The notes under the pieces are model-generated. The model made no database searches and was not told where the DNA came from. It saw nothing but the letters and a program-made list of their open reading frames with translations. The position numbers and the translations under genes were made by a program. From Candidatus Nitrosopumilus sp. (GTDB lineage Archaea > Thermoproteota > Nitrososphaeria > Nitrososphaerales > Nitrosopumilaceae), in NCBI GenBank assembly GCA_029861785.1, contig JAOTYR010000003.1, forward strand, positions 1 through 43,169: a DNA stretch of 43,169 nt, read 5' to 3'. The number at the start of each line of letters is the position of its first letter. Position 1 is the stretch's first letter. Positions 1-43,169 of this stretch are shown piece after piece.

Positions 1-191
1 TGATCAGAAATATACACAAAATCCATAACTTTACCATGTTCTAATTGATAATCCAAGCATTCAGTTTCTCCATTTAAAGAGATTTTCAAGGAATTAACAG
101 AACATTCAGTTTCTGCAAAAGCAGGGTAATAATAAAAAAATGATACAGATAGAAGCATCAAGACTAGGTACAGGAAAGAGTTTTTATTCAT
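1..191 (-). CDS. Secreted hypothetical protein, C-terminal part cut by window edge
   Basis: Manual reverse-strand translation from ATG at 191: MNKNSFLYLVLMLLSVSFFYYYPAFAETECSVNSLKISLNGETECLDYQLEHGKVMDFVYISD...; signal peptide with AFA-E cleavage-like site; open to window edge. Confidence 0.6.
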   Translation of the reverse strand, partial: MNKNSFLYLVLMLLSVSFFYYYPAFAETECSVNSLKISLNGETECLDYQLEHGKVMDFVYISD

Positions 192-234
192 TGGGAAACT
201 GAAAACATAATTTTTGCATTTTAAAAAGACACAA

Positions 235-1137
235 TTACATACCTTTATCCAAGAATCGCCAGAAGTGGGTAAGTTCTCTTTCCACAATTACTTCTATATC
301 ATAATCCATTGTGATGGATTTTCCGTCAACATTGCAATAGCTAATTGTTTTTACAAATTCCGCGGGAATGAATTCTAGCACCCAGACTACCTGCCAACCG
401 ATTATTTTAGCTCGGGCATACCAAGGTTCCTGCCAAATTGGCTCAAAGGTAGGACGAACTATTACTTTAACACCTTGTATTTCTTTTACAATTGCAGTAC
501 ACTCCCCCTTCCAAAGTCCCTCCAGCACCATAATGTTTTCTTGTGGAGTTGTAAATGGTGCATTAATGAAGAACGGACTGCGTATTTCACGTGCAAATCC
601 CTTCCATATCTTATCAGTGCCTATGGTTCCTCCGGTATTGGGAACTATCAAAGGTTCATCTGGATCATTTACAAAAGGACATTTGTCAGGATTGTGAACA
701 TCACATGCATCATCCCCTGTCCTAGTTTCCAAAACTTGCTTAATTTCCAATGTATTGTAATTCATATCCAATAGTTTTTTTGCATTAGCTTGCACTTTTG
801 GATCCTTACATGTTTCATATATGCAATTCAAGAGGGCATTGTTTATTGTATTCATCATATTATCATAATCACGAGATTGTTGGGTGGTGGATTCTAAGGC
901 TTCTCCACTTGTAATCAAGAAAATGGGCCTGCCATACAATAAATTTGATGCCTCATCGATTGAAACCTGTTGTACCTCATCTGCGACATTAGGATTGCCC
1001 AATGTATCCACAATTTGGTTTGTGATAAGTTTCATAGAATCTATAGGTTCAGCATAACCTGAAGGTAAAAAGGAAGCCGTTCCTGCAATGATTCCACCAA
1101 TAATAAAAAAAAGGAAAATGCTAGAAAGTTCTTTCAT
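235..1137 (-). CDS. Secreted/membrane-anchored hypothetical protein
   Basis: 300-aa ORF with N-terminal hydrophobic segment; no family recognised. Confidence 0.7.
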   Translation of the reverse strand: MKELSSIFLFFIIGGIIAGTASFLPSGYAEPIDSMKLITNQIVDTLGNPNVADEVQQVSIDEASNLLYGRPIFLITSGEALESTTQQSRDYDNMMNTINNALLNCIYETCKDPKVQANAKKLLDMNYNTLEIKQVLETRTGDDACDVHNPDKCPFVNDPDEPLIVPNTGGTIGTDKIWKGFAREIRSPFFINAPFTTPQENIMVLEGLWKGECTAIVKEIQGVKVIVRPTFEPIWQEPWYARAKIIGWQVVWVLEFIPAEFVKTISYCNVDGKSITMDYDIEVIVERELTHFWRFLDKGM

Positions 1138-1433
1138 TACATAAATTTGGTAAACAATTCTAATAAGTATTAGCTAACAGTATATTCTCACAGTTAATTA
1201 ATATGCAAACATGATTACATTTCAATGGTAATTCAAGTAATTTTAGAAAAACATATTTTTTCTATTTATTATGATTAATAATTATAGGAATCTAAAATAT
1301 ATTAAATTAAAGTGTTAACGAGCTTATCTACTGTCAGTAAAAATAGTATCCCTCTGATTCATGAGTAAAAAATGTGCTAAAACTAAAAGAATAACGATAA
1401 TCTGAAATGGAGAGAATAATTTTTTAAAAAAAG

Positions 1434-2375
1434 TTATGGAGTATTCCAACAAATGGCCCATGCAGTAATTGATGCGGCAGCATTAGCTGCAGAGGCTATA
1501 ACTGCAGTAGGAGGGTCTCCAACAGGAATAATATTTCTTAATCCATCAGTACCAGATGCATCTCCGCCCATTCCAACAACTACATCCCCTGCACTACAAG
1601 ATACTTGTACTCCATTACCTCCATCAACAACATCCGTGTTTGAGACGGTATAGAAACTCAGTTGTGTTAGTTGGAGACTGGATAAATCGGCATCTGATGA
1701 ATCAATACAATCCGTACAAACAATGTCGTTTTCCACAGTTAGAGTTCCATTAACATGTAGTTTTGATGTTGGACTAGCAACTCCAATTCCAAGATTTCCT
1801 GTATTTTGTAGCAACCTAAATGCATCTGAAGCTCCATTGACATCAATTCCAATACCTTGTGAATGAATGCCAACAATTCGAAGTCCATCAGTAGTGCCGC
1901 CTATGTTTATTGCTGCCTCATCTCCATTTAAGAACCAAGTACTGTTTCCTCTAACTTGTAGATCACCATTTATATCTAATTTTTCAACAGGAGATGCAGT
2001 ATCAATTCCAACGCTTGCACCTTCTATGCTTAAAGTATCATTGCCAACGAGAATAACTCTTGCGTCAAAGTCAGTTCCTGTAATATCATTTGTAAAATCA
2101 ATATAGGGTACTCCTCCATTAGTTGTTAACTCTATTGCAGAATTTCCTCCAACATCTGAACCTGTAATCTGCACACCATTTTGATTGGGGGTAATGTCAC
2201 TTCCTTCACCGATAACATGTAGTGCTGCATCTGGAGTTCCAGTTCCAGCTCCATTTACCAATACGTTTCCAGCTAAAGTGATTGTTGGTAAAACTCCTCC
2301 AGCATATGCTGTTCCAACACCAATTGAAATTAACACTAAAAACAATACAAGATATGGTTTTTTACTAAATCTCAA
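1434..2375 (-). CDS. Secreted tail-fibre/adhesin-like repeat protein
   Basis: Signal peptide, then repeated modules of the form 'GIxxASPxxKLxVNGxLxV' as seen in tail-fibre-like beta-structured proteins. Confidence 0.7.
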   Translation of the reverse strand: MRFSKKPYLVLFLVLISIGVGTAYAGGVLPTITLAGNVLVNGAGTGTPDAALHVIGEGSDITPNQNGVQITGSDVGGNSAIELTTNGGVPYIDFTNDITGTDFDARVILVGNDTLSIEGASVGIDTASPVEKLDINGDLQVRGNSTWFLNGDEAAINIGGTTDGLRIVGIHSQGIGIDVNGASDAFRLLQNTGNLGIGVASPTSKLHVNGTLTVENDIVCTDCIDSSDADLSSLQLTQLSFYTVSNTDVVDGGNGVQVSCSAGDVVVGMGGDASGTDGLRNIIPVGDPPTAVIASAANAAASITAWAICWNTP

Positions 2376-2721
2376 AATAATATTCCTTGAAAAGTAATAC
2401 AGATTATCATGTTGCCCGTCATGCTTGTTCTTATTTTTTTTGAAGATATTAAAGCATGACCATACTTCCCGAATATCGTACTAGTTCATGATGATATTAC
2501 ATGTTTCTGTACTAAGACTTGCAAATTTTACAATATGGAATTAAGAGATATCATCGTTTAACTCATTTCTCTGCAAGAAACTATGGATTCAAAGAAATTA
2601 AATTATTCTTCTTATATCTCATTAATTTCATCCTTCAAAAAATTAAATTCAGAAAAACAAAAAGAAAACTAGTCTCTGTTTGTCCTGCTCAATACCAAGT
2701 AAATTCCAGCACTTGCAATTC

Positions 2722-3570
2722 TTAGGCGTTTGCAGTTAAAATTAAAACTTCCCAAGGAAATTTTATTATTTTATTTTTCATAGTGTAAGGCTTTACATTT
2801 TCACGAATTAACTCCATCAATTCTCTTCTTTCTTTTTTATCAAGAGTGTCTAATTTTTCTTTTAATGGCTTTGCAACATATCTGAGATAGTTTCTCCAAT
2901 AATTCTCAAAGGTTCCTGGACTAAAGGTAAATACAAAATTTTTTACAGTAATTTGAGAAAAACCGGCTTTTCTTACTTCATTTTTTAATGAGAATTTTGT
3001 CCCAAATCTATCTAAATCAGGGGATCCCGGAGGAACATAATCTGGAATAAATTTTGTTACTGCATCAAAAATACTGCTAAAAAAAGGAACCTTTTCTGCT
3101 GCACCATGAACAGTTATGCCTAATTTTCCTCCCTTTTTTAGATGTTTTTTGATATTTTTTAGGGCTTTTTGGGAATTGGGAAAAAAGAACAACGCATATT
3201 GACATGTAATTACATCAAACTGTTTTGAAAAGTAAAAGTGCTCAGCATCAACATTTACAAAATCCAAATTTGATTTAGAATCATTCCATTTTTTTGCAAT
3301 TTTCATTGCTGTAATAGATGTATCACCACCTACCACAAAACCTGACTTGCCTACCTTCTGACTAATTTTTTTTGTAACTACTCCAGTACCACAAGCAAGA
3401 TCAAATACATGATCTCCTTTGTTAATATCTAATAATTGAACCAATTTTGATGTACTTGCAAAAGGCCCCTGACTAACACTTGCCCATCTTTTATGATAAC
3501 GTGGAGCCACTTCATTCCATATTGTAATATTTCGTTTTTTGTAATCTGTGTGGTTAAATTTCACTTTCAA
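2722..3570 (-). CDS. Class I SAM-dependent methyltransferase
   Basis: Motif I VFDLACGTGVVTKKI and Rossmann-type methyltransferase layout. Confidence 0.85.
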   Translation of the reverse strand: MKVKFNHTDYKKRNITIWNEVAPRYHKRWASVSQGPFASTSKLVQLLDINKGDHVFDLACGTGVVTKKISQKVGKSGFVVGGDTSITAMKIAKKWNDSKSNLDFVNVDAEHFYFSKQFDVITCQYALFFFPNSQKALKNIKKHLKKGGKLGITVHGAAEKVPFFSSIFDAVTKFIPDYVPPGSPDLDRFGTKFSLKNEVRKAGFSQITVKNFVFTFSPGTFENYWRNYLRYVAKPLKEKLDTLDKKERRELMELIRENVKPYTMKNKIIKFPWEVLILTANA

Positions 3571-3593
3571 TTTTTTGATGTTTTGGATATATT

Positions 3594-3750
3594 TTATGTA
3601 ACCTCTTTTAGGTCAGATTTTAAAGTTCTTCCAGTCTCATGAAAATATCTATGTTCAACTTCTCTTAATTTTTCTTTTAATTTGTTGTTTTGTGATTTTT
3701 TTAATTTCTTTATACTCAGCAATAAGTTTTCTAAGTTCTGATTTTTTCAT
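3594..3750 (-). pseudogene. Frame-split small ORF downstream of and overlapping coaBC
   Basis: ATG at 3750 overlaps the coaBC TGA stop (ATGA). Frame 1 gives MKKSELRKLIAEYKEIKK... and stops at 3655; the +1 frame continues ...KLKEKLREVEHRYFHETGRTLKSDLKEVT to TAA at 3594. A 7-T run (3696-3702, plus strand) lies at the junction. Confidence 0.45.
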
Positions 3751-5012
3751 TTTAATTTATTTTCAATCTCTTTTCGAATAAATTTTGCAATTTTTTGTTT
3801 ATTCTTCCACCCTGAAGATTTTATCTTTTTTGAATCAACAATTAAAACTTCATTGTTGTTGGGATTTTTTTTATATCGAGATGAACCAATATCATTGGCT
3901 ACAATCATATCGGCATTTGATTCTTTTAATTTTTTATGAGCCTTGCCAATCAAATCTTTTTTTGACAGATTAGCCTCTGCTTTGAATCCCACCAAAATTA
4001 CATTTTTCTGCATTTTTTTAATCTGATCAATTATTTTAGGTACTTTTTTGAGGCCAATTTTGATGCTCTTCTGAGTACTATCGAGCTTTTGTTTACTTGG
4101 ATTCTTAGGGGTGTAATCTGCAGCAGCTGCGGCCATGATAACAACATCAAATTTCTTTTTCATTTGTTTTTTTACTTCATCATGCATTTCTTTACTTGTT
4201 AAAACTTTGATTATTTTTGCTCCTATAGGTGGTTTTTCAATTCCAGGACCGTAAACTAAAGTCACTTTAGATCCTGCTGAAACTAACTCTGAAGCTAGTA
4301 AAACACCCGTTTTTCCTGAACTTTGATTTGTTATTACTCTTACAGGATCAATATATTCAATTGTAGGCCCTGCAGTCATTAAGATTTTTTTATTTTTTAA
4401 AATAGATGAGGATCCAAATTTCTTTAAAATATAATCCAAAACATCTTCAGGCTCTGTTGCTTTGGCCTTTTCTTCAATCATTTGAGGAGTCAAAAATTCA
4501 ATTTTATTTTTTAAAAATTCAATGTTTTTCTTTACTGCCAAATTATCATACATTGAAGCATGCATCGCAAGACACATCAAAATTGGGATTTTTGATCCAA
4601 ATCCTACCGTAAGAATAGTAGATACTGGGGTATCATCAATCCCATTTGCTAACTTACCAAGTGTATTTGCAGTTGCGGGATAAACCACTATCAAATCTGA
4701 TTGATTATAGTCTGCTAATCTAATATGCTCAAGTTTACCCGTTAGTTTTGTAATTACTTCATTACCTGTGGCCCATCTAAAATAATCAGGTTGAACCAAT
4801 TTAGTAACAGAATTTGTTGCAACACATGTTACATCTGCCCCATGTCGCATCAATAACCTTGCTAGTTCTATAGCTTTGTAAGCTGCAACACTACCTGCTA
4901 CACAAAGAACAATTTTTTTCCCAGACAACTCAAAACCATAGGAATTTACAATATCTAGAGAAGGATGATCCTTTTTTTTGGTTATTTTCTTTTCATCTAC
5001 CAATCTCATCAC
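3747..5012 (-). CDS. coaBC: Bifunctional phosphopantothenoylcysteine decarboxylase/phosphopantothenate-cysteine ligase
   Basis: Flavoprotein domain (VLCVAGSVAAYKAIELARLL) plus ligase domain (MTAGPTIEYIDPVRVITNQSSGKTG). Confidence 0.93.
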   Translation of the reverse strand: MMRLVDEKKITKKKDHPSLDIVNSYGFELSGKKIVLCVAGSVAAYKAIELARLLMRHGADVTCVATNSVTKLVQPDYFRWATGNEVITKLTGKLEHIRLADYNQSDLIVVYPATANTLGKLANGIDDTPVSTILTVGFGSKIPILMCLAMHASMYDNLAVKKNIEFLKNKIEFLTPQMIEEKAKATEPEDVLDYILKKFGSSSILKNKKILMTAGPTIEYIDPVRVITNQSSGKTGVLLASELVSAGSKVTLVYGPGIEKPPIGAKIIKVLTSKEMHDEVKKQMKKKFDVVIMAAAAADYTPKNPSKQKLDSTQKSIKIGLKKVPKIIDQIKKMQKNVILVGFKAEANLSKKDLIGKAHKKLKESNADMIVANDIGSSRYKKNPNNNEVLIVDSKKIKSSGWKNKQKIAKFIRKEIENKLK

Positions 5013-5832
5013 GTAATTTTTTCAACTCTTCCTCCTCCATCGAAAACCAGTTTTCTTGACCTGGAAACGTGCCTAATTCTATATCCTTTTTGTAATTCGC
5101 AACAGCTTTTACAATATCTTCAGACAAGTTCATGTATCTCTTTACAAATTTTGGTTTTAGTTTATCGTACATACCTAGTAAATCATGAACCACAAGAACT
5201 TGACCATTACACCCAACACCCGAACCTATTCCAATTGTAGGAACTCGAATTGTTTCAGAAATAATCTCAGCCACTTCATGACTTACCATTTCTAGCACAA
5301 TACTAAAAACTCCAGCCTCCTCAAGCTCTTTCGCATCATCAATTAATTTTAAAGCAGCATCTTTTGTTTTTCCCTGAACTTTGTATCCTTGAGATAGCAT
5401 TGTAGTTTGTGGTTGAAAGCCGATATGTCCCATCACTGGAATTCCAATATCAACAATAGCACTAATTGTCTCAGCCATTGGAGCACCACCTTCTAGCTTT
5501 ACGGCATCAGCTCCGGCTTTAATTAGTCGCCCAGAATTTTTTATTGCATCATCAATATTTGCCTGATATGACATAAATGGTAAATCAGCTACAAGTAATG
5601 AATTTTGTCTAGCTCGACTTACTGATTCGGTAAACATACACATTTGTTCCACAGTAACGGGAATTGTATTTTCATATCCTAGCATTACCATTCCAGCACT
5701 ATCTCCAACTAGAAGCACGTCAACTCCAGCCTTATCACACAAATAGGCAAGAGAATAATCATAACTAGTAATTACAGAAATTTTCTTTTCATCTTTTTTC
5801 ATATTTATTATATCTTGAACAGATTTAGGCAA
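4993..5832 (-). CDS. panB: 3-methyl-2-oxobutanoate hydroxymethyltransferase
   Basis: TSYDYSLAYLCDKAGVDVLLVGDSAGMVMLGYENT and GHIGFQPQ motifs. Confidence 0.95.
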   Translation of the reverse strand: MPKSVQDIINMKKDEKKISVITSYDYSLAYLCDKAGVDVLLVGDSAGMVMLGYENTIPVTVEQMCMFTESVSRARQNSLLVADLPFMSYQANIDDAIKNSGRLIKAGADAVKLEGGAPMAETISAIVDIGIPVMGHIGFQPQTTMLSQGYKVQGKTKDAALKLIDDAKELEEAGVFSIVLEMVSHEVAEIISETIRVPTIGIGSGVGCNGQVLVVHDLLGMYDKLKPKFVKRYMNLSEDIVKAVANYKKDIELGTFPGQENWFSMEEEELKKLRDEIGR

Positions 5833-6589
5833 TTTGAGACCTCTTTGTTAAATTATTTTTTATTTCCTTAATGTTATCTGAAAGATTTTTTTTATTATTA
5901 AAATCATTTACAATCTGTTCAAGAGATTTTCTATTTTTTTTAGAAAGTTTCTTACAATTTTGAATCAACAAATCCATTGCACGAGTTACATTATCCACTA
6001 TTGTGATATTAGCTGTTTGCGAAGTCCTTGAAAGTGGATTTAGATCAAAAGTAATTACAATTTTTCCAGCTTTCCTCAAAGCCAAAGTTCTATCTCCATC
6101 TTCTAAAGGAACCACAACTACATCTGCTGAAAATATTCCATTTTTATCTATAATTCTTCTTGCTGAATCTATGCCTGAAAGAATGGCCTTTGAGTCAGAA
6201 TTCGTTCCTAAGATCTCCTTGGCTCCATAATTTTTTAATGTCTTGACTATTGCTTTTTTTCTTTTTTCATTAGAATAAAACAGATTTACCTCAATTTTTG
6301 AGCCTGTCTGTCCCGCGAGTATTACTACTTCTTTTGGACATAATGCAGCAATATTCCCATTTACTGAAATTACAGGTAAATCTGCCAGCAAGATCTGAGC
6401 AGCTGCGGCTTTAATTGCTGATTTGGCCGACTTTCCGGTTTTCTCTCCTAGTAAATAATCAAAAGCCTCTCCTCTTCCTTGAGCAAGAAGACCTTCTTTG
6501 GCTACTAATCCATTATCAAAACCTGATACTAATTTTTCACGAATTAATAATGATTTTGCCCTAGGATGAGATTTTGGAATTAAAGGCAT
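5825..6589 (-). CDS. 4-phosphopantoate-beta-alanine ligase (archaeal phosphopantothenate synthetase)
   Basis: IPKSHPRAKSLLIREKLVSGFDNGLVAKEGLLAQGRGEAFDYLLGE; adjacent to panB and pantoate kinase. Confidence 0.9.
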   Translation of the reverse strand: MPLIPKSHPRAKSLLIREKLVSGFDNGLVAKEGLLAQGRGEAFDYLLGEKTGKSAKSAIKAAAAQILLADLPVISVNGNIAALCPKEVVILAGQTGSKIEVNLFYSNEKRKKAIVKTLKNYGAKEILGTNSDSKAILSGIDSARRIIDKNGIFSADVVVVPLEDGDRTLALRKAGKIVITFDLNPLSRTSQTANITIVDNVTRAMDLLIQNCKKLSKKNRKSLEQIVNDFNNKKNLSDNIKEIKNNLTKRSQIA

Positions 6590-6599
6590 TAAATTTCAA

Positions 6600-7511
6600 T
6601 TAATTATTAAGAACTCTTGCTCCTTGCAAATCTAATTCTGATTTTATTATTTTCCCCTCTGGATATTTTTTGAGAATTTCTAAAACTTTAGATTCTTGTT
6701 CTTTAGGTACCATAGAAAAAACAGTTTCACCAAATAATGCTACCCCACTTTTAATTCCATTAAAAGACAATTCTTCAATTAGTTTTTCCATTCTTGGAGT
6801 CATTACTTTGACATATTTTGCAAATTCTAATGACATCTCTTGAAAATTATTATAGTTTTTTGACTCAAGTAATCTATCTACCATCTTTCCACCCAGACCA
6901 TTAATTTTAGAAAGTTGCTCTTGAAGAAATTTGTTTGTTGAAATTGGAGAAAAGCAGATCATGATAACTGAAATATTTTTAGTATCAATTTTTTCAACTT
7001 TCCCAATTCCAGGCGCACCAGGCTTTACTCTTATCTCAAAACCTCCATGATATGATGCCAATACATCACCTAATCCAGTTTTACAATTAACCTCCGCATT
7101 ATGGGCAATTTTACCAATATCAACTCTGTCTAATTTTGTTTCAAGTACTTGATCTAAAGCATATGATAAAGATAGCGCAACTGCCGCACTAGATCCTAGA
7201 CCATATCCAACTGGAATAGAAATTTGATGCTCTATATCAAAGAAAATATTTTCAAAATCTCCTAAATTTAAAAATTCATTTAATACAAATTCTGAAACAT
7301 CAGTCTTGTCAGATTGATATCCTTTAGTTGATATTCTAAATTTTTCATCTTGATTTGTTTTAGTAGAGATTGTTACTTTGGTGGTAACTCCTTCTTTGAT
7401 TGAAAATCCTGCTCCCATTGAACCAAATTTTTCTGGAAATCCTAAATTTTCTTCAACATGTGCTTTGAAAAATCCTGTAACGTGTGCGGGACAAAATGCT
7501 ATCGCCTCCAT
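6600..7511 (-). CDS. Pantoate kinase (GHMP superfamily)
   Basis: FCPAHVTGFFKAH N-terminus and GHMP motif PVGYGLGSSAAVALSLSYAL; CoA cluster context. Confidence 0.9.
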   Translation of the reverse strand: MEAIAFCPAHVTGFFKAHVEENLGFPEKFGSMGAGFSIKEGVTTKVTISTKTNQDEKFRISTKGYQSDKTDVSEFVLNEFLNLGDFENIFFDIEHQISIPVGYGLGSSAAVALSLSYALDQVLETKLDRVDIGKIAHNAEVNCKTGLGDVLASYHGGFEIRVKPGAPGIGKVEKIDTKNISVIMICFSPISTNKFLQEQLSKINGLGGKMVDRLLESKNYNNFQEMSLEFAKYVKVMTPRMEKLIEELSFNGIKSGVALFGETVFSMVPKEQESKVLEILKKYPEGKIIKSELDLQGARVLNN

Positions 7512-7576
7512 TGATCTAAATTTAAACTATACATAAAATATAAGAATATGGCTTAAATTAATTATATTAGTATAAA

Positions 7577-8557
7577 TTGACTAAATTTATTCGACGCCTA
7601 CAGAAAATAGGAAGCAGCATTCTGGTATCCCTTCCAAAAGAATGGGTGGATGCCAATAATTTAGATAAAAGCAGTCAGGTTGAAATTGAAACCGGACAGG
7701 ATAGTATTTCAATTTCTGCAAATAAAGAAACTCGTCCTACAAAAGAACTTGTAATTTCATATCCTCTACCTAAAGAAGAAAATATTGTTGCAGATATTAC
7801 AGGAGCTTATCTTTTAGGATACGATATTATTCAAATTACCTCAAAATCAATTATTCCTGGAGAAGACAGAGAAAAAATCCGTAACTCAATGAGAGGATTA
7901 GTTGGAATGGAAATTATCGAAGAAGACTCTTCTAATATTAACATGCAATTTCTTTTGGACACGGCAACATTAAATCCTGAAAAAATTCTCAAAAGAATGA
8001 GTTCAATTGCACTTGGAATGTATGATGATGTATCAAATGGCCTAATCTCGGATGATAAGTCAAATTTGCAAACATTATCTAAAAGAGATGTTGAAGTTAA
8101 TCGTCAATATTTCCTTCTAGTACGTTTGATTCGAAGTACATTAGTAGATAAAAGACTAGCCAATGTATTTAATCTTGAAAACATTGATGTATTAGATTAT
8201 AGAGTTGCTGCAAATCTTTTAGAGAATGCTGGAGATACTATAGTAGAACTTTCAGATTTTGTCTATGATTCTCCTTTATCAAAAGATCATTTAAAAAAAA
8301 TTTTTGTAGTTGTACAAAGTTTTAGTAGATTAGCTGAAAAATCTATTGATGCATTTACAAAACCAGATAGGATATTAGCAATTGAAGCAATAGCAGCTCA
8401 CAAAGAATATCAAAAACAACTCTCCAAACTTAGAACTACTCTAGGAAATAAAAAACAAATTCCAATTGATTTTCTTGACCTTGTATACATGTTTGAGCGG
8501 ATTGCAAAATCATGGGCAGATGTAGCTGATCTTGTAAAACCTATTTACAATAAATAA
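7577..8557 (+). CDS. SpoVT/AbrB-like DNA-binding and PhoU domain protein
   Basis: N-terminal RRLQKIGSSILVSLPKEWV AbrB-like swapped hairpin followed by PhoU-like helices; TTG start. Confidence 0.85.
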   Translation: MTKFIRRLQKIGSSILVSLPKEWVDANNLDKSSQVEIETGQDSISISANKETRPTKELVISYPLPKEENIVADITGAYLLGYDIIQITSKSIIPGEDREKIRNSMRGLVGMEIIEEDSSNINMQFLLDTATLNPEKILKRMSSIALGMYDDVSNGLISDDKSNLQTLSKRDVEVNRQYFLLVRLIRSTLVDKRLANVFNLENIDVLDYRVAANLLENAGDTIVELSDFVYDSPLSKDHLKKIFVVVQSFSRLAEKSIDAFTKPDRILAIEAIAAHKEYQKQLSKLRTTLGNKKQIPIDFLDLVYMFERIAKSWADVADLVKPIYNK

Positions 8558-9073
8558 TCAATATAATTTTTTCTTGGCACAATAAGTTAGAACTGCACAA
8601 ATGGTTTTTGAATCTTGAATTTTTCCAGTTTTTATCATACCAAGTACTTTCTTCAAATCAATTTTAACTACTGATAAAATTTCATCCTCATCTAGGCTCA
8701 AATCAGAGATTTTTTTTAGCCCAGAGGCTACAAAGCAGTGAATAGCCTCAGTATTGTAGCCTATTGAAGGATAATATGTAATCAGAGGCGCCATTTTTTT
8801 TGCTCTGTAACCTGTTTCTTCCTCTAATTCTCGAAATGCACAATTAAGTGGTTCTTCACCTTTTTCAAGAGTTCCAGCAGGTATCTCTAAAACAAATCCA
8901 TGAGGGAATCGATGTTGTTTAACAAGAATTACCTTATTATTTTCATCAAATGCAAGCATCGCAGCTGCACCACGATGTTCAATCATCTCTCGTTTTACTT
9001 TTCTACCTTCTATTACTCCGTCATAAACACTAAGACCTAAAATTTTTCCTTCATAGATTTTTTTCTTCCTCAT
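8558..9073 (-). CDS. NUDIX hydrolase, ADP-ribose pyrophosphatase-like
   Basis: Nudix box GTLEKGEEPLNCAFRELEEETGY. Confidence 0.9.
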   Translation of the reverse strand: MRKKKIYEGKILGLSVYDGVIEGRKVKREMIEHRGAAAMLAFDENNKVILVKQHRFPHGFVLEIPAGTLEKGEEPLNCAFRELEEETGYRAKKMAPLITYYPSIGYNTEAIHCFVASGLKKISDLSLDEDEILSVVKIDLKKVLGMIKTGKIQDSKTICAVLTYCAKKKLY

Positions 9074-9097
9074 GTAAAATCCAATTTTTTATATTAT

Positions 9098-10018
9098 TTA
9101 ATTTGTTTGATATAAAAGATGAAGTGTAGGTGAAATTTTTGATTCAGCTATGGCCAATTTTAACCACTTATTTAGAAATGTTATTTTTTTTGGAATAAAC
9201 AAGTCTGCAGATTTAACATTATCTATGATTCTAACTTTCTGAGTCAAATCATCCATATCATAAATATCTCTACTATACATAAATAATACAATTTGATTTT
9301 TTGCTATAAATGGAATTTGAAGAAAAGATTCTGAAAACTTTTTCTCCATTTTTTTTAAAGTTTCTTTTAGATTACCTTCAATCCAAGTAAGAATTGCATG
9401 TGGAATAAATCCTTTAATTTTTGCAGGATTATATACTAAAGTAAATTGCACTCCATCATTTTCATTTAATTTTTCAATACATCGGGTGACGGTTTTTGTA
9501 GAAAAATTGGTCATTTTAGAAATATTTTCAATTTTTTCTCGTGGATCTTTCAAAAGTTGTTCTAAGATCTCCAAATCAGTTTTTGTTAAATTAGAATCAA
9601 ATCCAGGATTTTCTGCCTCAAAAATTGATAACACTCGTACATCTTTCATTAATTTATTGGCCAATTTTATTTTCTCATCAAGATTTCCCTTTGCTACAAT
9701 ACCACAAACAGTAACACCACCAACACATGGCACGACAAAAAATGGATTTCCAACTAGACTAATTTGCTCTAAAATCTCCTTGATATTTTGACCTGTGACA
9801 ACAATATACAAAACTCCCAGTCCTAATACGGGAGGATCAACCTTGATTGTAAATTTCTCAATAACTTGAGCATTTTCCATTTTACGTATTCTAGCTCTGA
9901 CGGAACCACCTGAAATTCCTAACCCCTTGCCAATTTGTCTATCTGATTCCCTACAATTATTCAATAATTTACTTAGTATTTTGATGTCTAAATTGTCCAA
10001 TTTGTCACCTTCCTTCAC
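9098..10018 (-). CDS. Lrp/AsnC-family transcriptional regulator with two HTH units
   Basis: LDNLDIKILSKLLNNCRESDRQIGKGLGISGGSVRARIRKME and second LTKTDLEILEQLLKDPREKIENISKMTNFSTKTVTRCIEKL. Confidence 0.85.
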   Translation of the reverse strand: MKEGDKLDNLDIKILSKLLNNCRESDRQIGKGLGISGGSVRARIRKMENAQVIEKFTIKVDPPVLGLGVLYIVVTGQNIKEILEQISLVGNPFFVVPCVGGVTVCGIVAKGNLDEKIKLANKLMKDVRVLSIFEAENPGFDSNLTKTDLEILEQLLKDPREKIENISKMTNFSTKTVTRCIEKLNENDGVQFTLVYNPAKIKGFIPHAILTWIEGNLKETLKKMEKKFSESFLQIPFIAKNQIVLFMYSRDIYDMDDLTQKVRIIDNVKSADLFIPKKITFLNKWLKLAIAESKISPTLHLLYQTN

Positions 10019-10042
10019 CTTATAGACTATAGAAATTACTTA

Positions 10043-10054
10043 TTTTATATAAAA
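10043..10054 (-). promoter_or_regulatory. Palindromic TATA box (TTTTATATAAAA) of Lrp gene
   Basis: Perfect 12-bp palindrome centred about 30 bp upstream of the Lrp start. Confidence 0.5.
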
Positions 10055-10117
10055 TTGTCTGTACTATTAGCACTAAATAACATATACATTAAATATTAGA
10101 CAAAAATTAGAATAATA

Positions 10118-11305
10118 ATGGAGTACAGGATGCGCTTGGCAAAAAGGATGCTTTTCAACAAGAAAGGCAGTCTTATGGGTGCGGTTTTAGCTGTAACCAT
10201 TGGAATTTTAGTAATTCATGTTAACTTTGTAATTTTCCAGGGTTTGTTTGATGCAATTGTTCGCGATATTAGCAATTATCGAAATGGAGATATTCTTGTA
10301 ACAGATGAAGCCGACTACATTGACAAATCTGATTTAGCTTTGGTAAATTGGTTTGAAAGAATTCCATATGTTCAAGGGGCAACACCGAGGTTGTCTTCTT
10401 CGGCCGAAATCAATATGACAAAAAATGGAAACTTAATTGAAGAAACTAGAGTCCCAGTTGTAGGAGTTGATCCATTACGGGATGTAAGAGCATCTACAGT
10501 ACATGAAACTGTTTCCGATGGAACATATGTTCTTAATCGAAATTCTGTAGTTTTAGGGACTAATGTTGCAAATGATCTTGGTGGTGCACAAGTTGGTGAT
10601 AGTTTAAAACTACTTATTGTTGACAGAACAGGTGAGGATCAAATCAGACGATTTAACGTTGCAGGAATTGTAAAGTCCCCTGGTGGTCAGGGTTTGGATT
10701 ATAGTGTAGTTATGCACATTGATACTTTACGTGATATGATGGGCAGATCAGGAGAATCTGGTTCTTTTATGGTAAAGCTAAATGATCCCAATAAAGCATT
10801 TGAAGTTAAAGAATTCTTTTTAGCTGCATTTCCAAATGATGATTTTCTAGCTGAAACAATAGAAGAATCAGCTGAAGAGCAATTAGCAGGATTTAGATCA
10901 GGAATTGCAATGATTAACATGATTGGATACTTTGGTATGATGTCATCAGCTTTTGCAATAGTTACAATTCAGATGATGTTAGTTAATGGAAAAACAAGAG
11001 AAATTGGAGTAATGAGATCAATTGGTGCAAAACGAAAGGATATTCTAATTATCTTTATTTTCCAAGGAATGATTATTGGTGCAATTGGTGCTGGTGTAGG
11101 TACAGCTGCAGGTTTGGGATACACTATGTATGCCAAGGAGACCAATATGTCATTCATGAACAGCATTCCATTAGAGGTCAATTACAACTGGGAGAAAATA
11201 ATTCAAACTGCTGTGTTGTCATTTACATTAGCAATTATCGCTTCTCTTTACCCATCATACCGAGCAACAAAATTATTACCTGTGGAGGCGATGCGAACTG
11301 TCTAA
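10118..11305 (+). CDS. ABC transporter permease, FtsX/MacB type
   Basis: N-terminal TM, large extracellular domain, three C-terminal TMs; MLVNGKTREIGVMRSIGAKRKDIL FtsX motif. Confidence 0.9.
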   Translation: MEYRMRLAKRMLFNKKGSLMGAVLAVTIGILVIHVNFVIFQGLFDAIVRDISNYRNGDILVTDEADYIDKSDLALVNWFERIPYVQGATPRLSSSAEINMTKNGNLIEETRVPVVGVDPLRDVRASTVHETVSDGTYVLNRNSVVLGTNVANDLGGAQVGDSLKLLIVDRTGEDQIRRFNVAGIVKSPGGQGLDYSVVMHIDTLRDMMGRSGESGSFMVKLNDPNKAFEVKEFFLAAFPNDDFLAETIEESAEEQLAGFRSGIAMINMIGYFGMMSSAFAIVTIQMMLVNGKTREIGVMRSIGAKRKDILIIFIFQGMIIGAIGAGVGTAAGLGYTMYAKETNMSFMNSIPLEVNYNWEKIIQTAVLSFTLAIIASLYPSYRATKLLPVEAMRTV

Positions 11306-11324
11306 AGTCCTTGAAGTCAGTGAT

Positions 11325-12002
11325 TTGTCTAAAATTTACGGAATAGGTGAAAATCAGGTGAAGGCATTGGATCATACTTCATTTTCCATCGAAAAAGGAG
11401 AATTTGTTTTAATTGTTGGAAGTTCAGGATCAGGTAAATCTACACTTCTAAACATGATTGGACTTTTAGATCGTCCTACAAACGGTAAAGTCTTCATTGA
11501 TGGAATTGATACCACCAAACTTAGTGAGAATAAAATATCATCATTTAGAAACAAGAAATTAGGATTTATTTTCCAATTTTCAAATTTACTTACTGATCTC
11601 ACTGTTTTAGAAAATGTTTTGTTGCCAAGACAAATTGCGGGAACAAATGGTTCTGCTGAAAAAGATGCTAGAGAACTTCTAAAAACTGTAGGATTAGAAT
11701 CTCAAATGAATAAGAGAGCAAATAAAATTTCTGGTGGACAAGCTCAAAGAGTGGCAATAGCTAGAGGATTAATTAATAATCCATCGATTGTTTTAGCAGA
11801 CGAACCAACTGGAAACTTAGATTCAGTCACATCAGATATGGTTGTTCAACTTATGAAATCAATGGCAAAAAAACTCAATCAAACCTTCATTATTGTAACA
11901 CACGAACCAGAGCATTTTGGAGATGTAGATAAAATAATTACAATTAAAGATGGTAAGTCGTATGTAGGAAATCCAACTTCAGAATTGGAGGTAATAGCAT
12001 GA
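11325..12002 (+). CDS. ABC transporter ATP-binding protein, LolD/MacB type
   Basis: Walker A GSSGSGKSTLLN, signature ISGGQAQRVAIARGL, Walker B IVLADEPTGNLDS; start uncertain. Confidence 0.93.
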   Translation: MSKIYGIGENQVKALDHTSFSIEKGEFVLIVGSSGSGKSTLLNMIGLLDRPTNGKVFIDGIDTTKLSENKISSFRNKKLGFIFQFSNLLTDLTVLENVLLPRQIAGTNGSAEKDARELLKTVGLESQMNKRANKISGGQAQRVAIARGLINNPSIVLADEPTGNLDSVTSDMVVQLMKSMAKKLNQTFIIVTHEPEHFGDVDKIITIKDGKSYVGNPTSELEVIA

Positions 12003-13309
12003 TTAATTCAAAAATTTTGTTTTCAATGGCAGTGTTACTTTTAACTCCATTTATAATTGATAATTCCTTCGCCCAAATTAGTTCAGGTGGTTTTGGTGAT
12101 TCACCATTTGAACGAGATTTTGGCGATGTAAAATTTCTTGATGCATATTTTGGCACATTAAATCAAAAAATTGAGGTTGAACCTGGCGATTCAAATGCTC
12201 CATTTACGGTGGTATTAGCTAACGTAGGTACCCAAGATATTACAGGAATTAGAGGACAATTATCCTTACCATATGGCTTTTTAGGCTCAAATGGCCCAGA
12301 ATCTATAATTATTGCTGATAGCGATTCAAATTCCCTTGCAGGAGAAAATTTTCATTTAACATTTTTTGTAGACATTAATAAAAATGCTCAAATTCAACAA
12401 TACCCTGCCACTGTTAAGGTTGATTATTCAAGATTAAGAGAATCTGGTGTCAGAACATCATTCTCTGATTTTACCTTTAAAGTCACCGGTGATAGTGTAA
12501 TCAATGTTAAGGCCTCTGATCCATTTCTTACATCTCTTACAACAAATAATGTGATAATCGAAATTTCAAATGATGGTACAGCTCCAATTTCTAGTGTCGA
12601 TATTGTGACATCCAATACTCAAACTGAAATAGCATCAACTGCCTCCTCTACGACCAATTTAGAAAACGTAGTTATTTTAGAATCAAATTGGGATGTTGGA
12701 AATATTGAGCCAAAGTCTTCTAGGCAACTAACTGCGACAGTCTACGTACCTGAAAATCTAAAAGGTGATACTTTACGTGTTCCGTTATCTATCAGCTACT
12801 ATAATTCCCATGGTGATTCACATACAATAGACAAAATCGTTGATTTTTACATTAAAGGATTAATTGATCTCTCAGTATACGGAGTAGATGTAATTGATCT
12901 ATCAGATACTCAAATGGTAGTTGGAGAAATTATTAATGAGGGAAATGAAGATGCATTATTTGGTTTTGTTACCCTTGAGCCTTTAGGTAAATCAAACATA
13001 AAAAAACAAACACAATTTATTGACGAAATAGAAATAGATGCACCTGTTCCATTTAACATACCAATTGAATTTGAAGGAGAACCAGAATATGGAGAACATG
13101 AAATTAAAATCATCGTAAGATACAAAGATAATGTAAGAGATGAAATTTTCATACCTTACGAAACCACAATCTTTGTAGAAGAACCATCAAATGATGAAGG
13201 GTCTGAAGATAATACTATGATGTTTATTATTCCAATTGCTGCTATTGCTATTGTAATTGGAATTATTCTAACACGTAGGCGCAAAAAAGAAGAAATTGAG
13301 AATACTTAG
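11999..13309 (+). CDS. COG1361-like secreted protein with C-terminal TM anchor, ABC exporter partner
   Basis: Signal peptide, repeated Ig-like segments, C-terminal MMFIIPIAAIAIVIGIILTRRRKKEE; overlaps upstream ATPase gene. Confidence 0.8.
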   Translation: MINSKILFSMAVLLLTPFIIDNSFAQISSGGFGDSPFERDFGDVKFLDAYFGTLNQKIEVEPGDSNAPFTVVLANVGTQDITGIRGQLSLPYGFLGSNGPESIIIADSDSNSLAGENFHLTFFVDINKNAQIQQYPATVKVDYSRLRESGVRTSFSDFTFKVTGDSVINVKASDPFLTSLTTNNVIIEISNDGTAPISSVDIVTSNTQTEIASTASSTTNLENVVILESNWDVGNIEPKSSRQLTATVYVPENLKGDTLRVPLSISYYNSHGDSHTIDKIVDFYIKGLIDLSVYGVDVIDLSDTQMVVGEIINEGNEDALFGFVTLEPLGKSNIKKQTQFIDEIEIDAPVPFNIPIEFEGEPEYGEHEIKIIVRYKDNVRDEIFIPYETTIFVEEPSNDEGSEDNTMMFIIPIAAIAIVIGIILTRRRKKEEIENT

Positions 13310-13349
13310 ATAAAATTTTTAATTATAAAAAACTTCATAATGATTCACC

Positions 13350-13682
13350 TTGAGATTAATGGTTATCATTATGATTGCTGTGTCTGTTATTGGAATTTCA
13401 GTAATTTCGATAGGATTTCTTTCAATTCAGGAGGATAATGAGATTGTAAAAACTTTAACTCCCTATGAAAAATTAGAAAAATACAAAGAAGATTTAGAAA
13501 AAATAAATCAATACAATCAAAAAATATTACAAGATCTAGAAAAGAAAATTAAAGAATCAGATAACCTTCCTTTCGAACAACTTGAAAAAGAGATCGATGT
13601 TCTTAAACGAGTAATTAAGGATAACAAAAACGAAATTGAAAAAGTAATTGAAAAGTTATCAGAAATGAAAGATGAACAATAA
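13350..13682 (+). CDS. Membrane-anchored coiled-coil small protein
   Basis: N-terminal TM followed by Glu/Lys-rich helix; TTG start. Confidence 0.65.
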   Translation: MRLMVIIMIAVSVIGISVISIGFLSIQEDNEIVKTLTPYEKLEKYKEDLEKINQYNQKILQDLEKKIKESDNLPFEQLEKEIDVLKRVIKDNKNEIEKVIEKLSEMKDEQ

Positions 13683-13738
13683 CCCATTTTTTGACTTTAT
13701 TTTTCTAAATTCATATAGATACTAAAAAATCAATATTA

Positions 13739-13936
13739 GTGGAATTACATCAAAAACTTACAATATTGGGTGTAATCTTATTGATTGCAACACTTGCAAT
13801 TCACTCATATCATGAACAAGATCATTCTGGAATTGGATTTAACTATGCATATCTGACTGGTATTGCAATGTTGATAGTATTTTTGGCAAGTTTTATTCTA
13901 TTCAATAAGGACAAACTAGCAGATTTTAAAAAATAA
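13739..13936 (+). CDS. Small two-TM membrane protein
   Basis: 65 aa, two hydrophobic segments, GTG start. Confidence 0.6.
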   Translation: MELHQKLTILGVILLIATLAIHSYHEQDHSGIGFNYAYLTGIAMLIVFLASFILFNKDKLADFKK

Positions 13937-13966
13937 ATTATTTTTTCATAAATTTCTTTAGTTTAT

Positions 13967-14272
13967 TCAAGGGATTGTGTAAGAATTTTTTTTGTAAATG
14001 TATACAATTCTAGTGTTTTCTTCTAATTCCATGGGATTTCCATCAGTTTTTTTATCAAGAAAATATTTTTCTACTTTTTTAGCTATTTGATCAGTATCTG
14101 CTCCAAAGGAAATCCAAATACCATTTTCTTCAACTTTGTGTAAATTGAATAACTCTTCATCCAGATCTTTTGTTATTCCAAAATACCAATCTGGATAATC
14201 TCCATCAAACTTACTCATGTAAGTTTGCATTCTTTTTATGACAGTATTATAATCCATAATATTATAGTCCAT
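13967..14272 (-). CDS. Hypothetical small protein
   Basis: 101-aa ORF with plausible composition and AT-rich promoter-like element upstream. Confidence 0.65.
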   Translation of the reverse strand: MDYNIMDYNTVIKRMQTYMSKFDGDYPDWYFGITKDLDEELFNLHKVEENGIWISFGADTDQIAKKVEKYFLDKKTDGNPMELEENTRIVYIYKKNSYTIP

Positions 14273-14303
14273 AATTTGATATTGTCTAGAAAAATAAATT
14301 TTT

Positions 14304-14323
14304 AAAAGTTATGTACAACTTTT
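14304..14323. repeat. Inverted repeat AAAAGTT-ATGTAC-AACTTTT
   Basis: Perfect 7-bp arms, 6-nt loop, in intergenic region. Confidence 0.5.
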
Positions 14324-14473
14324 TTGCAAAATTCACATCGAAATTAGCAGAATCTAGGCGTAATTCACATTAAGATTGATCTGGAAGATTACACATCCCA
14401 TCTTTGAATATGGAATTTTTTTAGAAAATATCGATTTGGAAATTATTTTTTATGAAGGATAAAAAAATAAGAC

Positions 14474-16387
14474 TCATGTAATTGCTCCGCCTGACTTTAT
14501 CAAGACAACACTTCCAGATTTTATCGTCAGATTAAAGATTTCAAAGTCAATATCTAGATTAACTCCATCTAGAATTACTAAAGTAGAATTGTTTTGAACC
14601 AAGACGTTTCTTGGAGCCGTTTCACTAATCGAAAGAGTACATGTAGAGGTCACATTCCAATCGCCTGATGTTGGAATTGAACAAGGAATAGGTAATACAA
14701 CTACCTCCCCTGTTGCTGTAGGATGGACTGGATCAAAATAATCGAAAACTCCAGGTTCATTAAACGTTCTAAAATAAGAATCTCTTGATTTAATATCTCC
14801 TGTTTCAAAAACTTCATCTGGACCGTTAACTGGATTTCCACTCCAAAATAGTCGAGTTGAGTTATCATCATTATACCAGAGAACTTTTTGTCCTTGATTA
14901 ATTACTGTAGAATTGGGAATGAAAGTCCCATTTCCTGCAGAAATGATCACATCAGATAATGCCCCGTTTAATTGAATTCTAGGTTTTGAAATGCCATTTT
15001 TAATATCTGTTACATTTACTCCAGTTGCTGTAAAAATAGGTACAACATCATCTACAGATTTTGAGGGAAATTTTTGTTTCACAACTGCCCAGGCACCTAC
15101 TACTTGGGGGGTAGCCATAGAGGTACCCCTTTTGAGACCTATCCCATCCCCAGGCACAGGAGATAAAATCCATTCTCCAGGGGCAAGAAGATTAAGAAAA
15201 GATGCAGAGTTTGAAAAAGAGGAAACTGCGTCAGTTGATGGTGGACTAGTTGCATCCGAATTAGAAAAGGCTATTGTTGTTGAACCTACACTAATTGCAG
15301 TAGGTATACATGCTGGATGACTAATACCATCTGAGTAAAAATCGTTTCCTGAGGCAACCATGGTGGCAATTCCCGCAGAACGAAGCAGATCTATCGAGGA
15401 TTGTAAAAATGCATTTACACACGGAGTTGTAAATTTTTCACCTGTACCAAGACTCAAGTTAACCGATGCGATTTGGTATGTATCTTTAAGCTCAAACACT
15501 CTCTCAAGACCTTTCATCACATCTGAAGAAAAGTATCTAGCGCAAGGTGGAATGCCTCCACAATCAGATGGGTTATCCCAACGAGAAAAAACCTGAATGG
15601 CAATAATGTTTGCTTCTTTTGCTACGCCATCTAATCCTGTTCCATTACTATTCCCAGCTGCAATTCCTGCTACATGAGTTCCATGATCACAACCCCTAAT
15701 TGAAGCATGGCAAGAAGTACCTGTCCCAGGTCCAGTTGCATTGGTTACCCCAAGTGGACAAACAGATGAAACTAACATTACACCATCATTAGTAGAGTAA
15801 CACGCTTCAGATACTATTCTCCCAGTAAAAAAGGAATGAGTGTTTTCTACACCAGTATCCAAAATAGCTACAGTCCAACCTTTTCCATCATAACCTGCAT
15901 TAAAGGAATCATCAAGACCAATAACTGGGCCGCTTAGATCCAGAGTAGGCTCACCAATCATGTCTTCATGAATAGATTTTATCAAAGGAGATGACAATAA
16001 TGCATTCATGGCGTTTTCATCTACATTCATTAACATCATTGGTACATACTTGAAATTATACAATGTCTTATCTTGAAGTCCAGGTATGACATGCAACAGA
16101 GAATTTTGAGTGATTGCAATTTTGGCCTTGTGTTTCTCAATTTTTGCAGAGTTTTCAGAGCCTAAAAGTTGATAATCTGTGTTTAATTCTACAATAACTT
16201 GTAATTGTCCTTTATCTTGAATCTTTGCAAATAATTCTTTTTGTGGGGATTGGATATTTTTTTCAAGGTAATTATTAGAAATATTCGGTGATGCAGCATC
16301 AACAGGTATCCAAGCTGAGGAGGAAGTGACAATTAAAATGCAAATAAAGAAAAGAAATATTACATAATTTTGGAGACTATAGTTCAA
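14474..16387 (-). CDS. Secreted S8 (subtilisin-like) serine protease with degenerate cupredoxin-like domain
   Basis: Asp VAILDTGVENTH, His CDHGTHVAGIAAGN, Ser KRGTSMATPQVVGAW; signal peptide and inhibitor-like prodomain; downstream FIPNSTVINQGQKVLWYNDD...GVFDYFDPVHPTATGEVVV. Confidence 0.92.
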   Translation of the reverse strand: MNYSLQNYVIFLFFICILIVTSSSAWIPVDAASPNISNNYLEKNIQSPQKELFAKIQDKGQLQVIVELNTDYQLLGSENSAKIEKHKAKIAITQNSLLHVIPGLQDKTLYNFKYVPMMLMNVDENAMNALLSSPLIKSIHEDMIGEPTLDLSGPVIGLDDSFNAGYDGKGWTVAILDTGVENTHSFFTGRIVSEACYSTNDGVMLVSSVCPLGVTNATGPGTGTSCHASIRGCDHGTHVAGIAAGNSNGTGLDGVAKEANIIAIQVFSRWDNPSDCGGIPPCARYFSSDVMKGLERVFELKDTYQIASVNLSLGTGEKFTTPCVNAFLQSSIDLLRSAGIATMVASGNDFYSDGISHPACIPTAISVGSTTIAFSNSDATSPPSTDAVSSFSNSASFLNLLAPGEWILSPVPGDGIGLKRGTSMATPQVVGAWAVVKQKFPSKSVDDVVPIFTATGVNVTDIKNGISKPRIQLNGALSDVIISAGNGTFIPNSTVINQGQKVLWYNDDNSTRLFWSGNPVNGPDEVFETGDIKSRDSYFRTFNEPGVFDYFDPVHPTATGEVVVLPIPCSIPTSGDWNVTSTCTLSISETAPRNVLVQNNSTLVILDGVNLDIDFEIFNLTIKSGSVVLIKSGGAIT

Positions 16388-16696
16388 GAAACACTCCCAA
16401 TAACATTTGTTTGGAAAGTATGATTAATTGTTTTTCTGACATTTGTGGCAATCTTGAAAATAATAATACTTAACTCTTATCTGAATTAGTAAAAAAAAAA
16501 ATTTCCAAAAAACAAATTCTGATTATTCGTTTACTAATTAGGGGGACTTGTAGGAATTAACGGGACAATTCTATTTTTACTGACAGTCGATAAACTAGTT
16601 AACAATTCAACACAAAAAACCACAAACTTAGGTCAAACACAAGTTAATTGAGGCTGAATACTTTTACCCGATTATAACTAAGATTATAAGCCATTA

Positions 16697-17098
16697 GTGG
16701 ATCCTGCGATCATGTCTAGGGATGAGATTGTGGTCCCAAAAGAATTACGTGAATTCATGCTTAAAGATGCTGAAGAAACCAATCTTGGACAAAAAAATGG
16801 TGCTAACAAGCAGTATCGATATGGTAACTTGCACATTAGAGAATACGAAGATAAATTTTTAGTTCATACCGATAAAATTGATCCTAGAAAAGATCCATTA
16901 GGACATTTAATTTGTGACGCTCCTGAGGTCTTGGTTGGATTAGCATGCGGACTTTTTGGGGGATTACAGATTGGAAAATTATTATTTAGTAACAATAAAT
17001 CAAAAAAATCTACTCTATCAAATGGTATGATATCTGGTATTTTCTCCGGATACGTAGGATATGTCACTACAAAGAAAATTAAAAATTATTTGGAGTAA
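16697..17098 (+). CDS. Hypothetical membrane protein upstream of AarF-like kinase
   Basis: 133-aa ORF with GLACGLFGGLQIGKLLF and GMISGIFSGYVGYVTT hydrophobic segments; in-frame ATG at 16712 lies about 26 nt from a TATA-like TTATAAG and may be the true start. Confidence 0.7.
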   Translation: MDPAIMSRDEIVVPKELREFMLKDAEETNLGQKNGANKQYRYGNLHIREYEDKFLVHTDKIDPRKDPLGHLICDAPEVLVGLACGLFGGLQIGKLLFSNNKSKKSTLSNGMISGIFSGYVGYVTTKKIKNYLE

Positions 17099-17103
17099 TT
17101 TTC

Positions 17104-18657
17104 ATGTCTACCACGAGAACTATTAAAGTTCTAATCAAATTGTTTCCCTCAATTCTGGCATTACGCAAGGATAGAAGAACCTGGGTTAGACAAGAGGGAA
17201 AAGATATTGATATTGAAAGATATCGCAAAAATGCGCGCAAAGTCTTAAACACATTCATTACATTAGGTCCTGTTTACATAAAACTTGGACAATGGCTTTC
17301 ATCAAGAGCAGATATTTTACCTCAACCCTATTTAGAAGAACTAGCTAAACTACAAGATGAAGTCCCAGCAGCTCCATTTGAGCAAGTAAAACCAATAATT
17401 GAAAATGATATTGGACCAATTAATGAAAAATTTGATAATATTGATCCCAATCCAGTTTCTGGTGCATCCTTAGGTCAAGTTTATCGTGGAACTATTACTG
17501 GTCAACAAATTGTAGTTAAAGTCAAAAGACCTGGAATAGAAAAAGTAGTAACAGAAGATCTTCAAGTTCTAAAAAAAATCCTTCCACTTGCATTAAGATT
17601 TGTGGATCCAAACTTGCGTTTTTCTGCAAAAGCCATGCTTTCTCAATTTATTGAAACTATACATGAAGAAATGGATTACACAAATGAATCATCAAATCTT
17701 AAAAAAATTAAACATGATTTAGAAAAAAACACCAGAGTAGTAGTTCCTTCTGTTTATGATGATTATTCTTCAGAAAATGTATTGACCATGGAGTATATGC
17801 CTGGAATCAAAGTTACCAATATTGAGGCATTAGAAAAGAAGGGAATTGACAGAACAAGACTAGTAATTGATGTTCATAAGGTATTTTTCACGATGCTACT
17901 TCGCCATTCATTGTTTCATGCAGATCCCCATCCTGGAAATATTTCAGTTACAGATGATGGAAAGTTAATCCTTTATGATTATGGAATGGTGGGGAGATTA
18001 GATAAAGAAACACGATTACGACTAATTCGACTTTATTTGGCATTAGTTGAGAAAGACCCTCCACGCACTGTTAATGCAATGAATGATCTTGGAATGCTCA
18101 CTCCCGATTTTAACCGCTCAGTAATTGAAAAAGGAATCGAGCTTACTGTCCGTGCCATGCATGGAAAAAAGCCTGACGAAATGGAAGTTCAAAGTTTAAT
18201 GGAACTTGCAAATAAAACAATGAGTAAATTTCCTTTTGTTCTTCCAAAAAATCTTGCATTGTACATGAGGATGGCATCAATAATCGAAGGAATATACAAA
18301 CAACATAAAGTTGATTTTAAATTTGTCAAAGTAGTAAGAGAAATTTTAGAGGAGGAAAGCTTAATCAAGGATGCCTACATTGAAGAACTAAAATATTCTT
18401 TTCAAAGATTTGCAAAATCAATTGATGCAACCATCTCTATTGCACCTGAACTAAAAAAATTCATTGATGATAATAGATCAATTCAACTTTTAAACGCAAA
18501 ACCTAGATCAAACATACTTCTTTCAGGGAGTATACTATCAGCTGCAATCTTTGTAGGTTCGGCAGTTTTGTATTCTTCAAATGAAACAATAGGAATTACC
18601 GGAATGATTGGTTCTCTAATAATAATGGGAATTTTTACAGCCTTTAGAAAAAAATAA
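17104..18657 (+). CDS. AarF/ABC1/UbiB-family kinase-like protein
   Basis: LGPVYIKLGQWLSSRADILP, GASLGQVYRG, LFHADPHPGNI motifs. Confidence 0.93.
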   Translation: MSTTRTIKVLIKLFPSILALRKDRRTWVRQEGKDIDIERYRKNARKVLNTFITLGPVYIKLGQWLSSRADILPQPYLEELAKLQDEVPAAPFEQVKPIIENDIGPINEKFDNIDPNPVSGASLGQVYRGTITGQQIVVKVKRPGIEKVVTEDLQVLKKILPLALRFVDPNLRFSAKAMLSQFIETIHEEMDYTNESSNLKKIKHDLEKNTRVVVPSVYDDYSSENVLTMEYMPGIKVTNIEALEKKGIDRTRLVIDVHKVFFTMLLRHSLFHADPHPGNISVTDDGKLILYDYGMVGRLDKETRLRLIRLYLALVEKDPPRTVNAMNDLGMLTPDFNRSVIEKGIELTVRAMHGKKPDEMEVQSLMELANKTMSKFPFVLPKNLALYMRMASIIEGIYKQHKVDFKFVKVVREILEEESLIKDAYIEELKYSFQRFAKSIDATISIAPELKKFIDDNRSIQLLNAKPRSNILLSGSILSAAIFVGSAVLYSSNETIGITGMIGSLIIMGIFTAFRKK

Positions 18658-19113
18658 TTATTCTATTTTAATGTCTTTACCATGTTTTTGAATCGGAATG
18701 GTAATTGTTAATACTCCTTGAGAATATTTTGCTGAACTTACCGCCTCTTCTTCATCTTTTACATCAACTGGCAATTTTATTTTTTTATCAATAATGTTAG
18801 GTCTTTGATTGCAAATCATATTCTGATCTTCATTTTCAATTAATTTTTTACATGCTTGAATAGATAAAATATTTTCATCAAGAGATAGTTTAATGTCTTT
18901 TTTCTCAAATCCTGGCACATCAATCAATAATGTCAATTTTTCTTCCTCTAGATGCATATCTATGGGTGGTAAGACAAATTCATAAAATTCTCTGGATTTA
19001 CTTCCAATTTCTTTCATCATTTCTTTTGCCATCGATTTTACTAATCCCATTTTGAGATTTATGCTCAATTTTTGGTTATAAACCTTGATAGGATTTTCCT
19101 TTAATTCCTCCAA
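18658..19113 (-). CDS. Hsp20/alpha-crystallin small heat shock protein
   Basis: LLIDVPGFEKKDIKLSLDENILSIQA and GVLTITIP alpha-crystallin signatures. Confidence 0.88.
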   Translation of the reverse strand: MEELKENPIKVYNQKLSINLKMGLVKSMAKEMMKEIGSKSREFYEFVLPPIDMHLEEEKLTLLIDVPGFEKKDIKLSLDENILSIQACKKLIENEDQNMICNQRPNIIDKKIKLPVDVKDEEEAVSSAKYSQGVLTITIPIQKHGKDIKIE

Positions 19114-19177
19114 AGATTTGAACTCAATTTATTAAATAATTTTTGTGAATCTGTTTTTCCCAATAATTATTTTTCAA

Positions 19178-19960
19178 TTAATTAGAGGATTTTGCGTCTC
19201 TAGTATCTGAAACAATAAAAGTTTCAAGGATTTGAAAATTGTTTGATTCTAAATAGGTGACATTTACTTCAACAAGATATGTTCCACCTGGTATCAAATT
19301 TTGATATACAAAGTAATCTCCATCCCAAAAGCCTTTAGAATTTGTGTGTCCTGAAATTTGGGTTAATTCATTCCCTTCAGTATCTTTCAATGTTACTATA
19401 ACTTCAGCTTGGTTAACTGCACCAAGACTTTGATAAAATTGTGGATTAGGATTTATGACTTTATCAAAAACCTTAATCTCAATATCATAAGTATCATTCC
19501 AAAAAGTTTTGATATCTTGTTGGATCAAAACAATCAACTCAGTAGATAACAAATCATTTTTGATTTGTGGTTTTATCTCATCTCCAACTGATGCTAACTT
19601 TATGGGATCTAATTGATTACTTCCAAGCAGATAACTGTTCACTAAGTAATGCCCATTTTCTAATCCTTTAGCATAAATTAAAAAATCCTCAGAATGAACA
19701 ACAAAAGAATTTCCCATGATTTTGGTTCTAGCATCTACAATTTCCAAGATGCTTTCTCCTACAACAAGAAAACCTGAATGTAATGTAGGAATTATTCTAT
19801 CAAATCTAGAATATTGATTTTCCCCAAATTCTAGAGACAAAATAATCTGTCCATCTCCAGATTCTGCTATAATATTTTTATTTTCTAAATCTGCAATTCC
19901 AAAAACAGATTGTGGAACTAAAATTAGTAACAATAAGGAGAAAAGGAAATAACTATTCAA
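19178..19960 (-). CDS. Secreted hypothetical protein
   Basis: Signal peptide MNSYFLFSLLLLILVPQSVFG; beta-rich remainder. Confidence 0.7.
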   Translation of the reverse strand: MNSYFLFSLLLLILVPQSVFGIADLENKNIIAESGDGQIILSLEFGENQYSRFDRIIPTLHSGFLVVGESILEIVDARTKIMGNSFVVHSEDFLIYAKGLENGHYLVNSYLLGSNQLDPIKLASVGDEIKPQIKNDLLSTELIVLIQQDIKTFWNDTYDIEIKVFDKVINPNPQFYQSLGAVNQAEVIVTLKDTEGNELTQISGHTNSKGFWDGDYFVYQNLIPGGTYLVEVNVTYLESNNFQILETFIVSDTRDAKSSN

Positions 19961-20074
19961 ATCTAATTTAAAATACCATCAATTCGTTTAAAAATTTTTA
20001 AAAATACTTTATCCATCCATAAGTTGGAATTATTGATAGATTTTTAATCAATTAATTTCTTTGAATTGTAAGTA

Positions 20075-20656
20075 ATGATTATTGTAATAGAGGGTGGTGA
20101 TCAAGCGGGGAAAAAAACCCAAACTGAATTACTATCAAGAGCTTTGAAAAAAAGAAAAATAAAGACCTCAACTTTTAGTTTTCCCGATTATTCTACGCCT
20201 GTTGGGAAAGAAATCTCAAAATATCTTGATGGAAAGAGAAAATTTCCGCCTCAAACTATCCATTGTCTTTTAGCAGCAAATAGATGGGAAAAACTAAACC
20301 ACATTTTGTCAGCTCAATCAAAAAATTCTGTTTTAATAATGAACAGATACTATCAATCCAATCTAGTTTATGGACTAGCAAATGGGATGAAACAAAGGTG
20401 GTTAGAGAACTTGGATGCTGGTCTTCCCAAAGCAGATCTCGTCATTTTACTAGATGTATCCCAAAAAGAATCTTTTAACAGAAAAAAAACTAAACGAGAC
20501 AAATTTGAAAAAAATAAAGAATTCCTTAAAAAAATCTCAAAAATTTATCGAACTACTGCGAGGAAAAAAAGATGGAAGATCATTGATGCTTCTCAACCAA
20601 AAGAGAGGGTACACCAAGAAATTTTGAACATCTTTTCAAAAAAAATAGGGTTATGA
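20075..20656 (+). CDS. tmk: Thymidylate kinase
   Basis: P-loop EGGDQAGKKTQTELL; VLIMNRYYQSNLVY; YQ-containing NMP-binding region. Confidence 0.88.
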   Translation: MIIVIEGGDQAGKKTQTELLSRALKKRKIKTSTFSFPDYSTPVGKEISKYLDGKRKFPPQTIHCLLAANRWEKLNHILSAQSKNSVLIMNRYYQSNLVYGLANGMKQRWLENLDAGLPKADLVILLDVSQKESFNRKKTKRDKFEKNKEFLKKISKIYRTTARKKRWKIIDASQPKERVHQEILNIFSKKIGL

Positions 20657-21888
20657 AAAAAAAATATTCAGATATAATCGATCCAATTCATGACTTTATC
20701 CGAGTTTACGATCATGAATTAGAAATTATTGATAATCCCATATTTCAGAGATTAAGAAGAATTAGACAACTCTCAGGAGCTCATCTCACATACCCTGCCG
20801 CTCAGCATACAAGATTTGAGCATTCCTTGGGTGTAATGCATATTGCAAGTCAAGCTGGAAACGCACTGCAAGAAAAAGGGATTTTAAAATCAGACGATAT
20901 CGAAATTTTAAGACTTGCAGGATTATTACATGATATAGGTCATGGACCCTTTTCACATCTTTTTGAAGAAATAATACAACAAAAAAAAATGTCACATGAA
21001 GATTTTGGAAAAAATCTAATTCTAAAATCAATAATTGGTGATATTCTTTCAAAAAATGGATATGATAAAAAATTAATTACCAAAGTAGCCTTTGGTGATT
21101 CAAAATATCAATATCTAAATGAAATTGTTTCAGGAGCCTTGAGTGCTGACATGATGGATTACCTTTTGCGGGATGGATATTTCACTGGAGCAGAACATGC
21201 AAAAATTGATCACAAGAGATTAACACAATCCCTTGATGTCTACAAGAAAAAACTTGCTTTGGAAAAATCAGCACTTTACTCCTTTGAATCTATGATGCAT
21301 TCCAGGTATCAAATGTTTAAAGCAGTTTATTTTCATAAAACAGTAAGAGCTGCTGAGGTTATGCTATTAGAAGCCTTAAGATTATCTGATGATGAGTTTG
21401 GTTTTACTTCCTTTAAAATTAATGAATTTGTCAAACTCACTGATGAATATGTATTATCCATGGTCCTCTCCTCGAAATCTTCGAAGCTAAGACAAGCTAG
21501 GAGATTTGTAGATGACTATCAAAATAGAAAATTACTAAAATGTGTATATGAAAGAATTTTGAATAGTAAAACTCTTTTAGAAAAAATTAAAACAAATGAG
21601 ATTAGGCTATCTATTTCCAAAAAATCAAAGGTTAATGAAAATGAGATTTTTGTTGATAGCTCCGTTACCCCTTCAATTCCTCTTGCCCCCTCTAAAAAAG
21701 AGTCAAAACAAATTATTCTAATTTCAAATGAAAACGGACGTTCACGTGCTCAAAAACTAAACATATCAGAAATTCCTGTAGTTTCTGCAATTTCTGGATT
21801 CATGAATATTTTGAGAGTATATACACCTCAAAAAAGCAGAAAAAAAGTTGAAATTGCCGCAAAATCAATCTTGAGTGATCTAAAATAA
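20653..21888 (+). CDS. HD-domain dNTP triphosphohydrolase, SAMHD1-like
   Basis: [46 protein letters not shown]. Confidence 0.9.
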
Positions 21889-22568
21889 TGAAAAAAAGAA
21901 TTGTAATCAAACTATCAGGACGTATTTTTGGTACAGATAATGTTAAAATTCTAAAAGATTATGCTTCATTTCTAGTTAAAATTAGCAAAATTTGCCAACC
22001 TGTTGTAATAGCAGGGGGAGGAAATATTGCTCGTCATTACATTTCTCATGCTAGATCTTCAGGAGCTGATGAATCTACACTTGACGAACTAGGTATAGAA
22101 ATTTCCAGATTAAATGCAAAGCTTTTGATTTATGCGCTAAAAAACAAGGCATATTCACATCCGCCCACCACTTTACAAGAAGTCAAACACGCAGTTGATG
22201 ATGGACTAATTGTGGTAGCAGGTGGTTTACATCCCGGACAAAGCACTAACGGAACAGCTGCACTAATTGCTGAAAAAATCAAAGCTGAACAATTTCTTAA
22301 CGCTACAGATGTTGATGGGGTTTATGATATGGATCCAAACAAATACAAACAAGCAAAAAAATTCAAGCAAATTAAATTAAAGAATCTTAAAAATATGTTA
22401 GTTCATGAAGATTCTGTTGCTGGAGGATATGATTTGATGGATATCGTTGCTTTAAAAATTATTGAACGATCCAAAATTAAAACTAGAATATTAAAAGCAG
22501 ATATCAAAATTATTGAAAAAGCCATCAAAGGGGCAGAGGTAGGAACAAAAATAATCTTACCACTATAG
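21888..22568 (+). CDS. pyrH: UMP kinase (archaeal)
   Basis: [40 protein letters not shown]. Confidence 0.92.
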
Positions 22569-22571
22569 AAA

Positions 22572-22874
22572 TTACTCATTTAATTCATGTTGAATAGTAG
22601 GACGATCCTCAGTCCATATCTTAATACCTGATTTAGAATATTCAGGAACCCCTGATTCTCTTAATTTTTTAAAAATTTCAAGTGCTTCATTTTTTTCTAC
22701 AGATTTTGATTGAGCCTTTGTATATCCATCTTTATCTACAATCACTGCAACATATCCTTCTTCTGACTGTATAACAGCAGTAAAATCTTCTTCTCCAACA
22801 GGATAGAATTCACCATCAATTTTTTTTGTAGTTAAGGTAAGCATCCCAAATCCTGCGATTTCAAATAATTTCAT
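22572..22874 (-). CDS. Hypothetical protein (roadblock/profilin-size cytosolic protein)
   Basis: ORF is open to 23021 but the conserved-looking N-terminus MKLFEIAGFGMLTL starts at ATG 22874. Confidence 0.6.
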   Translation of the reverse strand: MKLFEIAGFGMLTLTTKKIDGEFYPVGEEDFTAVIQSEEGYVAVIVDKDGYTKAQSKSVEKNEALEIFKKLRESGVPEYSKSGIKIWTEDRPTIQHELNE

Positions 22875-22998
22875 CTGTGATTTACCAGCTCTTATTTTCC
22901 CTTGTTGTACTGCCTGAAAATATTGCACAATAATTTTTCTTTTTGATAATATAATAAGTATCTCAACATTTAAGATATCCTGAAATTGAATATTTTTA

Positions 22999-23544
22999 TT
23001 GAATCCTAAGATATTTGTCATTGCAGCAATGGCGATTATGGTAAGTGTTTTAGGAATTATTCTTATGATGACTTCTACTGGAGAGGATTTAGAGGAAGGC
23101 TCTGCTCAAGAAATTAAAAGTCAAGTAGAGCCAATCTCAATTGAACTTGAAAATGTCTCAATTCTACAAGTTACAGAAAGAGCAGCTACAATAGAAATAG
23201 AATTTAAACTTGATAATCCAAATTCTCGCTCCGTAATTGCTCAACAATTACAATATGCACTATATGCTTCAGATGGCTCTGATGAGTACAAAATTACCTC
23301 TGGGGAAATTGGAAGTAGGCCAGAAGGAATGGTAGACGGATCCAATTATTACACTTTACTTAGCAATAATTTCATTATTTTGAAAGACAAGATTGTTCTT
23401 AATTCTCCAGGAAATTCTCCAGAATTAATGTCCATACTAGAAAGCAATAATCCAAGTTGGAGGGTAGAAGGTGATGTTTTCTTTAATCTTAGTTCAATGA
23501 CTAGTGGTCAAGAAAACGAGATTCATTTTGAATCAACTAAATAA
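22999..23544 (+). CDS. Membrane-anchored hypothetical with LEA/Ig-like domain
   Basis: N-terminal TM (IFVIAAMAIMVSVLGIILM), then ATIEIEFKLDNPNSRSVIAQQLQYALYA resembling LEA type-2 domains; TTG start. Confidence 0.65.
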   Translation: MNPKIFVIAAMAIMVSVLGIILMMTSTGEDLEEGSAQEIKSQVEPISIELENVSILQVTERAATIEIEFKLDNPNSRSVIAQQLQYALYASDGSDEYKITSGEIGSRPEGMVDGSNYYTLLSNNFIILKDKIVLNSPGNSPELMSILESNNPSWRVEGDVFFNLSSMTSGQENEIHFESTK

Positions 23545-23560
23545 ATTAAAATTACTATAG

Positions 23561-23586
23561 TATCATAATATTTGAAAATTATGATA
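23561..23586. repeat. Inverted repeat TATCATAAT-N8-ATTATGATA
   Basis: Perfect 9-bp arms in intergenic region, T-rich stretch follows. Confidence 0.55.
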
Positions 23587-23617
23587 ATCTGTTTTTAGAT
23601 TAAAAAAATTGACAAAA

Positions 23618-23626
23618 TTATAAAAG
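23618..23626 (+). promoter_or_regulatory. TATA box (TTATAAAAG) of 36-aa sORF
   Basis: Centred about 28 nt upstream of ATG 23650, consistent with leaderless transcription. Confidence 0.5.
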
Positions 23627-23649
23627 CCCCTACTGATGTTTTTTATCAG

Positions 23650-23760
23650 ATGGCAGAAGCAGGTATAGCAGCATTTGGTGCAGCAGCAGGCGTTGCAATT
23701 GCTTTAGCAGTTGTGTGCTTTGCATTACGTGGAAAAGGGCATCCAGAACCACTAGATTAA
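23650..23760 (+). CDS. 36-aa single-TM membrane protein
   Basis: MAEAGIAAFGAAAGVAIALAVVCFALRGKGHPEPLD; TATA box at correct distance; no competing ORF. Confidence 0.65.
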   Translation: MAEAGIAAFGAAAGVAIALAVVCFALRGKGHPEPLD

Positions 23761-23793
23761 CCAAGGAAACGCATCCTTTACAATATTTTTAAT

Positions 23794-24441
23794 TTAATTT
23801 TCCTTTGCTAGTCCTAGCATTTCAGCTAAAGAGAGTTGCTTTGAGTTCTTCTTGCCGATGAAACATCTCTGATAATATTGGCAATCTGCACAATTTGCAG
23901 AAGGTTCAAGAATTGGCGTTTTTTGTTCATTTAACAGATCACAAAAAACTCTAACTCTTCTTATTATCTCTTCAAACATTTTTTTATCACGAGTCAGAGA
24001 AAAAGTAAACTCTTCTCTATTATTGGTAATGTAGATTATTACCCCATCTGTTTTGTCATAAATCCACAAACATGAATTTAGATAAAGTAAATCCTGCGCA
24101 AGAGGTGATTCAGTAATACCTTGACTGGGTCTAAATAAAACTATGATGTCATCTACTAGCATATCTGCCTGACCCTTCAATTTAATATCATCAATTGCAA
24201 ACTCTTTTGCAACGCTACCATACTCTAATTTTCGAAGTAAACCGCTAAGTAGGTCATTAAATCCCCTCCTTTCAATCTCTTTTGAATCTGTTCTATCATA
24301 ATACGATCTTCGTAAGCATTGTACTACCTCTTGTAAGTGAATAGTTTTAAAATCACCCGAATTAATCTCAATTTCTAATTCTCGTCCAATCGAATCCACT
24401 GCATTTTTAATCGTACTTCTATAATCTCTATCACCCATCAT
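23794..24441 (-). CDS. Cas4/Dna2-like PD-(D/E)XK superfamily protein with Fe-S cysteines
   Basis: QCLRRSYYDR N-terminal Cys and C-terminal CADCQYYQRC; LKGQADMLVDDIIVLFRPS central motif. Confidence 0.75.
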   Translation of the reverse strand: MMGDRDYRSTIKNAVDSIGRELEIEINSGDFKTIHLQEVVQCLRRSYYDRTDSKEIERRGFNDLLSGLLRKLEYGSVAKEFAIDDIKLKGQADMLVDDIIVLFRPSQGITESPLAQDLLYLNSCLWIYDKTDGVIIYITNNREEFTFSLTRDKKMFEEIIRRVRVFCDLLNEQKTPILEPSANCADCQYYQRCFIGKKNSKQLSLAEMLGLAKEN

Positions 24442-24473
24442 GATAAATCACCTAGAAACGACATCCTTATAGA

Positions 24474-24710
24474 TTAATTCATAATCTTGGTGAGAAATTT
24501 TGAAATCCTACCTGAAAAAGCAAATGCAACAAAATGAGCGCTAAATCCTAACACTGCACCCAATACAAGATTTCCAGTACCGTAATAGATTCCAAGAAAT
24601 ATTCCCAAAGCCGGAATAGTAAAAATCATTGCTAAAAAGGTGCTAATCCATATCGTATTAATTACAATTTCAGTAGGAATCTTCTTTTTTTTAGAAGGAA
24701 AGTTTGACAT
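24474..24710 (-). CDS. Small two-TM membrane protein adjacent to ATPase subunit C
   Basis: 78 aa with two hydrophobic segments, 8 bp downstream of the ATPase C gene. Confidence 0.65.
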   Translation of the reverse strand: MSNFPSKKKKIPTEIVINTIWISTFLAMIFTIPALGIFLGIYYGTGNLVLGAVLGFSAHFVAFAFSGRISKFLTKIMN

Positions 24711-24718
24711 TTTTAGGA

Positions 24719-25756
24719 TTAATCTTCTTCAAGAATTAGTTTAGACATTGTAATTTCTGTAGGGATTTTTTGTTCTACTGCATAAGCAATAGCTGCCAAA
24801 TTTCTTACCTCATATGCTGTTAATTTGGTTATACCAATTATAGTTGCAAAACTGAACATCTTGGTGAAAGATCTCAATGATGATTGATAAATTTCTAATT
24901 CAAAAGCTCTTTCAAACTCTGATATTGAATCTAATTCGTTTTCAGCTTCGGGAATTAGATTCTTGTATCTAGTACTAGTTAACTCATTAAATGCATCTCT
25001 AACTGAGGCCGCACTAATCATTCGTCCTAACAATTCTCTTGATGCGCTTGGAGTAACCGAAACAATCAAGTCATTAATCTGATCTTCTTCTAGACCCCAG
25101 AATTTTCCGCGTATTACACTTAACAAATTATAAAAATCAATATCCATTCCAATTAATTTGGTAACTTCAGTTTCTCTGCTATTTTTTATTGCACGACCTA
25201 GCTGTTGGTACAAAATTTTATCAAAATAAATATCAAAAATTTGAATATTCTTTTTATCATTATAAAGAGCAGCGGCCTTTGTAATTTCCTCTCCAAATTT
25301 TCCAGAGCTTAGACTTGCTACTGTTTCTTCCAAATCTTTTGCTACAAGCGCTTTAATGACAATGTCTCTTTGTTTGATCAACTCTTCTGCATGTAGATTG
25401 ATATGCATTTCAATTTCTTCCTGGGTTTTTCCTAGTACTTTTCCTTTTAGTACTGACTTTAAATTAGAAATAATAAATTTCAGGTAATATGCATTAAAGA
25501 TACTTTTATCCCCTGCTGTTTTTGCAATAGAATAATGAACATCTGCTAAATGTCCACGTAATGCGTTTTCAATCTTTTGAGAAGTATAGGGTTTTTGAAC
25601 ATCCGAAACTGAATCTCCGTAAATTGTATTTTTTATTCTAGTCATCAACTCTTCCAAGTCTCGTGATTCAGATAATGTTTGAAAATCCGCTTTTTTTAAT
25701 AACTGACCTCTCTTACTATATGATTTTACTGAAGCATAGACATTCTTGGAGCCCAT
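24719..25756 (-). CDS. atpC: A/V-type ATP synthase subunit C
   Basis: YASVKSYSKRGQLL...; all-helical 345-aa protein with C-terminal VRNLAAIAYAVEQKIP typical of subunit C/d. Confidence 0.85.
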   Translation of the reverse strand: MGSKNVYASVKSYSKRGQLLKKADFQTLSESRDLEELMTRIKNTIYGDSVSDVQKPYTSQKIENALRGHLADVHYSIAKTAGDKSIFNAYYLKFIISNLKSVLKGKVLGKTQEEIEMHINLHAEELIKQRDIVIKALVAKDLEETVASLSSGKFGEEITKAAALYNDKKNIQIFDIYFDKILYQQLGRAIKNSRETEVTKLIGMDIDFYNLLSVIRGKFWGLEEDQINDLIVSVTPSASRELLGRMISAASVRDAFNELTSTRYKNLIPEAENELDSISEFERAFELEIYQSSLRSFTKMFSFATIIGITKLTAYEVRNLAAIAYAVEQKIPTEITMSKLILEED

Positions 25757-25822
25757 TTCAATAAAACTTGATTTGTAACAGATTTTAATGTTTGGTGATC
25801 CATTCCCTAATACTCAAAATTT

Positions 25823-26491
25823 TCAAGTAATTTCACTAAGTAATCTAATTGCCTCATCCTTTTCGGGGTTTGATAGTTTCAAAACTGCCTCAAGAATCTC
25901 CTTTTGAATAACAAGGGATTCATCAGGAATGTTTTGTAGCTTTGAGAGATCAAAAGGGAAAAGATCTATGATTTTATCATCACAAAATGCCTTTACATAT
26001 TTTTGAAAAATCGAATAGGTAAAATTTGGACTTGTTCTAGAAAGGTTAGTCAGGACTTTTTCAAATTCTTTTTCTTTGGAATCAGATTCTGAGAAAAATT
26101 CAATTAGTAATTTTTCTTTATTTTCAACTTCCTTTATAGATAAAGCAATCAAAACACCCTTTCGAGTTAAATGGTAAAATGGAATTCCCTTTTCTTGAAG
26201 TGCTTTAGGACCACGTTTTAGCGGCAACCTACCATGTTCTTCGGCAATACCCATAGGAAGTAGTATCTCATCTAGATCCCGAAATATCCCTGAATAGATG
26301 TTCTTCCAGACAATCCCCTGACCTTTTGCAATTTTTTGCGAAATCCCTGTTCTTGTTCTTTCAGCAGGATTAGCATTGCTTGATAGGATTCGTATAATCG
26401 ATCTCTGTCTCATAGCCTCACCTGTAAGACTATTATATTTGGTCTTGAATGTGTCAAAAATTGATAATTTTGTTTTTGATTTCACCTTCAA
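25823..26491 (-). CDS. Hypothetical winged-helix-like protein
   Basis: 222 aa; GKGQGIVWKNIYSGIFRDLDEIL...GIPFYHLTRKGVLIAL resembles wHTH architecture. Confidence 0.55.
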   Translation of the reverse strand: MKVKSKTKLSIFDTFKTKYNSLTGEAMRQRSIIRILSSNANPAERTRTGISQKIAKGQGIVWKNIYSGIFRDLDEILLPMGIAEEHGRLPLKRGPKALQEKGIPFYHLTRKGVLIALSIKEVENKEKLLIEFFSESDSKEKEFEKVLTNLSRTSPNFTYSIFQKYVKAFCDDKIIDLFPFDLSKLQNIPDESLVIQKEILEAVLKLSNPEKDEAIRLLSEIT

Positions 26492-26618
26492 TTATTTACA
26501 CCATAACATAATATTCATTTTCTATGATAATATCAAAATTTACTAAAATATAATAATTTACAATTTTAACAATTTTGTGGTCTCAACCCTTAAATAATTT
26601 TCAATTTCGATTAAAGCA

Positions 26619-28187
26619 ATGAATTCTAGGAACCACAAGTATGCTCTATTACTTGTGGCCGCAGTAGCCATTACGTCAACTGGAGCAATGTCACAAGCAT
26701 TTGCTCAAAGTGTTGACGATGGTATGGATGGATATGTTAAAGGAACCAGTGGAATTTACACTGGTAATCCTAACGAATGTTGGTTTGATGATGGCGAAGG
26801 CAACATGTTGCCCTGTAGAATTGATACAGGTGATACAGCATGGATGCTTGCAGCTACGTCAATGGTACTACTCATGTCTCCAGGAGTCGGATTCTTTTAT
26901 GGCGGTTTAGCCAGATCAAAGAATATCGTCAATGTACTTGGTATGACCATAGTTGTTATGGGATTAATGTCAGTACAATGGGTTCTCTGGGGATACTCCT
27001 TGGCATTTGCACCAAACGCAGATGAGGGAGCCAATATGTTCATGGGAAGCCTTGATTATGCAGGATTCAACATGGTATCGCCGTTTGCACCATTAGGTGG
27101 AGCGGGACCATGTGGAGATACGTGGTCAGCAGCTTACCAAATGAATGCAATGGTTGAAGGAGAAGAATGTAGCCAAGATTGGCCTGGTACAGTCCCACAT
27201 CAACTATTCGCAATGTTCCAAGCTACATTTGCAATTATTACACCGATTCTAATTATTGGTGGTCTAATTGACAGAATAAAGTTTAGCGCATTGGTCATAT
27301 TCGTACTCTTATGGGGAACCTTCGTTTACGATCCAATTGCACATTGGGTCTGGGGAGGCGGATTCATAGGAGGAGGAGGACTGGATCTTAATCCAGAACT
27401 ATATCCAGACTATGCATTAGACTTTGCAGGTGGTACTGTTGTACACATTTCTTCGGGATTCGCTGCGTTAGCAGGTGCTTTGGTCCTTGGTAGAAGACTT
27501 GGATATGGCAAAGTACCAATGGAGCCTCACAACATACCAATGGTAGTCCTCGGTGCAGGAATACTCTGGTTTGGATGGTTTGGTTTCAACACAGGAAGCG
27601 AAGTAATGGTAGACGGCATTACAGTAAGCGCATGGACTGTTACAAATACAGCAACAGGTATGGCAGCAGTAACTTGGATTTTAGTGTCTTGGGCACATAC
27701 AGGAAAACCAAGTATTATTGGTGCAGCATCTGGTGCAGTAGCAGGATTAGTAGCGATCACACCAGCCTCAGGTTTTGTTGGTCCAATGGCTGCAATAATA
27801 ATTGGTATTGCAGCAGGTACAGTTTGTTATGGTGCAATTTCCTTTAAGAACGCTCGAAAATGGGACGACGCATTAGATGTATGGGGCGTCCACGGAATGG
27901 GTGGTCTTACAGGAGCAATCCTAACTGGTACACTAGCTAGTCCCCACATATGGGATACTGGTGGTGATGGTACTGGTGCATGGACTGGTACTGCAGAAGG
28001 TATGGAACAGCAAGCAATTAGCATTATCGCTGCAGCAATCTCAGTAGGATATGCATTTGGTCTAACCATTATAATCCTGAAAGTAATGGATGCCGTGTGG
28101 CCTGGCGGAATCAGAGTCACTCCTAAAGAAGAGGAGATTGGTCTCGATTTGGCACAGCACGGAGAAAGAGCATACGTAAACGAATAG
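26619..28187 (+). CDS. amt: Ammonium transporter (Amt family)
   Basis: DTAWMLAATSMVLLMSPGVGFFYGGLARSKN, DFAGGTVVHISSGFAALAGALVLG, WGVHGMGGLTGAILTG. Confidence 0.97.
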   Translation: MNSRNHKYALLLVAAVAITSTGAMSQAFAQSVDDGMDGYVKGTSGIYTGNPNECWFDDGEGNMLPCRIDTGDTAWMLAATSMVLLMSPGVGFFYGGLARSKNIVNVLGMTIVVMGLMSVQWVLWGYSLAFAPNADEGANMFMGSLDYAGFNMVSPFAPLGGAGPCGDTWSAAYQMNAMVEGEECSQDWPGTVPHQLFAMFQATFAIITPILIIGGLIDRIKFSALVIFVLLWGTFVYDPIAHWVWGGGFIGGGGLDLNPELYPDYALDFAGGTVVHISSGFAALAGALVLGRRLGYGKVPMEPHNIPMVVLGAGILWFGWFGFNTGSEVMVDGITVSAWTVTNTATGMAAVTWILVSWAHTGKPSIIGAASGAVAGLVAITPASGFVGPMAAIIIGIAAGTVCYGAISFKNARKWDDALDVWGVHGMGGLTGAILTGTLASPHIWDTGGDGTGAWTGTAEGMEQQAISIIAAAISVGYAFGLTIIILKVMDAVWPGGIRVTPKEEEIGLDLAQHGERAYVNE

Positions 28188-28260
28188 AAAAAATCCTTTT
28201 CTTTTCTTCTTTTTATTATTCAATCAAAATCAATTTACGTTTGTTAATTATACATCCTGC

Positions 28261-29037
28261 ATGTTAATTACAACAAAAGAACTTGATTCAATTTTAAGTG
28301 ATTCTAAAAATCTGATAATTGATACTAGATCCTTCAAAGAATATTCAGAAGGTCATATTCCAGGAGCAGTTAATTTGGATCTTTTTGCATTTCATTGGAT
28401 CGATACATCAAAAGAAGGAATAAAAAATTTCAATAACCAAACAGGTATGCTTCTTTCATTTGCAGGTGTAACTGAAGAAAAAAAAATTATCTTTTATGAT
28501 GATGTGTCTGGCATGTTAGCAGCTAGAGGTCTTTGGATGGTGATGTATTTTTCACATCCAGATGCTGTCATGTTAGATGGTGGAATGAAAAAATGGAAAC
28601 AAGATAATCTGCCCATTGAAACTAGACCAAACAGCTTCAAACCAACTAATTTTATTGGAAAAATAAACCCATTAATTATTTCAGGCTTTGAAAACATTCG
28701 CGATAATTTAGATAAACTGAACATTATTGATGCCAGATCTGAGGGCGAATATAATGGAACTACCATTAGGGCTGCACAATCTGGTCACATTCCAAACTCC
28801 ATTAATATTGATTGGAATCATAATTTAAAAGAAAATGGAACCTTCAAGGATGATTCTGAACTATCAAAACTTTATGAAATTCCAAAAGATTCTGAAATAG
28901 TAACTTATTGTCAGGGAGCATATAGGGCGGCAAATTCTTTTCTTGTGTTAAAAAAGCTAGGATTTGAAAATGTTCGAGTATATCTTGGTTCTTGGGGTGA
29001 GTGGGGAAATCTATTAGATCTCCCCGTTGAAAAATAA
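28261..29037 (+). CDS. Sulfurtransferase with tandem rhodanese domains (thiosulfate/3-mercaptopyruvate type)
   Basis: IIDTRSFKEYSEGHIPGAVNLD and active-site IVTYCQGAYRAAN. Confidence 0.92.
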   Translation: MLITTKELDSILSDSKNLIIDTRSFKEYSEGHIPGAVNLDLFAFHWIDTSKEGIKNFNNQTGMLLSFAGVTEEKKIIFYDDVSGMLAARGLWMVMYFSHPDAVMLDGGMKKWKQDNLPIETRPNSFKPTNFIGKINPLIISGFENIRDNLDKLNIIDARSEGEYNGTTIRAAQSGHIPNSINIDWNHNLKENGTFKDDSELSKLYEIPKDSEIVTYCQGAYRAANSFLVLKKLGFENVRVYLGSWGEWGNLLDLPVEK

Positions 29038-29179
29038 TTTATAATCTTTTCAAATTCTTGTTTTATTATAGATTGAAATATTTTGTATGAGATTATTAAA
29101 AACATCAAAAAAACTGCCTAAAAAATATCCACAAAATAAATAGTAACTAGATTTTTTTATTTGTTAAATTAAAAATAAA

Positions 29180-31288
29180 TTACTTTTTTTTCCAGATAAA
29201 ATTATTGTAAATTAATTCTTGTCTAAGTTGTGCAAATGGTTGCGCACCACCACCGTACCACTTTGTAAAAAACTCATACAAGTGAAGTCTGAGAGACTGA
29301 ATATACACAATTAATCCCTCAATCATCATTATTCCCAAGTTTCCGCCAATGATCATTGCCATCGCTCCACCAGATTCTGAACCACCTAGTGATGAGAAGG
29401 CATTATTGACAGTCAATAACAATGCCGCATGCACCAACAGCATAATCCCTAGTCGAGCATAACTAATCGTGTGAGCTAAAGCCTCTACAGTTTTTCCAAG
29501 AAATACCTCCATTACCACACTCGCAGGGTCTCCTCCATCTTCAGGATGTTTCTTTGAATGCATAATTCCCCCCACCATCATTAACACCATTGATGCAATA
29601 ACGATAACCACTGCAATTCTTGTAACAATCCAAACCTGTGCCCAATCACCAAGGAAAATTGTTACCCATGGGACTGCTTCAGTATGTACTCTTGAATACA
29701 TATTCATCACATCATATTGGGAACCAATAGCACACATCATGATTACAACAATACCTCCATAGAGTGCAAGATTTGGAATTGCCTCCATATACAAAACAAG
29801 TTTTTGACCTGTCTGGGCAAGTCTTTGCATTCTCAAAACCATTGCCCAAACTAGATGAACAATTCCAAGGAACAATGAAACTTTGAGTATATTGATTACT
29901 TGATCAAATGTAAGCTCTGCAACACTAAGTATTCCAACAATCCAACTTACAGAGTAAAGTGCTCCTCCCTCCTCTAATAATCCTTCAAATGGACCCATAT
30001 GATCTAGGTGATATCCAAACGCCTCTCCTGCACCAACACCTGCTATTGCTGCTGAGGCACCAGAGATTGCAATTAACATTCCCCATCTTGAAAGCTCACC
30101 CTGTCCTTTTACTTTGAATAATAATCCTAACCCCATTAATAAGAGACCATGACCCATATCTGCAAACATCAGACCATAAAATATTGGCCACATCAAGGCA
30201 ATCATTGGAGTAGGATCTGGTTCTCCGTTCTTTGGAATTCCCTGACTCTTGGTAATAACTTCAAATGTTCTAACAAATCTCTTATTTTCAAATAAAGTTG
30301 GCAGTTCATTGATTATTTTGGGATCAGTAACTTCTTCAACAATTGAGGTCCATTGTTTAGTAGTGTCTTGGAATTTTTTTTCCATTTTTCTAGGAATGAA
30401 TCCTTGTATTACTGCAAAGTTTTTGGTTCCACCAGGCTTTCTTAGACTCTCAAGAACGTCTTTTGCAACAAGAGCCTTTTCATGGATAGATAAAATATCC
30501 CGTCTCAAACTCTTTTTAAGTCCAGAAATTTGTTTTGCAATTGAAGCTTGTTTTTCAGTTAACTCTTTAATTTTTGATGTTGCATATTCATATGCCTCAC
30601 TAGGAACTTGGGGGATTCCTTGCGGAATTGTAAAAACATTAGAGTTAAAGCTTCTTAGAACTTTGAGAACTTTTTCAGAGTCCTCCGAGTCAGAAATTAT
30701 TAAAAGAGCTGACTTTTCTTTATTCTCCAAATCATATTTGTAAATTGTAATATCTTCAAGAGAACGACTAATCTCTTCAAAATCTGAAGAATTGATAACA
30801 AATAGATTAGTGTAAAAATATTTCATCAATCCAAATCCAGTCAAGTCAATTTTCATTTTCTTGATCACTTCCAAAGTTTCTTTAAGCGAAGAAAGCTCTT
30901 CTATTGCAAGTTTTGTATTTGATGCTTCTTCCAAGAGTTCGGAGGGTTTGTCAATAACTGAAGGTGCTTTTTCTTTAAGATAATTTACCATATCCTCAAT
31001 TTCGTCAATTTCGTAATCTTTCTTTTTGATTACAGTTCCTTTGAAAAGTATCTCCATGATTCCGACATTAAGGGGAAGTCCTAAACCTTTTACCACATCA
31101 TCAATTGACTGAAATGCTTTTTGGGCCTCTAATAGAAGATCATCAATTCCCGGAGTTACAAGATCATTATCTGTTTCTATTTTGTGAAACCATTCAAATT
31201 CTGTTAGTCTTGAAATCGCTCTTGGAGACTCACTTCTTGGTAAAATAACAGTTCCAAGTTTTAGATCGGCTGTAGCCAAGATAATCAA
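29180..31288 (-). CDS. atpI: A/V-type ATP synthase subunit I (a)
   Basis: Coiled N-terminal half and GLMFADMGHGLLLMGLGLLF / EALAHTISYARLGIMLLVHAALL motifs. Confidence 0.95.
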   Translation of the reverse strand: MIILATADLKLGTVILPRSESPRAISRLTEFEWFHKIETDNDLVTPGIDDLLLEAQKAFQSIDDVVKGLGLPLNVGIMEILFKGTVIKKKDYEIDEIEDMVNYLKEKAPSVIDKPSELLEEASNTKLAIEELSSLKETLEVIKKMKIDLTGFGLMKYFYTNLFVINSSDFEEISRSLEDITIYKYDLENKEKSALLIISDSEDSEKVLKVLRSFNSNVFTIPQGIPQVPSEAYEYATSKIKELTEKQASIAKQISGLKKSLRRDILSIHEKALVAKDVLESLRKPGGTKNFAVIQGFIPRKMEKKFQDTTKQWTSIVEEVTDPKIINELPTLFENKRFVRTFEVITKSQGIPKNGEPDPTPMIALMWPIFYGLMFADMGHGLLLMGLGLLFKVKGQGELSRWGMLIAISGASAAIAGVGAGEAFGYHLDHMGPFEGLLEEGGALYSVSWIVGILSVAELTFDQVINILKVSLFLGIVHLVWAMVLRMQRLAQTGQKLVLYMEAIPNLALYGGIVVIMMCAIGSQYDVMNMYSRVHTEAVPWVTIFLGDWAQVWIVTRIAVVIVIASMVLMMVGGIMHSKKHPEDGGDPASVVMEVFLGKTVEALAHTISYARLGIMLLVHAALLLTVNNAFSSLGGSESGGAMAMIIGGNLGIMMIEGLIVYIQSLRLHLYEFFTKWYGGGAQPFAQLRQELIYNNFIWKKK

Positions 31289-31371
31289 CTGATTTTTTCT
31301 ATGATTTTAATATCTTTCTGATTGAACTCGTTCCCAAACATTAAAATCTATTAGCAAGATTATGCCACACA

Positions 31372-31971
31372 TTGGCATCAGATTCTGCATTAGAAGGTAC
31401 GATTGACAAAATTCTTGGCCAAACTGAATCTAATATTCTTTCAGGCCTTGATTCTGCACTCTCAGAATCTAAACAAAGTCTGGATGATTCCGTTATTACT
31501 TTAGAGCAAGAATATGATCAAATCATCTCAAATGGTAAAAAAGAAGCCGATAAAATTGAAAAACAGATTATTGGAAGCTCTGATATTGAGTCCAGAAACA
31601 AAAAGCTAACCACCGTAGAAGAATCAATTGATAAAGTCTTTACAAAAGCAATAGAAGAAATTTCAAATGCCGATCGCAGTGGCGATTATTCCAATTTAAT
31701 TAAATCTCTATTAGATGAATCAACAAAAATCTTAGGAACAACTGAAATCACAGTTTTTACCAATTCTAAAGATAAAGATGTAGTCCAATCAACACTCTCT
31801 CAATATCCAGGAGCTGAACTCTCATCAGAAACCATTGATTGTCTTGGAGGTGTGAAAGTAAAATCAAAGGATGGTGCAATGACTTTTGACAATACTATCG
31901 ATGCTAAAATTGAACGATTGAAGCCTTTAATTAGGAAAGATATCGCAACCCAATTTGGAGTAGGTAACTAA
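31372..31971 (+). CDS. atpE: A/V-type ATP synthase subunit E
   Basis: Long N-terminal helix and C-terminal globular [41 protein letters not shown]; directly upstream of atpA; TTG start. Confidence 0.92.
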
Positions 31972-31972
31972 A

Positions 31973-33751
31973 ATGGCTGCACAAGGTAGAATTGTTTGGG
32001 TAAGCGGTCCGGCTGTTAGAGCAGACGGAATGTCTGATGCAAAAATGTATGAGACTGTAACTGTTGGAAATTCAAAACTTGTAGGAGAAGTGATTAGACT
32101 AACAGGAGATGTTGCATTTATTCAAGTCTATGAATCAACCAGCGGATTAAAACCAGGTGAACCGGTAATTGGAACTGGAAACCCACTTAGTGTTTTATTG
32201 GGTCCAGGAATTATTGGACAAATTTATGACGGAATTCAAAGACCTCTAAAAGAATTATCAAAAGCCTCAGGTTCCTATATTGGAAGAGGTATAACTACAA
32301 CCCCCGTTGACATGACCAAACAATACCATTTTATTCCAACTGTCAACGTTGGAGACGAAGTTTCTGCTGGAAGCGTAATTGGTACTGTACAAGAAACAGA
32401 TCTAATTGAGCATTCCATCATGGTTCCCCCTGACCATAAAGGAGGAAAGATTACAAATATCGTAAGTGAAGGAGATTATAATTTAGAAACTGAAATGGCA
32501 ACCACTGAAAAAGATGGTCAGTCTGTTCCATTAAAGATGTTTCACAAATGGCCTGTAAGAAAACCACGTCCATTCCTAAAACGATATGACCCTACAGTTC
32601 CACTATTAACAGGACAACGTGTTATTGACACTTTCTTCCCCATTGCAAAAGGCGGTACTGGTTCAATACCAGGTGCTTTTGGAACTGGAAAAACAGTAAC
32701 ATTACACCAGATTGCTAAATGGGCGGATTCTCAAGTTGTAGTTTACATCGGATGTGGAGAAAGAGGCAATGAAATGACAGAAGTTCTAGTTGAGTTCCCA
32801 GAACTCAAGGATCCTAGAACTGGAAAACCACTTATGGATCGAACAGTTTTGGTTGCAAATACTAGTAACATGCCAGTAGCAGCCAGAGAAGCAAGTATCT
32901 ATACTGGTGTAACAATCGCTGAATATTATAGAGATATGGGTAAAGACGTTGTACTTGTAGCAGATTCTACAAGTAGATGGGCCGAATCTCTAAGAGAAAT
33001 GAGTGGCCGTTTAGAAGAAATGCCTGCAGAAGAGGGATATCCATCATATCTTGCATCAAGATTAGCAGAATTTTATGAAAGAGCTGGACGAGTAAGAGCC
33101 TCTGGCAGTCCAGACCGAGACGGATCAGTTACTCTAGTTGGAGCAGTCTCACCATCAGGTGGGGACTTTACTGAACCCGTAACAACCCATACTATGAGAT
33201 TTATCAAAACTTTTTGGGCTTTGGATGCAAAGCTTGCATATTCTAGACACTATCCGTCAATTAATTGGATGAACAGTTATTCAGGTTACTTGGCAGACAT
33301 TGCAAAATGGTGGGGAGAAAACATCAATGAAGATTGGCTTAGCCTTAGAAGTGAGGCATATGGTGTTTTACAAAGAGAAGATACACTAAAAGAAATTGTG
33401 AGACTCTTAGGCCCAGAAGCCTTGCCTGATGAAGAAAAATTAATTTTAGAAGTTGCAAGAATGGTAAAGATTGGTTTGTTACAACAAAACTCATTTGACG
33501 AAGTTGATACTTATTGTAGTCCAGAAAAACAATACAAATTACTAAAACTTCTTGTAGACTTTTACAAGCGAGGACAACAAGCTTTGAAAGAAGGGACTGA
33601 ATTAGCTGATATTAGAGCTATGCCAATTGTTGGTTCAATGCTAAAGGCACGAATGGATGTCAAAGACGATGAGATGCCAAAACTTGATCAATTAGAAGTT
33701 GACATGCAAGAACAATTTAAGAGCATAGCAGGAGTGAAAGTTCAAAATTGA
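31973..33751 (+). CDS. atpA: A/V-type ATP synthase subunit A (catalytic)
   Basis: P-loop [64 protein letters not shown]. Confidence 0.98.
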
Positions 33752-35133
33752 GTGCCGAAGGTGGAGTCCAATACAGCAAGATTGCAGAAATTAAAGGTCC
33801 GCTAGTGGTAGTTGATGACGTTTCAAATGCAGCATTTGATGAACTAGTAGAGATTGAAACTAATGAAGGAGAAAGACGACTAGGTAAAGTTTTAGAAGTT
33901 GGAAATGGAAAAGCCATTGTACAAGTATTTGAAGGAACAACTGGATTATCAATTTCTGGTACTAATGCAAAATTTGTTGGTAAAGTTATGGAAATGCCAG
34001 TATCAAGAGAAGTGTTAGGAAGAGTCTTTGATGGTTTAGGAAGGCCAAAAGATGGACTACCAGATCCAATTGCTGATCAGTTTATTGATATCAACGGTGA
34101 ACCAATGAACCCTGAGCAGAGAGAATATCCTAAAGACTTTATCCAAACCGGTGTATCAGTTATTGATGGAATGATTACTCTGGTAAGAGGACAAAAGCTT
34201 CCAATATTTTCAGGATCAGGAATGTCTCATAATCTTGTTGCAGCACAAATTGCCAGACAAGCAAGCGTAATTGGAAAACAAGATGATTTTGCAGTAGTAT
34301 TTGCAGCAATCGGTGTGCAATACAGTGAAGCAGAATATTTTAGACGAAGTCTTGAAGAATCTGGTGCACTAAAGAGAAGTGTTCTTTTCCTAAACACAGC
34401 AGATGACCCTGCAATTGAAAGAATAATTACTCCACGCGTCGCATTAACTGTAGCAGAATATTTGGCATTTGAGCTTGGAATGCATGTATTGGTCATACTA
34501 ACTGATATGACAAATTATGCTGAGGCATTAAGAGAAATTAGTGCAGCAAGAGAAGAAGTTCCAGGAAGAAAAGGCTATCCGGGCTATCTTTACACAGATC
34601 TTTCAACAATTTATGAAAGGGCAGGCAAACTAAATGGAAAAAAAGGAAGTGTCACCCAAGTTCCGATTCTTTCAATGCCATCAGATGATATTACTCACCC
34701 AATTCCAGATCTTACAGGATATATCACAGAAGGTCAGGTTGTTCTTGGTAGAGATTTGTTTAGGCAAGGAGTTTATCCTCCTGTGAACATCTTGATGAGC
34801 CTTAGTAGATTGATGAAAGACGGAATTGGTGAAGGAAGCACAAGAGCAGATCATGGCGAAGTTTCCAATCAAGTTTATGATGCATATTCTAGAGCACAAG
34901 AAGTAAGAGCTCTTGCTGGAATTGTAGGGAAGGCAGGATTAACAGAAATCGATTTGAAATACATGGATGTTGGAGATGCCTTTGAAAAAGAATTCCTATC
35001 TCAAGCCACTGATGAAAATAGAACAATTGAAGAAACTCTAGGTATCTTGTGGAAGATAGTTTCTAAACTACCAAAGAATGAAATTACCAAAATTAAAGAC
35101 AAATACATAGACCAATATTACAAGGAACAGTAG
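33748..35133 (+). CDS. atpB: A/V-type ATP synthase subunit B
   Basis: [67 protein letters not shown] overlap with atpA. Confidence 0.98.
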
Positions 35134-35137
35134 CGAA

Positions 35138-35767
35138 ATGTCATTTGGACAAAATGTAGCTGCAACAAAAATTGAACTTCTAAAATATAAAAAATCAAGC
35201 CAGGTTGCTATAATGGTTCAGAAAATTTTAGATGACAAGCGTAAAGTTTTATTAAAAAACATCGAAGAGATGATTCAAGAAGCATCTAAGGCAAGAGGTG
35301 GTATTTGGGATCCTTTGCAGGATATATACAAGTCTGTCAACGAGGCATATCTTGCATTAGGAACAGGAACAGTAGATTCTGTTGCAGAATCAACACCACC
35401 AGTAATGGAAGTCGATATCCATGTTAGAAGAGTTGTAGATGTAAAAATTCCCGCACTTACTGTCACTGAAAAAGATACAAAATCAATGCCTTATGGATTT
35501 GCTGATACAAACTCCTCAATAGACAGGGCAGCAAAACAGATCAAAATTTTACTTCCAAAAATCTGCAAAGCAGCAGAATATGAGAATTCAATATTTAGCC
35601 TTGCAAAGGCACTTGAGAAAACCCAAAAATTGCTTAACGCACTAGAAAATGTAATTATTCCTCAGTATAAAGAAAAAATAAGATTTATTCTTGCAACCTT
35701 GGAAGAGAGAGAAAGAGAAGATTTCGCAAAGTTAAAAAAAGTCAAAGCTAAGATGGAAAGTAGATAA
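35138..35767 (+). CDS. atpD: A/V-type ATP synthase subunit D
   Basis: TKIELLKYKKSSQVAIMVQKILDDKRKVLL; C-terminal NALENVIIPQYKEKIRFILATLEEREREDFAKLKKVK. Confidence 0.95.
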   Translation: MSFGQNVAATKIELLKYKKSSQVAIMVQKILDDKRKVLLKNIEEMIQEASKARGGIWDPLQDIYKSVNEAYLALGTGTVDSVAESTPPVMEVDIHVRRVVDVKIPALTVTEKDTKSMPYGFADTNSSIDRAAKQIKILLPKICKAAEYENSIFSLAKALEKTQKLLNALENVIIPQYKEKIRFILATLEEREREDFAKLKKVKAKMESR

Positions 35768-35898
35768 TGGCAAAAGAAGAAATTAAAAAATTAATTGAAC
35801 AATCAAAAAAATCAATAGAACAAGATCACGAAAAATTTTCTCAATCTATTAAAGATGATCTTCAATCCTTCAAAAAAAAGACTTTGGATAAAATTTGA
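35767..35898 (+). CDS. 43-aa coiled-coil sORF in the ATPase operon
   Basis: MAKEEIKKLIEQSKKSIEQDHEKFSQSIKDDLQSFKKKTLDKI; TAATG overlap with atpD stop; amphipathic helix with about 11-residue periodicity. Confidence 0.65.
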   Translation: MAKEEIKKLIEQSKKSIEQDHEKFSQSIKDDLQSFKKKTLDKI

Positions 35899-35950
35899 TC
35901 CAAAAACATTATCATGATTTAAATATGGAACGGAAGGGGCTAAATCGTAC

Positions 35951-36256
35951 ATGAAACCTATTGTATTAGCACTTTTGGCGACAATTGTAATTTCAGCATT
36001 AGGATTCACTGGTACTGCATATGCTCAAGAATCTGGAGCATCAGAAGCAGCTGGCATGAAACTTTTAGGTGCAGGTTTAGCATTTGGTTTGGCAGCAGCT
36101 GGCGCTGGTATCGGTTTAGGTCAAGTAGGTGCAGCAGGTCTTGCAGTAATTAGCGAGAACCCAGCTTTACAGTCAAAAGTATTCATCTTCGTAGGCATGG
36201 TAGAATCAATCGCTATCTACGGTATAGTTATGATGTTTATCATCTTGGGACAGTAA
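35951..36256 (+). CDS. atpK: A/V-type ATP synthase proteolipid subunit K (c)
   Basis: Signal-peptide-like N-terminus; LGAGLAFGLAAAGAGIGLGQVGAAGLAVISENP and FVGMVESIAIYGIVMMFII. Confidence 0.95.
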   Translation: MKPIVLALLATIVISALGFTGTAYAQESGASEAAGMKLLGAGLAFGLAAAGAGIGLGQVGAAGLAVISENPALQSKVFIFVGMVESIAIYGIVMMFIILGQ

Positions 36257-36293
36257 ACCCAATCGTAAACTCTTTTTAAAATTTTTAAATTTT

Positions 36294-36755
36294 TTAATTA
36301 TATTTTAGCTGGTTTACATCTAATACTCGTCCACAATATCTACACCTGAGTACTCTTCCGTCTTTGTCAACTACATCCATCACTGATTCAATGTGCTCAT
36401 AACTATTTGTAATACAATCAGGATTAGAGCAGCGAAAAATCCTGTCTATCTCGTTTGGAAGTGAAACTCTTCGCTTCTCTATTAGCTTGTAATTTTTTAT
36501 GATGTTAATAGTTGCCTTTGGAGCAATTACTGCCAATTTGTTGGTGTCATCATCAGCTAGAAACTTGTTTTCTACCTTGATAATATCTTTTTTCTTAAAT
36601 TTGCCACTTGGCACATTCAATGCAATCGTGATTAAACTTCCATCCCTACCGTTAATTTGAAGAGCTCCTAATACCTGAAGGCCTTTACCTTCATCAATAT
36701 GATCAATTACAGTTCCTTCTTTGATTCGTCGAACCAAAAGTTCGGACTCTTGCAT
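36294..36755 (-). CDS. pyrI: Aspartate carbamoyltransferase regulatory subunit
   Basis: VRRIKEGTVIDHIDEGKGLQVL; Zn Cys set CSNPDC...CRYCG; ATG at 36755 preferred over GTG 36776 (canonical N-terminus, TATA spacing). Confidence 0.93.
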   Translation of the reverse strand: MQESELLVRRIKEGTVIDHIDEGKGLQVLGALQINGRDGSLITIALNVPSGKFKKKDIIKVENKFLADDDTNKLAVIAPKATINIIKNYKLIEKRRVSLPNEIDRIFRCSNPDCITNSYEHIESVMDVVDKDGRVLRCRYCGRVLDVNQLKYN

Positions 36756-36779
36756 CAGAATACTTTGTATAGTCACCAG

Positions 36780-36787
36780 TATATATT
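36780..36787 (-). promoter_or_regulatory. TATA-like element for leaderless pyrI
   Basis: ATATATAC on the minus strand, centred about 29 nt upstream of ATG 36755. Confidence 0.45.
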
Positions 36788-36796
36788 ATTGAAAGA

Positions 36797-37726
36797 GTGA
36801 GCGATTTCTACAATAAAGATATCATATCAATTAAAGACTATACCAGAGATCAATTTGAGGATATTTTTCAATACACTGAAAAATTAATGAAATTAGATTC
36901 CGCAGCAAGACGAGAAATCTGTAAAGGAAAAACCTTGAGTTATTTGTTTTATGAGCCAAGTACCAGAACTCGGCTAAGCTTCGAATCTGCAATGGCCTTA
37001 ATTGGAGGAAATTCCTTGGGAATTTCTGATATCTCCTCTTCTTCTACTCAAAAAGGTGAGAGCCTTGCAGATACTGTAAAAATAATGTCGATTTATTCAG
37101 ATGTACTGGTTTTAAGACATCCACTTGATGGTTCTAGTAGATTTGCATCAGAGATTTCTTCAAAACCTGTAATTAATGCAGGGAGTGGCACAGAAGAGCA
37201 TCCAACACAGGCCATACAAGACTTGTTTACAATTAAAAAGGAAAAGAAGAAGATCGATGGATTAAAAATTGGAATTATTGGAGATTTAAAATATGGCAGA
37301 ACTGTTTATTCACTTTTGTCTGGTCTTGGAAACTATGATGTAGAGGTTCACTTGATTTCTCCTGAATCTCTAAAAATTAGACCAGACTCCATTTATGAAA
37401 TAAGAAAAAAATTATCATTTACTGAATCCATTGACATTGAAGAATACATTGAAGACTTGGATGTCGTTTATGTGACAAGAATTCAAAAGGAACGATTCCC
37501 AGATGAAGAAGAATATCTCAAGGTAAAGGGAAGTTATTTGATTGGCCTTGATTTGTTAAAAAAGATGAAAGAAGACTCTATTATCTTACACCCATTACCC
37601 AGACTAGATGAAATCTCCACTGACATTGATAAAACAAAACATGCAAAATACTTCCAACAAGCTGAATATGGAAAGTATACTCGTGCTGCATTGTTGGGAT
37701 TGACTCTCAATGAGAATGGATTCTAA
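36797..37726 (+). CDS. pyrB: Aspartate carbamoyltransferase catalytic subunit
   Basis: FYEPSTRTRLSFESAM; GSGTEEHPTQAIQDLFTI; ILHPLPRLDEI; GTG start. Confidence 0.97.
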   Translation: MSDFYNKDIISIKDYTRDQFEDIFQYTEKLMKLDSAARREICKGKTLSYLFYEPSTRTRLSFESAMALIGGNSLGISDISSSSTQKGESLADTVKIMSIYSDVLVLRHPLDGSSRFASEISSKPVINAGSGTEEHPTQAIQDLFTIKKEKKKIDGLKIGIIGDLKYGRTVYSLLSGLGNYDVEVHLISPESLKIRPDSIYEIRKKLSFTESIDIEEYIEDLDVVYVTRIQKERFPDEEEYLKVKGSYLIGLDLLKKMKEDSIILHPLPRLDEISTDIDKTKHAKYFQQAEYGKYTRAALLGLTLNENGF

Positions 37727-37792
37727 AAATTAAAGAATTTAATAAAAAATTTCGTATTCCATATATCTGAAGACAATCAATAAGAAATTAGT

Positions 37793-38521
37793 TTGACTCA
37801 AACAAAAATCATTCCAATTTTTCCGTTAGACTTGGTTTTGTTCCCTAGACAAGAACTTCCACTTAGAATTTTTGAGCCACGCTACAAACAGCTAGTAGAT
37901 GATTGTATGCTAGGTAATGGGCAGTTTGGTGTATGTCTAGTGGATTCAAATAATAAAATTTCAGGCTGGAATGGACCAAAACCCATTGGAACCATTGCAA
38001 AAATCAAAAAATGTGAAGATGTTGAATTGGATGGAACGCAATTACAAATTGAAACCTTGGGACGAAATAAATTTCAAATAAAAAAGATAATTTCACCATC
38101 AGTAGAACTACCTGAAAACTATGATCCTTATTCCATAGAAGGGCATCAAGCAATATCAGATCTTGCTGAAAAGTCACATGATGATGAAAAAATGTACATC
38201 CAAGCAGAAGTTGAATTAATTCCTGAAATAGATGATAATATTTCCTTGAATCAATGGGAGCATATTGTTGACATGTGGAAACGAAAAACTATCAACCAAG
38301 CCCTTCCACAACAAGTTGAACCTGCAGCTCTTGATCAAGTTCTAACACAATATTATCTAAAAACTGATACTCCTACAATTGATTACGTTTATTCTTTGGC
38401 CGCTTTAGGTGCGCATGATCCTAATGATTTACAGCCTATTTTAGAGGCAAATACTATGGAAGAGCTAATTCAAAGAATGGAAGAATTACTGACAATAAAT
38501 AACCCTAAGTTAGAAAAATAA
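37793..38521 (+). CDS. Stand-alone LON substrate-binding (N-terminal) domain protein
   Basis: IIPIFPLDLVLFPRQELPLRIFEPRYKQLVDDCM; no AAA+ or protease domain; TTG start. Confidence 0.88.
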   Translation: MTQTKIIPIFPLDLVLFPRQELPLRIFEPRYKQLVDDCMLGNGQFGVCLVDSNNKISGWNGPKPIGTIAKIKKCEDVELDGTQLQIETLGRNKFQIKKIISPSVELPENYDPYSIEGHQAISDLAEKSHDDEKMYIQAEVELIPEIDDNISLNQWEHIVDMWKRKTINQALPQQVEPAALDQVLTQYYLKTDTPTIDYVYSLAALGAHDPNDLQPILEANTMEELIQRMEELLTINNPKLEK

Positions 38522-38523
38522 TA

Positions 38524-39891
38524 TTGTCTCTACTCAAACTTGTAACTCTAATACTTGCAGTAGTTTTATTTTTTCCAGCAAGTAATGTTTATGGTCATGG
38601 ACTTGGTATTGATACTATTTCATCAGTAGACATTCAAGGCAAAGAAATTTCCATCTCAGTTGAGCTTCCATTGTCTTTTGATAATTTAGATGAAAAGCAG
38701 ATTACAATTACTGCAACTGAGGACGAAACAAAAGAAAATGCCAAAAATGTTACCTTTCTTATCGGGTTATTTCATGAAAACCAAATGATATTTCGAAATT
38801 ATTTTTTTACTTCTGATGGAGTTTTACCAATTAACGTAAAACCTACAGAAGAGGGAACGATTTCAATAAACGGTGCACAAGACTCTCTTCTAGGTGCATG
38901 GTATGGGACAGAATCAACCCCACTTGAAATTACTGGTCCAATATTCAATTCAGGTGGATTATACAATTTTGAAATTGAAATCCGAACAATTGATGAGCCT
39001 ACAAATATTGTTGAAGACTCTGGGATATACAATGCAGATTTGAGCGTGGCTGAAATTACTCAATACTTGGAAAAAGATAGTAAAAATCAAGATGTATCCT
39101 TTAGATTAAAGTCATATTTTGATAAAATCTCCTCTTTCGAGTATGACTCTGAAAAAAAACAGGTAACCTTTGAAATGCCCTTTGATTGGAGTGAAAAACA
39201 AATGTCCCATATTCCTGTGGTGCATGAGGAGGTTCATTTTCCTAATGAATTTACCGAATTTTTGTCTCCAGGTTACACAGGACAGGTAAATGGAATTGAT
39301 TTATTCAAATCTTCGGTAACTGTTGATGATTATACTGAAGAAGATGAGAGAATAGTTCATTTTGTATTATTGCAAGATCATTTGAGATTTTTGAAAAACC
39401 AAATGAAAAAAACTAATGAGCCATTACCTGACAATATTGTATTTACCTTGTCTACAAATGAAAAAATTGATTTTCCTCTTACTGCTTATACCAGAAGTGA
39501 AGACTTTCTTGTAAACTTATCATGGGATCCAATAACAATTCAACCTGAAACCACCACAAAATATGTTTTTACAATTCGAGATGGGGCAACAAATGAACCA
39601 TTAAGAAATTCAGATTATACATTTGTAATCTTGCAAGGAGGAAAAGAAATTCACAGAGTTACTGGATTTGCACAAGTAGGTGGAGAATCAGAAGACTATT
39701 ACTTTACAGAAGATCAGACCGGACCTACAATAATTCGATTTGAAAACATAAGAAATACAGGTCAGGAAACTGAATTTGGTATGGTAGTGGCCCCAGAGTT
39801 TGGAACAGCTGTTGGATTTATTCTTGTTGTATCTATAATGAGTGTAATTTTTTTATCAAAGAAAATATCATTGGACTATCCAAAATTCTAA
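38524..39891 (+). CDS. Secreted protein with PEFG-CTERM-like sorting tail
   Basis: Signal peptide; C-terminal VAPEFGTAVGFILVVSIMSVIFLSKKISLDYPKF; TTG start. Confidence 0.8.
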   Translation: MSLLKLVTLILAVVLFFPASNVYGHGLGIDTISSVDIQGKEISISVELPLSFDNLDEKQITITATEDETKENAKNVTFLIGLFHENQMIFRNYFFTSDGVLPINVKPTEEGTISINGAQDSLLGAWYGTESTPLEITGPIFNSGGLYNFEIEIRTIDEPTNIVEDSGIYNADLSVAEITQYLEKDSKNQDVSFRLKSYFDKISSFEYDSEKKQVTFEMPFDWSEKQMSHIPVVHEEVHFPNEFTEFLSPGYTGQVNGIDLFKSSVTVDDYTEEDERIVHFVLLQDHLRFLKNQMKKTNEPLPDNIVFTLSTNEKIDFPLTAYTRSEDFLVNLSWDPITIQPETTTKYVFTIRDGATNEPLRNSDYTFVILQGGKEIHRVTGFAQVGGESEDYYFTEDQTGPTIIRFENIRNTGQETEFGMVVAPEFGTAVGFILVVSIMSVIFLSKKISLDYPKF

Positions 39892-39893
39892 TG

Positions 39894-40277
39894 TTAAATA
39901 GCTACTAGTTTTACAGTATCCATGTTTTTGTTTGTTTGAAAATCTTTTGTCATTGAAGAGACTTTTTCTGCATCACCATCAATCACAAATAACTCCATAC
40001 ACTTTTCTTTCTCAATCTTACTATGAAGATGTGTTGTAATTAGATCCTCAAAATTATGAGTAATTCCCGAAACAACATGGTCAAACTCGTCATTATGAAC
40101 CACTAGCAAAATTGCATGAATGTTTCCAGACAAATCCGATTTTTGTTTTTCTTCTGAAACAAACGTTCTGATACCTGCTCTTATGGCCTCAGATCTTCCT
40201 GAAAATCCCATGGATTTTTGAAGCTTGTCTAATTCTTTCAAAATTTCGTCATTAAGTGAGATTGAGACTATTGGCAT
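39894..40277 (-). CDS. NikR/CopG-type ribbon-helix-helix metalloregulator
   Basis: VSISLNDEILKELDKLQKSMGFSGRSEAIRAGIRTFV RHH domain; C-terminal ACT-like domain with THLHSKIEKEKCMELF. Confidence 0.85.
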   Translation of the reverse strand: MPIVSISLNDEILKELDKLQKSMGFSGRSEAIRAGIRTFVSEEKQKSDLSGNIHAILLVVHNDEFDHVVSGITHNFEDLITTHLHSKIEKEKCMELFVIDGDAEKVSSMTKDFQTNKNMDTVKLVAI

Positions 40278-40367
40278 AAGCCTAATGTTATTAATTATGT
40301 TATAAGTTTAGCAATTAAAGTTATTAAGATTTTATAAATTTATTAATAATTTAGGTTCATTTTTCCT

Positions 40368-41285
40368 GTGAACAACCAGGTCAAATTTGCAATAACTGCA
40401 ATCATTATAGTTATTCCACTTAGCTCTTATTCTGTTTGGGCAAGTGATTCTGGTTTTCAATTTAAGGAAACAAGTGATACAAATAAACTCCAAGTAATTT
40501 CATCTTTCTATCCTCTTTACGAATTTGCCAAGCAAGTTGGTCAAGATAAGCTAGATGTAAAATTACTAGTTCCAGAAGGAGTAGAACCACATGATTGGGA
40601 ACCAACAATACAAGATGTACAACTAATTCAAAAATCTGATCTAGTAATAATTAATGGATTAGGTTTTGAAAATTGGGCTGAAAATCTAGCTGAGATGAAA
40701 TATCAAGGAGTTGTAGTTGATACTAGTAAAGGAATTGTAAAAAATAAAATTTTTGAAGAATCATCAGAACATGAAATTAATGAATCAGATCCACACATTT
40801 GGTTAAATCCTGTCTCAGCAAAAGTTCAAGTAGAAAATATTGTCAATGCGTTTTCTAAATCAGACCCTCAAAACCAAAAGTTCTTTCAGCAAAATGCCCA
40901 AAATTATATAATTAAACTAGATGATTTAGATTCTAAAATTAGAAATGATTTATCTAATTGCAGTCGAGATTTTATTGCATTTCATGATGCGTTTTCATAT
41001 TTTGCATATGAATACGATTTACATCAACATACAATTATAGCATCAAATGATCCTCATGCAGAACCAACTGCTAAGACTTTGGAAAATGTAATTAATACTG
41101 CAAGAGAATTAAATCTAAAAGTAATTTTTACTGAAGATACTGTTAATCCAAAAATATCAAATGTTGTTGCAAATGAAATTGACGGAAAAATCCTTGTTTT
41201 ATCTCCATTAGAAATTTCTGGTGAGGGAGATTACATTTCAAGGATGATTATGAATTTAGATAACCTCAAGGAGGCATTATGTTGA
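40368..41285 (+). CDS. znuA: Zn/Mn-type ABC transporter substrate-binding protein
   Basis: PEGVEPHDWEPTIQDV, DPHIWLNPVSAKV, FHDAFSYFAYEY, FTEDTVNPKIS; GTG start. Confidence 0.92.
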   Translation: MNNQVKFAITAIIIVIPLSSYSVWASDSGFQFKETSDTNKLQVISSFYPLYEFAKQVGQDKLDVKLLVPEGVEPHDWEPTIQDVQLIQKSDLVIINGLGFENWAENLAEMKYQGVVVDTSKGIVKNKIFEESSEHEINESDPHIWLNPVSAKVQVENIVNAFSKSDPQNQKFFQQNAQNYIIKLDDLDSKIRNDLSNCSRDFIAFHDAFSYFAYEYDLHQHTIIASNDPHAEPTAKTLENVINTARELNLKVIFTEDTVNPKISNVVANEIDGKILVLSPLEISGEGDYISRMIMNLDNLKEALC

Positions 41286-42001
41286 ATATAGTAGAAATTG
41301 ATCATCTTACAGTAAAGTATCCTGATGTAAAAGCACTTGATGATGTCAGTTTTACCGTAAAAAAAGGGGATTTTTTAGGCATAATTGGCCCAAATGGTGC
41401 TGGGAAAAGTACTCTTTTTGCATCAATGCTTGGACTCAATACAAAATATCAAGGTACAATCAAATTTTTTGGAGAAGATATTAAAAAATCAAAAGACTAT
41501 CTCAAAGAAATTGGTTATGTTCCGCAAAAACCAATTTTTGAAAAAAACTTTCCAGCTACAGTAAATGATGTTGTACGAATGGGATTGAGAAAAGAGTCTG
41601 ATGAAAACAAAATTGATGAAATATTACAACAACTTTGGATTCATGAATCAAGTAAACGTAGAATTGGTGAATTATCTGGCGGCCAACAACAACGAGTGTT
41701 TATTGCAAAGGCGCTAGTCAACAATCCAAAAATTTTGATTTTAGATGAACCAGTAACTGGAATCGATCAGCAAAGCATTGACCTTTTCTATAGCATTCTA
41801 AGAGAATTAAATTCTAAGCAAAAAATTACCATAATATGGTCATCACATGATTTGGATGCTGTAAACCAGCTAGCTAATCATGTTGCATGTCTTAATAGAA
41901 CGTTATTCTTTCATGGTGAATCAGATGAGTTCTTTGATAATGATGAACTGGTAAAACAATACTCTGAGGCCTCAATGCAGGAGCATATGCACCGTCATTA
42001 A
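41279..42001 (+). CDS. znuC: Zn/Mn-type ABC transporter ATP-binding protein
   Basis: GPNGAGKSTLFASML; ELSGGQQQRVFIAKAL; ILILDEPVTGID. Confidence 0.95.
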   Translation: MLNIVEIDHLTVKYPDVKALDDVSFTVKKGDFLGIIGPNGAGKSTLFASMLGLNTKYQGTIKFFGEDIKKSKDYLKEIGYVPQKPIFEKNFPATVNDVVRMGLRKESDENKIDEILQQLWIHESSKRRIGELSGGQQQRVFIAKALVNNPKILILDEPVTGIDQQSIDLFYSILRELNSKQKITIIWSSHDLDAVNQLANHVACLNRTLFFHGESDEFFDNDELVKQYSEASMQEHMHRH

Positions 42002-42003
42002 CC

Positions 42004-42825
42004 ATGTCTCTTGAAATCCTTACCTTTAGTTTTATGCACAGAGCCATTATCTCTGGAATAGCAATTGCTATTTTGTGTTCAGTAATTGGTTTGTTTCTTG
42101 TTCTTAGACGATATTCTTTGTTTGGTGATGCAATAGCTCACTCTTCTTTTGGTGGAATTGCTCTGGGATTAATGGCAGGAGTATACCCACTCTGGACAGC
42201 TTATGGAGTATCTCTAGTTAGCGCATTAGTAATTACTAAAATTAAAGAAAAATATGATATATCTGGAGATGCCTCAATTGCTGTTCTATTATCTTCAGGA
42301 ATCGCAGTTGGGCTCGTAATTGTTGGAATTTCAGGGGGATTTACCATTGATATCTTTAGTTTTCTGTTTGGTAGCATTCTACTTGTTAGTGTAAATGAAA
42401 CAATTTTGATTTTATTTTTGACAGGAATTATCTTAATTGTAGTTTTATTGTTTTACAGACAATTACTCTATTCAACGTTTAATGAAGAACAAGCTAAAGT
42501 AAGCGGCATTCCAGTAGAAAAAATTAATTATTTAATTGTCTTTATGGCAGGCCTAACTGTTGTTACATCAATTCAACTAGTTGGAGTTTTATTGATATCG
42601 GCATTATTTGTAATTCCTAATGTTACTGCAATTATGTATGGAAAAGGATTCAAACAAACAGCTATTCTCTCAATATCATTTTCAATATTTTCTGTGGTTG
42701 TAGGAATTTTGGTTTCTTATATTTTCAATATTACACCTGCTGGAACAATTGTTTTGTTATCGATTGGATTGTTTGCAGTAACCATGGGAATAAAATCTTC
42801 AGGCTTGTTATCAATTAAGAATTAA
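42004..42825 (+). CDS. znuB: Zn/Mn-type ABC transporter permease
   Basis: RAIISGIAIAILCSVIGLFLVLRRYSLFGDAIAHSSFGGIALGL family motif; multi-TM. Confidence 0.95.
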   Translation: MSLEILTFSFMHRAIISGIAIAILCSVIGLFLVLRRYSLFGDAIAHSSFGGIALGLMAGVYPLWTAYGVSLVSALVITKIKEKYDISGDASIAVLLSSGIAVGLVIVGISGGFTIDIFSFLFGSILLVSVNETILILFLTGIILIVVLLFYRQLLYSTFNEEQAKVSGIPVEKINYLIVFMAGLTVVTSIQLVGVLLISALFVIPNVTAIMYGKGFKQTAILSISFSIFSVVVGILVSYIFNITPAGTIVLLSIGLFAVTMGIKSSGLLSIKN

Positions 42826-43169
42826 TTAACGAGTTTAACCTTCTTTTGTCTTTTACACTTTTTACAAAAAATAGCGAAGTTGCAATTATTCCTATTGCCA
42901 TTAATGGTGATGCAAGTTCAGTATATTTTAATTCAAATTTTTCCGTTGTTTGTATTTGAGAAACTGCAAGAGGAACCTCTGTTATCTTTACCATTCCAAG
43001 CTTGTTTCCTTGTTGTTCAACAAACCATACATTGTTTTTATCGTCTGATGTCATAAATTGGACAAACGAAGTTGCAGTTGGCACTGGAACTTCGATCAAA
43101 TTATTATTGTGTGGGTCGTATGCTGCAATATTATCAACTGTATGTTGAGCAAACCAGACATTATCATAT
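42815..43169 (-). CDS. Vgb-like/NHL beta-propeller protein with C-terminal TM anchor (N-terminus beyond window)
   Basis: Reading frame open to window edge: ...NVWFAQHTVDNIAAYDPHNNNLIEVPVPT...DDKNNVWFVEQQGNKLGMV; two NVWF blade repeats; C-terminal hydrophobic segment. Confidence 0.7.
   Translation of the reverse strand, partial: YDNVWFAQHTVDNIAAYDPHNNNLIEVPVPTATSFVQFMTSDDKNNVWFVEQQGNKLGMVKITEVPLAVSQIQTTEKFELKYTELASPLMAIGIIATSLFFVKSVKDKRRLNSLINS

Follow-up and report, generated by a model that had tools for sequence, protein, structure and literature searches.

A conserved small gene between subunits D and K of the A-type ATP synthase in Nitrosopumilaceae, a candidate additional subunit

Background

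Ammonia-oxidising archaea rank among the Earth's most abundant cells. Several kinds of small helical ATPase-associated proteins offer themselves for comparison with the gene described here. The Sulfolobus operon of Denda et al., published in 1990 and cited in PMC2946596, reportedly holds an epsilon gene (PF08112, ATP-synt_E_2) between the gamma (D) and the proteolipid gene, i.e. after D and before K. The A-type subunit H and V-ATPase subunit G families (TIGR02926, PRK08404, PF03179, PF16999) are all-helical, charged, hendecad-like and ATPase-linked, with a stalk-spanning helix of about 100 aa. IF1 and the cyanobacterial AtpTheta are short amphipathic proteins that act on the rotary ATPase as inhibitors of ATP hydrolysis; to our knowledge, both are encoded outside the atp operon in known cases. 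AtpTheta of cyanobacteria is covered in PMC9241938.

According to Wang et al. 2019 (PMC6863869), neutrophilic ammonia-oxidising archaea have no reported clear homolog of subunit H/G, and the list of ATP synthase subunits of ammonia-oxidising archaea was described as incomplete in lacking H/G (PMC6863869). The V-type-like operons have been proposed to pump protons by hydrolysis (PMC6863869), and earlier work cited in the same paper would leave Sulfolobales without subunit C. Two gaps receive testable answers here, in the form of a candidate subunit H beside a NAC gene and of a small unannotated gene under selection, which should join the subunit list of the ammonia-oxidising archaeal ATP synthase.

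Results

The analysed stretch ("the window") comprises 43,169 nucleotides of Candidatus Nitrosopumilus sp. (assembly GCA_029861785.1, contig JAOTYR010000003.1). Its ATPase genes and associated features are listed in Table 1, together with one feature from another contig of the same genome. The small open reading frame (sORF) is separated from the start of atpK by 52 nt. The original prediction of a 43-codon frame between atpD and atpK was confirmed by the sequence and the ORF list, and its reading of the overlap between the sORF start and the atpD stop (TAATG) proved correct in the sequence.

Table 1. Features of the ATP synthase locus in the window, and the candidate subunit H gene elsewhere in the same genome
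Feature	Position	Strand	Evidence or remark
atpC (AC39-like), without adjoining H in the window	24719-25756	-	PF01992 E=4.8e-59
atpI/a, membrane stator subunit, divergent to the operon	29180-31288	-	PF01496 E=2.2e-23
atpE, peripheral-stalk subunit E	31372-31971	+	PF01991 E=1.5e-17
atpA, catalytic subunit A	31973-33751	+	ORF list, named from sequence by established knowledge
atpB, subunit B	33748-35133	+	ORF list, named from sequence by established knowledge
atpD, central-stalk subunit D	35138-35767	+	PF01813 E=1.8e-50
TAATG, overlap of atpD stop and sORF start	35765-35769	+	read from sequence
sORF, 43 aa, MAKEEIKKLIEQSKKSIEQDHEKFSQSIKDDLQSFKKKTLDKI	35767-35898	+	unannotated; between atpD and atpK; conservation, dN/dS, AlphaFold helix
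Conserved TCATGATTTAAATATGGAA upstream of atpK, probable atpK promoter	35912-35930	+	conservation of TTTAAAT core
atpK, proteolipid (c-ring subunit), signal-like N-terminus	35951-36256	+	PF00137 E=1.3e-17
H candidate, 111 aa, ending FDEAVRHVVSTVLKA	G000:C29:1041-1376 (L089)	-	window's own genome; beside PUA-protein and NAC genes

Matches to the sORF at E<=1e-3 were obtained in 30 of the 61 relatives searched. Within the window's family, each A-type locus inspected has it at the same place between D and K, mostly with 43 codons and without gaps; one genus carries five additional codons at the C-terminal end, and in a few members the frame is a little shorter. In 29 of 30 loci the start falls between -8 and +2 nt from the stop of D, the remaining locus (L030) having a start at -19 and an upstream ORF that was picked there but is not recognisably D. 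A separate tally by hand covers 27 loci and omits L025 and L027 (both -8) as well as L030. Translation of the sORF is likely coupled to that of D via the TAATG overlap.

The dN/dS comparison that had been proposed as a check gave a median of 0.22 over 130 unsaturated pairs. Variability at the first, second and third codon positions is 0.24, 0.11 and 0.36, i.e. lowest at the second and highest at the third. In simulations of random substitution at the observed divergence, which ignore shared ancestry, an average of about 4% of runs leave the frame open. The sORF is a real gene under purifying selection, tied to A-type operons.

The TTTAAAT core upstream of atpK is present in 27 of 27 relatives, with strongly conserved flanks. 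As judged from archaeal TATA boxes, TCATGATTTAAATATGGAA is a probable promoter of atpK, presumably a strong one that would give K its own transcript. Since K possesses its own conserved upstream element, the sORF is probably the final gene of an E-A-B-D-sORF transcript.

The AlphaFold model of the sORF product is a single helix covering residues 2-42 with a mean pLDDT of 96, which together with a permutation test bears out the single charged amphipathic helix of the original prediction; the hydrophobic positions it named (I6/I17/I28; I10/L32/I43; F24/F35) are likewise correct. The permutation test (1 of 2000 shuffles) addresses amphipathicity at any angle and not hendecad versus heptad. The family-averaged hydrophobicity signal has its maximum at 96 degrees per residue, corresponding to a period of 3.75 residues. 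Its power amounts to 90 for the quindecad angle and 69 for the hendecad angle, against 4 for the heptad angle; the GCN4 heptad control peaks at 103 degrees. The predicted hendecad character thus takes the form of a hendecad/quindecad periodicity resembling that of the H helix (97.5 degrees) and of the E N-helix (96 degrees). The N-helix of D peaks at 96.5 degrees as well, so the periodicity does not single out E/H; it favours, rather than proves, an E/H partner.

Outside the window's family, a charged helical ORF of 36-60 aa, picked by position and by eye, follows D in 21 further Thermoproteota families among the sampled genomes. It usually starts a few bases from the D stop and is usually followed by K, and its periodicity has a maximum between 95.5 and 98 degrees in 21 of the 22 families compared, many of which contributed one or two sequences. 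Families without such an ORF outnumber those with one among the sampled genomes inspected, so the gene is dispensable to A-type ATPases in general. In locus L214 (G211, family f43) the 116 nt that separate D from the next gene, K, contain no small ORF, suggesting natural loss or absence of the post-D ORF in some lineages. Where K has moved away (G045 and G123) the sORF remains beside D; in family f31 (G154) the ORF lies nearer K. A link of the sORF to K rather than D was considered and rejected, as lineages that lack the post-D ORF showed no small coiled-coil ORF ahead of K. In G052 (L093 1105-1622, minus strand) a 109-aa and a 63-aa ORF are located between the sORF and atpK, the former resembling MazF/PemK toxins by eye.

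An iterated HMM search starting from the window's family, into whose profile only post-D ORFs were admitted, reached the post-D ORFs of families f3 (1.8e-5), f14, f12, f2 and f17, and later those of f30, f4, f15 and f10, ahead of true decoys. The best-scoring "decoys" were f30 post-D ORFs absent from the entered set; the first true decoys were pieces of H, with E 0.18 in the first round.

Post-D ORFs of Sulfolobaceae match the PF08112 profile "ATP synthase epsilon subunit" with 29.8 and 57.6 bits against a cutoff of 25. Such matches were found for 4 of the 26 post-D members, which equals the number of Sulfolobaceae rows, and the D protein of G206 is 89% identical to D of Sulfolobus sp. UBA167. 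Unlike these ORFs, the window sORF has no match to PF08112 at E<=10, and its membership by sequence was discarded. HMM comparisons with the Sulfolobus members gave E values of about 0.06-0.5. Among 27 profile comparisons run, hhalign gave 60% for the sORF profile against the Sulfolobus group, with reversed controls at 4% for the same pair and 68% for another pair; the latter value indicates a large coiled-coil bias, so the link between sORF and epsilon is positional and not proven by sequence. Neither the sORF nor Sulfolobus epsilon gave an informative hit when searched against PDB sequences. The sORF is shorter than epsilon (43 versus about 53 aa), by about 10 aa at the N-terminus. Both share the single charged helix, a similar periodicity and an alignable C-terminal register, and the H-C gene pair of Sulfolobaceae, apart from the operon, extends the likeness to the sORF system. 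By its place in the operon the window sORF is the positional counterpart of the Sulfolobus epsilon gene; from this position we infer a common ancestry.

Most A-type genomes contain an unlinked ORF of about 110 aa that the AhaH profile matches weakly at a permissive threshold (E<=1). The original prediction that no H/G-like ORF is visible therefore applies to the window, but fails for the whole genome, in which a 111-aa candidate is encoded on contig C29. Its AlphaFold model is a single helix of 109 residues (2-110). In NCBIfam it matches V-type ATP synthase subunit H (PRK08404) at 8.7e-8 in the window's own genome and at 1.8e-12 in G052, and the AhaH profile at 1e-5 and 2.1e-7, respectively, all of these matches being below the curated cutoffs. 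A Foldseek search with the H model, uninformative for a single helix, gave no matches; a PDB sequence search with the H profile gave weak matches to subunit E, b chain and other coiled-coil proteins, and no H/G chain.

The candidate is unlinked to atp genes in the window's own family. In G052, the PUA-NAC-H run continues directly into atpC and other ATPase genes, and in G051 H, C, I, F, E, A, B, D, sORF and K form one stretch. Family f27 and one f31 genome have the H-C gene pair as well. Four Sulfolobaceae genomes have weak H matches (1e-6 to 1e-3) about 25-50 bp upstream of atpC. Sulfolobaceae genomes do encode a PF01992 protein, i.e. subunit C (G161:C1:630419-631336, G140:C1:72056-72967, G176, G206 and G133), directly after H in 4 of 5 genomes, although PMC6863869, referring to earlier work, describes Sulfolobales as lacking C. 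A profile built from 13 of the H candidate proteins found H in 38 of the 46 sORF-bearing genomes tested, 13 of the 38 matching by construction. This profile did not find H in the other eight (G050, G054, G095, G133, G154, G162, G181 and G216); completeness is 82% for G050 and 84% for G054. The window's own genome is 77% complete. Mainly on grounds of synteny, the NAC-linked 111-aa protein is a strong candidate for the subunit H that is reportedly missing from neutrophilic ammonia-oxidising archaea.

Discussion

Of the possible explanations, that of a chance ORF in an intergenic region draws on the shortness of the sORF and on its lack of annotation in Pfam and NCBIfam. We give it practically no credence and consider it ruled out by the conserved frame, start, stop and length, by the low dN/dS and by the rarity with which such a frame survives drift. 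The original prediction went further and took the sORF for a shortened H/G subunit, pairing with E in place of a full-length one. A small charged helix with hendecad/quindecad periodicity, the absence of an H gene within the window, the literature without a reported H homolog in neutrophilic ammonia-oxidising archaea (PMC6863869) and the eight sORF-bearing genomes in which H was not found would all agree with this. Yet the prediction itself named a full-length H/G subunit encoded elsewhere, together with no predicted E interaction, as speaking against it, and the C29 candidate supplies the first half of this counter-evidence. An H candidate accompanies the sORF in most genomes that bear it, is a direct neighbour of C in G051, in G052 and in Sulfolobaceae, and in G051 shares one cluster with the sORF. 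Since the NAC/C-linked candidate coexists with it, the sORF is not a replacement of H, nor would it be the only H/G-type subunit of the enzyme. At profile level, no H/G family was listed for the sORF at E<=10 in the HMM search of profile libraries, with no match to AhaH or V-ATPase G, and hhalign between sORF and H reached 37% at best, less than a reversed control. The two helices also differ in length (43 aa with helix 2-42, compared with 111 aa and helix 2-110). Replacement of H/G, dropped on finding the full-length candidate in the same genomes, is thus highly improbable. Mutual exclusion of sORF and H was an idea that came from the V-type-like operons, which carry their own H and no sORF; it was abandoned because A-type genomes have an unlinked H.

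We regard each of the two remaining alternatives as rather unlikely, and one about as much as the other. An inhibitor of ATP hydrolysis resembling IF1 or AtpTheta, with its helix at the catalytic head, would suit the size and the amphipathic helix of the sORF as well as its absence from V-type-like operons. That absence is explained equally well by the separate ancestry of these operons, however, and the sORF, unlike IF1 and AtpTheta, is operon-encoded and has no similarity to known inhibitors in the profile libraries searched. Its place beside D, overlapping it, and the conservation of its product as one helix point towards a constitutive subunit and away from a conditional inhibitor. A subunit associated with the rotor, or an assembly factor for D, that binds to D, F or C in the central stalk would fit a start that overlaps or abuts the D stop, the retention of the sORF beside D where K has moved (G045, G123) and the similar periodicity of the D N-helix; but gene adjacency by itself shows no contact, and in G154 of family f31 the ORF is nearer K.

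On balance we think it probable that the sORF encodes an additional small A-ATPase subunit, a positional counterpart of epsilon and not a substitute for H/G. As judged from sequence, its product is presumably present in the ATPase complex. It would be translated in step with D and form a single helix, about 65 Angstrom long and with a periodicity of 11/15 residues. This short additional helix would join the E/H peripheral stalk in a right-handed coiled coil, where it may help to stiffen or lock the stator of a mainly ATP-synthesising enzyme. Taken separately, the predicted docking on the E/H stalk, which corresponds to the E-binding stalk peptide that the original prediction gave as its second option, is the favoured but tentative assignment, to which we would give somewhat less than an even chance. 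More doubtful still is the generalisation to a conserved tenth small subunit that would form a third right-handed helix on one or both E/H stalks in many Thermoproteota lineages; if true, this stator architecture would have no described equivalent in bacterial or euryarchaeal A/V-ATPases. The comparison also ties an old, little-studied Sulfolobus epsilon gene to a pattern present in many families of the phylum.

Genomes with D only in a V-type-like operon possess neither sORF nor NAC-linked H; G014, G017, G028, G032 and G043 gave a weak match to the H of their own operon, or nothing. In V-type-like operons (L077-L084, L058, L060 and L071) a conserved ORF of 41-69 aa is located between D and H. 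It has one apparent membrane span and a QQKKFYxIxRAFKxGNIL-like motif, and is possibly another unannotated small ATPase subunit.
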